DNA of 45,778 nucleotides, from positions 1-45,778 of IMG/VR virus record IMGVR_UViG_3300045286_000026, one strand, 5' to 3'. The notes under the pieces are model-generated. The model was not told where the DNA came from. It ran no database searches and saw only the letters and a program-made list of their open reading frames with translations. The DNA is from a virus. Position numbers and translations under genes: made by a program. Shown one piece after another: positions 1 to 45,778 of the stretch (the stretch's first letter is position 1; each line of letters begins with the position of its first letter).

Positions 1-2195
1 TATGTCGGATCACGGGGTATCATGTATTGGAAAGTACGAGAATAGTTATCCTCGAAATTTCTAGCAAGGGGAACTTCGCCAAGATTCGGCATAGCAGCTA
101 AGATACGTTTGCCAATAGCATCTTTAAGTTCTTCATCAGACATCTTTGCCTGATTAAGTTCTATATCCGCAGGCGCATGAAAATCTAAATCATGTAACAA
201 ATCTTTTGTCGCGTCTCGATGTACCGTACCTTTGGTCGACAGTGAACCCGACCCCGTGAATGCAAACCCTTGATCTGAGAAAGACTTCACTGTTTCCGCA
301 GAGATAGGGTCTTTCTTCAGCGCCTCTGACAAATCGACCTTAGTGAACGTCGATGGCGGCTTGGACTGTAAGAACCGTGTGTCGCCCCGACTCACGGCGA
401 ATGCGATATGGTCCAGCACTTTATCAGAGCGCGGTGCGTCACGAGTAAAAGCATCCAATATCGCTTCTTCAAATTTAGGCTTTAAAGTATTCTTTGCAGT
501 AAGATCATTCTTTCTACGATAGAAAGAACCTTCTTCCATTTTTTGCGGTATCTCTTGCTTAACTAATAATTTAAATAGTGCGTCGTTACCACGTACTGCT
601 GTATATAACGGGTCAACTACAGCTTTGTGAAACGCAACTTCGCCTTGAGCTGACGGGTTGAATACAATAGTTTTACTTGGCTTATCTACAATTGGATGTG
701 CAATGCCAGGTTTGGTGTACGTTTCATACCCCAAAGCTTGCAGTGCCTTACCCAACGTATCTGTTAGCGAGTGGTGTGGGGTATACGCAGGCGTGCCTGT
801 AGGAGTTTCTACATTGTATTTGACTGCGCCTTGAACTGGCGGCTTTGTGGTGGATTTACTTAGGGTGTCAAATGCGGAGGCAATTTCGGGATCGACGGAG
901 GGTCTTGTACCGGCGGATGGTTGTTGTCCCTTATTGTCCGTTATTGGCGGTTGAGTAGCGGGTGGTGTAGCCAACACATCGCTGGTAGCTCCTGCTATGT
1001 TGCCTACTCCACCCCCTAACAAACCTGAAGCGGCGCCCGTTCCGATGGCTTCGGGTATCCCGCGCAGCGGGTTGACTCCAGGCTGGACAATGTTGGTAGC
1101 GAACTGAGTGGCAGGGTTCTGTCCAGTTTCCTCGAACATCTCCGCACCAGTACCTTTGAGTCCTTTCAATGCAGCCGCTTTGATTCCTCTGCCGGCTGCT
1201 TCACTGGTTTGGCCTGCAAGCCGCCCCAAGATCTGAGCTTCGAGCCCGCCTCCTGCGATTCGTGATATCCCACCCCCTGCTGGAGCTGCGATCGCGGCGG
1301 CTTTGGAAGCCTGCAATTGTGCGTAGGTATTCTTACCTTCGTCGGGTCCATATTGCTGTTCAAGTTCGTTGAACTTGGGGTCTTTTCTAAGTTCCTCGAT
1401 GGGCGTTTGCAGGATTTGATCCCGAGCTGTCGTGAAGGCATCGCTACCTTCCATCAGCGCATTCAATGCAGTGGACTGGCGCAGGGCTGCTTGCCCGATC
1501 TTTTCGTTAACCAGTGCTTCAGCTTCGGGGTTGATTTCTTTGAGCAGAGATCGGTTGGGTATTCCCAACTTACCGATCAGAGGCATTGCTTTACGTGTGG
1601 CGAGGTTCAACAACGCGGCTTCTCCCCCGAATGCCGCCATAGACTCGCCTAAATTGGTAGCAGTCGCCAAAGGCGTTTGCGCCGCAGCTTTCCCTGCCTC
1701 CCAAGCAAACTGAAGCCCTTGCTTCGCAGCTCCCAAAGTTTCCTGGTTGAAGCCCGGATGTTCCGGAAGAGACACTTCAGGAATCTGCTTCATTAACTGA
1801 GCTTGCTCTGCCTGACTTTGTTGCACAGCCGGTGAGTAAGGCAGTTGCTTCTCAACCCATTGCTCTGCCGGCTGAATCGCTTTAGTCTCCAGCGCCTGCA
1901 TCCCCTGGTTCAGCGTATGAACCGGCTTCATCAACGTAGCATTCTTTGGGCCGTAAGCCTCCGCCAAACCTGCGGGGACTTCTACCAACTTGAGTGCAGT
2001 GCCAGGTACTTTAGTCAGCCCACGAATAACCGCCTTAGGGATGTCGGCGAGTTCGGGGGTAGTTGCTAAAGAAGTTTGTACAGGAACTGGTTTAGCAACA
2101 TGCTGCTCTGGTTGTGTAGAATTGTCTAACTCACTTGGCGGTGCTATGGGAACAGGGTCTGCTACATACCACCCAGTCTGTTGATTGAAACTCAT
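1..2195 (-). CDS. Large virion-associated protein, 3' part missing (runs off window)
   Basis: This reading frame is open from ATG at 2195 to base 1, giving at least 731 residues. It starts in an ATGA overlap with the stop of the upstream gene. The N-terminal third is Pro/Gln/Ala-rich. A middle stretch (about residues 290-370) is rich in Gly and Ala and could be membrane-active. Near the window edge a segment reads FTGSGSLSTKGTVHRDATKD followed by LLHDLDFH. A Gly-Ser turn followed by an Asp-x-Asp pair resembles a nucleotidyltransferase-fold motif, though this is only a resemblance. Very long last genes of a virion operon in podovirus-like phages are often internal or ejected proteins, and some are multidomain 'polyvalent' proteins. 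That role is inferred from position and size; the family was not recognised. Confidence 0.75.
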   Translation of the reverse strand, partial: MSFNQQTGWYVADPVPIAPPSELDNSTQPEQHVAKPVPVQTSLATTPELADIPKAVIRGLTKVPGTALKLVEVPAGLAEAYGPKNATLMKPVHTLNQGMQALETKAIQPAEQWVEKQLPYSPAVQQSQAEQAQLMKQIPEVSLPEHPGFNQETLGAAKQGLQFAWEAGKAAAQTPLATATNLGESMAAFGGEAALLNLATRKAMPLIGKLGIPNRSLLKEINPEAEALVNEKIGQAALRQSTALNALMEGSDAFTTARDQILQTPIEELRKDPKFNELEQQYGPDEGKNTYAQLQASKAAAIAAPAGGGISRIAGGGLEAQILGRLAGQTSEAAGRGIKAAALKGLKGTGAEMFEETGQNPATQFATNIVQPGVNPLRGIPEAIGTGAASGLLGGGVGNIAGATSDVLATPPATQPPITDNKGQQPSAGTRPSVDPEIASAFDTLSKSTTKPPVQGAVKYNVETPTGTPAYTPHHSLTDTLGKALQALGYETYTKPGIAHPIVDKPSKTIVFNPSAQGEVAFHKAVVDPLYTAVRGNDALFKLLVKQEIPQKMEEGSFYRRKNDLTAKNTLKPKFEEAILDAFTRDAPRSDKVLDHIAFAVSRGDTRFLQSKPPSTFTKVDLSEALKKDPISAETVKSFSDQGFAFTGSGSLSTKGTVHRDATKDLLHDLDFHAPADIELNQAKMSDEELKDAIGKRILAAMPNLGEVPLARNFEDNYSRTFQYMIPRDPT

Positions 2196-4891
2196 CGAGG
2201 TTTCTTCGGAATAGGCTTAATTAAATACTCATGGCCTGGATTGGACTTAGACATAAACCGTCCTGTGCCAGGATCAAACTCCACATCATCTTCGGGTAGA
2301 GTTTCATAATTATTGGCGCGAAGATGATGATTTAATTCAGCTATGGCTCGTGGAAAATCAAGCCACCCTTGACTGCCTGAATCGGACATAAATTTATGTG
2401 CAAACGTTTGCATACTTGTTTGTGGAATCGTAACTTGTCCGTTCTCAAAAATGGCAGGGTACTCATCCCACTTCTCTCCAGAGCGATCAGACGGTAGTTT
2501 AACTCGGGTTTCATTGCGATAAAGCGGCTCTTGTAAGCCAGAGAGTTTCCTTATTATGTCCGGGCGTTCTTCAGGTGTAGCTTGTTTCCATGCTTCTATA
2601 CCTGCTAAGTCTTTCAGACTAGGTTGCGTCCCTGGATGAGTGGCTCGTGCAGCTATATAAGCTTGTGCACTCTCAGGAGTTAAAGGTAAGTTATGTTGGG
2701 CTCCCCATTTCCTGCCTTCGAAGGTTGAGTTTCCACCAGCTGGGTTGCCGTAGTATTGAGACTCAGCAGACTCAGGGGTAAGGTTGTACTTTCCAGCTCT
2801 GAGACCTGCTTCGATCCTATCAATACCAGCAGGGTTAGCATCGGACTGAATCATATTCTGACGATTGAGTCCGAAGCGAAGGGTATTGCCTTCACGTTGA
2901 AATTCTGGGTTGTAGTTAATCGGCTCAGGGGCAGTTGCTGCTGATTGAGCTACTGGTTGAGCTACTGGTTGAGCTGCTGGTTGAGCCACGGGTGCAGACT
3001 GCGATAAACCAAAACGAGCCGCCATCGCATTAAATAGAGGTCGTTGCGTATCCAGGTTTTTACCTAGCTGTTCAAGTGTGGTTAGCTCTTCAGGTTCAAC
3101 TCTAGCATTTGATGCCCCCCTAGCACTTTTCTGAGCTTCTAACTTTGGGTCATAAGGAATAGCATCCTGCGGATAAAGTTGGTATCCGCCATTTGCATAC
3201 CCAGGCACTACTCTTCCCAATCCATACCCCGTCGTCAATAACGGTTCGCTACCACGTTTCTTGGAAGCATAAGATTGCCAAGACATAGGAGACGTAACAG
3301 GGTTGTAAGGACTTTGATCATTGTTTTGGAAATCTTGTACCGCAGAGTCACCAATCAGACTTCGTACACCTAAGCCATTGCCAATCAGTCCACGCACTGT
3401 TCCATCTTGAGGGCTTGCGAACCCAGAAGGGTTCGTTACGTTTTGTTCCAGACGAGGTGCATCCCCACGAGCACCGGTATAGGAAGTATCTCCCATCGAA
3501 ATCTTGTAAGCGGAGTTTGGGCCTACTCCATAATAATTCAGAAAGTCAGGAGAAATCTGCCCACCACGAGTCATCTCAGGTTGAGTTGTATTCGCCAAGA
3601 TAGCAGCGTTTTTTGCAGACTGATTAGCATCCCATCCCGGAGACGTAGACAAACCTGATTGAGTAGATTGTGACGCTATAGAACTACTACGCGGTGCAAC
3701 AATGTTATCAATTGCTTTAGGTACGTTAGTATCCATAGCTTTGCTTACAGGGTCGTCAGTACCATACGCATATCCCGGCACAACCCCTCCCATTTTCAAC
3801 CCGAATGATCGGGGCGGTTGTACACCCCCTGCGCTGATTCGGGGGGTAGGAAGCGACGTGTACGAAGGCATGACAGGCGAAGTCTGGGACGTGCCGATGG
3901 GCTGCATAGTCGGAGTGACATACATGCCATTAGCACCCCCTACAGCCCTGTTGACGGCTTCGTCTATCTGATTCGTGCGGTTACGAATCGCATCGAATCC
4001 TCTGTTGGGTGTCGGCGCAGGTGCGCGAACAGGTGTAGCTGCGGGTGCGGGCGTAGGTTCAGGAGGCGGAGAAGCATGGCCTGACTGCAACTCAATCATG
4101 CGTTTCTTGGTCTCGACGATATTCTTATTGGTTCCTAAAACGCCGCCTGTCATATCCCCCAGTTTGTCTCGCCAGTTCAGTTCTACTCCGCCACCATCAG
4201 CGTAGCCAGCCGCTTTATCGATCTGACTATCGATCTGTTTGGTACGATCCAGGTAGAGACCCAAGCCTTTACGAGGTTCATATGCAGGTGCCAATGTTGG
4301 TGTTGGCTGAGAAGTGGGGGGTGCTGCTTCGGGTTCATTCTTCAGCTCTGCACCACGTTGCAGCTCCATGGAACGTTTCTTGGTCTCGACAATATTCTTG
4401 TTGGTGCCCAATACACCGCCAGTTAAATCACCTAACTTATCTTTCCATGATAGTTCGATCTTACCGCCGTCAGCGTAGCCAGGACGTTTTAGCCCTCCTA
4501 AATTTTCAGGAGCCTTCATTCCTGCGCCTGCTTGCGCTCCAGTTTGGTATGGAACCTGACTATAGTCGAGGGAACTGGGAGATTCTCCCATCATTTCGTC
4601 GTACGAATCTGTCAGAGACTTCCGAGCATTAAGTTTCTCGGTAGGTTTTGTAAGTTCTCCAGCCTTATTAAGAGCCGGCGCACGAGAAGGGGCGCCCCCT
4701 TTAGCATACCCAGGACGTCCCAGTTCAGCATACCGCAGCCCCAGTTCGTTAAGTTTGTTTAGAGTAGGCAGTCCAGCCAGGGCCACAGCGTGTTTGTTCA
4801 GAACAACTTCGCCAGGAGTCAGCATAGCCGGAACGGTATCGGAAGGTGCCGGAGGATAGACCGGGCCGGGTTTTAGATTCTGTTGAGCCAT
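2192..4891 (-). CDS. Low-complexity virion protein with repeated PGYAxGG motifs
   Basis: The protein has 899 residues. The N terminus contains SDTVPAMLTPGEVVLNKHAV (residues 17-36), a TPGE(V/F)VLNK motif that recurs in phage virion and tail-associated proteins. A PGYAxGG-like motif occurs five times (around 59, 136, 228 and twice later), typically in Pro/Gln-rich linkers. A segment of about 42 residues is duplicated (residues 138-179 and 228-271, both containing DKLGD, TGGVLGTNKNIVETKKR and ELQ). The DNA copies have diverged mostly at synonymous sites, so the duplication is old and under selection. The C-terminal third is less repetitive and probably globular. The gene is coupled by ATGA to the next gene and starts one base inside the ferritin gene's stop. 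A structural role is inferred; the exact function is unknown. Confidence 0.8.
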   Translation of the reverse strand: MAQQNLKPGPVYPPAPSDTVPAMLTPGEVVLNKHAVALAGLPTLNKLNELGLRYAELGRPGYAKGGAPSRAPALNKAGELTKPTEKLNARKSLTDSYDEMMGESPSSLDYSQVPYQTGAQAGAGMKAPENLGGLKRPGYADGGKIELSWKDKLGDLTGGVLGTNKNIVETKKRSMELQRGAELKNEPEAAPPTSQPTPTLAPAYEPRKGLGLYLDRTKQIDSQIDKAAGYADGGGVELNWRDKLGDMTGGVLGTNKNIVETKKRMIELQSGHASPPPEPTPAPAATPVRAPAPTPNRGFDAIRNRTNQIDEAVNRAVGGANGMYVTPTMQPIGTSQTSPVMPSYTSLPTPRISAGGVQPPRSFGLKMGGVVPGYAYGTDDPVSKAMDTNVPKAIDNIVAPRSSSIASQSTQSGLSTSPGWDANQSAKNAAILANTTQPEMTRGGQISPDFLNYYGVGPNSAYKISMGDTSYTGARGDAPRLEQNVTNPSGFASPQDGTVRGLIGNGLGVRSLIGDSAVQDFQNNDQSPYNPVTSPMSWQSYASKKRGSEPLLTTGYGLGRVVPGYANGGYQLYPQDAIPYDPKLEAQKSARGASNARVEPEELTTLEQLGKNLDTQRPLFNAMAARFGLSQSAPVAQPAAQPVAQPVAQSAATAPEPINYNPEFQREGNTLRFGLNRQNMIQSDANPAGIDRIEAGLRAGKYNLTPESAESQYYGNPAGGNSTFEGRKWGAQHNLPLTPESAQAYIAARATHPGTQPSLKDLAGIEAWKQATPEERPDIIRKLSGLQEPLYRNETRVKLPSDRSGEKWDEYPAIFENGQVTIPQTSMQTFAHKFMSDSGSQGWLDFPRAIAELNHHLRANNYETLPEDDVEFDPGTGRFMSKSNPGHEYLIKPIPKKPR

Positions 4892-5391
4892 TAGTCTTCT
4901 CCGAGTTCTTGGTCTATCAGTAGTATGGCGCTGGGATCATCCTTGGCGAGGTTCATGCGGGATATCCAATCGCCGTACTCCCCAATACTGGTGCGTTGTA
5001 TCTCCAAATATTGCAGCAGGAACTGAGCAGTCAACGGGTCATTAGGATGGATGCCGGTATACCACTTTGCATACTTGGCTCCGAGATCGACTTCCGCGTT
5101 GTACCCTGCCAGTAGTGCAGCTTTCAAATCCGCAATGGAGTCTGTTGGTCCCGCCACTGTGGGGATTTTCGCTACGTCGCCGCGGTCGTTCATGTAATCG
5201 GCGAGGCGTTGATAGTGCGTCAGCTCATCTGCGCTTTCCTTAAGGAAATACTTTGCCGCTCCGAAGTAACCCAATCGCTGGCATTGATTGGCGAGGTGCT
5301 TATACAGCGCAGAAGCGTAGAGTTCGGAACGGATCGCTTCTTGAAGCGCCAACCGGGTTGCGTTGCTCAGGAAGTTCTTAATCATCGTCAA
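4891..5391 (-). CDS. Ferritin-like iron-binding protein
   Basis: This 166-residue protein resembles bacterial non-haem ferritin (FtnA), which oxidises Fe(II) and stores it in a 24-subunit shell. The N-terminal SELYASALY matches the FtnA LELYSSLLY helix. ESADELTHYQRLADYMNDRG matches the region of FtnA's second helix and BC loop. The last residues LLIDQEL match FtnA's FIDKEL ending. By alignment from memory the ferroxidase ligands Glu23, Glu56, His59, Glu100 and Gln132 are present. The site matching FtnA Glu130 is Ser135, so the B site may be altered. The length is close to FtnA (165). It lies between two virion genes with overlapping stops and starts (4 bases at 5388-5391), so it is made with structural proteins. 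Whether it is packaged or acts in the cell cannot be seen. Confidence 0.85.
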   Translation of the reverse strand: MTMIKNFLSNATRLALQEAIRSELYASALYKHLANQCQRLGYFGAAKYFLKESADELTHYQRLADYMNDRGDVAKIPTVAGPTDSIADLKAALLAGYNAEVDLGAKYAKWYTGIHPNDPLTAQFLLQYLEIQRTSIGEYGDWISRMNLAKDDPSAILLIDQELGED

Positions 5392-7001
5392 CCTTTCTTG
5401 GTTGTAGTAATTTGATTGCTGGCCATACCATTCATGACATGAATAGCTGCGGCAGCGATCTGACCCAATGTAGATGCAGCAGCCGCGTAAGCATCCAATG
5501 CAGATTGATTGGCCCGTAGAATGAGTTCTTTCTCCATCTGACTGTTCTTGATCTTCCCTTCGTAATCCGCGATCTTCCCGCGCATTTTCAGTTCAGCTTC
5601 TGATGCCTTGAGTTTCCGCGACTCAACCCGTGCGTTGAGCACACCCAGTTGAGATTGAATGGCGTTCTGATCCGCAGCCACGAACGCCCTGAACTTTTCT
5701 ACCAAAGCTGAGGCGTAGCTTTTCCAGCCGTCGATATTAGCTCTGGCTTTCTCCACGTCGAGCCCATAAATCTTGGCATCCTGTTCCAGTCTAATCCCCG
5801 TGATTTGAGCTTGAGCGCTGAGTGCTGCGTTGTGAGTACTGGCAGTTACTTGAGCTTTGGTCGACGCTGCTTCGAGCGACAGCCGCGCCTGATCTGTACG
5901 GCTACGAAGCAACGCTTCCTGGTACCCCGTAGAGATTTGATACCCAGTCAAATCAGCTTTGTCCGCTTCAAGGTCCAGTCCATAAATCTTGGCTTCCTGT
6001 TCCAACTGAGCCATGTACACTTTAACGTCTTCGTCCATTTTGGCATTATGTGCGTCAGCTTTGATTCGGGCGATAGCTGCCCAGTAATTAGCCAACGCGC
6101 CTTTGTACTGCACGAACAAACCTCCCCAATTGACCATAATCTGAGTGATGGTCGAATGAAGTTGTGTCGCTGTCTGCATACAAAACTGCCGATGCTTGAC
6201 TTCCAACTCGGAACGCCAGAGGAATACTTCTTCGTTATGGGCCGCGATCTGGTCACTATACTGTGCATTAATAGCTCGCAAACTGGCGAAGTACATGGGT
6301 TGGAGTACGTCGCCTCCACGTGCGGTTTCTACTCGCGCCGCTTGCTGTTCGGCTGCGATACGCTCACGATCCAATGACTTACGCTTGCGATTGATCATAG
6401 CCGCTTCAATTGTTGCAGGCAGCGCCGCGCCGTTGGCGATGCCATCCATGGTGAACTGTTCCAATTGAGCCAATGCTTGTGCGTACTGAGGTGCGTAGGT
6501 ATTGACCCAAGACCGTACTGCGCCTTCTACCAACGTTACGTCGTTAGCGAGGAACAGATTGAAGTCGATGGCTCCATCGACAGGAGCTTCTGTCAGAACC
6601 GGTGCTGCGGGGGTTCCATCCGTTGGACGCTTTGCTTCGATGGCAGGCCACGTAGGACCCGTTGAAGGTTCCGTAATAGTGCCAGGCGTAATGACGGGCC
6701 AGAACGAACTAGGAGTCTCAGTTGGGACGAAGTTATCATTGAACCGGGTTTGGTACGTAGCAGAAGGAATTGGCCAAGTTCCGAAGTCTGGACTGGTGCT
6801 GCCAACTCCATACTGAACATCAGTTATCGCAGCTTCTGTTAAATTCGTACCAGGGTCTGAGAAGTTCTTATCTTGAATTGTTTGTGGGTTACTCAGTAAT
6901 CCCTGAACTGCGCCCATCAGAGTATTAATTTCCGATATGGTATTACTCTGAGTATTATTGGCTTGCGATTGTAAATTACTTAAAAGTGTATCGGCATCCA
7001 T
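5388..7001 (-). CDS. Helical virion protein, function unknown
   Basis: The protein has 537 residues. Residues 1-170 are rich in Pro, Thr and Gly (many TP, GT and WP pairs). From about 190 onward it is a long, mostly helical, Ala/Gln/Lys-rich region likely to form coiled coils. Two short repeats occur in it: EAKIYGLDLEADKADLTGYQ and DAKIYGLDVEKARANIDGWK, about 70-80 residues apart. The C terminus (AAAASTLGQIAAAAIHVMNG) is hydrophobic and Ala-rich. It shares an overlap with the ferritin gene and its ATG abuts the stop of the next upstream gene. A tail or internal virion role is inferred from context; no family was recognised. Confidence 0.75.
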   Translation of the reverse strand: MDADTLLSNLQSQANNTQSNTISEINTLMGAVQGLLSNPQTIQDKNFSDPGTNLTEAAITDVQYGVGSTSPDFGTWPIPSATYQTRFNDNFVPTETPSSFWPVITPGTITEPSTGPTWPAIEAKRPTDGTPAAPVLTEAPVDGAIDFNLFLANDVTLVEGAVRSWVNTYAPQYAQALAQLEQFTMDGIANGAALPATIEAAMINRKRKSLDRERIAAEQQAARVETARGGDVLQPMYFASLRAINAQYSDQIAAHNEEVFLWRSELEVKHRQFCMQTATQLHSTITQIMVNWGGLFVQYKGALANYWAAIARIKADAHNAKMDEDVKVYMAQLEQEAKIYGLDLEADKADLTGYQISTGYQEALLRSRTDQARLSLEAASTKAQVTASTHNAALSAQAQITGIRLEQDAKIYGLDVEKARANIDGWKSYASALVEKFRAFVAADQNAIQSQLGVLNARVESRKLKASEAELKMRGKIADYEGKIKNSQMEKELILRANQSALDAYAAAASTLGQIAAAAIHVMNGMASNQITTTKKG

Positions 7002-8116
7002 TAGGGCACCTTACGAGATAATGGTTCAAACATAGGCTCCAATCCATTGATCTTTAATACTCCTTGACTGATATTAGTCAGCGTAAAACCCCAAGTGACT
7101 CCAGCCAAGGCTCTCCCTAACTTAACTTTGCGGTCGCTGGAATCTGTATTGACATAAGTTGGACTTGAAATTCCGTCCACTTTAGCCGTCAGCGTAACGG
7201 AAGAATCCCCGTTGAGATACACATAAGCGCAACGCTTACGATGCAAGTCGTTCAAAGTATTCGGAGCAAGCTCAAGTACGGACTGGATAGGGATTCCGCC
7301 TTCGTCCGAAGTACCTCCCAACCTATAAAACCCATCATTCTTGACTCCGTAGTAATCATTTCCCAAACGAAGAATATGAAGGAATCCAAAGTTAGTAAAC
7401 TCCGTGGTTTCGGGACCATCGTCAAAGCGTAGATTGCTACACCAAGCAACGCCTGTTTTGTAGTTGATCGCGTAAGTATTGACAACATCGAACAGAGGAA
7501 GCTTGATATCTGCCGTAATCTCTCGATAAACCTCGAACAGTACCAGATCAATTGCTGCGTTGATAACCGGGACGCCGCGAAGAACGCTTCCTTCAACTGT
7601 AAACAGTTCTAGCTGAATATCACCACGAGCGCGGTACTCTCCAATGGAAGCTGACACCAGCGTGAAGAGTTCGAACTGAACACTGCCATAGGCCATGGGA
7701 GTAGGGTCCATGGCGAACAATGGCAATTCAGCATTGACGCTGATCGTCGGCGGAAGTACAAACCCCGCCACGGTGAATAGTTCAAGACTTATATTGGTAT
7801 CTAAGTATCCAAACCAAGTAGGCGTAGCAAGCTTAAATAAGTCAAAAGTAGTATCAACTGCGGGAGTTTGCGGTTGAACATTACTCTCCAATCCTTCGTC
7901 GTGAGAGATGTCGAACAAAACCAACGGCAAACCAATACTATTCCCATTCGCATCAACTGTGCCGGGTATATAGATATGACTTGCAGGATCAACTTCAAAC
8001 AAGTCGATCTGAACCTCAATCCCCGCTGCGAATACAAAGTCAGTAGGGATTAATATCCTCGGTAGGATAGTAACCTGTCCCCTAGAAGATACGATACCCG
8101 TTCCGTAAGCAGACAT
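7001..8116 (-). CDS. Virion protein with LF-V repeat strands
   Basis: The protein has 371 residues. From about residue 30 to 215 a short motif of the type (I/Q)-x-L-(E/D/P)-L-F-x-(V/L/M) recurs about nine times (for example QIDLFEVDPAS, SLELFTVAG, QFELFTLVSAS, QLELFTVEGS, KLPLFDVVN). The spacing is irregular, about 18-35 residues, and suggests stacked beta strands. The C-terminal 150 residues look like a separate beta-rich domain (NYKTGVAWCSNLRFDDGP onward). It sits in the tail or virion operon, one base from the next gene. A fibre, baseplate or adhesin role is plausible; no specific family was recognised. Confidence 0.75.
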   Translation of the reverse strand: MSAYGTGIVSSRGQVTILPRILIPTDFVFAAGIEVQIDLFEVDPASHIYIPGTVDANGNSIGLPLVLFDISHDEGLESNVQPQTPAVDTTFDLFKLATPTWFGYLDTNISLELFTVAGFVLPPTISVNAELPLFAMDPTPMAYGSVQFELFTLVSASIGEYRARGDIQLELFTVEGSVLRGVPVINAAIDLVLFEVYREITADIKLPLFDVVNTYAINYKTGVAWCSNLRFDDGPETTEFTNFGFLHILRLGNDYYGVKNDGFYRLGGTSDEGGIPIQSVLELAPNTLNDLHRKRCAYVYLNGDSSVTLTAKVDGISSPTYVNTDSSDRKVKLGRALAGVTWGFTLTNISQGVLKINGLEPMFEPLSRKVP

Positions 8117-8130
8117 AAGGCTAGATTCGC

Positions 8131-8634
8131 TTATTCTTCAAACAAAATAGTGGCGTGACAATTAACAGAATCGGTTGGACATACAACCAATCCGATAGCG
8201 CCCCCTTGCGGAATTACAGGCTCTGTCCCCAAGGGCGCAACCCATACAAGACCGGATTGTGGATGAACTTCAAACACTTCCAACACCGACAGTGAGTTAG
8301 GCTCTGAAGTAAAATTTACCATGCCTTGAGTTAATATCGTATCAATGCCATCACTAAGTCCGTAAATAACAGGAGGTGAACTAGTATTGCTACTACCAGG
8401 TGTGCCAGCGACCTGTCGTGCTAGGAAACAAATGACAGGTTTGTTTACGGTGCTGGTCCCGCCAAAGTATATTCCAACTTTCTTTATCAAAGCTCTAGGT
8501 TTATTAGTTCCGCCGTTGCAGGATATTTGAATTACTGTCTTCTTAGCTGAGCTGCCCGAACAAGAAACCTCAGTAGCTACAGGAGAATTGGAACTAATAG
8601 AAGATGTAGTGACGGAACAAAGTTTTCCAGACAT
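8131..8634 (-). CDS. Beta-rich virion protein, unknown
   Basis: The protein has 167 residues and is rich in Ser, Thr, Gly and Val with five Cys. The composition and alternating hydrophobic pattern (IQISCNGG, VGIYFGGT, AIGLVVCPTD) suggest a small beta-sandwich such as a decoration or fibre-associated protein. It lies in the structural operon 14 bases upstream of the LF-repeat protein gene. No family was recognised. Confidence 0.65.
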   Translation of the reverse strand: MSGKLCSVTTSSISSNSPVATEVSCSGSSAKKTVIQISCNGGTNKPRALIKKVGIYFGGTSTVNKPVICFLARQVAGTPGSSNTSSPPVIYGLSDGIDTILTQGMVNFTSEPNSLSVLEVFEVHPQSGLVWVAPLGTEPVIPQGGAIGLVVCPTDSVNCHATILFEE

Positions 8635-8643
8635 AGGGGCCTC

Positions 8644-9168
8644 TTATAAATTTAAAGTGTATATAATATTGCGCTGAAGGTCAGCAATGGGAAATTTAGG
8701 TGGTGCAATCTGGGGCGGACGATAAAATTGTTCGTACCACAGCGGGTCAATCGGATACTCAGTTACTGTAATGTAATTCGTCTTACCCGAAGAATCAATG
8801 TTTGTAAGTTGTGTTGCTAAAGTCCAATTTACGTTGTTACTCGAATAAAACGAATCGAACGACTTAGGATATCGACTTGCATTATCGTAGTAAGCGATCT
8901 TTACAGACCTAATATCGGGGTAAGGCCCACTAGCGCCGAAATCCCACTTCAACTCTAACGGCCCTAGATTAGCAGTTAGCTCATTTGCACCATACCCCGA
9001 CGTCCAAAGTCCATCCCACCATTTAGTAACGTTGTTAACTGACACCGCTGTAATCGTAGCTGATGAATTAACATTAGTATCAGCCGTCCATAGCATAAAC
9101 TCACCTACTTCCAAGTAGTCTCCCGACACCGTGAAATTTTTTAGCTTCCAATATCGATACTGCGCCAT
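8644..9168 (-). CDS. Discoidin-like (F5/8-type) carbohydrate-binding virion protein
   Basis: The protein has 174 residues. It begins YRYWKLKNFTVSGDYLEVGEFMLWT, then has WWDGLWTSGY, LKWDFGASGPYPDIRSVKIAYYDN and YSSNNVNWTLATQLTN. The order 'residues describing an axis or element, then a W-rich turn, then conserved SVKI and S-(D/N)-(N/G)-xxW' is the usual discoidin/F5-8C pattern. That fold is common in phage receptor-binding or decoration proteins and usually binds sugars. Binding of host polysaccharide is inferred. It sits among tail-region genes. Confidence 0.6.
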   Translation of the reverse strand: MAQYRYWKLKNFTVSGDYLEVGEFMLWTADTNVNSSATITAVSVNNVTKWWDGLWTSGYGANELTANLGPLELKWDFGASGPYPDIRSVKIAYYDNASRYPKSFDSFYSSNNVNWTLATQLTNIDSSGKTNYITVTEYPIDPLWYEQFYRPPQIAPPKFPIADLQRNIIYTLNL

Positions 9169-9189
9169 AAATTAAATCATCTACTTCGA

Positions 9190-11577
9190 TTAAGGGTTAT
9201 CAAGCTCTGAAACAGGCAAATTTACATCGCGTACTACAGCCGTTGGAAAAGTATTTGCAGTCATAGCAAAATCTTTTGAATTAACAATCTCAGGGATATT
9301 ATTAGGTTTCCCTAAAATGTAACTAAGCTGCGCTTCTTGACCGTTGTGCCAGGAAGCCATAGCCCAAAACGGCTCTGAAATAAAAGGATCAATAATGGAG
9401 TCATCTTGGAATACAACCGCTTTAGCAAACTGATTGGAAGTCCACAACGCTGTCTCATAATCATCCCCACCTACACCGTCCCAACTCCACTCCGGTGGAA
9501 TCGCATCAGTGCTAATAGTTAATGGATGTGCCACTCTACCAGCATATAATAACCCTGAATATTGACGTGACTCATTAGGATCGTCGGTACTGGTTGTTGT
9601 AGAATCTGGGTTACTACTAGGGAATTGGGAGCTTGGAGGGGAAGAAGAAGAAGGAGTATAAGAACGAATGAAATCCCCAACGTTATTTCCATCCACATAC
9701 TCATAATAATCAGACCGTACAGGGGGGGCGTTCAAATAACCCCAACCTTTATATTCATTTCGTGTTAAATGCCCTGTACGCTTAATGACATCCACAAAAT
9801 AAACCGACTCTCTATCGTAAATCGGCAGTACCAAAGCATCGATATATTGCTCGCTATAACCGCGATAAAGAATTTGAGTTGCATTAGCTCCATAATAAGT
9901 GGGATATATTTTCTCCGTAATAAATCTCCCATAAGTTTCATTAAATCCGCTTGATTGGCCGCTAAAAATTTGACCTATAGAGTATGCTACAGCAATTCGA
10001 TGCTCCGCAGACCCCTCCCAAGAAATGGAAACGGATTTACCTGGAATGCCAAAAAAACCTTGCTCATACCTACGAGTATCTCCCGTATAAATCCACGTAT
10101 CAGCGCCATGGCACCCCAAGCCGTCGGTCCATCCAAAGGTAATTTCAGATGGAGAAAGAGGCGCATTAGTCTCGTAGGTATCCTTGGGATTGTAAGCAAT
10201 AAAATTCTGTTTCCAGCGAACTACTTGTTCCTTATCACCATCGTAAAAAACAAAAATAGGCGCATCTGTTTGATGGCACGTCTCTGCTGAAACCGCATTG
10301 GTAGCTTGACGATACATAGAAAACTTTCCGGCTGTTTGCTGTTTCAACATTCCGCCTGTTAATGGTACGGGAACGAAGTATTGTGACCCACCTCGACGCC
10401 CGCCGGGGAACAGCAACGTAGGGGAGTCGATTTCTTCCGAAGTTAAATTCGCGCTAATGGACTCTGAAGTTACTTCAAATGTGATCTTCCAGCGTTCCAT
10501 CTCATAAGCAAAGAACTTCGAAGGATAAGCTCCCAGAGGTGCTACATTCGATCCATACTTAGCGTTAGCATCGAGATTGCTAATGCCCTTAGACCCAAAT
10601 ACATTTTGGCATTCATGTCCAGATTCACTAAAAGCCCATCCATAATAAGGCGACCAAGGAGGCCCCTTATCCCAAGGGCGTACCATGTCTTCTGCTGTCA
10701 ATAACTGCAAAGGCCGTTCAGGATGTTCTTTAGGCAACGCCTTATACGACCCCCATAATCTTACAACGCCGCCGAGTACACTCTCGCTCGCCCAACTAAT
10801 GTCAGCATCGAGCTCCGCCCAATGAATTTTACAAACATCTTGGATTTTAGTCTGCAAATCAAGCAGATTATTTTTTGGTAAAACCCCGAGATTAAGCGCG
10901 TAAACTCCTTGAGTACCTACTTCAACCAACCAATACCCAATTTCATCTGAAGATGGATATGAAGCCAGTCCATGAGTCAACTGCACTGTATAAGAAAATG
11001 GAAGTACAGGGCGATCACTTGTATTGTTGTTAAACAAAATATTAGCAGCCCACATCTCTTGCATTAACCAACGCATCTCACCAGTATAACGGCACGGTGA
11101 GCGCAAATGGTAAATTAACTTAGGTAACGCAGCGTCTGTCAAGCGATATTCGTACTTACCCTGCAAATAACTAGGGGGGCTTACCGTGCTTGCGTAGTAC
11201 TCAGTAACTCCATCACGAAAATATGCCGTAGGTTTTAACGTATCCCCAAACATCTCGTCGTATAGATTATTCGGGTTCTCTCCGTCTAACCCCAATCCAA
11301 CTAAACTGTCGGGGCTTATTTGGGTTCCGCGCCATAAGAAATGCGGCGCTACGATAAGCCCTCCACCTTCGCCCCAAATATCGATGTATCCATACCGGGA
11401 CTCACGAAGGATTTCTACACGGGCGTTGGGTAGTTGGTAAGTCTTTTTGAAGTCAACTGTGTAGCACGAAGACAACTTCCGATATTGGTTGATTGCCCAA
11501 GGCTTCCAAATTTCTGCTTTCTGAGGATCATCCCATAAACGGATGTCGACTGGATGCCCATCAACCAGTATCTGCAT
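9190..11577 (-). CDS. Large tail-associated virion protein, unknown
   Basis: The protein has 795 residues and starts MQILVDGHPVDIRLWDDPQK. It is rich in Trp, Tyr and Pro, with many short beta-type segments and no membrane helix. A Ser/Pro linker (SYTPSSSSPPSSQFPSS, about residues 645-665) separates the main part from a C-terminal domain of about 130 residues. The size and position between the 157-residue protein and the discoidin-like gene fit a tail hub or fibre-type protein. No family was recognised. Confidence 0.7.
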   Translation of the reverse strand: MQILVDGHPVDIRLWDDPQKAEIWKPWAINQYRKLSSCYTVDFKKTYQLPNARVEILRESRYGYIDIWGEGGGLIVAPHFLWRGTQISPDSLVGLGLDGENPNNLYDEMFGDTLKPTAYFRDGVTEYYASTVSPPSYLQGKYEYRLTDAALPKLIYHLRSPCRYTGEMRWLMQEMWAANILFNNNTSDRPVLPFSYTVQLTHGLASYPSSDEIGYWLVEVGTQGVYALNLGVLPKNNLLDLQTKIQDVCKIHWAELDADISWASESVLGGVVRLWGSYKALPKEHPERPLQLLTAEDMVRPWDKGPPWSPYYGWAFSESGHECQNVFGSKGISNLDANAKYGSNVAPLGAYPSKFFAYEMERWKITFEVTSESISANLTSEEIDSPTLLFPGGRRGGSQYFVPVPLTGGMLKQQTAGKFSMYRQATNAVSAETCHQTDAPIFVFYDGDKEQVVRWKQNFIAYNPKDTYETNAPLSPSEITFGWTDGLGCHGADTWIYTGDTRRYEQGFFGIPGKSVSISWEGSAEHRIAVAYSIGQIFSGQSSGFNETYGRFITEKIYPTYYGANATQILYRGYSEQYIDALVLPIYDRESVYFVDVIKRTGHLTRNEYKGWGYLNAPPVRSDYYEYVDGNNVGDFIRSYTPSSSSPPSSQFPSSNPDSTTTSTDDPNESRQYSGLLYAGRVAHPLTISTDAIPPEWSWDGVGGDDYETALWTSNQFAKAVVFQDDSIIDPFISEPFWAMASWHNGQEAQLSYILGKPNNIPEIVNSKDFAMTANTFPTAVVRDVNLPVSELDNP

Positions 11578-11580
11578 GCA

Positions 11581-12054
11581 TCAAACACCCGTCAGTTTCA
11601 AGGGCCCAAAGGGATATTGAGTCCCAGAAACAATGGTCGTATCGCCAATTAGAATGTCAGCGCCCGAAACGCCGATACTAAGATCTAACCGAGGTTTGAC
11701 TTTACTGGTGTCGATCGCTCCTGTATCGCCTTGTTTGCGAATCCGAATCCAACCAATGCTTCCACTAGCTACAGCAGTGCCAACCAAGTTCTCAGCGATA
11801 GTGCGAGCCAACAAACCCACGTTGGTGGGAGCCGCCCAAGTACCGCCGTATGTAGCGTTGCCATCTCCTTGGTCATTGATAGACCAAGTAACTAATTTAG
11901 TTCCTGTAGCGGCGGCATCGGCGTCAGTAGGCTGTGATCCAGTATAACCGTCAATGAAGAACTGAGTCATAATCGCCGCAAAGCCATCTCCAGTACCTCC
12001 AGCTTGCGACCCCATCATTTTAGACTTCAAACATGAAGATTTACGAACTGCCAT
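11581..12054 (-). CDS. Virion protein, unknown
   Basis: The protein has 157 residues with a basic N terminus (MAVRKSSCLKSKMM), then a Gly/Thr/Ala-rich beta-type body (WSINDQGDGNATYGGTWAAP, IGWIRIRKQGDTG). It is the first gene after a terminator-like hairpin on this strand and lies four bases upstream of the 795-residue gene, so it may be the start of a separately controlled subset of tail genes. No family was recognised. Confidence 0.65.
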   Translation of the reverse strand: MAVRKSSCLKSKMMGSQAGGTGDGFAAIMTQFFIDGYTGSQPTDADAAATGTKLVTWSINDQGDGNATYGGTWAAPTNVGLLARTIAENLVGTAVASGSIGWIRIRKQGDTGAIDTSKVKPRLDLSIGVSGADILIGDTTIVSGTQYPFGPLKLTGV

Positions 12055-12078
12055 AATTATTACCTATCGAGCAAACAT

Positions 12079-12100
12079 AAAAAATCCGCTTGGTAGCGGA
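12079..12100 (-). terminator. Rho-independent terminator after the 407-residue virion gene
   Basis: On the minus strand the stem TCCGCT/AGCGGA with a 4-base loop is followed by six T residues. It lies just after the stop of the gene at 12128-13351 and before the next gene start at 12054. Confidence 0.75.
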
Positions 12101-12127
12101 CCTATTTACAAATTAGATACCAAGAGA

Positions 12128-13351
12128 TTATCTACGTTTGTTGTAGTAATCACCCAAACCATCCGTTAACACCAACGCCAGTCTCATCCCATTAAAATCC
12201 AACACAGTGGTTGATCCTGTATCGCTCATGGGAGGAATAAACTTCATTATACCGTCAGGTAATAAGGCTCCTTGGTAGAGAAGGATGCCTCTTATGCTAT
12301 TAATCGCTACCAAACCATCCCGAGTTTTAAAGAAAGGACGGCCAAATACAACCCCGTAATCCGCCAATCTATGATGGTTGCCTTCTGCGTCCAGTAGCCA
12401 AAGAGCTCGGTCAGTACCTACCAATAAACCTTCATCTACTGAAGCCATGCCGTATACCATTCCTTGGAAACTGCTTATACTAGCCAACGGAGAAGTTGAA
12501 TCCGGTTGTACCAATCGATATATTTGAGGCCATCCAGGTTCGCTCCAAAGTACCGTACTAACGTTGGAAGATTCATTATAGATAGCTGCATAAAGACACT
12601 TATTATGCGCCGCCAACGCTGTAATATTGGTAGTCGGCAATACATCAGTCAGATTTAACGCCGCTTCTACATAGAACCCCAACGCATCGATATCCTGAGC
12701 ATTGAAAATTGCAACATTAGTTCCAATAACAGTAGTCCAGAAACGTTCCTGAGTATCGTTAGGCTCTGTAATATACAAATCCGTAACGTAATCCGTAGGC
12801 GGAGAATACGAAACAATAATCGAAGATACTCCATCTGCCTCAATATCAACTGAGATACTGCCGTGAGTGGGCGAAGCAATTCCACTTGGAACGTGTCGGT
12901 GACTGGCAGTTATTTGGTACTGACCCGCAGGTAAATCACCTGCTATCAGACTGATGGAAGTCGGGGATGGATAAGGCAGACGTAGAGGTTTCCAAGAAGC
13001 AATCCCTTGAATCATCCCACAATCCGTGGGACCTGCGTAATAGGTTCGATCTCCTTGTTGAGCCCATTGAACTGTATCGTCCGTCAGATTAGACGCGACA
13101 ATGAAATAAGTTAAGTCTGGTAAAACTGCGTAAAGCGTTTTGTTAGCAATGACGTAACTCCATTCTGCATGCGAAGGAGAAAAACCATCTGTTATACCAG
13201 ACAAAGATAGTTGTTTACTATATCCGAAACGAGTTTCAATAGTTCTTGTATCGTCCAAAACAACATTCGTAGCGGTTATTATTGACCCATAGGGCAGCCG
13301 CTCTGGTCGTTGCTGATTACGTAAACCAGAAAGCTGCTCTATGACGGCCAT
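12128..13351 (-). CDS. Beta-propeller-like tail protein
   Basis: The protein has 407 residues. Short repeats of the type 'ALxxxNKxLYAxxxxx' occur (IANKTLYAVLPD, AAHNKCLYAAIYNE, GTDRALWLLDAEGNHH), with YYAGPTDCGMI in between. This is the pattern of beta-propeller-like accessory tail proteins that podovirus-like phages carry near the adaptor genes. A tail-tube or tail-fibre connector role is inferred. It is followed by a terminator, and its ATG overlaps the TAA of the upstream gene (TAATG). Confidence 0.65.
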   Translation of the reverse strand: MAVIEQLSGLRNQQRPERLPYGSIITATNVVLDDTRTIETRFGYSKQLSLSGITDGFSPSHAEWSYVIANKTLYAVLPDLTYFIVASNLTDDTVQWAQQGDRTYYAGPTDCGMIQGIASWKPLRLPYPSPTSISLIAGDLPAGQYQITASHRHVPSGIASPTHGSISVDIEADGVSSIIVSYSPPTDYVTDLYITEPNDTQERFWTTVIGTNVAIFNAQDIDALGFYVEAALNLTDVLPTTNITALAAHNKCLYAAIYNESSNVSTVLWSEPGWPQIYRLVQPDSTSPLASISSFQGMVYGMASVDEGLLVGTDRALWLLDAEGNHHRLADYGVVFGRPFFKTRDGLVAINSIRGILLYQGALLPDGIMKFIPPMSDTGSTTVLDFNGMRLALVLTDGLGDYYNKRR

Positions 13352-13545
13352 TATTTAAGTTTAGCTTCAATGACTGCTTTGCCTAAAGCAACCGTTTTTT
13401 CTATGATTCCTTGATGAATAGCTTCTTGCAAAAGGACCATAGACATATAGTCGTTAGTCGGCCATACAGTAGGACCTTCCAACAATACTGCGCCTGAATC
13501 AGTATTAACAACTTTCACTTCGACGCTTACTGAGTAATTAGACAT
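13351..13545 (-). CDS. Small hypothetical protein
   Basis: The protein has 64 residues and reads MSNYSVSVEVKVVNTDSGAV at the N terminus, with two beta strands and a helical C terminus (EAIHQGIIEKTVALGKAVIE). No signal or membrane segment is seen. The stop shares a base with the next ATG, so it is cotranslated with the propeller-like tail gene. An ATG with a purine-rich site (AGGAGACTTAA) supports the start. Confidence 0.65.
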   Translation of the reverse strand: MSNYSVSVEVKVVNTDSGAVLLEGPTVWPTNDYMSMVLLQEAIHQGIIEKTVALGKAVIEAKLK

Positions 13546-13557
13546 TTAAGTCTCCTA

Positions 13558-13755
13558 TTAAAATTGGCATTTAATGCCAGGTTGTAAAACATAAACGGGT
13601 TTTGTACCCGTGTCAGGGTCCTTTAGTATGGCTATCGTCGGACGACAACTTAGGGATGAGCACCCGATCAGGAGCGAAACCACCAGCGCCAGCCAGAGCC
13701 ATGCCCAATGCAGTAACAGCACTCGCTTGATCTGTAGACAAGTGATATACCCCAA
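13558..13755 (-). CDS. Rz1-like outer-membrane lipoprotein (candidate o-spanin), nested in holin gene
   Basis: This is a short frame ending at 13558. A signal peptide (about 16 hydrophobic residues ending LLIG) is followed by a lipobox cysteine (LIGC-SSLSC). The mature part is short with Pro residues (GTKPVYVLQPGIKCQF). This is the usual build of an Rz1-type outer-membrane spanin subunit. The longest frame starts at TTG (13755); GTG at 13722 gives about 54 residues and a better-shaped signal peptide, so the start is uncertain. About 140 bases overlap the holin-like gene in another frame. No partner i-spanin was identified with certainty. Confidence 0.55.
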   Translation of the reverse strand: MGYITCLQIKRVLLLHWAWLWLALVVSLLIGCSSLSCRPTIAILKDPDTGTKPVYVLQPGIKCQF

Positions 13756-13828
13756 ACGCAGCCAGGCACCAAATGATGGCCCGATAAGTCGAGGCTTCTT
13801 GAAATCTAGCTAAAACATAATCTTTCAT
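13613..13828 (-). CDS. Holin-like membrane protein
   Basis: The protein has 71 residues with two likely membrane segments (AIIWCLAAFGVYHL and ASAVTALGMALAGAGGF) and a polar C-terminal tail (KLSSDDSHTKGP). The size and topology fit a small holin-type protein that permeabilises the inner membrane at lysis. Its ATG overlaps the stop of the next upstream gene (ATGA). The lipoprotein frame lies inside its 3' half. Confidence 0.55.
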   Translation of the reverse strand: MKDYVLARFQEASTYRAIIWCLAAFGVYHLSTDQASAVTALGMALAGAGGFAPDRVLIPKLSSDDSHTKGP

Positions 13829-14058
13829 GCAGCCAACTTGCGTAGATACGCGACAGCTAATTCAATTGCCAAGTTCACCATCCATTTGGCAATATCAATT
13901 CCTAAAAAAGACAGCTCGTCTAAAGCGGCTTTTCGTTTCTCTTCACCCGTCAAAGTTTTATCTTCCTGTCGTATGACTACGCCTTTAATGCGCTCAAATA
14001 TCTGCGCACCAAGTAAAAAAGAAGCAAAACTTTGAATGGCGAAAGGTGCTACTTTCAT
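13825..14058 (-). CDS. Small amphipathic/membrane-associated protein
   Basis: The frame gives 77 residues from ATG 14058 (TTG at 14064 is also possible). It has two hydrophobic or amphipathic stretches (IQSFASFLLGAQIF and AKWMVNLAIELAVAYL) separated by a charged linker rich in Lys and Glu. It sits in the run of small membrane genes and shares ATGA with the holin-like gene. A lysis role is inferred from position only. Confidence 0.5.
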   Translation of the reverse strand: MKVAPFAIQSFASFLLGAQIFERIKGVVIRQEDKTLTGEEKRKAALDELSFLGIDIAKWMVNLAIELAVAYLRKLAA

Positions 14059-14060
14059 AA

Positions 14061-14366
14061 TCAACTCAACATATGGTTCTTAATATAGTCCCAAGTAGAA
14101 GCAATAACTCCGCCCAGCATAGTCATAAAAGCTAAAAACTTAGTAAATATGTGTAAGGAGTTTTTTAGCCCTCTAACTACATCATTAATTTCGTGGATCG
14201 ACTTAAATACATCTTCCTCTCTTGCAATGTGAGCTGTAACTGTCTCAGTTAAACAATCGTGCCGCATCTTAGTAACGTCAATATCCGTAGTTAGCTTGGA
14301 TAAACTATCCTTCATATCCAGTACATGAGTTAACAACTCAGAATAACTACTCTCCGTCATCGGCAT
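14061..14366 (-). CDS. Coiled-coil protein with C-terminal membrane anchor (XhlA-like)
   Basis: The protein has 101 residues. The first ~70 residues form a charged helical region with regular Leu/Ile spacing (LLTHVLDMKDSLSKLTTDID), then one hydrophobic segment (FTKFLAFMTMLGGVIAS) near the C terminus. This layout resembles the XhlA family of cell-surface lysis-associated proteins. The start at 14366 is supported by GGGGG upstream. It lies in the lysis/membrane cluster. Confidence 0.5.
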   Translation of the reverse strand: MPMTESSYSELLTHVLDMKDSLSKLTTDIDVTKMRHDCLTETVTAHIAREEDVFKSIHEINDVVRGLKNSLHIFTKFLAFMTMLGGVIASTWDYIKNHMLS

Positions 14367-14553
14367 TGTTACCCCCTTTGAATAACTTCCTTAAATTACT
14401 TACCCAACGAAATAAATCTGTGCTAGTTACCCAAAGAATAATTGACCCTACAAATCCTGCACGATATAAAAGAATATCCTGTTCTTCCTTTTCTTCCAGC
14501 TCACGTTCCTGGCTGAGGCCATCTTGAGGCCATTTATCAAATGAGTCCTTCAC
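14347..14553 (-). CDS. Small single-span membrane protein
   Basis: The protein has 68 residues from GTG 14553 in a GTGA overlap with the stop of the upstream gene. It has a strongly acidic N-terminal region (ERELEEKEEQD), one probable membrane helix (LLYRAGFVGSIILWVTST) and a polar C terminus. It is part of the small membrane-gene cluster. The function is unknown. Confidence 0.5.
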   Translation of the reverse strand: MKDSFDKWPQDGLSQERELEEKEEQDILLYRAGFVGSIILWVTSTDLFRWVSNLRKLFKGGNNADDGE

Positions 14554-14906
14554 GAAGTTTGTCCTGTTAAAGTTGCTTTCGATTGTAAAGCCCCTAACAT
14601 AGGAGTTTGAACATCTTCAGCTCGCACCGGCAAATACGCATATCCATTATAAATTTCGCCTTGGCCACCAAAAGCAACTACTTTAATTAAATAAGTATAG
14701 TTATTAAGCCCTTTTTGAATAAGATGTTGCGTTATTGCACCACTACCATAAGCAACCCCTACCAACATATCGTCGACGTAAGCATCATGCCCTTGAAACT
14801 CGCAAATAATCCAAGTTGCTGATGCAATATCAGACATCACACTGGAAAAATCCATGGTGATGGCGACTATCTCTTCAGGCGTTTTGGGAGATAATTCCGT
14901 AATCAC
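14550..14906 (-). CDS. Small virion-region protein, unknown
   Basis: The protein has 118 residues from GTG 14906, overlapping the upstream stop by GTGA. The sequence is beta-rich (ATWIICEFQGHDAYVDDMLVG, YTYLIKVVAFGGQGEIY). The pattern 'LIKVVAFGGxGEI' resembles fibronectin/immunoglobulin-type domains of phage neck or fibre proteins. Translational coupling to the LamG-repeat gene suggests it belongs with that protein. The function is unknown. Confidence 0.55.
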   Translation of the reverse strand: MITELSPKTPEEIVAITMDFSSVMSDIASATWIICEFQGHDAYVDDMLVGVAYGSGAITQHLIQKGLNNYTYLIKVVAFGGQGEIYNGYAYLPVRAEDVQTPMLGALQSKATLTGQTS

Positions 14907-16582
14907 ATATAAACCCTCAATTTACGAGCAGGAACCGTTACCCTATAACGCCGGTTAATAAATAGATAACCCCGATGCGACCCTGATAATACACCCCGTA
15001 ACGACGCAGAAGATAAAGCCGCAGCCGATAATGGAATATTGAGCTTGATATCTCCTACCATACTAGATATAGACTGCGCCAATCCAGATAAAGAACTACC
15101 TGCCTGAGTCAAAGTTCCACTCGCCAAAGCTTGCGCCAGCGCAGCCCCTGACAAATTAACTTTAATTCCGACATTCCCTGACAAATTCGCAACAGACGCT
15201 GAAGCTCCAACTACGGGAATAATAACAGTTGGTTGCCCTAAAATTGTAGCAAACGCTTGGGCATTACCCGTTAAAGGCACAGTCACCAGAGGTGCTCCAG
15301 ATAAAGTCGCCTGTGCCGCAGCCGCGCCCAATAGCGATCCAGGAGCTGTTACTGTAGGGGTTGCCGCTGCCAACGCTTGAGCTATCGCCGCACCAGACAA
15401 ATCGACTTTAACGCCAATACTTCCTGATGCAGTTGCAACAGCTTGAGCAGCTCCAGAAATACCAGTACTTGTAGAGATACTCCCCGACGTAGTTGCGACT
15501 GCTTGGGCTGCTCCACTCAGCAGGGCATTAATAGAGGCGCTTCCTGTCAATAGCGCCTGTGCCAATGCAGCGCCAGAAAACGAGACTTGTACATTCATCG
15601 TACCAGAAGCAGCAGCAACCGCTTGTGCCGCACCCGACAGGGGCACCTGAATAGATGGCGTTGCAGCCAATGTAGCAACCGCCGACATAGCGCCTACTAT
15701 TGGCACCTGAGTAGACATGGAACCACTAGCGCTTGCAATAGCAGCAGCGGCTCCAGCGATGGGGACTTGAATCGAAGGAGTAGCAGCAACAACAGATTGG
15801 CCCGCTGCCTCGCCGGATAATGCAACTTGACTGGTGCCGGCTGAAAATAGATATGGTTTTTTCTGGCCCATACTCCGGTTCAGATACATGTAGAATAGCG
15901 CCACGTCGATGGGTGTCTGCTCTCTAGCTAACATATATAGCGTATAAATATAATTGCCGTATCCTACACAAGGCGAATTATTCATTGCGGGATTTGCGTT
16001 CACGCTACCGGATGCTACTAATATGCCATTTAAATAGCATCGCTGACGCCCATATGCAGCGGTAACCGATAATAAATGAGGCTCGGTATTAACAATTGAA
16101 GCAGGAAACGCCACTGCATTCACCCATCGGGTACTAGTAAAACAATTCATATATATCAAATTGTCAATGTATGGATAGTAACTGCTTTGGCCTCCAGCAG
16201 GCTCCATAAAAACTGGTGTGTTAGGTGCTGAGGAAGCTCCATTACTTCTCACAATAGCGTGAAGCGTAACGCCATTTGCAATCTGGCTATCCATCACAGG
16301 AATTGCATATTCCGTACCAATGTAAAAACCATAACCGCCGATTACTTGTCCGAATCTAGTTTGTTTCGATTCTAATTTCCACCATTGAGGCTCAGCAGGG
16401 TCCCTATAAGTCGCACTAAGTGAAGGGCTTACATTATTAAACGCGATATAATTAGCAGGCTGATGGTCAAACGAATGAATCGCAACCAACATTGGTTCGT
16501 TGCGTAAAAACTCTGGCATATAAGCATTGACACGTTCACCAACTGGCAAACTAGTTTTACTATTTCTATTCCGATTAAACAC
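14903..16582 (-). CDS. LamG-like lectin domain plus Ala/Ser/Gly tandem-repeat fibre protein
   Basis: The protein has 559 residues from GTG 16582. Residues about 30-235 look like a LamG/concanavalin-type domain (ISxVNTEPHLLSVTAA, YLNGILVASGSV, YIYTLYMLAREQTPID), which phages use to bind glycans. Residues about 250-530 are a run of roughly 11-12 repeats of 22-25 residues containing SGAA-(Q/L)-A-x-A-x-x-SG and a short V-P-I/V-D-L strand. A basic C terminus ends RRYRVTVPARKLRVYM. Such repeats often build an extended stalk. An adhesin or fibre role is inferred. Confidence 0.7.
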   Translation of the reverse strand: MFNRNRNSKTSLPVGERVNAYMPEFLRNEPMLVAIHSFDHQPANYIAFNNVSPSLSATYRDPAEPQWWKLESKQTRFGQVIGGYGFYIGTEYAIPVMDSQIANGVTLHAIVRSNGASSAPNTPVFMEPAGGQSSYYPYIDNLIYMNCFTSTRWVNAVAFPASIVNTEPHLLSVTAAYGRQRCYLNGILVASGSVNANPAMNNSPCVGYGNYIYTLYMLAREQTPIDVALFYMYLNRSMGQKKPYLFSAGTSQVALSGEAAGQSVVAATPSIQVPIAGAAAAIASASGSMSTQVPIVGAMSAVATLAATPSIQVPLSGAAQAVAAASGTMNVQVSFSGAALAQALLTGSASINALLSGAAQAVATTSGSISTSTGISGAAQAVATASGSIGVKVDLSGAAIAQALAAATPTVTAPGSLLGAAAAQATLSGAPLVTVPLTGNAQAFATILGQPTVIIPVVGASASVANLSGNVGIKVNLSGAALAQALASGTLTQAGSSLSGLAQSISSMVGDIKLNIPLSAAALSSASLRGVLSGSHRGYLFINRRYRVTVPARKLRVYM

Positions 16583-17025
16583 TATGCAGGACCAATAGTT
16601 CTAGGCGTGACTTTCAACGTCCAGCCAGCCGACAATGTTTGCCCGGTGCCATTATTATAAATATAATAATCCGCAACATTAGGGACGTTATAAGCAATAA
16701 ATTTTTGATACTGCACAGTTGAAATATTATTTACAACAAACGATCCTATATACCTAGGTCGATGAGCCGATGATTCAGGAACCTGAGCACTATTTGTACT
16801 ATCTATACTAAGTTCTCGTGCATAAACATCAACTGTAGTATTTTCAGTTGGCGCAGTACCAAACGTTAATCCAGCCACAAACTCCGCGTCAGGATAATTA
16901 CCCCCATCGGAAGATATGGTGTAACTAGCGTCAGATGCCTGAGTAATAACATTATTGGCTGTACTTGCTCCGCTAGACGCCAGAGTTTTCGTAGTGCCTA
17001 AAAAAACTTTAGCTTCACCTGCCAT
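16582..17025 (-). CDS. Small beta-rich virion protein
   Basis: The protein has 147 residues. It has Thr/Ser/Ala-rich beta composition with segments FVVNNISTVQYQKFIAYNVP and YYIYNNGTGQTLSAGW. Its GTG-type neighbour downstream begins at its stop. It is one of several small structural genes between the head-completion and lysis regions. No family was recognised. Confidence 0.65.
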   Translation of the reverse strand: MAGEAKVFLGTTKTLASSGASTANNVITQASDASYTISSDGGNYPDAEFVAGLTFGTAPTENTTVDVYARELSIDSTNSAQVPESSAHRPRYIGSFVVNNISTVQYQKFIAYNVPNVADYYIYNNGTGQTLSAGWTLKVTPRTIGPA

Positions 17026-17027
17026 AA

Positions 17028-17489
17028 TTAAGTCCTCATACCAACTCGACCGAGTGAAATAGCCACATCGACATTAGATATAGTCTGTCCGAATTGCTCT
17101 TCCGCTACACTAGAAGTTACTTCTGCCAACGCCAGCAATGACAGTTTATTAGCTACGGACAGAGCTCCGGCGCCGACCCAAGCGTCTAATAAGGATGAAG
17201 TAGAAGCTTGACTAAGATCGAGAGCGGTTGCGGCTCCCCGTAAAAAATCCAGTAAACTTAATGCACTTGACCGTAAAGGCGATTGCGCGTTATCAGCATG
17301 ATCCTGAATTACTGCACGCATCCCTGTACTAGCTGCCCAAATCGTGAAATCAGACCTGGATACGCTTTTAACAATCGTTAGAGTTTTAGCGTTTAAAGCA
17401 TCCGCAATTTCCTGATCGTTGCCATTCGCCAACCAATTGGCGAACTCAGGTTTATTTTGTATGTACTCACCCAGTGATTGATAATTCAT
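17028..17489 (-). CDS. Conserved-type phage protein, paralogous in pattern to the 173-residue protein
   Basis: The protein has 153 residues. It starts YQSLGEYIQNKPEFANWLAN with GNDQEIADALNAKT and FTIWAASTGMRAVIQ. The order 'ANG-ND-xxIAxxLN ... xIW-A-ST/VSAQ' parallels the gene at 18126 (TNGDDVCVANWLNS ... FIVWRTSVSAQEY), so the two may be diverged copies of one phage family found between tail genes. The function is unknown. The start overlaps the stop region of the glycosyltransferase gene by 23 bases. Confidence 0.65.
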   Translation of the reverse strand: MNYQSLGEYIQNKPEFANWLANGNDQEIADALNAKTLTIVKSVSRSDFTIWAASTGMRAVIQDHADNAQSPLRSSALSLLDFLRGAATALDLSQASTSSLLDAWVGAGALSVANKLSLLALAEVTSSVAEEQFGQTISNVDVAISLGRVGMRT

Positions 17490-18126
17490 GATTGTCTGCC
17501 TCTTTCCAGTTCCATGTTCTATAACCTATATGTGAAATCAATTTACTAGCATCATGGTCTAAATATATCGGAATACCTGCATCACTAGCTTTTTGAAAAA
17601 ACGGATAATCCTCCGTACTGTATGATTGGTTTTTGGTATTCCATACCGGAGCGAACCAAGGTTGCTCTATTTTATTGAATACCGAAGTTTCGAATAAACT
17701 ACACCCAAACCCACTGCCTGCTACAGGTTGGATTCCTCTCGATAAGGCATTTGTCGCAACCCGATTATTATCGGCGTCTATCGCTACAAACTCCTTAGCA
17801 TCCGTCTTGATGAGATAATTAGTCACCACGATAGGGTGTCTACGCCCAATCATAATCTCTAAAACAGCAGGATGGAACTGGATATCATCATCTAAAAACA
17901 ACAAATGCGTGGCTTTATTTTCAATAGCGCGCGTAACCAACTTCTCTCTATTGCTATGAATAACTGAACCCGTAACTGTATCGATATATAGCTCAAGATA
18001 AATTTCCGGGCAGGTTTTAACTCCATCTTTGGCTATCATCGCCATCAACCCCGCCAGACTGTAGGCAAAATCTATATGCACAGCCCCTGCGGTCGGTATA
18101 GCGACAACCAATTTAATTGAAGCCAT
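17467..18126 (-). CDS. GT-A type glycosyltransferase (family 2-like)
   Basis: The protein has 219 residues from ATG 18126 (TGATG overlap with the upstream stop). KLVVAIPTAGAVHIDFAYSL is the N-terminal strand-loop of GT-A enzymes. NREKLVTRAIENKATHLLFLDDDIQF contains the DDD cluster that holds the metal-nucleotide sugar. Further on lie GSGFGCSLFETSVF and SYSTEDYPFFQKASDAG, the latter carrying an ED acidic pair like that of catalytic regions. It would transfer a sugar to an acceptor, perhaps a phage structural protein or host surface. The acceptor is unknown. Confidence 0.75.
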   Translation of the reverse strand: MASIKLVVAIPTAGAVHIDFAYSLAGLMAMIAKDGVKTCPEIYLELYIDTVTGSVIHSNREKLVTRAIENKATHLLFLDDDIQFHPAVLEIMIGRRHPIVVTNYLIKTDAKEFVAIDADNNRVATNALSRGIQPVAGSGFGCSLFETSVFNKIEQPWFAPVWNTKNQSYSTEDYPFFQKASDAGIPIYLDHDASKLISHIGYRTWNWKEADNHELSITG

Positions 18127-18647
18127 CAACCTCTCCGCAAAATAAAGGAGATATCGTTAACTCCAATTGAGCCTTCAAACGTCAGTAAACCAGGATTGGC
18201 AGTCATCCCCGTTCCCGTGGCCAGGATTCTCTCAGCCTGAGTCGCATTGCGCTTGGATACGGCTAGTAAATTAGCTTGTGCCGTAGCATTGTTGCTAAAG
18301 GCATCTGCGAATCCAGCCCGGATATTGGACTTGGAAGGGTTCAATATCCCGAATCGGGACAACCACTCCCATTCAGCCCTTTTACCAGCCGTCATGCCAT
18401 CCACTGTAGTCCAGACAATCGCTGAATCGTGGTATTCCTGCGCTGAAACACTGGTTCTCCAAACAATAAATGGCGTACTGGAGTTGAGCCAGTTGGCTAC
18501 GCAAACATCATCGCCATTGGTCACGCAAGTTTGAACTGAAGGTTCTGCCAATATTGCTATTTTTAGCGTATCAGCTTCTTGCTGTGTCAATGCCCAGGCG
18601 GATAAAGCCCATAAATATAGCCAAATTCCTAGCCATAAACGCGCCAT
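18126..18647 (-). CDS. Conserved phage protein with N-terminal hydrophobic segment
   Basis: The protein has 173 residues. The first ~20 residues (MARLWLGIWLYLWALSAWA) form a Trp-rich signal-like or membrane segment ending at ALT. The body (TQQEADTLKIAILAEPSV, VANWLNSSTPFIVWRTSVSA) matches a family I recognise from many tailed phages, which lies between adaptor and tail genes and has no known function. The hydrophobic start is unusual for that family and could target it to the periplasm. Confidence 0.7.
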   Translation of the reverse strand: MARLWLGIWLYLWALSAWALTQQEADTLKIAILAEPSVQTCVTNGDDVCVANWLNSSTPFIVWRTSVSAQEYHDSAIVWTTVDGMTAGKRAEWEWLSRFGILNPSKSNIRAGFADAFSNNATAQANLLAVSKRNATQAERILATGTGMTANPGLLTFEGSIGVNDISFILRRG

Positions 18648-18649
18648 AC

Positions 18650-19132
18650 TTAGTTGTCCTCTTGCACTGTCAGAGCACCAGCGGCGAATGTCACAGTGGA
18701 ACCCGCTGGAACTGCTACCGTACCACCTGTTAAAGCTGCATATTCAAGCAAATTACCAGTAGTCGAAGCGTCGAACAGGCCAAATCCTGTAACAGATACA
18801 CCAGGGAAGTTTGTCCAAGTCAGAACATTTTCATTGCTGATCGTCCCACCTGTCCCGGATGAAGCCCCCGAAGCAGTACCATGAGTACCACGCACATTAG
18901 TCAAACTCGGCACAACATCACTTCCGCAGATATTTTGTCTGGCGTAAGAGTTCCCCCCTGCGATCACTTCAGTCCCCGAGGTCGAGTCTGTTGGCTGAGC
19001 CGTAAATAATCCTACCCAAATCTTCGGCGCTGCTGCTGACCAAGTTGCAGTCGAAGTACCTAAAGTTAAAGTCTGCCCTCTCCAAAGAAAGTCAGAAAGC
19101 TTATTTTCAAAAACGTCTGTTTTAGATCCCAT
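18650..19132 (-). CDS. Conserved phage virion-region protein
   Basis: The protein has 160 residues. WVGLFTAQPTDSTSGTEVIAGGNSYARQNIC is a motif seen in many tailed phages near tail-fibre and adaptor genes. It is followed by Ser/Gly-rich GASSGTGGTISN and a beta-rich C-terminal half (VSVTGFGLFDASTTGNLLEYAAL). It probably forms a small beta-structured virion part. The precise role is not known. Confidence 0.7.
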   Translation of the reverse strand: MGSKTDVFENKLSDFLWRGQTLTLGTSTATWSAAAPKIWVGLFTAQPTDSTSGTEVIAGGNSYARQNICGSDVVPSLTNVRGTHGTASGASSGTGGTISNENVLTWTNFPGVSVTGFGLFDASTTGNLLEYAALTGGTVAVPAGSTVTFAAGALTVQEDN

Positions 19133-19148
19133 GGTTTGTTTACCTCAA

Positions 19149-20087
19149 TTAGTTTGGAATTACTTCGAACAATGCGCCTGAAATCATAACAAAGTCAGTT
19201 GCAGCTTCGAGTTGAACCGTAATAGTTACAGTAACATCTGCGGTTGTGTCTTTAGTTAAATAAGTTATGTGTCCTGTAGTAGCGCCGTAAGCAGTGCTGT
19301 TATAAATCGATTGTTTGTTAGCTGAAATATTAAATATTTCACTATCAACCAACAAAGAAGTAGCTGTAGTATTAACAACTCCGCCTATAACAGTCGACCC
19401 ACCAAAAGTAACCTTATACGTTTTATCATCCGCAGAAGCACTATTTTCACCTCTAACTACAAAGCGCAAAGCCCCTGTATCTCCCAGTATATTAGCGGGT
19501 ACAGTAAAACTAAGTGCAGTAATTTCAGATGTAGTTTGAGTGAACGCACCAGGGCCAGTAGTTACAAACGCAGTTAGACTGGACGGAATTATAGGAACGC
19601 CGGAGGTATAAACATTATTTTTAATACTACCTGCGGTGGTCGAAGACATGACTACATAATACCAACCCGCGCTAGTACCAGGGACTGCTGGAACTACAGG
19701 TGGACCAGGGGCTTCTGCAACAGTAGCGCGAATTGCATCTGCCGGAAAATACATATAACAAGAACTATATGTAACTGGAAGTGCAGTTATTCCACTTAGT
19801 GCTCCGTTATTACCAATCGTTCCACTGGTTGGGACAATCATAGGTATTCCAGATACTAACAGAGGAAGTCGCCCTCCTGTGTAATACCATCTAGTTCCGT
19901 CACTATACCAAGGCTTACCACATACTAATGCTTCTCCTACTCCAAATGAAGTAGCAGAGGGTCTATCAGCATAGCAACTATAATTCGTTCGTACTGAATT
20001 ATTTAACGACCCATATACCATATCGCTAATACGCCCCATTTCATAATGTTGTTGGGCGTGCTCAAAAATAGTCATAGTATGAGGCAT
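19149..20087 (-). CDS. Virion protein, unknown
   Basis: The protein has 312 residues from ATG 20087, which has GGTGG ten bases upstream; a longer TTG start at 20102 is less likely. The N-terminal part is polar (TIFEHAQQHYEMGRISDM), followed by a beta-rich body rich in Thr, Ser and Val with no membrane segment. The Val-rich C-terminal half (VTITVQLEAATDFVMISGAL) looks like a jelly-roll-type domain. No family was recognised. Confidence 0.65.
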   Translation of the reverse strand: MPHTMTIFEHAQQHYEMGRISDMVYGSLNNSVRTNYSCYADRPSATSFGVGEALVCGKPWYSDGTRWYYTGGRLPLLVSGIPMIVPTSGTIGNNGALSGITALPVTYSSCYMYFPADAIRATVAEAPGPPVVPAVPGTSAGWYYVVMSSTTAGSIKNNVYTSGVPIIPSSLTAFVTTGPGAFTQTTSEITALSFTVPANILGDTGALRFVVRGENSASADDKTYKVTFGGSTVIGGVVNTTATSLLVDSEIFNISANKQSIYNSTAYGATTGHITYLTKDTTADVTVTITVQLEAATDFVMISGALFEVIPN

Positions 20088-20088
20088 G

Positions 20089-20781
20089 TTAGATACCACC
20101 AAATCGTTGATTGTAAATAGGTGCTCCTAATGGAGCCGTAGCCGCAAAACGTTCTGCTTTTGCAGAGGGGCGGTACCCAAAACGTCGCTCAAAATAAAGT
20201 TCGTTAGCCATGGCGCGTTTCTGATCTTCTAAATCAGAGTCATGTACCATATAAGCTTCACGTACAATCCAATACACTAAGTCCCTTTGATACTGAACTG
20301 GGATGATATCAGGTACATCAGACGATAAACTTAATCCTTCAGCCGGTAATGCTCGTCTATGAACTTCTAATTGCAGCACAACACCAGCGTGGTTAGGTAC
20401 TGGGTAAAGATTAAGTCCTTCCTGGTCAACCCAAAACGAATAAGGGTCACCTTCTTGTAACGGCCAACCTACACCAACTCGGACAATTAAATCTTGAATG
20501 CCGCGATTGGGAATATCGTACTCAGGAATGCCAGCAATCTGCACTCGCACCCGACGAATGCTCTGAATCGAAGCATCCAAAGGGTAAGATCGCTGCCCTG
20601 AAATTGCTTGAATCGTCGTGACTTCTGATGGAGTACGGTCATATTTCAAGCGTGACCGCTCCAGAGCTTCCAAGATTGCAGTATTGGCAAACTCAGTAAG
20701 CTGAAAGTCGCTCCACAAATAAGGGGGAACCGTATCCGCTAAACGAGTTCTAGCCAGCGCAATCAAGTCTCGAAGATTCAC
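20089..20781 (-). CDS. Head-tail adaptor-type protein
   Basis: The protein has 230 residues from GTG 20781 (GTGA overlap). MNLRDLIALARTRLADTVPP and LWSDFQLTEFANTAILEALERSR, with SGQRSYPLDASIQSIRRVRV and YWIVREAYMVHDSDLEDQKRA, is the pattern of the phage adaptor protein that joins portal and tail. It follows the head-completion-like gene, as expected. Confidence 0.75.
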   Translation of the reverse strand: MNLRDLIALARTRLADTVPPYLWSDFQLTEFANTAILEALERSRLKYDRTPSEVTTIQAISGQRSYPLDASIQSIRRVRVQIAGIPEYDIPNRGIQDLIVRVGVGWPLQEGDPYSFWVDQEGLNLYPVPNHAGVVLQLEVHRRALPAEGLSLSSDVPDIIPVQYQRDLVYWIVREAYMVHDSDLEDQKRAMANELYFERRFGYRPSAKAERFAATAPLGAPIYNQRFGGI

Positions 20782-21230
20782 GCGACTTCGCCCAATACAT
20801 GGAATGGAAATCTAGGAGCTTTACGCGCTACTACGATATTACGTCCTTGATCATCTTTTCTTTGTTCCAACAAAGTCATGACTGCTTCTTTCAACGTATC
20901 GATGACCTGTTCAGGCACTTCTACTTCGGTATCTCGTGGTATCTGATAAACTTTCCCATCTACACCAATGACAATGTAGGGAGTATTATCGACCCCTTCC
21001 TGATTCTGAACCAGCAAACGAAATTTACGTTCCTTTTTCTTTGGCTCTTCAACAACTACTTTTTCTGCCAGCTCCTTATTTTCTGCTTCAGCAGTATTAG
21101 CTTGCTGAACTAACGTAATGGCTGAAATCAATTCCTTCTTATTCATTAACGGACTTACAGCGATGCCTAATTCAGTAGCTAAAGTAACTAACTGCATTTC
21201 GGTCATATTTGCTATGTTTTTATCTGACAT
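20778..21230 (-). CDS. Possible head-completion protein with SAP-like N terminus
   Basis: The start is chosen at ATG 21230 (150 residues) because GGAACA lies eight bases before it; the longer frame at 21242 starts right at a terminator tail. The N-terminal 45 residues (NMTEMQLVTLATELGIAVSP, LMNKKELISAITLVQ) look like a SAP/Rho-N type helix-extension-helix that can bind nucleic acid. A charged linker (EPKKKERKFR) follows. A beta-rich C-terminal domain includes DTEVEVPEQVIDTLKEAVMT. The position after the capsid genes supports a head-completion role. Confidence 0.6.
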   Translation of the reverse strand: MSDKNIANMTEMQLVTLATELGIAVSPLMNKKELISAITLVQQANTAEAENKELAEKVVVEEPKKKERKFRLLVQNQEGVDNTPYIVIGVDGKVYQIPRDTEVEVPEQVIDTLKEAVMTLLEQRKDDQGRNIVVARKAPRFPFHVLGEVA

Positions 21231-21242
21231 AAACTGTTCCAT

Positions 21243-21270
21243 AAAAAGAAGCCCCCATTGCTGAGGGCTT
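21243..21270 (-). terminator. Rho-independent terminator after capsid operon
   Basis: On the minus strand AAGCCC and GGGCTT form a six-base stem with a 10-base loop, followed by five T residues. It lies between the stop at 21290 and the start of the head-completion gene, so it may lower expression of the tail genes relative to capsid genes. Confidence 0.75.
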
Positions 21271-21289
21271 AACTAGGAGGGCGAGAAAC

Positions 21290-21862
21290 TTATACAGATG
21301 GAACTGGCAGAGTTGCGTAGTTATAGTACGTACCCAAACCTGTTAGCGCCGTAGTATTTGGCGTAAAGGCTGATCCGCCAGAGGCAACCAAAATTGATCC
21401 GATTGGGCAAACCGTATCGGGGATATTATCTGGCAAGAACCGTAGAACGTCAGTCGTTACGATCGCAGCATTCGGCCATACAGTAGAGAATGACCCAGAA
21501 GCGGGAACTGCTTGTACTGCAACATATTCAGTTACAGTCGTTACGCCTGTGCTGTCACGAACTGTGCGAGTCTGCGTAGTAAAACGCGGCCCTTGATATG
21601 TTTTGATAGTCGCAATACTATCAGCACTACCATCGGCACAAACTACGAAGAAGCAGGATTGATTGGCAGCTAATGCAGTATGACCCGCAGAAAATACCAT
21701 CAAATCAACTGCGGTCAAAGCATAAAATATACCGTTTATAGTGTAAGTAAGGTTGGCAGTCGTTTTAAATTTCGCTGCGGTAGCCGAAATTGTCAACGCA
21801 CCAGAAGCAAAACAAATGTTGCGATTTCTCGTAACTTGTTTATCAGAATATTGAGCAGGCAT
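21290..21862 (-). CDS. Capsid-associated (decoration-like) protein
   Basis: The protein has 190 residues and is beta-rich with many Thr, Ala and Val (ASGALTISATAAKFKTTANL, NQSCFFVVCADGSADSIATI). It lies directly after the major capsid gene and before a terminator, in the same transcriptional block as capsid and portal. This order suggests a decoration or head-stabilising protein. No family was recognised. Confidence 0.6.
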   Translation of the reverse strand: MPAQYSDKQVTRNRNICFASGALTISATAAKFKTTANLTYTINGIFYALTAVDLMVFSAGHTALAANQSCFFVVCADGSADSIATIKTYQGPRFTTQTRTVRDSTGVTTVTEYVAVQAVPASGSFSTVWPNAAIVTTDVLRFLPDNIPDTVCPIGSILVASGGSAFTPNTTALTGLGTYYNYATLPVPSV

Positions 21863-21885
21863 GATTGTTCTCCAATATTAATAAA

Positions 21886-22941
21886 TTACAGACTCAACGC
21901 TGCAACTTCGGCACGAACCATGAACAGATCGTTCAAAATAACAGCCGTTTGCATCGTTTTCCAAGTAACCCAACCACGCTGCGCCCAAGGATCGGAGTCA
22001 GAAGGTTTGGGATTAACCACCATCGGAGAAATTGCATTCATACCTTTCAGTGGTACAGTACCCGCAGCGTCCTTAGCCAGGAAAATAACTGGGTATACTT
22101 CTGCTTGTCTGGTAGCAATACCGTCGTCCACTACTGTAATTGAAGTAAACGGGCCTGAAGTAATGCCAGAATAAGTAGTCGAACCTAGGGCTTTTGCAGA
22201 CCCTGCTGCCTTCAATATACTCGGATCGAGCAAAGTAGTACTCAGATAACGAACATCTTCGACCTTACCCACTTCATTTTCAAAGGGAGTTAACGAGCCG
22301 TACCTTTCAATCGGCACGTAGTTAGTCATATTACGAATGTCAACTTCCAAGTCAGGATGAACCAACGCTACGAAGGAGGCTGCAACGTTCGCAGTTTCGA
22401 AACTCGGAGTAGACCGAATAACTTCAGTAATTTGACGGGCATTCTGAGCTTTCAACGTGCGAGTAATTTTACGTTGGAACCCCAGATGCAAAGGCAGATT
22501 GACGTTAGTACGTCCGGTGCTAGTTGAACAGTTATAAACGACGTTCGTTCCGCCGGTTAGTACACCCAGGCGCATACGTTCTACCATCTGCGCTGCTTGT
22601 TCACCAAGCACTGCGGTAGCTTCCTGAAGCACGGGGTCGGTGTGCGTATCCAGTACGACATCCGTAATCTGCATACCATCTCCCATTTGCTGTAGAACAG
22701 CAGTAACATCCGTTGCAGTCAGTACAGATGCGTTGGGAGTCACACCTTCAACCAAATACTTAGGAGTATTAGGCAGGGCATTATAACGACGAAACTTAAT
22801 AGTCTTCGTGTTGTTGGCAGGCAGTGGTTTTGCCTGTAGGAATTTCTCAACCACCAAGTAAGGTTGAGCACGTTTGATCAGCTCTTTAGAGGCGACGGCG
22901 GCGACCGCCGGGCTGATATCACCATAAGTTGTGGTAGCCAT
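21886..22941 (-). CDS. Major capsid protein, N4-gp56 family type
   Basis: The protein has 351 residues. VASKELIKRAQPYLVVEKFL, KTIKFRRYNAL, VLQQMGDGMQITDVVLDTHT, FVALVHPDLEVDIRNMT and the ending VILNDLFMVRAEVAAL fit the N4-gp56-type major capsid family. The gene follows the scaffold-like gene and has a good ATG start. It should be the main shell protein. Confidence 0.9.
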   Translation of the reverse strand: MATTTYGDISPAVAAVASKELIKRAQPYLVVEKFLQAKPLPANNTKTIKFRRYNALPNTPKYLVEGVTPNASVLTATDVTAVLQQMGDGMQITDVVLDTHTDPVLQEATAVLGEQAAQMVERMRLGVLTGGTNVVYNCSTSTGRTNVNLPLHLGFQRKITRTLKAQNARQITEVIRSTPSFETANVAASFVALVHPDLEVDIRNMTNYVPIERYGSLTPFENEVGKVEDVRYLSTTLLDPSILKAAGSAKALGSTTYSGITSGPFTSITVVDDGIATRQAEVYPVIFLAKDAAGTVPLKGMNAISPMVVNPKPSDSDPWAQRGWVTWKTMQTAVILNDLFMVRAEVAALSL

Positions 22942-22954
22942 AAATTAAATCTCT

Positions 22955-23755
22955 CTATTCAGGTGCTGCGGCCCAAGCTGCTGCAAATTCATCTTCAGGA
23001 GGCGGCGCACCCGTGGAAGGTAATCCCCCGCGTGAACGCTTGACTGCCGATGCTGCTGCAACCTGCTTGGGTGAAGCAGTGGTTGCTTTAGGATGTCTGG
23101 TTTCTTTGTACTCATTTAACATTGAGATAACTTCTCTCGGCGTGCCTGAGTCTCTAACTCGAAAATAAGTTTCACGCAGGTGGTCAGGTCGGGACTCTAA
23201 CCAAGCGTTGAATGTAGGGTCGTCTGCAATCTGATAAGCATCTGGATGAGCTGCTTCAATCGCTGAGAAATGCGCAGTCGCGGCGATCTCATGTTGTGAA
23301 CTCTGCAATGGAGCTACATATTTCTCCAGTGTTTGAGTTACTAACTCTTGAGCCCTACGACGAGCTACCAGGTCAATTGCCTTCACCACATCATCTGAAT
23401 AATCCTGACGAAACTTCGTCAAGAACGCATCATCTGGGTCCTGCTGTTGTGGCAGGGTATATCCGGGCTGAGCAAAATAAGCTGGCTGTCCCTGCATTTC
23501 ATCCGGTGGGATGTAAACTTTTCCTTGTTTAGCGGCTTCCCACATCCGATTGAGTTCACTACGATAGCGTCCTTCAGTTGATTTCAGCCTATGCTGTTCA
23601 GCTTCATAAAGAGCTTTATAATCAACTTCCGGTTCAGTTTCTGACTCCGAAGAGTCTTCCTCTACAGGTTCGTCAGCTACTACTTCAGTAGGTCCATCAC
23701 TAGGTTTGTCATCTGCTTCCCAAGCAGATTCGTACTCATCACGTTCATCTTGCAT
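22955..23755 (-). CDS. Scaffold-like protein
   Basis: The protein has 266 residues. The first 45 residues are highly acidic (EESDEPVEEDSSESETE-type composition). A middle segment (QGQPAYFAQPGYTLPQQQDP) is Pro/Gln rich. A helical region (FRQDYSDDVVKAIDLVARRR, LVTQTLEKYVAPLQSSQHEI) is followed by a C-terminal basic and Pro-rich tail (SAVKRSRGGLPSTGAPPPED). An acidic, coiled and disordered protein just upstream of the capsid gene is typical of internal scaffolds, which guide shell assembly and then leave. Confidence 0.75.
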   Translation of the reverse strand: MQDERDEYESAWEADDKPSDGPTEVVADEPVEEDSSESETEPEVDYKALYEAEQHRLKSTEGRYRSELNRMWEAAKQGKVYIPPDEMQGQPAYFAQPGYTLPQQQDPDDAFLTKFRQDYSDDVVKAIDLVARRRAQELVTQTLEKYVAPLQSSQHEIAATAHFSAIEAAHPDAYQIADDPTFNAWLESRPDHLRETYFRVRDSGTPREVISMLNEYKETRHPKATTASPKQVAAASAVKRSRGGLPSTGAPPPEDEFAAAWAAAPE

Positions 23756-23803
23756 ACACTTTCCTATACTCCAGTAAGCCTGTTGTCAGGGATGGAGAAA
23801 TGA

Positions 23804-24061
23804 CTAAATATAAGCGCCGTCTGTTGAATTGAGCGGGGCTATGCGGGTGTCAGTTATTGCATGTCGCAGAGCGATGAACTTTTGCGCGGCTCCCTGGAGT
23901 CGGGCGGTATCATCTCCTGCGGCGTGAACTAACTGACTTTTTAAATCTTCAATCTGCAAATCCAGCAGGTTCAGGAAGACTTGCATTTCCGGTGTTGAAG
24001 CCAACCGGCGGCACTCCTGTATCTTTTGCTGTAGAGCCGGTTTGTTGGTGAATTGCTGCAT
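23804..24061 (-). CDS. Small helical protein overlapping portal gene
   Basis: The protein has 85 residues. It is helical, rich in Gln, Leu and Ala (LLDLQIEDLKSQLVHAAGDD, RLQGAAQKFIALRHAITDTR). Its first 113 bases overlap the 3' end of the portal gene in another frame, so part of the coding is double. The position between portal and scaffold suggests an assembly helper. The function is unknown. Confidence 0.6.
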   Translation of the reverse strand: MQQFTNKPALQQKIQECRRLASTPEMQVFLNLLDLQIEDLKSQLVHAAGDDTARLQGAAQKFIALRHAITDTRIAPLNSTDGAYI

Positions 24062-25838
24062 GGGCTAATGGATCGATAACTTGGTTACGAATGGCTTGTT
24101 CCTGATCCACGATGATGTCATCGCCAAGTTCAAGTACACGAACACGCTGTTTGTTCAATTCGTAGCGGTTAATAAACGGCTGATCGAACTGATTCATCGT
24201 GCTGTTAGCAAACTGTTCGAGATTCTGCGCTCTGACTTCCCTAGCTACGAGGCTGGACGTTCCCTTAACCACGACATTGAAATCTCCTTTGATATCAGGT
24301 TTAGGATTAAACTGCATGTTCCAGTGATACATAGCAGTCAGGAAAGGACGCATCACGTCGTCGTCCAAACTAAACAATTGATCTTTGAACGTGATCTGTG
24401 CAGCCGACATCAACATGGATAGTCCGCCTACAGTTCGGCCTACGGAACCTTTGCTGGTTGCTTCGCCATGCATGTAACTGGGAATGGTCGCTTCATGGAT
24501 GTTGTTCATGAAATACTGCGACATGCTGAGGTATTCTTGAGTGAACGATCCCATGTTCAGAGTTCGGATAGCGGGGTGCTGCGCTTCGACCCCAACTCCA
24601 GACCGTTGCCAAACTCGGAATGGATAAACTGCACGAGGGTCTTCATCCGGGTGCAACAAATCAATGTTGACCTCAACTTGAGGGCCAGCGCAAATAGCAG
24701 CGTTGTCCATCATGGCGCGGGTTGAAGCATTCAACCCTTTCTGATCATCACGCATCACAGAAGCGATGCCTTCGCCGAAAATGGAAGTCTCATCCTTGTC
24801 GTAATAATAAGCGTAGTAAGGAAGTGACACTCCTTCTATAGGCTGCAATTCTGCCTTAATGACATTGTCGCCCAGAAGCCACACATTTCCCCAGAACTCA
24901 GCCAGCTCAGTTCCTACCATTTCCCTATCGAACCCCAAGTCTACTAAATCATCCTGAGATAAAATGCCCCAATACTCCATAACTTCGTAACGTTTGGATT
25001 TAGGCGCCGCAGCAGAGATATTCCACCCCAAACGGCGCAACTCAGTCTCCCAGAACATTAGCGCTACATCGCCTTCAGCGTGTTCGATCAGATATTTCCG
25101 AATTACATCCCCGCGGAAATCAGGCCGGTCGGCCAGTTCAAGTACTTGGTGACGTGGCATGATGTCACGCTCATAAACAAAACGAGCGTCACGAAAAGTA
25201 GTAGCCGTAGTATCCGGATAAACATTCCAGAGAGGGACCGATTCTATAAAAGGAGTTAACGTAGGTGCTTCTGTCAAATACCAGTTAGCGTCCGGATTCA
25301 ATTTCCATATCTTACGTTCGGCGGTATTTACCAGAGGGCCTTTCATGACTCCAGTGCCGAACAAATTTCCACTATGAATCACGTCCTTCATGATCTTGCG
25401 ATAACGTACTTCCGCCAATTGATCCTGAATTTCACGCTCCATATTGACGGCTGCGACATTGGCTTCTCGCGTCAACAACTCATTTACTTCGTCGGAAGTA
25501 GGCGGACGTTGTAACGCCATCTGTAACTGCATAACGGCCATCGGCGATACTTGCATATCGGGATTTGGCGTAGGTTCAATATGCCAGTTGTCTTCTGAGC
25601 CGGCAGGAAAAACCAAGTCCATTAACCGGGAATCAGCAGACTTTACTTTGATGCGAGTCATGCGCGTAAAGGTGCGCGACCGCTTAATATCCATACGCGC
25701 TACTTCTTCAGGGTCATACACTCCTTTGTATTGACGAAGGTCACGTAGCCAGCGATCTTCCACTTCGATTCGCTCTCCACGTACACGATTAAATTGAGTA
25801 CGAAGTTTAGAACCTAAAGTAGTTGAAATATTAGTCAT
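23949..25838 (-). CDS. Portal (head-to-tail connector) protein
   Basis: The protein has 629 residues. The start is ATG 25838 in a TGATG overlap with the terminase gene. It contains RWLRDLRQYKGVYDPEE, the KSADSRLMDLVFPAGSEDNW region typical of the clip/wing domains, MKDVIHSGNLFGTGVMKGP and GPQVEVNIDLLHPDEDPRAV. A portal ring (12 copies) sits at one capsid vertex and conducts DNA. Location next to terminase and scaffold genes supports this. Confidence 0.9.
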   Translation of the reverse strand: MTNISTTLGSKLRTQFNRVRGERIEVEDRWLRDLRQYKGVYDPEEVARMDIKRSRTFTRMTRIKVKSADSRLMDLVFPAGSEDNWHIEPTPNPDMQVSPMAVMQLQMALQRPPTSDEVNELLTREANVAAVNMEREIQDQLAEVRYRKIMKDVIHSGNLFGTGVMKGPLVNTAERKIWKLNPDANWYLTEAPTLTPFIESVPLWNVYPDTTATTFRDARFVYERDIMPRHQVLELADRPDFRGDVIRKYLIEHAEGDVALMFWETELRRLGWNISAAAPKSKRYEVMEYWGILSQDDLVDLGFDREMVGTELAEFWGNVWLLGDNVIKAELQPIEGVSLPYYAYYYDKDETSIFGEGIASVMRDDQKGLNASTRAMMDNAAICAGPQVEVNIDLLHPDEDPRAVYPFRVWQRSGVGVEAQHPAIRTLNMGSFTQEYLSMSQYFMNNIHEATIPSYMHGEATSKGSVGRTVGGLSMLMSAAQITFKDQLFSLDDDVMRPFLTAMYHWNMQFNPKPDIKGDFNVVVKGTSSLVAREVRAQNLEQFANSTMNQFDQPFINRYELNKQRVRVLELGDDIIVDQEQAIRNQVIDPLAHAAIHQQTGSTAKDTGVPPVGFNTGNASLPEPAGFAD

Positions 25839-28342
25839 CAATAGCCTGCGGCTGATGCTGGAGTGTATCGTTGCATCCGATTAATTTTTGGTTTACTATC
25901 GTGTTGATTAGGTCTTGCAATATGAAGAGCAATATATTGGCAACTTTCAGCCACGTGACTGCTTTTTGTCTTATCAGGCACGTCTCGATACCGATCTTCG
26001 CCAGGTACTTGCACACGTTTGAACCCATAGTCTCCATTCATTGCTTTGCGAAGTACCTTGCAAGTTGGAGACATCAGAAACGCCGGTTCGCCCCCGACTA
26101 ATCGACTCAGAAAACTCGCCACAGCTTCGCGTCGTGCCGTAAAGTTGTTCGTCCCAACAGTTGAGGGGTTCAATCCTTTCTGTTTCAAAATCTGTCGACA
26201 TGTCACTTCATCTGCTTGCGAGCGTTGAACACCTGCCGGATCATGAAGTGAAATAATCTTGTAGCCGGGATACTTCAGAGCTAACAAAGGTTTGAGCTGA
26301 CCATCGATGAACTGCACCAATCCTTGTCCTTCCCTAGCATCGAAAGAAGTCACTTCGTCCAAAATAATCCACTGCCCGCGAGGAGTGATCTGCGTAATTG
26401 TACAAGCTGGATCGAGACCAAAATCGAACCCTAATAGTAATGGAAGGGCTCTGTTGGCTATCAACGGAGTTGATGCGACATGTAGGGTATCATTGAATTC
26501 CGGATATACCGGGCGTCCTCCCTGCACATTACCGTACTGCGCTTCTACGTTAACTTTAACCCAATCATTGGATTTACCAGCAACGGACCGCAAATAATAT
26601 TGCCGTCCGCGCATAATTCGGTCAGGGTGATTCAATGGGAATGCTTTAGTTTCAGGAGTCTGATTGAGGTTATTCAGATTCTCCGCTGCTGCGCTCAAAG
26701 CAGAAGCCTGTCTGAAGAACTCAAAGTTCTCAGGCTTTTCCTCTTCCGCCAGGCGATACCACCAATGATCGTCGGACGGAGGGTTCGTATCCATGATGAC
26801 TCCGCTCCATCGAGTCGACTCAGGATAACGACCTACTCGGATCGTAGACATGTCCAATACTTCCTTGGGTAGTTCTCTGGCTTCATTCAACCAGATCAAA
26901 GTCGCTTCGCATCCGAGAAGCTTCTTTACATCGTCTGGGCGTTCCAAAGCCAGGAACCACATATCCAATTCACAATCACGGGCTAACTTAATACGATGCC
27001 GGATCGGGGCATCCCACTTCATCTTCCCAAACACTTTCTCCGGAAACCAATGTAACCAGGTTTCGATGGTTGTGGATTTAAGTTCAGGATATGAGTTAGA
27101 AGTCCAATGAGTTTTTCCATTACGACGAACGTAAATCACGTGTGTTGGAACTTCCACGCAATAAACTTCTCCATCATAGGGCTGCGTATGCCACCCTCTA
27201 TATTGCGTATTACTGTCTGTGGCTTTCTGTAACTTAGGGGCGTATTTTTTTGGCGAAACAAATGTTAACGTGTACTCAATCGCAGTAGGTGCAGTTACAG
27301 TTCCGTTTATAACCATTCGTTGCCCAATTCGATTTCGGCTAGAAAGATTTGCAACTAACCCGGCTTTCAAGGCAATTTCTTGCAAATCATCTGCTAGCTG
27401 CTTAGAACTTGTGTACGCAGTTTGTGTAATACTGTCTTTGCGCTTGTGTCCATCTCCTGCGCAAAAACCCTTTATAAACGCTTGTAAGTACGCAGATGGC
27501 GCTTGTTTTACCCAAAACGGAAGTTGTTTTGTTGTAGCTCCCTTATGCGTTTCAAGCAATTTAAATAATCGATTTCCTATATGGGATGGATCGTCCTGCC
27601 TACAAAGTTTTACACAAAAATTAACTCTATCCCCCCTGCGTGTTTCGTAATAAGGGACTTCCATAGAATCGAACAGCTCTCTTGTATACTCAACTCCATC
27701 TGACTTACATTGAGTTATAGTTAGATGGCGACGTCCTTGCATATAAGTTCCGACATGTCCTTCTGCAAACCAAAGGCCCAACCACTCAAAAAACTTTTCA
27801 GGAAGCTCTAATTCTTGTCCTTCCCATAAAGCATCTCGCTTTACTCGGAAATCACTTTTTCCGTAAATGTCGCAAGCGCGCTCCAGAGAATATTCACCCC
27901 AAACTTTCTTCCGAGTAGTGGCGTGGCTAACGTACAATTTATGCGTAGGAGTTACTAAGAAATCAATCCCTTCGCCTTCAAAACCAATCAGATCTCCTTG
28001 ATATGGTGCGGAATAATAAAACGTAGGGAGGGTAAAAACTAATTTTCCCTCTTGTAACATCGCGACTTTATCGGTCTCTTGAAGGTTTTTAAATAAAACC
28101 CATCCACGATATTCGGTGAGAATTTCTGTTTGATCGTCAAAGCATTGACGTATGGCCACGGCGCGGGTGCGTCTAACCCCATCAAGGACACTCGGCAATT
28201 GCTCCAGAGCGCGCATTGCGATCTCCATGCAACAGGCAACTGATTTGCCTGAGCCCATGGGACCCATAATGCCGCGAACAAAAGTATCCGAGTTATGAAA
28301 TTGCTCAGTAACTGCGCCGGCAGGTACATAGACAACACTCAT
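25838..28342 (-). CDS. Terminase large subunit interrupted by a LAGLIDADG intein
   Basis: The ORF has 834 residues; 350 are intein. The ATPase Walker A is GPMGSGKS (27-34). After splicing, TRAVAIRQ joins SYPELKSTTIETWLHW. Walker B-like TLIWLNEARE lies at 481-490, and VIMDTNPP at 515-522 is the coupling motif. The nuclease domain has GFDFGLDPAC (Asp640) and ISLHDPAG (Asp701), acidic residues expected to bind metal. The enzyme packages DNA into the head and cuts it. ATG at 28342 overlaps the stop of the small-subunit gene (ATGA). The intein lies about 32 residues after the Walker A. Confidence 0.92.
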   Translation of the reverse strand: MSVVYVPAGAVTEQFHNSDTFVRGIMGPMGSGKSVACCMEIAMRALEQLPSVLDGVRRTRAVAIRQCFDDQTEILTEYRGWVLFKNLQETDKVAMLQEGKLVFTLPTFYYSAPYQGDLIGFEGEGIDFLVTPTHKLYVSHATTRKKVWGEYSLERACDIYGKSDFRVKRDALWEGQELELPEKFFEWLGLWFAEGHVGTYMQGRRHLTITQCKSDGVEYTRELFDSMEVPYYETRRGDRVNFCVKLCRQDDPSHIGNRLFKLLETHKGATTKQLPFWVKQAPSAYLQAFIKGFCAGDGHKRKDSITQTAYTSSKQLADDLQEIALKAGLVANLSSRNRIGQRMVINGTVTAPTAIEYTLTFVSPKKYAPKLQKATDSNTQYRGWHTQPYDGEVYCVEVPTHVIYVRRNGKTHWTSNSYPELKSTTIETWLHWFPEKVFGKMKWDAPIRHRIKLARDCELDMWFLALERPDDVKKLLGCEATLIWLNEARELPKEVLDMSTIRVGRYPESTRWSGVIMDTNPPSDDHWWYRLAEEEKPENFEFFRQASALSAAAENLNNLNQTPETKAFPLNHPDRIMRGRQYYLRSVAGKSNDWVKVNVEAQYGNVQGGRPVYPEFNDTLHVASTPLIANRALPLLLGFDFGLDPACTITQITPRGQWIILDEVTSFDAREGQGLVQFIDGQLKPLLALKYPGYKIISLHDPAGVQRSQADEVTCRQILKQKGLNPSTVGTNNFTARREAVASFLSRLVGGEPAFLMSPTCKVLRKAMNGDYGFKRVQVPGEDRYRDVPDKTKSSHVAESCQYIALHIARPNQHDSKPKINRMQRYTPASAAGY
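27095..28144 (-). other. Intein in terminase (residues C67-N416) with LAGLIDADG homing endonuclease
   Basis: The intein begins at Cys67 (CFDDQTEILTEYRGW, block A) and ends at Asn416 before Ser417. Block B is LVTPTHKLYV (129-138, T-x-x-H). Two dodecapeptide-like motifs LGLWFAEGHV (188-197) and IKGFCAGDGHK (290-300) have acidic residues at Glu194 and Asp297 in the expected places, so the homing endonuclease is likely active. Block F is EVYCVEVPTHVIYVRRNG. The C-terminal junction is THWTSN-S: the penultimate residue is Ser instead of the usual His. Splicing should restore the terminase. Confidence 0.9.
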
Positions 28343-28629
28343 GCAGCCTGCTTGGTCTCATCAAACTGAGGGTCTTTGCGATTGACCTGAAACAGAAACT
28401 GAACAGGAGATGAAGTATCACCTACTATCTCAGTAGCTTTACGATCCGCCAGTTCCTTGGCCAGCAATCTCAAATTGATATCTGCGCGTAGGCGCAGGGA
28501 TTCAATCTGATTTTTGCCCAAGCTTCTCCATTCGTCCGAAAGGATCGAATCGATCCCGTTCAGCTTGTCGATACAAGTCTGAGGTTTGATAGCAGCACGA
28601 AGCTGTTCTTGAACGCTGAGAGTAGACAT
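28339..28629 (-). CDS. Candidate terminase small subunit
   Basis: The protein has 96 residues, helical and charged (EQLRAAIKPQTCIDKLNGID, LRADINLRLLAKELADRKAT). It lies directly upstream of the large subunit with an ATGA overlap, the usual place for the DNA-recognising small subunit. The size is small for this family but fits the short variants seen in many podovirus-like phages. The assignment rests on position. Confidence 0.6.
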   Translation of the reverse strand: MSTLSVQEQLRAAIKPQTCIDKLNGIDSILSDEWRSLGKNQIESLRLRADINLRLLAKELADRKATEIVGDTSSPVQFLFQVNRKDPQFDETKQAA

Positions 28630-28638
28630 AGGGGCTAT

Positions 28639-28662
28639 AAAACAAAACCCGCGGAGCGGGCT
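28639..28662 (-). terminator. Rho-independent terminator after DNA polymerase gene
   Basis: On the minus strand the stem CCCGC/GCGGG with a 3-base loop is followed by TTTTGTTTT. It lies between the DNA polymerase stop (28743) and the small terminase gene start (28629). It separates the replication and packaging blocks, though a weak promoter-like sequence upstream (about 28680-28710) would place it in a leader. Confidence 0.75.
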
Positions 28663-28742
28663 TAGAATTGCAAATGATAATTAAACCTAGCATAGTCTCA
28701 GCATTATGCAATCAATTATCAGTGCCAGTATTTTAAAGGGTT

Positions 28743-30515
28743 TTATTTACAATAATGTTCTGCAATATTAAAGTCTGAAGAAACGGGGAGGTCTGGAGCC
28801 CAATCAGGGGGTGTACTCATGCACTTTTTCATATATTCCTCAGCTTCCAAATCCGCCCCATTGGGGACTAATGCCCAAACTTCGTCATGAACTGTACCAA
28901 CTACCCTAAATAGCCTATCAATTTCCAACATCTGGTACATATTTACAATACGTGCTAGGGCCTGCACTACATTTTCAACCGCTACTCCGCCCCAAATGAA
29001 CTTAGTGCTCTTTGGAGCGTCATAAATCATTCCCCCTTCTTCTGTATGACGTAAATTGGAGTATTGTAAGTACATTCCATTGGGTAATTGAATGACTTCA
29101 TACCCAAATTTCAGACATTTGTACTCATTTTCGTTATTTTTGTACATCATACCCGTCAAAAAGTCGTCAAATCGACGCCAATTTTCAGGTATTTTGTAGT
29201 TCGTAATGCGGTATGACCTGATTGACTTCATCGCTTCTTCGTCACTCAGATAAATCGGGTCCATTCCAAGCGGACCTGCCGCGCAATATCTACGGAACCG
29301 GGTCCATCCTAGCCCGTACCCACATCCTAACATCACTATTTTCCCGAACTGTCTTTGCTCCGACGTAACTTCGTCGTATCCAACATTAAATTGTTCTGCG
29401 GCTTCAGCTTTATAGATATCCCCTCCTTGTCGCAACAGTTCCAGCATATCTTGTTGGTCAGCCAGCCACATATTGATACGTAACTCTATCTGCGAGCTGT
29501 CTACTACCGCCAACTTATACCCTTTAGGGGCTCGTATGCACTCACGCAAACGAGATTTATTCTTATGCGGTAGATTTTGCAGGTTATAATCAGTTCCGGT
29601 GTAACGTCCTGTGTGTGCACCGTAGTAATTATAGGGTACTGGCAACAACCCTCCAGTGCATTCTGTTACTTTTAGTAGCTTTTCAGGGCGTTTGATATTG
29701 ATATTTGACTTAGCAGCTAACCTGGCGTTCCATAATTTCTTATGTTGTGGGTAATCCAGCATCAAAGACACGAATTCGTCGTCTCCTTTCGAAAATGCCT
29801 CCGTTTCTTCTCCAGTTGCGTTGCTGATTTTAGTTGGAATTGGCACTTCTAACGTCTTTAATATCTCCGCAAACTGTGGATTTGACGTTAATTGCGTCTC
29901 TCTATAGCCAGAATCCATGATATATCTGACACGGTTTGTAATTTCTTCGTTGCGTACACACTCCAACAAGGGCCTATTCACTACCAATTCAGGTTCTACT
30001 GCCATCCTAACAGTCAAATCGATGAGGTCCATCTCCTTATCTGGAAAGAAAGGCCATAAAACTTTATATATTTCCCGGCAGAGGTGCAAATCCTGATTAG
30101 CGTAAACTTCCAGTTCCTTAGTGACGGCGTGAGAACCTTCGACCAATGCGTTGCCTTTTGCTCCCAGGTTCAGTGCCTCTGCAACAGCTTTCAAGGATCG
30201 GGACTTAATTGGCAGCATAGCATTGGCCATGAACTGAGTACATGCGTAACGACAGGGCGTGATATGGTACCGTTGAGTCAACACAGTCGCGTCGAAACGA
30301 CAGTTGTGTGCTATAATCGTTGCTTCGCCCCATGCAATGGTTTTACTCCACTCCAGAAACTCTTCTTCCTTCAGGAACTTAGGGGGATCATCTTCTATAG
30401 CTACGCTAACTCCCAAAGTAGGAGACCTGGAGTCAAGTACATACTCAATAGTTGTTTGTTTTTTTAAAGTGCAGTCTTTAGTGAAGACTGTCTCGAAGTC
30501 TATAAATATATTCAC
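28743..30515 (-). CDS. DNA polymerase, family A (PolA type) with 3'-5' exonuclease
   Basis: The protein has 590 residues from GTG 30515 with AGGAG upstream. The exonuclease has DFET (Asp6, Glu8), NCRFDATVL (71-79) and YANQDLHL (138-145). The polymerase has motif A VVDSSQIELRI (Asp339, with Ser where many have Tyr), motif B RQFGKIVMLGCGYGLG (388-403) and motif C VGTVHDEVW (His543-Glu545). The protein lacks a 5'-3' exonuclease domain. It should replicate the phage genome. It lies in the same block as dUTPase and HU-like protein and is transcribed leftward, away from the helicase. Confidence 0.93.
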   Translation of the reverse strand: MNIFIDFETVFTKDCTLKKQTTIEYVLDSRSPTLGVSVAIEDDPPKFLKEEEFLEWSKTIAWGEATIIAHNCRFDATVLTQRYHITPCRYACTQFMANAMLPIKSRSLKAVAEALNLGAKGNALVEGSHAVTKELEVYANQDLHLCREIYKVLWPFFPDKEMDLIDLTVRMAVEPELVVNRPLLECVRNEEITNRVRYIMDSGYRETQLTSNPQFAEILKTLEVPIPTKISNATGEETEAFSKGDDEFVSLMLDYPQHKKLWNARLAAKSNINIKRPEKLLKVTECTGGLLPVPYNYYGAHTGRYTGTDYNLQNLPHKNKSRLRECIRAPKGYKLAVVDSSQIELRINMWLADQQDMLELLRQGGDIYKAEAAEQFNVGYDEVTSEQRQFGKIVMLGCGYGLGWTRFRRYCAAGPLGMDPIYLSDEEAMKSIRSYRITNYKIPENWRRFDDFLTGMMYKNNENEYKCLKFGYEVIQLPNGMYLQYSNLRHTEEGGMIYDAPKSTKFIWGGVAVENVVQALARIVNMYQMLEIDRLFRVVGTVHDEVWALVPNGADLEAEEYMKKCMSTPPDWAPDLPVSSDFNIAEHYCK

Positions 30516-30524
30516 GCTGCTCTC

Positions 30525-30917
30525 CTAGTCAAGACCAATCGAACTTATTTCTCTCCTCAACCATCTTATACCACCATCATAGTTGCGTTGCAAATTCTTA
30601 ACGTTGGTATGTAGTACCTGAGCTTGTAATTCAATCGGCGATCGATCCAACGTTCTAATAGCAACTGCATCAAACCATCTACGTTTGTGCAAACGTAGCT
30701 TCGCCATGACTTTATCGAAGACCTCCGCAGTTGATCCAGCATCGTCCACGTCGATTGAAGCTTGTATAGGACCGTTGCGTACTCCTCCAGCACGTGCGTA
30801 GCGATGTTCCGGCGTGCCATTGGGATACCATAGTCGACGATAAGTTTGTCCGTCAGCGATATACCAAGCGGCCCATATTTCCAACAAGGCGTAGATAGTT
30901 GAAGAACTAGATTGCAT
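30525..30917 (-). CDS. Putative HTH transcription regulator
   Basis: The protein has 130 residues from ATG 30917 (GTG at 30920 possible). It is basic overall, with a Trp-rich N-terminal half (LLEIWAAWYIADGQTYRRLW) and a C-terminal region (AIRTLDRSPIELQAQVLHTN, VKNLQRNYDGGIRWLRRE) that fits a helix-turn-helix of the sigma-4/RinA-like kind. A role as late-gene activator or antiterminator is possible. The start overlaps the end of the HU-like gene. The assignment is tentative. Confidence 0.5.
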   Translation of the reverse strand: MQSSSSTIYALLEIWAAWYIADGQTYRRLWYPNGTPEHRYARAGGVRNGPIQASIDVDDAGSTAEVFDKVMAKLRLHKRRWFDAVAIRTLDRSPIELQAQVLHTNVKNLQRNYDGGIRWLRREISSIGLD

Positions 30918-31194
30918 CACGAGTCAGTATCTTCAAAGCGGATTTAGACAGTTTGATACGTGCCACGGTGCGTTGTGGCAACTGTAGTATATTGCCATTT
31001 TGTGGGTTGCGAGCTTTTCGTGGAGGTAAATTCTTTAGCCTGATCGTTCCCAGAGTGCGGATAGAGGATTGCTGACGGGTTTTCAATTCTTGCAGGATCG
31101 TTTCTTGGTAGATATGCAAAACGTCATTAATGATTTTATAAGTAATCTGTGGGTATTTACATTTTATACGTCGAACCAACGATGATAAGTTCAC
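30907..31194 (-). CDS. HU/IHF-family DNA-bending protein
   Basis: The protein has 95 residues from GTG 31194. The core reads TLGTIRLKNLPPRKARNPQN then GNILQLPQRTVARIKLSKSA, matching the HU/IHF pattern 'GxFxxxxxxARxGRNPxTGxxIxIPxxxxxxFKxSKxLK'. HU-type dimers bend DNA and help replication, packaging and regulation. This copy has a longer basic loop, so it probably binds DNA in the minor groove as usual. Confidence 0.85.
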   Translation of the reverse strand: MNLSSLVRRIKCKYPQITYKIINDVLHIYQETILQELKTRQQSSIRTLGTIRLKNLPPRKARNPQNGNILQLPQRTVARIKLSKSALKILTRDAI

Positions 31195-31291
31195 AAATGC
31201 GTTACCTCAAACGTCTGGATACATCAGCATCATTACAACTAGCATCAACACTATCACAATCATGTATTCAGTTAATGAGTTCATCAGTTCA

Positions 31292-31615
31292 TCAGTTCAC
31301 TGCTGTGGAGATTGGAGTTGTGCAGTTAACGTCCTCGGAGTGTTCAATGTACTCCATGACCTTAACGATGTGGTGAAGTGTTTGACTTGCTGTACAAAAC
31401 GGACAGGCGCAGTTGGGTTGTGGAGGGTCAATCCGTTGCACTGACAATCTAGCGATAGCCCCCACCATGGTCATGATATCCATCAACCCACCAGTGCCGA
31501 TGATAGATACTCTAGAAGCCGTGTCCATTGCCATCATCAATTCAAACTGGTGATGGTGCATCACAGCCAATAATTGATGCAGTTCTTCCGAATTTTCCAA
31601 ATCAATGGTCTTCAT
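31292..31615 (-). CDS. Small protein with CPFC motif
   Basis: The protein has 107 residues. It is His- and Met-rich in the first third (LLAVMHHHQFELMMAM) and contains ACPFCTAS near residue 73, a single CxxC-like pair. AAGG lies nine bases before ATG 31615. It overlaps the small membrane protein gene by 14 bases. The CxxC suggests metal or redox use, but no other domain is seen. Confidence 0.55.
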   Translation of the reverse strand: MKTIDLENSEELHQLLAVMHHHQFELMMAMDTASRVSIIGTGGLMDIMTMVGAIARLSVQRIDPPQPNCACPFCTASQTLHHIVKVMEYIEHSEDVNCTTPISTAVN

Positions 31616-31736
31616 CGATGTACCTTATCATAATGAAAATAAGTAAGAACAAAACAATCGGCCCCACGACGCTGCTCAGGAGCGTCACCAACATGTTTTC
31701 CAGATACGATATGGATGAGCTATCGAAGTATTGCAT
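31602..31736 (-). CDS. Small single-span membrane protein next to endolysin
   Basis: The start is ATG 31736, preceded by GGAGGA seven bases upstream, giving 44 residues. There is one long hydrophobic segment (LLSSVVGPIVLFLLIFIMI) and short polar ends. It follows the endolysin gene by two bases, so it may be a small holin-like or pinholin-like protein. The longer frame from 31793 lies inside the endolysin gene and is less likely. Confidence 0.6.
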   Translation of the reverse strand: MQYFDSSSISYLENMLVTLLSSVVGPIVLFLLIFIMIRYIDEDH

Positions 31737-31737
31737 G

Positions 31738-32286
31738 TCATCCTCCGGGCACAAACGGCATAGGGGGTGGCGGTACAGGAGGAATAAGGTCATCTGCTAT
31801 CCGATTGAGCCACCCAGCGGCGAACACTCGCTTCCCTGCGTTTTGCTGGAGGATGTTTCCATAGTATTTCAATCGCATCTGCAACACAGCGAAGAGCACA
31901 TCCATTAACGCATCCGACGACAGTTGCAGACACGTCGTGCGCGTCACAGGTCCGAGGTTGCCGTCCGCCACCAACCCCAACGCCTTCTGTAACCATCCTA
32001 CTGCGGTGGGCAATCCATGCTGCACAGTGGCGTTGGCCATGAAGTTGGCCAATCGGTAGTTCGGTATGAACACAAACGGACCGACATATTCAGAGTGGTA
32101 GATGGCCTTGGCATCGTCACGCTGGAGATTCGCAACATCTGCTCTGGTTACAGATCGTTTCAAGAACTGCTTTAGCGTAGTTTGAGTTATTCCATACTTA
32201 GTTGGTGTATCATTGGGATGGTCTACATACCCTCCTTCGTGAGCAATAATGGACTCAATTACAGCGTCGATCTGTTCATTGTTCAT
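31738..32286 (-). CDS. GH108-type endolysin with C-terminal wall-binding segment
   Basis: From ATG 32286 the protein has 182 residues; an upstream ATG at 32304 adds six. The N-terminal catalytic part has IIAHEGGYVDHPNDTPTKYG, the EGGY(V/S) motif of GH108 muramidases, with Glu17 the likely catalytic acid. Residues about 85-165 (LPTAVGWLQKALGLVADGNL, GPVTRTTCLQLSSDALMDVL) match the peptidoglycan-binding PG_binding_3 type. The C terminus is Pro-rich. It should cut cell-wall glycans at lysis. It lies next to the small membrane protein at 31602-31736, not in the 13.5-14.5 kb cluster. Confidence 0.85.
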   Translation of the reverse strand: MNNEQIDAVIESIIAHEGGYVDHPNDTPTKYGITQTTLKQFLKRSVTRADVANLQRDDAKAIYHSEYVGPFVFIPNYRLANFMANATVQHGLPTAVGWLQKALGLVADGNLGPVTRTTCLQLSSDALMDVLFAVLQMRLKYYGNILQQNAGKRVFAAGWLNRIADDLIPPVPPPPMPFVPGG

Positions 32287-32452
32287 CAATCTCAATCGCC
32301 TCATATTGTGTTTGAATCCTTTTTAGCTCGTTCAATGCCTGCTCCAGCAGTGTCAAAGGCAGCATCCCACGGGTGCGGGGGTCTGACAAGTACAGACATT
32401 TCTCTATCCGTTCAATCAGAGATGTAATAGGTTGGTCGATAGGAGGCGTCAT
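32276..32452 (-). CDS. Small helical protein between DUF3310 and endolysin genes
   Basis: The 58-residue frame reads MTPPIDQPITSLIERIEKCL at its start and ends QTQYEAIEIDEQ. It begins in an ATGA overlap with the upstream stop and ends after the endolysin start (overlap of 11 bases). It is charged and helical, with a Pro-rich N terminus. Coupled starts on both sides support that it is real. The function is unknown. Confidence 0.65.
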   Translation of the reverse strand: MTPPIDQPITSLIERIEKCLYLSDPRTRGMLPLTLLEQALNELKRIQTQYEAIEIDEQ

Positions 32453-32826
32453 GACTCACCGTAGTGATATTTCAAAATGAACTGACAGTAGTGTATCGCT
32501 TTCCTGACGTCTCCCGCGCCGCCTTTGTCTTTATGGCGGGTGATGTATTTGACGATGCTTCCCTCCATGAAATCCAGGTTGTTGGAAGCGATGTATTCAA
32601 TGGGTTGTATCGACTTCGATTTGTAGTGGTCTCCTTCCACTTGCATCTTCAATGGGTTGTCTATTGATTTATTCATCCAGTTCCTGGCTTTGATTGATTT
32701 GGCAGTGAAGCGACGTGGAACGGTGTCGGCCAGGCTCATGGGAGGTTGTTCCTCTATTGGTTGGTTATCTGCATGGTAAGTAGCGTAGTGGGTACGCCAA
32801 TCGTGTGAGTTGTCTATTGTGTTCAT
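32449..32826 (-). CDS. DUF3310 (SaV-like) protein
   Basis: The protein has 125 residues. The C-terminal part (NPLKMQVEGDHYKSKSIQPI, EYIASNNLDFMEGSIVKYIT, RHKDKGGAGDVRKAIHYCQF) matches the DUF3310 family, which is common in phages and is sometimes called a nucleotide kinase-like protein, although the activity is not proven. The first 55 residues are basic, Pro-rich linker. It couples to the dUTPase by ATGA, so a link to nucleotide metabolism is plausible. Confidence 0.8.
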   Translation of the reverse strand: MNTIDNSHDWRTHYATYHADNQPIEEQPPMSLADTVPRRFTAKSIKARNWMNKSIDNPLKMQVEGDHYKSKSIQPIEYIASNNLDFMEGSIVKYITRHKDKGGAGDVRKAIHYCQFILKYHYGES

Positions 32827-33260
32827 GTCGTTCCTGTTGAACCGAGACCATCTACGCCCCGGAGAGTTTTATACGAGAAGTGGTTCACCACTTTGAAAGA
32901 TGGAGTATGCAGGGTGGTGAACACCAATTGAGCGATCCGATCCCCGGGGTTGATCAGGAACCGGTCTGTCTTGATGTTGCTGAGTATCACTTTGATCTCG
33001 CCTTGGTAATCGTAGTCGATCAGTCCCGGAGCATTGACGACGAATACCCCTTTTGCGGCTAGCCCTGAGCGGGACAGCACCAGTGCGGCGGGTCCCTGAG
33101 TATGGATGGCCACTCCGGTGGGGAGTACTAGGATTTGTTCGGGGTACAAGTATTCGGGCTCGGGGATATTGGCGCGGAGGTCGTAGCCAAAAGACCCTTC
33201 AGTGTGAGGGCGGAATCCTTCGGGATAAAGGTCGGGGTTAAGGAATTTAAGTTCGGACAT
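32823..33260 (-). CDS. dut: dUTP diphosphatase
   Basis: From ATG 33260 (AGGAG seven bases upstream) the protein has 145 residues. Five dUTPase motifs are in order: GYDLRA (25-30), LSRSGLA (62-68), GLIDYDYQGEI (80-90), PGDRIAQLVF (105-114) and RGVDGLGSTG (134-143). The phenylalanine usually found in motif 5 (GFGSTG) is Leu here. The enzyme hydrolyses dUTP to dUMP, keeping uracil out of DNA, and probably acts as a trimer. It is the first gene of the leftward operon, directly downstream of the divergent promoter region. Confidence 0.92.
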   Translation of the reverse strand: MSELKFLNPDLYPEGFRPHTEGSFGYDLRANIPEPEYLYPEQILVLPTGVAIHTQGPAALVLSRSGLAAKGVFVVNAPGLIDYDYQGEIKVILSNIKTDRFLINPGDRIAQLVFTTLHTPSFKVVNHFSYKTLRGVDGLGSTGTT

Positions 33261-33307
33261 CGGATACTCCTGAGATTTTACACAGCATAGCATGTGGTGA
33301 AAAAACT

Positions 33308-33335
33308 TCTATATATTTTTATAAGTTTGTTACAA
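33308..33335 (-). promoter_or_regulatory. Leftward promoter of the dUTPase operon
   Basis: On the minus strand TTGTAA and TATAGA are separated by 16 bases. Transcription would begin near 33301, about 40 bases before the dUTPase ATG. Its -35 box is the same six bases, on the other strand, as the -35 of the rightward promoter. Confidence 0.4.
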
Positions 33336-33339
33336 CTTA
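33322..33339. promoter_or_regulatory. Inverted repeat between divergent promoters (operator candidate)
   Basis: TAAGTT and AACTTA are separated by six bases (TGTTAC). The repeat covers the shared -35 region of the leftward and rightward promoters. A dimeric regulator could bind here and act on both directions. No repressor gene was recognised in the window. Confidence 0.4.
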
Positions 33340-33357
33340 CGAAATATGTGCTATTCT
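33330..33357 (+). promoter_or_regulatory. Rightward promoter of the Y RNA-Ro60 unit
   Basis: TTACAA and TATTCT are separated by 16 bases, with TG one base before the -10 (TGCTATTCT), an extended -10 pattern. The predicted start is near 33363, directly before the structured leader and 270 bases upstream of the Ro60 ATG. Confidence 0.45.
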
Positions 33358-33375
33358 ATGAGCGTTGGTGGCGAA

Positions 33376-33411
33376 GAGTACGCATACTTCGAATGAAAGA
33401 ACGGCGTACTC
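33376..33411 (+). other. Leader hairpin upstream of the Y RNA
   Basis: GAGTACGC (33376-33383) and GCGTACTC (33404-33411) pair perfectly over eight bases with a 20-base loop. It would form at the 5' end of the rightward transcript. It may help protect or process the following RNA, or be a part of it. Confidence 0.6.
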
Positions 33412-33435
33412 GTCTGTTCCCCAAATGATTTGATT

Positions 33436-33562
33436 TTAGTAGCGTAGAAGTCAGTTACTTCGTAATCCTCAGGTCATTGGTTCGAGTCCAATTACCATCA
33501 TGTATCAATGCAGGGTGGTGTAGCTCAGTTGGTAGAGCGATGGAAATTACTGATTTTGCCTG
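33436..33562 (+). ncRNA. Candidate Y RNA (YrlA-like) with a circularly permuted tRNA fold
   Basis: A T arm (33476-33492: ATTGG, loop TTCGAGT, CCAAT) is directly followed by seven bases (33493-33499) that pair with 33514-33520 (five Watson-Crick, two G-U), closing a 14-base loop. A D arm follows (33521-33538: TA, then GCTC, loop AGTTGGTA, GAGC). The tRNA halves are thus in reversed order, and the acceptor stem is closed by a loop instead of being free. Flanking sequence pairs where an anticodon stem would be: 33448-33455 with 33549-33556 over eight bases, plus TCC/GGA. This is the layout known for bacterial Y RNAs that mimic tRNA and bind Ro60 through the outer stem. The Ro60 gene starts 72 bases downstream. 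The exact ends, and the Ro-binding bases, are not determined. Confidence 0.7.
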
Positions 33563-33633
33563 TTCTCTAATTCATCTCATTTTGGGGTCTCTTTTACTTT
33601 GGATGTTTTTCAAGAACTTCCCTGGAGATCTGC

Positions 33634-34947
33634 ATGAAGACCAATCTCGCCCGTTCCTACGCAGTCACGACCCATGGTGGGTCATCTGCGGTTCTTCATT
33701 TAACTCCCCTACAACAGCTCCGTCGTAGTGTCCTGTCCTGCATGTTGTGGGAGGACTCCTTCTATGAGGAGGGTCACAGCATCGCAGACCGCATTGTTGA
33801 TTTGTGTTCCAAAGTCAGTGCTCAGGAGTTGAGTACGCTCGCTATCGAAGCACGTAACGTCATGCATCTTCGTCACGTCCCATTGCTGCTCTGTGTTGAG
33901 TTGGCCAGGAAGGGGGGACGTATCGTAGGCGACACTCTGTATGAAGTCATTCAACGTACCGACGAATTGACTGAGTTCCTGTCGTTGTACTGGCGTAATG
34001 GACGTCGTCCCTTATCAGCTCAGGTCAAACAGGGGTTGGCCCGCGCCTTTCACAAGTTTGATGAGTACAGTTTGGGGAAGTATGACCGGGGTGGTGCTGT
34101 GAAGCTTCGAGATGTGTTGTTTCTTTGTCACGCCAGACCGCGGGATGAAGTTCAGGAAGCGTTGTGGAAACGTCTGATTGCAAGCGAATTGACTACGCCT
34201 GATACGTGGGAAGGGGCGTTATCCAGTGGAGCGAATAAGCGTGAGACCTGGACGCACCTGTTGACCGAAGAGCGACTTGGGTATCTGGCACTACTTCGTA
34301 ATTTACGTGGGATGACCGAAGCAGGCGTCGATAATGCGTTAATACGATCGGCGATTCTACGTGGGTTGGAAGGACGTGGTGGAGTCGATCGCGTATTGCC
34401 GTTTCGTTTCGTAGCGGCTGCACGAGCTTGTCCACGGTTTGAACCTGAATTGGATCGGGTGTTGCTCAGCCGTGTTGTAGAACCTTGGGTTGGGCTGACA
34501 GTGGTGTTGGTCGATGTTTCTTACTCCATGACAAATTTACTGTCAGCCAAGAGTGATTTAACCCGTATGACAGCAGCGGCTGCATTGGGTGCTTTAATTC
34601 CGGGAGATGTACGACTGTTTTCTTTTTCAGACAATCTTGTAGAGGTTCCTCCACGGAAGGGGTTGGCTGGAGTTGATGCAATATTAGGGTCTCAGACATG
34701 GGAGAATACGAATCTGAGTGACTCAGTAAGGTGGGTTAATAAGAATGTAGTTGCGGATAGGCTTATTGTTATTACTGATGAGCAATCAACTTCATATGGA
34801 AGGGTGCCTGATCCTGTGTTTGATCGTGCGTACATGATTAATGTCGCATCTTATGAGAATGGAGTTGGTTATGGTAAGTGGGTTCATTTTGATGGATTCA
34901 GCGAGGGCGTACTGAATTGGATCGGAGCTTATGAGCGGGGTTTTTGA
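33634..34947 (+). CDS. rsr: Ro60/Rsr RNA-binding protein (TROVE and vWA domains)
   Basis: The protein has 437 residues. Residues about 22-280 form a TROVE-type HEAT-repeat ring: LTPLQQLRRSVLSCMLWEDS, FYEEGHSIADRIVDLCSKV, LAIEARNVMHLRHVPLLLCV and LALLRNLRGMTEAGVDNALI are close to the pattern of bacterial Ro60 proteins. Residues about 286-437 are a von Willebrand A domain with a metal site DVSYS (294-298) and TDEQST (381-386; TDG is usual). Ro60 proteins bind Y RNAs and misfolded or 3'-ended RNAs, tether nucleases such as PNPase and act in RNA decay and stress survival. GGAG lies seven bases before ATG. The Y RNA precedes it in the same transcript. Confidence 0.9.
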   Translation: MKTNLARSYAVTTHGGSSAVLHLTPLQQLRRSVLSCMLWEDSFYEEGHSIADRIVDLCSKVSAQELSTLAIEARNVMHLRHVPLLLCVELARKGGRIVGDTLYEVIQRTDELTEFLSLYWRNGRRPLSAQVKQGLARAFHKFDEYSLGKYDRGGAVKLRDVLFLCHARPRDEVQEALWKRLIASELTTPDTWEGALSSGANKRETWTHLLTEERLGYLALLRNLRGMTEAGVDNALIRSAILRGLEGRGGVDRVLPFRFVAAARACPRFEPELDRVLLSRVVEPWVGLTVVLVDVSYSMTNLLSAKSDLTRMTAAAALGALIPGDVRLFSFSDNLVEVPPRKGLAGVDAILGSQTWENTNLSDSVRWVNKNVVADRLIVITDEQSTSYGRVPDPVFDRAYMINVASYENGVGYGKWVHFDGFSEGVLNWIGAYERGF

Positions 34948-34967
34948 GATGCTAATTTTGTGAGAGG

Positions 34968-35329
34968 GTTAGAGTCACTAACGGCCCCCACCTCACCCAT
35001 TGTCCCGGTAGGGGGGTGTCTGCCCCCTGCGCTAAGCAGTCCTGTCCTGGCTGAACAGCCGACAGCAAGCTGTCGTTTGTTGGAAATCTTTTAATTCTCA
35101 CAGCCTCGTCGCTTCTACGCGACGTTGTAGTTATACCCGCTACCCTAGTAACCCCCCAACCGTAATCACTTCGTCACGAAGCTGAGGCAGCGGCTATGAG
35201 GTATTAGGGACTGCGCCTGCATCCCCCGAGTCGGGCTCCTGCCCTCGTCCCTGACTCGCCATCCCTGGCTCGCCGCACATTCCCTGTGCGGAATGCCAAG
35301 AGCCTGTTCAGGCGATCCTGTTACAACAG
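34968..35329. repeat. Run of about ten short perfect hairpins, non-coding
   Basis: This stretch lies within the 700-base gap between Ro60 and the next gene and contains no gene. It has many perfect small inverted repeats: GTTAG/CTAAC (34968-34982), AGGGGG/CCCCCT (35010-35028), GGCT/AGCC (35049-35060), GACAGC/GCTGTC (35061-35074, 2-base loop), CTTCG/CGAAG (35169-35181), CCCGA/TCGGG (35225-35235), GGGC/GCCC (35233-35244), CCGCACA/TGTGCGG (35273-35291), GCCTG/CAGGC (35302-35313) and CTGTT/AACAG (35318-35329). Terminators usually have one stem and a T tract, so this is not a simple terminator. It may be a structured RNA or part of a replication origin. Confidence 0.65.
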
Positions 35330-35340
35330 ACCACTCGGTA

Positions 35341-35440
35341 TCGCGTGGATATGTGGATAAGTTCGCGCCGCATTATGGATAACGATAGAGCCGTTATCCA
35401 CAACGCTATAGAGCCGCGACTTATCCACATATCCACGCGA
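35341..35440. other. DnaA-box inverted repeat, candidate replication origin
   Basis: Arms 35341-35367 and 35415-35440 are reverse complements over 26 bases with one inserted T in the left arm. Inside lies a second palindrome (TGGATAACG/CGTTATCCA, 35376-35400). Three exact DnaA boxes TTATCCACA occur: 35394-35402 and 35421-35429 on plus, and 35352-35360 on minus. A near-match (8 of 9) lies at 35374-35382 on minus. Host DnaA binding here is inferred. An A/T-rich stretch follows (35450-35600), as expected for a DNA-unwinding element. Confidence 0.6.
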
Positions 35441-35564
35441 TCAATCGGGGATGGATTTATTTTGATGATTAGATTGTACGTTATCTCAGATAACTAGGTT
35501 TTTAAAAGCAGTCTATATAGTAAGGGGGTCCGATTTTAATTTGAAAAATAAGTAGGAATTTAGC

Positions 35565-35592
35565 TTGCATTTTAAAATAGATAGACTATACT
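35565..35592 (+). promoter_or_regulatory. Rightward promoter before the 232-residue early gene
   Basis: TTGCAT and TATACT are separated by 16 bases within an A/T-rich stretch. Transcription would start near 35599. The first good start codon with a Shine-Dalgarno sequence is ATG 35649. Confidence 0.6.
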
Positions 35593-35648
35593 ATTAATCA
35601 ATGGAGCAACAAGGTAAAAGGAAATTGAAACTAACTAGGAAATTTATC

Positions 35649-36347
35649 ATGAACAACACAACTTCTTTCATTGAAACAGCTGCTGCTACCGCAGACATCA
35701 TGGATGCGATGATAAACCACGTCATCAAAAGGGCTGAAAAGCCATCTATTAAGGAAACGCTGGAAGCAAGGCGGATTGACCGCCCTAGAACGTTTGACCA
35801 GGCTGCAGTAACCTGGTTGTTCACTGAGAGTGCCAAGTCTCATTTTTTCAACTTAGTATTTCAGGGTTGTCAAATCCTAAAAGACAGAAACACCAAAGCA
35901 GGCAGAGCTTGCCGAGATTTGCAGGAAGCAAATGACGAAAGTGAATTGCTCGGAATGGTTCTATTTGCAGAAGAAACGAGATTAGCAAATAGCACAGGCG
36001 ATGCAATCTGCCAGGCTGCGTTTGCCGCATTCAGAGCAAACAGAAGAAATCCGGAGCAGGACACAGATAGTGAAGAAGCGAGCTGCAAAGACACTCAATT
36101 CTGGGTATACCAAGCATTAAATCTCAGAGAGCTATCGAAAACTTCACCAGACCTCGAAAGCATTAAGGCCCCAATCTTATATTGGGAAAACACGGGACTG
36201 GATGAGTTCAGACCACACCGTGAGTTTGAGGACGCGATGTATGCAGCAGAAACTGCGGCTGCTAACTGGAAAATGGAGCAGCAGCGTATAGAAGCTGCGG
36301 CATCTTCAAAACGTAAGGGAATTTTAGAGCAGATGCGAAGCAAATAA
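35649..36347 (+). CDS. Early-region protein, unknown
   Basis: The protein has 232 residues from ATG 35649, which has AGGA ten bases upstream. A longer frame from ATG 35601 has no ribosome site and starts at the promoter's predicted start. It is charged and helical, with Ala-rich ends (AAETAAANWKMEQQRIEAAA). It contains no membrane segment or known motif. It is the first gene after the origin-like region and could act in replication or host takeover. No family was recognised. Confidence 0.7.
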   Translation: MNNTTSFIETAAATADIMDAMINHVIKRAEKPSIKETLEARRIDRPRTFDQAAVTWLFTESAKSHFFNLVFQGCQILKDRNTKAGRACRDLQEANDESELLGMVLFAEETRLANSTGDAICQAAFAAFRANRRNPEQDTDSEEASCKDTQFWVYQALNLRELSKTSPDLESIKAPILYWENTGLDEFRPHREFEDAMYAAETAAANWKMEQQRIEAAASSKRKGILEQMRSK

Positions 36348-36400
36348 TCATAAATTTCGCTGCCAGGGAAGGCGGCAATTTCAAAGGAGAGTTTAATAAA

Positions 36401-36592
36401 ATGAACACCGAACGATTAATCACAAAATGGTGGGAGCTTGAAAAACAAGTAGATGACTTGCTATATGCAGCTTATCTCTCTCACGACTTCAAAGATACAT
36501 ATATGACACTAGCAAAGATGTGTAGACACCAACAGAAAGTTTTAGGAGGAAAGATCGAAGCTCTAGCGAAAGCCAATCCTATTTCAATCTAA
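36401..36592 (+). CDS. Small early protein, unknown
   Basis: The protein has 63 residues, helical and charged (LITKWWELEKQVDDLLYAAY, MCRHQQKVLGGKIEALAKAN). AAAGGAGAG lies upstream of ATG. It probably shares the transcript of the 232-residue gene. The function is unknown. Confidence 0.7.
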   Translation: MNTERLITKWWELEKQVDDLLYAAYLSHDFKDTYMTLAKMCRHQQKVLGGKIEALAKANPISI

Positions 36593-36632
36593 TTCACAAA
36601 CTGACCATGGAGAGCCTTCACAGGAGACACAC

Positions 36633-36836
36633 ATGTTTGATCTAATTTTGAAAACTACTGACTATCCAGCAATCGTATATCATTATTCTTCTTACATAGA
36701 AGCAGTGGAAGCATTAAATAACCCACCCCGATACAGTGAGACAATAGAGTTATGGGACCGAAAGATAAACTACTTAGTCGTCGAGGCTGGCAACATCGAA
36801 GATTGTTACGACAATGATTACTACGTCGACAATTAA
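36633..36836 (+). CDS. Small acidic early protein, unknown
   Basis: The protein has 67 residues, strongly acidic at the C terminus (AGNIEDCYDNDYYVDN), with AGGAG seven bases before ATG. Small acidic early phage proteins sometimes mimic DNA to block host enzymes, but nothing specific supports that here. Confidence 0.65.
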   Translation: MFDLILKTTDYPAIVYHYSSYIEAVEALNNPPRYSETIELWDRKINYLVVEAGNIEDCYDNDYYVDN

Positions 36837-36839
36837 CCC

Positions 36840-36869
36840 CCAAGACGCCAAGACGCCAAGACGCCAAGG
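36840..36869. repeat. Tandem 8-base repeat CCAAGACG
   Basis: Three exact copies of CCAAGACG are followed by CCAAGG. They lie just after the small acidic gene and before a terminator hairpin. Such short repeats are too short and too few for a CRISPR array and may be a protein-binding array or slippage product. Confidence 0.8.
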
Positions 36870-36880
36870 AAGGCATCTTT

Positions 36881-36916
36881 AAAAATTGTCGAAAAACACT
36901 GCGTGTTTTTCGACAA
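36881..36916 (-). terminator. Strong hairpin terminator for leftward transcripts
   Basis: A perfect 14-base stem (TTGTCGAAAAACAC/GTGTTTTTCGACAA) with a 3-base loop is followed on the minus strand by five T residues. It should stop leftward transcripts from the gene cluster at 38200-38792. On the plus strand there is no T tract after the stem, though the stem itself contains a T run. Confidence 0.65.
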
Positions 36917-37121
36917 AAGGACAAGAGCCTCCACTCACAAATAGCCAAAAAAAGAGCCTAGAGCCACGCTAGGACTGTCCACGCGGAATAGGCGCTACCC
37001 TACTACCGGGGTGCCCATTCGCGCGTCCTGTAGAGCCTCTGAAGAGCGGCCATCCATGGCCAAGTTTTTAACATCCCATCGCAGCTCCTTCACCGGTGCT
37101 GGCGTCGGAGAGGATCAGAAG

Positions 37122-37169
37122 TTCGGCGGGGCTTTACGGCTGAGCTTCGGTGGGGCTTGACAGCGGAGA
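37122..37169. repeat. Direct repeat of 24 bases, two copies
   Basis: Two copies (37122-37145 and 37146-37169) match at 19 of 24 positions, beginning TTCGG(C/T)GGGGCTT. The second copy contains the -35 box of a promoter (37157-37162). They lie in a 1.06-kb stretch without a gene (36837-37899). Confidence 0.6.
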
Positions 37170-37184
37170 GGGTTCGGGTATATT
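37157..37184 (+). promoter_or_regulatory. Consensus-like promoter in the 37-kb control region
   Basis: TTGACA and TATATT are separated by 16 bases. Predicted transcription starts near 37191. It would read through the inverted-repeat region toward the genes at 37900, although a terminator-like hairpin lies in between at 37832-37875. Confidence 0.6.
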
Positions 37185-37299
37185 AGATGTGCGGATATTC
37201 TAATTCGCAGGTTTTCTTCTCAGTTTTTGTTGTTTTTACGCAACAGTGGTTCAAATGCACCACCCCCCGGTGTATAAGAATTATCCTTACGGTCAACAT

Positions 37300-37794
37300 G
37301 GTGTATGGTTGAGTAAGGCTGTGTAGGGTTGGTGTGTGGCTTGAAAAGTCACATTGACATCACCCAAGTCAAAATTCAAATCACTTATTCCTAAAGAAAA
37401 AAACAACACTACTTTTCAGTGGTGATTAATTTTTTTTGGAAAATCGCCAAGTTTTTATAAAAACGACTTTTTGTACATACAATAAATATAAAGTATGCGC
37501 ATACCGAATGCGCATAGTTTATGTTGCACCAGTTTAGTTCACAAGCGATGGTTCATTTCAACCATTTTTTAGGTATTGGCATACCCTTTGCATACTATAA
37601 TAACCTTATTATTACTATGGTTATTTTTAAGATATATAAAAACTTAGAACAATTAATAAAAAAAACAAACACCACTAAAAAATAAGAGAATTAATACGAC
37701 CAGAAATCAATGACTTACACCCCCACCGCGGTGATGTCAATGTTTCTAAAACAGCCATACACCAACCCTACACAGCCATACTCAACCCTACACC
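37300..37794. repeat. Inverted repeat with 65-base arms around an AT-rich core
   Basis: The arms 37300-37364 and 37730-37794 are reverse complements at about 55 of 65 positions. Each arm has its own internal repeats (GTGTAGGGTTG, GTATGGCTGTG-like), plus ACATTGACATCACC at the inner end. The 365-base core is AT-rich and gene-free. It contains palindromes and a TATAAT (37596-37601) near GGTAT-TGGC-ATACC (37572-37585). This could be a second origin, a partition-like site or a large regulatory site. No transposase is seen, so it is not an IS element. Confidence 0.75.
37493..37515. promoter_or_regulatory. Paired palindromes (operator candidates)
   Basis: GTATGCGCATAC is a perfect 12-base palindrome (37493-37504), followed after three bases by ATGCGCAT (37508-37515), also a palindrome. 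The spacing of their centres (about 13 bases) suggests two neighbouring binding sites in the AT-rich core. The binding protein is unknown. Confidence 0.55.
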
Positions 37795-37831
37795 ACCCGT
37801 GACCTAAAAAACCACTTTGTGTGGTGCACAC

Positions 37832-37875
37832 GCAACAATTGTTGTAAAAAAACAACAACCAATTGTTGCTTTTTT
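37832..37875 (+). terminator. Terminator-like hairpin before the small gene at 37900
   Basis: GCAACAATTG and CAATTGTTGC form a perfect ten-base stem with an 18-base loop (which may also fold), followed by six T residues. It precedes the ribosome site of the next gene by 11 bases, so it could be an attenuator. Confidence 0.6.
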
Positions 37876-37899
37876 ACAACAAACCTTTGGAGAACTCAT

Positions 37900-37932
37900 A
37901 TGAACGCTTTTTCACCCCCATTTCACCCCTAA
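37900..37932 (+). CDS. Ten-codon leader or first part of a frameshifted gene
   Basis: ATG 37900 has TTTGGAGAAC upstream, a strong Shine-Dalgarno site. It encodes MNAFSPPFHP and stops at TAA. The next frame (+1) continues without a stop into the 80-residue ORF at 37961. The last sense codon and stop are CCC TAA, so a slip of the Pro tRNA to CCT would continue in the +1 frame. A one-base sequencing insertion in the C run would look the same. Confidence 0.5.
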   Translation: MNAFSPPFHP

Positions 37933-37960
37933 TACAATCTATTACAGCCCAATTTACGAT

Positions 37961-38203
37961 GTGACATTCAAAGTTGTGGCTTACGTAGGAGACAAACCCT
38001 ACTACCCAATAAACACATATCTAATCCAAGGGAAAGAACCAGTACAGCTCCACAATCAGTGGAGACTGTACTCAATCATAGAAGATGGGAATGATGATGA
38101 CGTAACTCAGGATATCTTGAAGGTCAAGGATGCTCTGGCCTGTATCTACGAGTCGTGCACACGTATGTTCGGCCCCTCAGTTCCTAAAGAGCATGGCTAT
38201 TAA
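37961..38203 (+). CDS. Small protein, likely made by +1 frameshift or from GTG
   Basis: The frame reads VTFKVVAYVGDKPYYPINTY and is 80 residues if read from GTG 37961, with no Shine-Dalgarno there. In the same frame, readable codons extend upstream to TGA at 37901, giving NTIYYSPIYD before it. Fusing the preceding ten codons gives a product of about 100 residues with a good ribosome site. It may be a beta-rich small protein; it has no recognised domain. Confidence 0.55.
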   Translation: MTFKVVAYVGDKPYYPINTYLIQGKEPVQLHNQWRLYSIIEDGNDDDVTQDILKVKDALACIYESCTRMFGPSVPKEHGY

Positions 38204-38385
38204 CTCTTCTCAGCCTGATAGTACTCATTCGATTTGAATGAAACCTCTCCAAAAACCCACCCCCTGTGAGCGCACAAATGCCTCAAATCGGTAAGGAGGT
38301 GAATTATATCCTCCTTATCGAACTCATCTGCGTCGAAATAAACGCGCACAAGCGCGTCAATTCTTTTCATTTCTTCCTCTGTCAT
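38200..38385 (-). CDS. Small acidic protein, unknown
   Basis: The start is ATG 38385 (61 residues), with GGGAG about eight bases upstream. The longer frame from 38427 overlaps the upstream gene by 71 bases. It is acidic and helical (EEEMKRIDALVRVYFDADEF, EDIIHLLTDLRHLCAHRG). It is part of a three-gene leftward cluster ending at the terminator near 36900. Confidence 0.6.
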   Translation of the reverse strand: MTEEEMKRIDALVRVYFDADEFDKEDIIHLLTDLRHLCAHRGWVFGEVSFKSNEYYQAEKS

Positions 38386-38641
38386 TTTCTTTCTCCCGTA
38401 ATCGATTAATAATGAGCTTCGTTTCATTAACGAAGTTCAACCCATAACCCCCTCGAATGAACTTTATGTATTCAGCACCCAACTTATAACTCTTCGCTGG
38501 CTTAGCTTTTTTCTTCTCCGTATCATCCAGCTCCTTAATCAAGTCCTGTACGTCTTTAAGTGACATACCCAACGTATCGGATATGTCATCTGCATCCATA
38601 CCCCTATGGTACAACTCATAAATATGCTGTGATATATTCAT
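38357..38641 (-). CDS. Small HTH protein
   Basis: The protein has 94 residues. The N-terminal segment IYELYHRGMDADDISDTLGM followed by SLKDVQDLIKELDDTEKK fits a helix-turn-helix of the short transcription-factor or transposase type (D-x-I-x-x-x-L-G-M-S-x-x-x-V-x-x-L-I). The rest is basic and helical. It may regulate the nearby control region. It overlaps both neighbours by a few bases. Confidence 0.6.
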   Translation of the reverse strand: MNISQHIYELYHRGMDADDISDTLGMSLKDVQDLIKELDDTEKKKAKPAKSYKLGAEYIKFIRGGYGLNFVNETKLIINRLREKENDRGRNEKN

Positions 38642-38792
38642 CTACTTTCCTATCTCTCTTAGCCACTTCCTGACTAAGGAATGCTAATAGCTCACTCGTA
38701 TTGACGAACTTCTGATCAGTTTTAATTTCAATCGTCCGACCGGGTAAGAAGATGAAGTATCCATCCCCACCAACGGATTTCATCACTATCAT
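38616..38792 (-). CDS. Small protein, unknown
   Basis: The start is ATG 38792 (58 residues), with AGGAG eight bases upstream; the longer frame lacks such a site. It reads MIVMKSVGGDGYFIFLPGRT, a beta-rich start, with a helical C terminus (SELLAFLSQEVAKRDRKVDE). It is the first gene of the leftward cluster. Its ATG overlaps the possible rightward start at 38791. Confidence 0.6.
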   Translation of the reverse strand: MIVMKSVGGDGYFIFLPGRTIEIKTDQKFVNTSELLAFLSQEVAKRDRKVDEYITAYL

Positions 38793-38961
38793 GAAAATAC
38801 TCCTATTGTCTTTGAAACTCAAGTTTTACGAACATTTGCTCCAACACCTGGAAGAAGTAACTCCATTACTTCGTAAAAGCTTCTATCAGTTAAAGGCCCG
38901 AAGGGAATCTAAAAAGATTCAAGCTTTATTTCAACAACACCCCTACAGAAAAGGAGATTGA
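38791..38961 (+). CDS. Small basic helical protein, unknown
   Basis: Starting at ATG 38791 it has 56 residues, mostly helical and basic (LLQHLEEVTPLLRKSFYQLK, RRESKKIQALFQQHPYRKGD). The Shine-Dalgarno site is weak. ATG 38752 is also possible but lies inside the leftward gene. Its stop TGA is two bases before the next ATG, which has AAGGAG inside this frame, so it may be coupled to it. Confidence 0.45.
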   Translation: MKILLLSLKLKFYEHLLQHLEEVTPLLRKSFYQLKARRESKKIQALFQQHPYRKGD

Positions 38962-38962
38962 T

Positions 38963-39070
38963 ATGAACCTCGCGAATGAATTAGACTTATCACCGTGGAC
39001 AGTGACATGGTACTACATAAGATATATAATAGCGATGCACTTCAACCCCGTAGATGAGGAAGAAATATGA
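38963..39070 (+). CDS. Tiny protein of 35 residues, coupled
   Basis: ATG 38963 has AAGGAGATTGAT upstream, one of the best ribosome sites in the region. It encodes MNLANELDLSPWTVTWYYIR followed by YIIAMHFNPVDEEEI, then TGA, which overlaps the next ATG (ATGA). Aromatic residues suggest a membrane-associated or amphipathic helix. The function is unknown. Confidence 0.65.
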   Translation: MNLANELDLSPWTVTWYYIRYIIAMHFNPVDEEEI

Positions 39071-39327
39071 AAACGCCCTCAATTAAAGACGTCAGAGACA
39101 TTATTCTCTGGCTGAAACTGAATTATAAGGATGCTTTTGGTGAAGAAGGGATTGATCTCACCATCGGATGGAATAAAGAGACAGGAGATTGGGGATGGCA
39201 GTCGGGAGACAACAGCTACATGGGAGAAGCTTATTTCTACCCGATTTGGGTAGTTGTAACCATCTCCAAAAGAACCAACTCGACAGAGCTGGCTCGCGAT
39301 TTAATCAATCAACTAAAGGAGCTTTAA
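39067..39327 (+). CDS. Small hypothetical protein
   Basis: The protein has 86 residues with several Trp and Gly in the middle (IGWNKETGDWGWQSGDNSYM, FYPIWVVVTISKRTN). It begins in an ATGA overlap. No domain was recognised. Confidence 0.65.
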   Translation: MKTPSIKDVRDIILWLKLNYKDAFGEEGIDLTIGWNKETGDWGWQSGDNSYMGEAYFYPIWVVVTISKRTNSTELARDLINQLKEL

Positions 39328-39328
39328 A

Positions 39329-39694
39329 ATGATTAATTTCTTAGAAGAAACAAAAAATGCTATTAGCAAAGCTAATTATACTACCAAAGACATAGTATTT
39401 ATAGGGTCCCAAGTATCAGGCCATCAATGTACGTGGGAAGAATTTGAAGGGCTAGCTAACTTTGAGTACGACAACTGGTATGGAGTTGAATATATACCCT
39501 CAGACTTAGTTATTGTATTTTCTAGTGGTGAATATTTATGGCGAGTAGAATATGATGGAAGCGAGTGGTGGGGCCACGTCAGAAATTTCAAAAAACCTGA
39601 ATCGGTATTGCCCATTCGAGCATTAATTAACAAAGCTGGTGGTTATTGTACAATAAGTAATATAAAAGAAAACATAGAGGAAAGTAGGATATGA
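39329..39694 (+). CDS. Small hypothetical protein
   Basis: The protein has 121 residues. It contains a Trp/Tyr-rich middle (FEYDNWYGVEYIPSDLVIVF, EYLWRVEYDGSEWWGHVRNF) that looks beta-structured. AAAGGAGC precedes its ATG. Its stop TGA overlaps the next ATG (ATGA at 39691-39694). No domain was recognised. Confidence 0.65.
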   Translation: MINFLEETKNAISKANYTTKDIVFIGSQVSGHQCTWEEFEGLANFEYDNWYGVEYIPSDLVIVFSSGEYLWRVEYDGSEWWGHVRNFKKPESVLPIRALINKAGGYCTISNIKENIEESRI

Positions 39695-39906
39695 ACCTTG
39701 ATCGCGCAATAGAAACTCTGGATAAACTCATCTCCGTCATTAAAATCAACGAAGATGGCAACTACATTATCCAGGTCAGTGAAGCCCGGCTCATCGCAAA
39801 TGTCGTTGAGCTTCTTGCGGAAATGGAAGAAGAGAGGGATTCGATCCAAGAATCTTATGACAATTTCGTAGAGGAATATGAAGATGAAATACACCAATTT
39901 CAATGA
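39691..39906 (+). CDS. Small acidic helical protein
   Basis: The protein has 71 residues. The C-terminal half is a strongly acidic helix (EMEEERDSIQESYDNFVEEY). It overlaps the next ORF by 23 bases. The function is unknown. Confidence 0.65.
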   Translation: MNLDRAIETLDKLISVIKINEDGNYIIQVSEARLIANVVELLAEMEEERDSIQESYDNFVEEYEDEIHQFQ

Positions 39907-40051
39907 TTACCCAGGCTATGGAGACGATAATACGTACCCAGTAAGGCCGCCATGGGACGATGAAGACGTAGATGAAGAAAAGCCAAGGAAGAAAGTGTTT
40001 ATACCAAGGACAAAGCCAATAGACTTTGATGATGACGATTGTTGTTTTTAA
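39884..40051 (+). CDS. Small acidic Pro-rich protein of 55 residues
   Basis: ATG 39884 has GAGG about nine bases upstream, within the end of the previous gene. It encodes MKYTNFNDYPGYGDDNTYPV and later KPRKKVFIPRTKP, ending IDFDDDDCCF. Asp-rich ends and a basic centre suggest a disordered protein. The reading frame is clean and fills the gap before the next gene. Confidence 0.6.
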   Translation: MKYTNFNDYPGYGDDNTYPVRPPWDDEDVDEEKPRKKVFIPRTKPIDFDDDDCCF

Positions 40052-40069
40052 ATTTAAAGGAGAATAGTC

Positions 40070-40504
40070 ATGCAATACATGAGAAGCGTAAATCCACACC
40101 TCTTGAGTGCCGATGAAATGAACTCAAAAGCTCCATCAATCTTTAACACAGCTAGGGTAATTGATCAGATGCTGACTTGGGATGGAATTGAGCTTTCAAG
40201 GAATGAGAAGAGGGAGTATGCTAAGAAGGCTTATGCACTACGTCACAAAGACGATAAAGTAGAGAATGTAGAGTATATGATTTGTCCTAAAAGGCAACAA
40301 GATGTAGGAAATTCGCTGTACAAGACTTACAATATTGTTCAGGAAAGAATGATCAAAGGAGGTTTAAGAGTTTCAAAAATAAATGAGAATGGAATAATAA
40401 AGAACGTATCGCTGAGAGGGATCAATGCGATAGGCCCTAATCTCGAATTTAATAGAGATTTGTGGCAATTAACCAATGAAATCACTCAACTTAAAGCAGC
40501 TTAG
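40070..40504 (+). CDS. Hypothetical protein
   Basis: The protein has 144 residues and is basic in the middle (LSRNEKREYAKKAYALRHKD). AAAGGAGAATAG precedes its ATG. It has no membrane segment. It probably contains one compact alpha-beta domain. No family was recognised. Confidence 0.65.
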   Translation: MQYMRSVNPHLLSADEMNSKAPSIFNTARVIDQMLTWDGIELSRNEKREYAKKAYALRHKDDKVENVEYMICPKRQQDVGNSLYKTYNIVQERMIKGGLRVSKINENGIIKNVSLRGINAIGPNLEFNRDLWQLTNEITQLKAA

Positions 40505-40513
40505 GAGAGAACC

Positions 40514-40816
40514 ATGAACATTATCTTTTCGGTAGGTTATAATGAAGTGTTAATCAATGATGTTTCGGCATCGTTTGTTGACAAATTAACATCCGCAATA
40601 CAGATAGATACTGACTATCTACTAGGTATGTCATATAAATCAGAGAATAATAGAACGTCAGTCACGGTTGTACTCAATCCAATTATGTCTCATGAAGAAC
40701 ATAAAGCAGCACGAGCTGAGTATGAAGCGAAAAAGAAAGCTGAAGAAGCAGCGAAGGAAGCTAAAGAAGCAGCGAAGGAAGTTGAAATTACAGTACAAGA
40801 CGCAGAATCTCAGTAA
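40514..40816 (+). CDS. Small protein with Lys/Glu/Ala-rich coiled C terminus
   Basis: The protein has 100 residues. The first ~60 are beta-rich (IIFSVGYNEVLINDVSASFV, SYKSENNRTSVTVVLNPI). The last 40 are a charged helix with repeated KAEEAAKEAKEAAKE. The tail may dimerise. The function is unknown. Confidence 0.65.
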   Translation: MNIIFSVGYNEVLINDVSASFVDKLTSAIQIDTDYLLGMSYKSENNRTSVTVVLNPIMSHEEHKAARAEYEAKKKAEEAAKEAKEAAKEVEITVQDAESQ

Positions 40817-40858
40817 CGATCAAACGCACAGGGATGTGCACTCTCTAAGGAGTACACC

Positions 40859-41506
40859 ATGCCCTGGTCATTTAGTTCCTTAACTACTTACGAATCCTGC
40901 CCCTACAAAAGGAAATTGATGTTGGAAGGATTTAAAGAAACTTCCACAACTCAGATCGACCGTGGGCTCAAAGCTCACACCGATGCTGAGCTTTACCTCA
41001 CTGATCCCCGCTCTTTCAAACCTCCTGAGTGGGGGAAACTTCAACGCAACCTGGAGGAATTAACCTCCCTGCCCCGTGAGATGGAGCAATTGTGGGGCGT
41101 CACGGAGAAGTGGGAAGCTTGCGGCCCATTTGACGCCGACTGTTGGCTACGTGTGAAACTGGACGTGGTGATATGGTCCGATCCTGTCCGGGTCATTGAC
41201 TTCAAAACTGGGAAGCCGTTCTTCGACAAAGCTATCCCACACTCCATGCAGGCGCAACTCTACTCCCTGGCTACTCTATCTCGTACAAACACGCCTGTTG
41301 TGGCGGAGTTTTGGTACATCGATCATGAATTCATTCACCCTTTTACAGCAATACCAAAAGAACTAGCAATAAGACTACGCAAGATGTGGAAGGATCGTGT
41401 CGATAGGATGTTAAATGATACTCAGCTTCTACCTTCACCTAGCAAATCCAAATGCAAGTGGTGTGGGTTGAAAGCTTTTTGTCAATACAATGCGGAGGAA
41501 AACTAA
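40859..41506 (+). CDS. Cas4/RecB-like PD-(D/E)XK exonuclease with Fe-S cluster
   Basis: The protein has 215 residues. The N-terminal SFSSLTTYESCPYKRKLML has Cys14. The nuclease core has VKLDVVIW (Asp102), RVIDFKTGKPF (Asp114, Lys116) and SMQAQLYSLA (Gln131/Gln133), in the order of the PD-(D/E)XK/RecB family. The C terminus CKWCGLKAFC (Cys199, Cys202, Cys208) with Cys14 makes the four-Cys signature of a [4Fe-4S] cluster, as in Cas4 and AddB. It could process ends for recombination or degrade DNA. There is no CRISPR array nearby. AAGGAG precedes the ATG. Confidence 0.85.
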   Translation: MPWSFSSLTTYESCPYKRKLMLEGFKETSTTQIDRGLKAHTDAELYLTDPRSFKPPEWGKLQRNLEELTSLPREMEQLWGVTEKWEACGPFDADCWLRVKLDVVIWSDPVRVIDFKTGKPFFDKAIPHSMQAQLYSLATLSRTNTPVVAEFWYIDHEFIHPFTAIPKELAIRLRKMWKDRVDRMLNDTQLLPSPSKSKCKWCGLKAFCQYNAEEN

Positions 41507-41736
41507 TGAACGTTCGACTAAGTGAACTCTCAACGATAATACACGCTCCTGGAGAATATATCGACAGAGTGGGGAGAAAAGTTATTATCAACGAAATAAA
41601 AGGAGGATCATCCTTTGAAGCTAAAGGAGTAACTGTAATGCAAAAGGGAAAACGGATTATACATTCCTACAACATATGGCATGTAAGCGGGCGTTGTTTT
41701 CCGCTTAACGAAAGTAATCTCGATGTGGTGGGTTAG
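41506..41736 (+). CDS. Small hypothetical protein
   Basis: The 76-residue frame starts at ATG 41506, overlapping the exonuclease stop (TAATG); AGGAAA lies eight bases upstream. It reads MNVRLSELSTIIHAPGEYID and is beta-rich and basic (KGVTVMQKGKRIIHSYNIWH). It is probably cotranslated with the exonuclease. The function is unknown. Confidence 0.6.
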   Translation: MNVRLSELSTIIHAPGEYIDRVGRKVIINEIKGGSSFEAKGVTVMQKGKRIIHSYNIWHVSGRCFPLNESNLDVVG

Positions 41737-41952
41737 ATGAATGATGTAGATAGCATATCATTAGAGGAATTGGAAGCTGCTGATAGATTAATTCATTTTC
41801 TAAATGTAGCAGATGCACTGGCTAGTCAGTTTAACTTGTCCGATAAGGAGATAAATAAAGCATGCCAGATGTACGCTTGCAACTTAGAGGTTTTTTTGGA
41901 AGAGTCTTTTAGGAAGGTTTCACATGACAAATTACATACTTCGAACGGTTAA
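41737..41952 (+). CDS. Small acidic helical protein
   Basis: The protein has 71 residues and begins right after the upstream stop. It is helical and acidic (SLEELEAADRLIHFLNVADA, LASQFNLSDKEINKACQMYA). It overlaps the next small gene by 29 bases. The function is unknown. Confidence 0.6.
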   Translation: MNDVDSISLEELEAADRLIHFLNVADALASQFNLSDKEINKACQMYACNLEVFLEESFRKVSHDKLHTSNG

Positions 41953-42103
41953 CCGGCATGATGGGTACAAAACACCCATCATAGATATACATGGAGACTC
42001 AAACAACCTACGTTTCTTGGATCCCTCCCCTGTCGTGGTAGGATTAAAATTCAAGCACTTAACATTTAATCATGAACAGAATACAGCGAGACTATTGCAG
42101 TAA
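41924..42103 (+). CDS. Small basic protein of 59 residues
   Basis: ATG 41924 has AGGAAGG about eight bases upstream. The frame reads MTNYILRTVNRHDGYKTPII then FLDPSPVVVGLKFKHLTFNH and ends at TAA 42103. It overlaps the genes before and after in other frames. Mixed alpha-beta composition; the function is unknown. Confidence 0.55.
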   Translation: MTNYILRTVNRHDGYKTPIIDIHGDSNNLRFLDPSPVVVGLKFKHLTFNHEQNTARLLQ

Positions 42104-42317
42104 CAACTATCACCCCCAATGGAAAGCTTGGGTAGCTCGCTATGACTTCACTAAAATAGAATGGCCATGGCTTGGAGATTACTGCACCTATTGCGACCAA
42201 CCTATCAAAACTGCAATAGCTAACCCGAATTGGCACTTAATTAATTTAAAACGATCACTTGACACCCAAGAATATTATGCTAATCTAAGGGCACTCATTA
42301 AACAAAAGAGAGGTTAG
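42072..42317 (+). CDS. Small Trp-rich protein
   Basis: The protein has 81 residues with six Trp and a CTYC pair (KIEWPWLGDYCTYCDQPIKT). The single CxxC could bind zinc with partners not evident here. It overlaps the previous small gene by 32 bases and has no clear Shine-Dalgarno site, so translation coupling is likely. Confidence 0.5.
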   Translation: MNRIQRDYCSNNYHPQWKAWVARYDFTKIEWPWLGDYCTYCDQPIKTAIANPNWHLINLKRSLDTQEYYANLRALIKQKRG

Positions 42318-42318
42318 C

Positions 42319-42585
42319 ATGGCACAAATACTTGGTTCGATTCCATTATTTCCCCAATTCAGGGAGCGGGGTTTGAAGTACGACGTTGACACAATCCCTG
42401 TCAATCAATGTGGAGTATATCCAGCAGATGATCTGGATAAAACCCTAAAGTCTGTTAAGGGTTCTATTGTTTCTTTCAAACGGAAGCATTCTGATGCCAA
42501 GTTTGTAGCACGAGCAGTCACTACTCCAGGCGTACTCCCCGAAGGAGTTGCTATCCCCTGTGTAGCAGTCTGGCGTCTCAACTAA
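42319..42585 (+). CDS. Small hypothetical protein
   Basis: The protein has 88 residues with a compact alpha-beta look (VKGSIVSFKRKHSDAKFVAR, GVAIPCVAVWRLN). It starts two bases after the upstream stop, with AGAGAGG before its ATG. A hairpin-rich gap and a terminator follow. The function is unknown. Confidence 0.65.
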   Translation: MAQILGSIPLFPQFRERGLKYDVDTIPVNQCGVYPADDLDKTLKSVKGSIVSFKRKHSDAKFVARAVTTPGVLPEGVAIPCVAVWRLN

Positions 42586-42636
42586 CATCGGCCTTGCCTT
42601 GGCCTATACGGTCGTCCAGTGACGACGCCGGATAAC

Positions 42637-42687
42637 GTAACCGGTTACTATCTAAATGCTAATTGTATCAGTCCTCATTTAGATAGT
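42637..42687. repeat. Palindrome and long hairpin in the gap after 42585
   Basis: GTAACCGGTTAC (42637-42648) is a perfect 12-base palindrome. ACTATCTAAATG (42647-42658) pairs perfectly with CATTTAGATAGT (42676-42687) around 17 bases. GTCGTC/GACGAC forms another hairpin just before (42611-42626). This 243-base gap (42586-42828) has no gene. Confidence 0.65.
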
Positions 42688-42711
42688 GTGCGTTCACTAT
42701 TCTCCTCTGTA

Positions 42712-42739
42712 CCCCGACGTTAAACTCGGGGTTCTTTTT
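42712..42739 (+). terminator. Rho-independent terminator before the helicase region
   Basis: CCCCGA and TCGGGG form a six-base stem with an eight-base loop, followed by TTCTTTTT. It ends the small-gene transcript that includes the exonuclease, before the gene at 42829. Confidence 0.8.
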
Positions 42740-42828
42740 CTGTATCAAGGTACTACATGGCTCGGCTCGGCACAGCGTAGCCAAGCGGGGCTGAGTATTG
42801 CATAGCAACGCAATCCAAGGTTTTTTAT

Positions 42829-43248
42829 ATGAACTCTAAAAGACTTGATCTTTTTATTGACTACACCATAGAGTGTGTCAGACGTTCAGAGTTAGACTCA
42901 TACTTCTTAGATACTTACCATCTCACTGATTTTGATCTTACCGAACCCATTCGCAGTAACTACACTTACGCTACAATGGAAACTCATTGTGGTATTCATC
43001 ATCCCTGCCGTATGTCATGGAGATATCCTATGCAAACCTTCGTTATCTCAACTGAAAATGGATGTGTCCGAACTAAGGAAGGACGCCTTCTGACATTCGA
43101 TACTAAGGAAGGTGCTAAGATATACGGAGATATCTTATTTAAAAAGAAAAATTTCTACGATATAATAGAACTGGATGACGAGAGCGTACAGGAGATGCAA
43201 CGTGCCTTACTACAACGAACCTCCCCCACTATGGGAACATCAACTTAA
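42829..43248 (+). CDS. Hypothetical protein upstream of helicase
   Basis: The protein has 139 residues. The first part is acidic and aromatic (FIDYTIECVRRSELDSYFLD), with HCGIHHPCRMSW in the middle, a His/Cys cluster that might bind a metal. Its last 47 bases overlap the helicase start in another frame. The function is unknown. Confidence 0.65.
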   Translation: MNSKRLDLFIDYTIECVRRSELDSYFLDTYHLTDFDLTEPIRSNYTYATMETHCGIHHPCRMSWRYPMQTFVISTENGCVRTKEGRLLTFDTKEGAKIYGDILFKKKNFYDIIELDDESVQEMQRALLQRTSPTMGTST

Positions 43249-45409
43249 AGACATTGAGTTCTGTAAATCAAACCCACTCGTATTTAATACTTCAGATTGC
43301 GGAACAGGGAAGACTCGGGTTTGTCTTGAACTCATCCGCCAACTAAAACTTCCAACGTTGGTTCTAGCTCCTAAGAGCATTCTTGCTCCAGCTTGGAGCG
43401 AAGATATCAATAAGTATACACCTGAACTGACTCACTCAGTTGCTTACGCACATAACCGCAAAGAATCTTTTCAACAAGAAAGTCAGGTTATCGTTACTAA
43501 TCATGACGCTGTTAAATATTTGGCAGAACATCCTGAACTTTGCACACAATTTAAAGATGGTCTACTCATAGTAGATGAATGCTTTGTTCGAGATACTCCT
43601 ATATCTACCCCACATGGTTTGGTGCCTATTCAAAAGCTAACTATTGGAGACTTAGTGTGTACTAGTAATGGGGTATATCCTATTACTAATACGTTTAAAT
43701 CTTCATCAACCAATTTAGTATCTTTGAGGCTATCAAATGGAAAACAATTTCGATGCACTAAAAACCACCCAATTGCTACCGACCTCGGATGGTTGCCCGC
43801 AGGTTCATGTGCCGGACGATATATCTTGGAAGACCGGGACTTGCGAGCGTTGCGGCGCTACATTCAAACGGCATTCGAGGTTCAATCCCAAATGTTATTG
43901 CTCAAAATCATGTTCGAGAAAAGCTTTATGGCAGAACGAACCTTTAAAGATGGCCGAAGCTATATCCAAAGCAGCAGAGAAACTACGAGGACGTTCTACA
44001 TGGAACAAAGGAATTTCTTGGTCCGAAGAGGTTCGAGAAAAATTATCAGTATCACGCAAAGGAATAGACCCATTTATCAATTCAACTCGGGGAGGGAATG
44101 GAAAAGGGATGTCTCCGATGGAGCAGAGGTTGTCAACAGTTTTACCCCCGCAGTTTATATGGAACCTACCTATACCTACTGGCCAACCACGGAACAGTGG
44201 ATATCCTACATGCTACAAACTGGATTTTGGAAACCCTATCTCAAAAATTGGCATAGAAGTAGATGGAATTTCACATCGTACTGTACTAGGACAGCAGAGA
44301 GATCAGAAGAAATTTACTTTTCTAACTTCACTAGGGTGGATTGTGTATCGAATATCCAACGACGAAGTGGCGAAGATGTTTGGAATTTAGAAGTCGATGG
44401 CCCACATAATTACATTGCAAATGGAATAGTAGTTCATAATTGTACAGCATTTAAGAACCCTAAAACGCAACGATCCAGTGCCTTAGACGCTATTCGCGAT
44501 CGTTTCGCTCGCGTCATTCTTATGTCAGGTACGCCTAATCCCAACGGTGTTTGTGATCTTTGGCATCAGTTGTATATACTCGACCGCGGCGCGCGGTTAG
44601 GGCGTAGCTTTTATAAATTCAGATCAGTGACGTGCACCCCCAGAAGCAGAGGAGCTTTCACTGAATGGGTGGAGAAGGAAGGGATATTGGATATCGTGGC
44701 TAGTCTGTTCGCTGACATCACAATACGTCACCGACTGGAAGATTGCATCGACCTCCCTGAGAACCACGTCTACACTACGGAAATTGAATTGCCGCCGGTG
44801 CTTCGTGAGCATTACAAAGCCATGAAAAAACGTGCAAGGCTGATATTCGAGAGTTCTACTGTCACCGCGGTCAATGCTGCGGCTCTCCTGCAAAAGCTTC
44901 TACAGGTGGCTTCCGGAGCGGTCTATGACGACTTCGGAGGGTACAAGCTGCTGGATTCTTCTCGCTACGATTACATCCTGGACCTGGTTGAGGAACGCCC
45001 CCACTCCTTGGTGGCTTTCAACTGGCACCATCAGCGAGATCAGTTGGTGGAGGGTGCCAAGAAACGGAAGCTGACGTATGGAGTGCTCGACAGCAGCGTG
45101 CCGATTCGTCTGCGCAACCTGGTGGTAGAAGATTTTCAGGAAGGAAAATTGCGAGTGTTGTTCGCGCATCCTCAGTCTGCTGGACATGGACTAACGTTGA
45201 CGAAAGCGACATCTACTATTTGGTCAAGCCCTACTTATAATCTGGAACACTTTGCACAGTTCAATCATAGGATATACAGAGGAGGTCAAACACAGAAGAC
45301 TGAAACTGTATTGGTTAGCGCCAAAGAGACTGCGGATGTACAAGCGTATGCTCAGTTGATACATAAGAACGTTAATATGGCATACCTGTTAGATATCTTA
45401 ACTTGCTAG
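43202..45409 (+). CDS. SNF2-type DNA helicase interrupted by an intein
   Basis: The ORF has 735 residues from GTG 43202 (AGGAG eight bases upstream; ATG 43175 is in frame but lies before that site). After splicing the enzyme has about 448 residues. Walker A is SDCGTGKT (31-38). The Walker B is split: VDE (124-126) and, after the intein, CTAFKNPKTQRSS, restoring 'VDECTAFKNP', typical of SNF2-like enzymes. ILMSGTPNPNG is motif III. The C-terminal lobe has LFAHPQSAGHGLTLTKATST and FAQFNHRIYRGGQTQKTETV (motifs V and VI). Remodelling or unwinding during phage replication is inferred. Confidence 0.9.
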   Translation: MPYYNEPPPLWEHQLKDIEFCKSNPLVFNTSDCGTGKTRVCLELIRQLKLPTLVLAPKSILAPAWSEDINKYTPELTHSVAYAHNRKESFQQESQVIVTNHDAVKYLAEHPELCTQFKDGLLIVDECFVRDTPISTPHGLVPIQKLTIGDLVCTSNGVYPITNTFKSSSTNLVSLRLSNGKQFRCTKNHPIATDLGWLPAGSCAGRYILEDRDLRALRRYIQTAFEVQSQMLLLKIMFEKSFMAERTFKDGRSYIQSSRETTRTFYMEQRNFLVRRGSRKIISITQRNRPIYQFNSGREWKRDVSDGAEVVNSFTPAVYMEPTYTYWPTTEQWISYMLQTGFWKPYLKNWHRSRWNFTSYCTRTAERSEEIYFSNFTRVDCVSNIQRRSGEDVWNLEVDGPHNYIANGIVVHNCTAFKNPKTQRSSALDAIRDRFARVILMSGTPNPNGVCDLWHQLYILDRGARLGRSFYKFRSVTCTPRSRGAFTEWVEKEGILDIVASLFADITIRHRLEDCIDLPENHVYTTEIELPPVLREHYKAMKKRARLIFESSTVTAVNAAALLQKLLQVASGAVYDDFGGYKLLDSSRYDYILDLVEERPHSLVAFNWHHQRDQLVEGAKKRKLTYGVLDSSVPIRLRNLVVEDFQEGKLRVLFAHPQSAGHGLTLTKATSTIWSSPTYNLEHFAQFNHRIYRGGQTQKTETVLVSAKETADVQAYAQLIHKNVNMAYLLDILTC
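43580..44440 (+). other. Intein in helicase Walker B (C127-N413)
   Basis: The intein is 287 residues and begins CFVRDTPISTPHGLVPIQ, followed by LTIGDLVCTSNG (block A). NHPIATDLGWLPAG is block B. It ends VWNLEVDGPHNYIANGIVVHN with the next residue Cys, the canonical VVHN-C junction (blocks F and G). It should splice itself out and restore Walker B. Between blocks B and F, about 43842-44340, this frame carries a stretch that reads like the shadow of a different gene (43737-44390 in the +1 frame) and has no stop. The in-frame linker has no recognisable homing endonuclease motif. Confidence 0.9.
43737..44390 (+). CDS. Vsr-like homing endonuclease gene in the +1 frame inside the intein
   Basis: ATG 43737 has GAGG seven bases upstream and the frame ends at TGA-type stop 44390, giving 217 residues. 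The first ~30 are the shadow of intein block B. Then comes a zinc ribbon (CERC, Cys36/Cys39, and CYCSKSC, Cys53-Cys59), a NUMOD3-like segment (GRSTWNKGISWSEEVREKLS) and, from about 128, a nuclease core: SPMEQRLSTVLPPQFIWNLP, KLDFGNPISKIGIEVDGISH, RDQKKFTFLTSLGWIVYRIS. The E-V-D-G-x-x-H part and the LDF-IEVDG layout fit the Vsr/EDxHD family. Homing endonucleases cut an intein-less allele so that the intein is copied there. Being a separate gene in another frame is the unusual part. Confidence 0.8.
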   Translation: MENNFDALKTTQLLPTSDGCPQVHVPDDISWKTGTCERCGATFKRHSRFNPKCYCSKSCSRKALWQNEPLKMAEAISKAAEKLRGRSTWNKGISWSEEVREKLSVSRKGIDPFINSTRGGNGKGMSPMEQRLSTVLPPQFIWNLPIPTGQPRNSGYPTCYKLDFGNPISKIGIEVDGISHRTVLGQQRDQKKFTFLTSLGWIVYRISNDEVAKMFGI

Positions 45410-45417
45410 GAGACTAT

Positions 45418-45778
45418 ATGAGCGAACAGAATACAGCAGAAATGATAGATAGACTTTACGAATTGCGGGAGCAGAAGGGAGAATTGAATGCTAAGATAAA
45501 GGAAGTTGATAAAGAGTTTAAGAAGTTAGAGTTTACTTTACTTGCTAAGCTGTTAGCAGAAGGTGTATCTTCTTCATCTACTGATAAAGCAAAGGCTTCA
45601 GTTTCAAAGTCAGTCGTACCTAATGTCGTAGATTGGCCTGCTGTTTACGATTGGATCAGAGAGACAGACTCGATATACGTATTGGAAAGACGGTTCAGTG
45701 TAACTGCATTCAGAGAATTGTTGCAGATGGGAGAGGATGTGCCTGGCGTAGAGGCTTTTACAAAGACGGAAATTAGCT
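45418..45778 (+). CDS. Conserved phage coiled-coil protein, 3' end outside window
   Basis: ATG 45418 follows TAGGAGACTAT. The visible 120 residues begin MSEQNTAEMIDRLYELREQK, with a charged N-terminal coiled coil (GELNAKIKEVDKEFKKLEFT), a Ser/Lys linker and a compact domain (VVDWPAVYDWIRETDSIYVL, RRFSVTAFRELLQMGEDVPG). This layout recurs in many tailed phages near replication genes. The function is unknown. It runs past the end of the window. Confidence 0.7.
   Translation, partial: MSEQNTAEMIDRLYELREQKGELNAKIKEVDKEFKKLEFTLLAKLLAEGVSSSSTDKAKASVSKSVVPNVVDWPAVYDWIRETDSIYVLERRFSVTAFRELLQMGEDVPGVEAFTKTEIS

Follow-up and report, generated by a model that had tools for sequence, protein, structure and literature searches.

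Textbook inteins carry their splicing and endonuclease domains on one in-frame polypeptide. A helicase gene in a 45,778-nt viral record (IMG/VR IMGVR_UViG_3300045286_000026; this whole stretch is hereafter called the window) raises the question of how an intein can hold an endonuclease that is read in a different frame. An earlier sequence-only reading had proposed that this endonuclease has its own Shine-Dalgarno (SD) sequence, ATG, and stop in the +1 frame inside the intein, and all three were confirmed: the 217-aa ORF runs from ATG to TAG (43737-44390, + strand), and the SD sequence GAGG (43726-43729) lies 7 nt before the ATG, in agreement with the SD enrichment among relatives described below. 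The ORF is wholly nested within the intein, and both frames are open across the entire 217-codon overlap. We consider a dual-coded mobile intein, with the endonuclease nested in the +1 frame, to be the best explanation of this locus (probability about 0.88).

The host ORF (43175-45409, + strand) encodes an SNF2/SF2-type helicase that contains a contiguous intein; position 43175 comes from a mechanical listing of ORFs, and the true helicase start may lie a few codons downstream. The N-extein (43175-43579) is of the SF2/SNF2 type, extends to Walker B (...LLIVDE), and matches Pfam SNF2-rel_dom and ResIII and PHROG 62 (DNA helicase). The C-extein (44441-45409; Helicase_C) starts with CTAFKN and contains helicase motifs III-VI, such that the insertion point is located in Walker B (LLIVDE|CTAFKN, or DE|C). 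The insert is absent from homologs with continuous exteins: the alignment runs unbroken through the junction in the intein-less relatives R4900a (DE|ATAFKNP) and phiA008 (DE|ITAYKSP), and phage phi674 lacks the insert of phi673. PADLOC matches correspond to a generic SNF2 helicase, and their reading as a defense system was rejected. Separately, the terminase large subunit gene (25838-28342, − strand) has a second, canonical intein at approximately 27100-28144 (AIRQ|CFDDQ...HWTSN|SYPEL), with a LAGLIDADG_3 domain in frame (E=8.7e-9); both intein designs are therefore present in one phage.

The helicase intein (43580-44440, + strand) is a contiguous ORF of 287 aa from Cys1 to Asn287, with matches to Pfam Intein_splicing (37 bits, which exceeds the curated cut-off when the intein is scanned alone), TIGR01443, and TIGR01445. 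Alignment identified block A (CFVRDTPISTPHG; 43580-43618) and block B (GKQFRCTKNHPIATD, with TxxH; 43736-43784), the latter overlapped by the endonuclease ATG, while blocks F and G (VWNLEVDGPHNYIANG, IVVHN; 44378-44440) were supported by TIGR01443 (E=6.8e-9). All residues of a class 1 intein are present in the window, namely, Cys1, the block B TxxH (CTKNH), VVHN, and the +1 Cys. In the AlphaFold model, the splicing domain (residues 1-90 and 251-287) has pLDDT >93, and residues 122-250, which are encoded by endonuclease DNA, are almost structureless (pLDDT ~48). The best Foldseek match of this model is the gp41-1 intein (6QAZ, E=3.8e-7), consistent with a HINT fold; the gp41-1 intein reportedly belongs to the fractured-gene set of Dassa et al. 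(2009). The possibility that the linker destroys folding, raised in the sequence-only reading, finds no support in this model, in which the linker is predicted to be a disordered region next to a confidently predicted splicing domain. The intein would be translated together with the helicase and then excise itself post-translationally by protein splicing.

The overprinted protein has an N-terminal zinc finger (C36, C39, C55, and C59; CxxC...CxxxC) followed by a DUF559/EDxHD nuclease domain (DUF559, E=2.3e-7). Among 70 aligned family members, all of which match DUF559, the zinc-finger cysteines are nearly invariant and E174, D176, H180, and D189 are invariant, the latter four being candidate counterparts of the named EDxHD catalytic positions. 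The endonuclease model has a pLDDT of 83.4, and its first-ranked Foldseek match is the catalytic domain of I-Bth0305I (3R3P; probability 1.00, with a modest E=0.012); a phmmer search against PDB returned chance zinc-site matches only. The protein had been described as zinc-finger/NUMOD/Vsr-like, and the zinc finger and the DUF559/EDxHD nuclease agree with that description, but NUMOD is not supported in the window protein, and Pfam NUMOD3 matches only one of the 70 relatives. The proposed placement exactly between blocks B and F also needs revision. The ATG lies in block B, the stop lies 12 nt inside block F, and the conserved C-terminal motif of the endonuclease overlaps the intein beta strand that precedes block F. 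The endonuclease would be expected to cleave an empty helicase allele in a site-specific manner.

An immediate concern is that a pair of sequencing or assembly indels may have shifted the reading frame of what is really an ordinary in-frame intein endonuclease, given that the window is a single IMG/VR record and that no near-identical relative was found. This was examined through related loci. A single-sequence IMG/VR scan gave no matches, but tblastn of the endonuclease against phage records matched 40 records, in which the family was confined to Vibrio, Pseudomonas, and Corynebacterium phages. All matches examined lie inside genes annotated as helicase, hypothetical protein, or similar, and every one of them is in the +1 frame within an intact intein-bearing ORF, as judged from coordinates and translation. 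Further loci came from alignment-based scans of IMG/VR and GTDB genomes. In total, 222 loci with 172 unique endonuclease DNAs were classified using custom profiles of the nuclease and of the N and C blocks of the intein. Among these 172, the endonuclease is in +1 of a complete intein in 132, in +2 in none, and in frame in two; two have a closed intein frame, and the rest are truncated or intein-less. The in-frame arrangement of canonical inteins is thus the exception among related inteins (L080 and L192; 132 of the 134 contiguous loci are in +1). Recurrence of the +1 relation in 132 complete unique loci, which include finished isolate genomes (e.g., Pseudomonas MR14, Vibrio CP-T1 and K391, and Corynebacterium phi673), excludes the indel pair that the sequence-only reading had named as a possible refutation. 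The separate start, stop, and SD sequence of the endonuclease and a shared 3′ motif that requires the +1 phase also speak against sequencing error, which we regard as having almost no chance of being correct.

At a threshold of 70% identity, the 132 dual-coded loci group into 105 clusters, and two further clusters also hold truncated copies. Cys1 is present in all 132, the HN end in 121, and the DE|C insertion site in 119; the +1 residue is Cys in 118, Ser in 13, and Thr in one. Of 52 host proteins scanned, 44 match Helicase_C, 40 ResIII, nine SNF2, and one UvrD. The loci come, among other sources, from Pseudomonas, Vibrio, and Corynebacterium phages and from contigs placed in Chloroflexota, Verrucomicrobiota, Myxococcota, Cyanobacteriota, Bacillota, Campylobacterota, and other groups. 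The overlap, measured from stop to stop, has a median of ~240 codons and reaches 476. Locus L197 (2122-3549) encodes a 476-codon multi-zinc-finger endonuclease in +1 that is fully nested in a 500-aa intein, with both frames open. These inteins probably represent a widespread and undescribed class of mobile elements, distributed over many bacterial phyla in phage and (pro)phage-like loci, locked in the +1 phase by shared motifs, and able to shift toward in-frame or fractured forms.

The intein frame could in principle be open merely as a by-product of the codon composition of the endonuclease, and for GC-rich members few stops are expected (1.3 in L059). We kept the endonuclease protein fixed, resampled synonymous codons according to extein usage, and counted stops in the intein frame. 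For the window, the expectation is 14.1 stops across the full length of the ORF, where none is present (P=1.6e-8); for the linker alone, it is 9.9 (P=4.7e-6). Selection for an open intein frame is strongly supported, and the earlier estimate that such a frame would occur by chance roughly once in several thousand was conservative. Across the 105 clusters (21,168 linker codons), there are no intein-frame stops compared to ~1003 expected; this zero is conditioned on the class definition, which required an open intein frame, with only two further two-block loci being closed. In contrast, the third, unused frame of the same clusters has 1297 stops (957 expected), and nine free-standing relatives have 8-39 stops each in the equivalent frame, near expectation; a tenth, truncated relative has two. 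An effect of codon composition is, in our judgment, as good as discarded.

The two frames differ in how they are constrained. Ten disjoint close pairs show purifying selection on the endonuclease frame (NN/SN=0.27, 95% interval 0.22-0.32) and near neutrality of the intein-frame linker (NN/NS=1.36, 1.01-1.75), with the 3′ motif and tail being underpowered in this comparison. This outcome of the dual-frame rate analysis suggested in the sequence-only reading, together with the absence of stops, implies that the intein frame of the linker is selected mostly for lack of stops. In the best explanation, protein information is carried by the endonuclease frame, and the intein-frame linker is mainly a stop-free disordered loop.

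The 3′ end of the overlap is different. At 44331-44360 (+ strand), one DNA stretch encodes the endonuclease segment LGWIVYRISN and, offset by one base, the intein beta strand RVDCVSNI; in the intein model, the beta strand E251-272 covers this double-coded region. Family-wide, the shared sequence encodes LGWxVLRFxN (G, W, and N invariant) in the endonuclease and RV[DE]SVE in the intein, such that both frames are constrained here. Codon analysis of 103 clusters found that synonymous endonuclease codons are skewed toward those giving intein Val (85 observed compared to 23 expected), Val/Ile (92 compared to 20), and Glu (64 compared to 8). These motifs can share nucleotides only in the +1 phase, which explains why the phase is always +1. 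Under the dual-coding explanation, the intein frame of the linker would be kept free of stops, and the shared motifs at the 3′ end would lock the phase.

How the endonuclease is produced allows two routes. Upstream of the zinc finger, SD matches of at least four bases were found at 60 of 131 endonuclease-frame ATGs among the relatives, compared to 6 of 59 in the third frame and 13 of 91 in the intein frame (p about 1e-6). This 3-4 times enrichment makes internal initiation the favored route, and the endonuclease of the window would accordingly be made as a separate protein starting at 43737. Alternatively, a real endonuclease may be made by programmed +1 frameshifting, as a fusion to the N-extein and the N-terminal part of the intein. 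The SD is weak or absent, and a clear SD+ATG is missing, in about half of the relatives, and 11 of the 105 clusters have no ATG before the zinc finger; these relatives may use other starts or be entered by a frameshift. In many loci, the endonuclease frame is closed by a stop shortly before the start (43725-43727 in the window), which would confine any frameshift to a narrow interval. Casual inspection of the loci showed no conserved slippery site. With this stop and the SD enrichment against it, frameshifting is an unlikely explanation, even if the least improbable of the alternatives considered here.

Evidence of mobility came from closely related phages. Apart from the insert, the helicases of the Corynebacterium phages phi673 (L238) and phi674 (L237) share 99% identity; in phi673, the site is occupied by an exact 906-bp insert of the dual-coded architecture, and in phi674 it is empty. 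The flanks differ by 17 SNPs in 1605 bases; seven of these fall in the first 78 bp downstream of the insert, and the 161 bp upstream of it are free of SNPs. The downstream tract begins at the +1 codon, where GTG (Val) in phi674 corresponds to TGT (Cys) in phi673. This pattern is the one expected of break repair with short co-conversion, indicating that the insertion in phi673 is probably recent and may have arisen by homing. Similarly, the element is found in Vibrio phage K391, while 234P10 has an empty site in a helicase that is 98.9% identical. According to the proposed mechanism, the nested EDxHD/Vsr-like endonuclease would drive the spread of the intein by cutting the Walker B codons of intein-less helicase genes; during repair, the intein and the endonuclease would be copied as one, along with the +1 Cys codon.

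The same Walker B site in four other Vibrio phages, K389 (L233), K453 (L235), PS65A.1 (L234), and 13VV501A (L236), is occupied by a different mini-intein of ~143-150 aa. The 450-bp inteins of K389 and K453 were considered as endonuclease-deleted forms of the K391 element; this was rejected, as they belong to a separate mini-intein lineage. PS65A.1 and 13VV501A have an additional large insert at the Walker A codons with an intein-like end (...GDFTVTHN).

It is also conceivable that the window holds a remnant, in which splicing has been lost or the endonuclease has degenerated, with the overprint as a short-lived relic. Locus L198, which has lost the middle of the endonuclease yet kept the intein frame, and the near neutrality of the intein-frame linker are compatible with this idea. 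Against it, the window retains all splicing residues and the invariant endonuclease residues (the zinc Cys, GGNG, E174, D176, H180, and D189), the endonuclease is under purifying selection across pairs, and the phi673 insertion appears recent; we consider a relic improbable. The L198 locus itself (2953-3258) is a deletion derivative with an intact frame and an intein of 200 aa.

The dual-coded intein had been proposed as a stage between a full intein and the fractured-gene arrangement. Two relatives, L158 (548-1525) and L189 (2754-3734), have retained both the intein blocks and the +1 relation, yet their intein frame contains 26 and 23 stops, respectively, including all three stop types. Their N-part ends after block B, and a possible C-part starts at or before the RVENIEV/RVESVEV strand; in sequence, both look like fractured genes. 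The window is different in that its helicase ORF is uninterrupted. In L080 and L192, the endonuclease is in frame within inteins of UvrD-like helicases (host type judged from sequence), and one of these two loci is on a contig of the archaeon Candidatus Methanosuratincola. Free-standing nuclease relatives without a surrounding intein were found at L029, L048, L058, L069, L142, L148, L166, L174, and L195. In a tree of the nuclease domain, free-standing and in-frame copies are scattered among the overprinted ones, although the tree, with 92 columns, is too poorly resolved to show a single origin or a direction of change. The two fractured-looking and two in-frame relatives suggest that transitions occur, in line with part of the proposal; the overprinted form, however, is a stable and widespread class rather than an isolated intermediate.

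Comparisons with known systems help to place this architecture. Like canonical inteins such as PI-SceI and the LAGLIDADG intein of the terminase gene, the helicase intein has a HINT domain that is interrupted between blocks B and F; unlike in those inteins, the endonuclease is out of the intein frame and absent from the spliced-out polypeptide. Fractured genes, split inteins, and Vsr-like free-standing homing endonucleases were reportedly described by Dassa and colleagues (2009; cited in PMC12350094). As in those fractured genes, a Vsr/EDxHD-type endonuclease is tied to a phage intein as a separate gene; there, the host gene and the intein are split into two ORFs, whereas one uninterrupted ORF overlaps the endonuclease gene in the window. 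I-Bth0305I is encoded by a group I intron. It shares the nuclease fold, the conserved E, D, H, and D, and the separate DNA-binding modules (PDB 3R3P; PMC3943268), but the window endonuclease is overprinted on an intein and has its zinc finger N-terminal to the nuclease. Homing endonuclease ORFs that overlap group I intron cores exist (PMC3984707), in which a separate endonuclease gene likewise overlaps functional sequence of the splicing element; the overlap partner there is a ribozyme, while the window has one set of bases coding for two proteins. The ShiLan insertion has an out-of-frame HNH endonuclease that its authors linked to no intein or intron, with no splicing activity and no SD detected (PMC11855218). 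It resembles the present case in that the insertion is open in the host frame while an endonuclease ORF occupies another frame, and in a sporadic distribution that implies homing; it differs in having an HNH nuclease and no splicing domain, whereas the window combines a DUF559/EDxHD nuclease with a complete HINT domain on the same DNA. With the phage-record matches restricted to three host genera, a survey of actinobacteriophages may have met few members of the family. In reviews, the endonucleases of inteins are presented as in-frame fusions (PMC3943268), and our full-text literature search, which was incomplete and may have missed an earlier mention, found no out-of-frame endonuclease within an intein.

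That the endonuclease is overprinted, selected, and Vsr-like is strongly supported by the sequences compared, and the overprinted design appears to be a stable, widespread kind of mobile intein. Such a large family would represent another stable solution for intein endonucleases and would rank among the larger conserved collections of long gene overlaps in phages. The endonuclease is missed by standard annotation; the isolate genomes examined list only the surrounding gene, named as a hypothetical protein or a putative helicase. Homing by a dual-coded intein could be tested directly with the phi673/phi674 pair, which grows on Corynebacterium glutamicum, and these naturally linker-tolerant inteins may interest protein engineers. 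The family is also relevant to possible conversions among free-standing endonucleases, full inteins, and split inteins or fractured genes.
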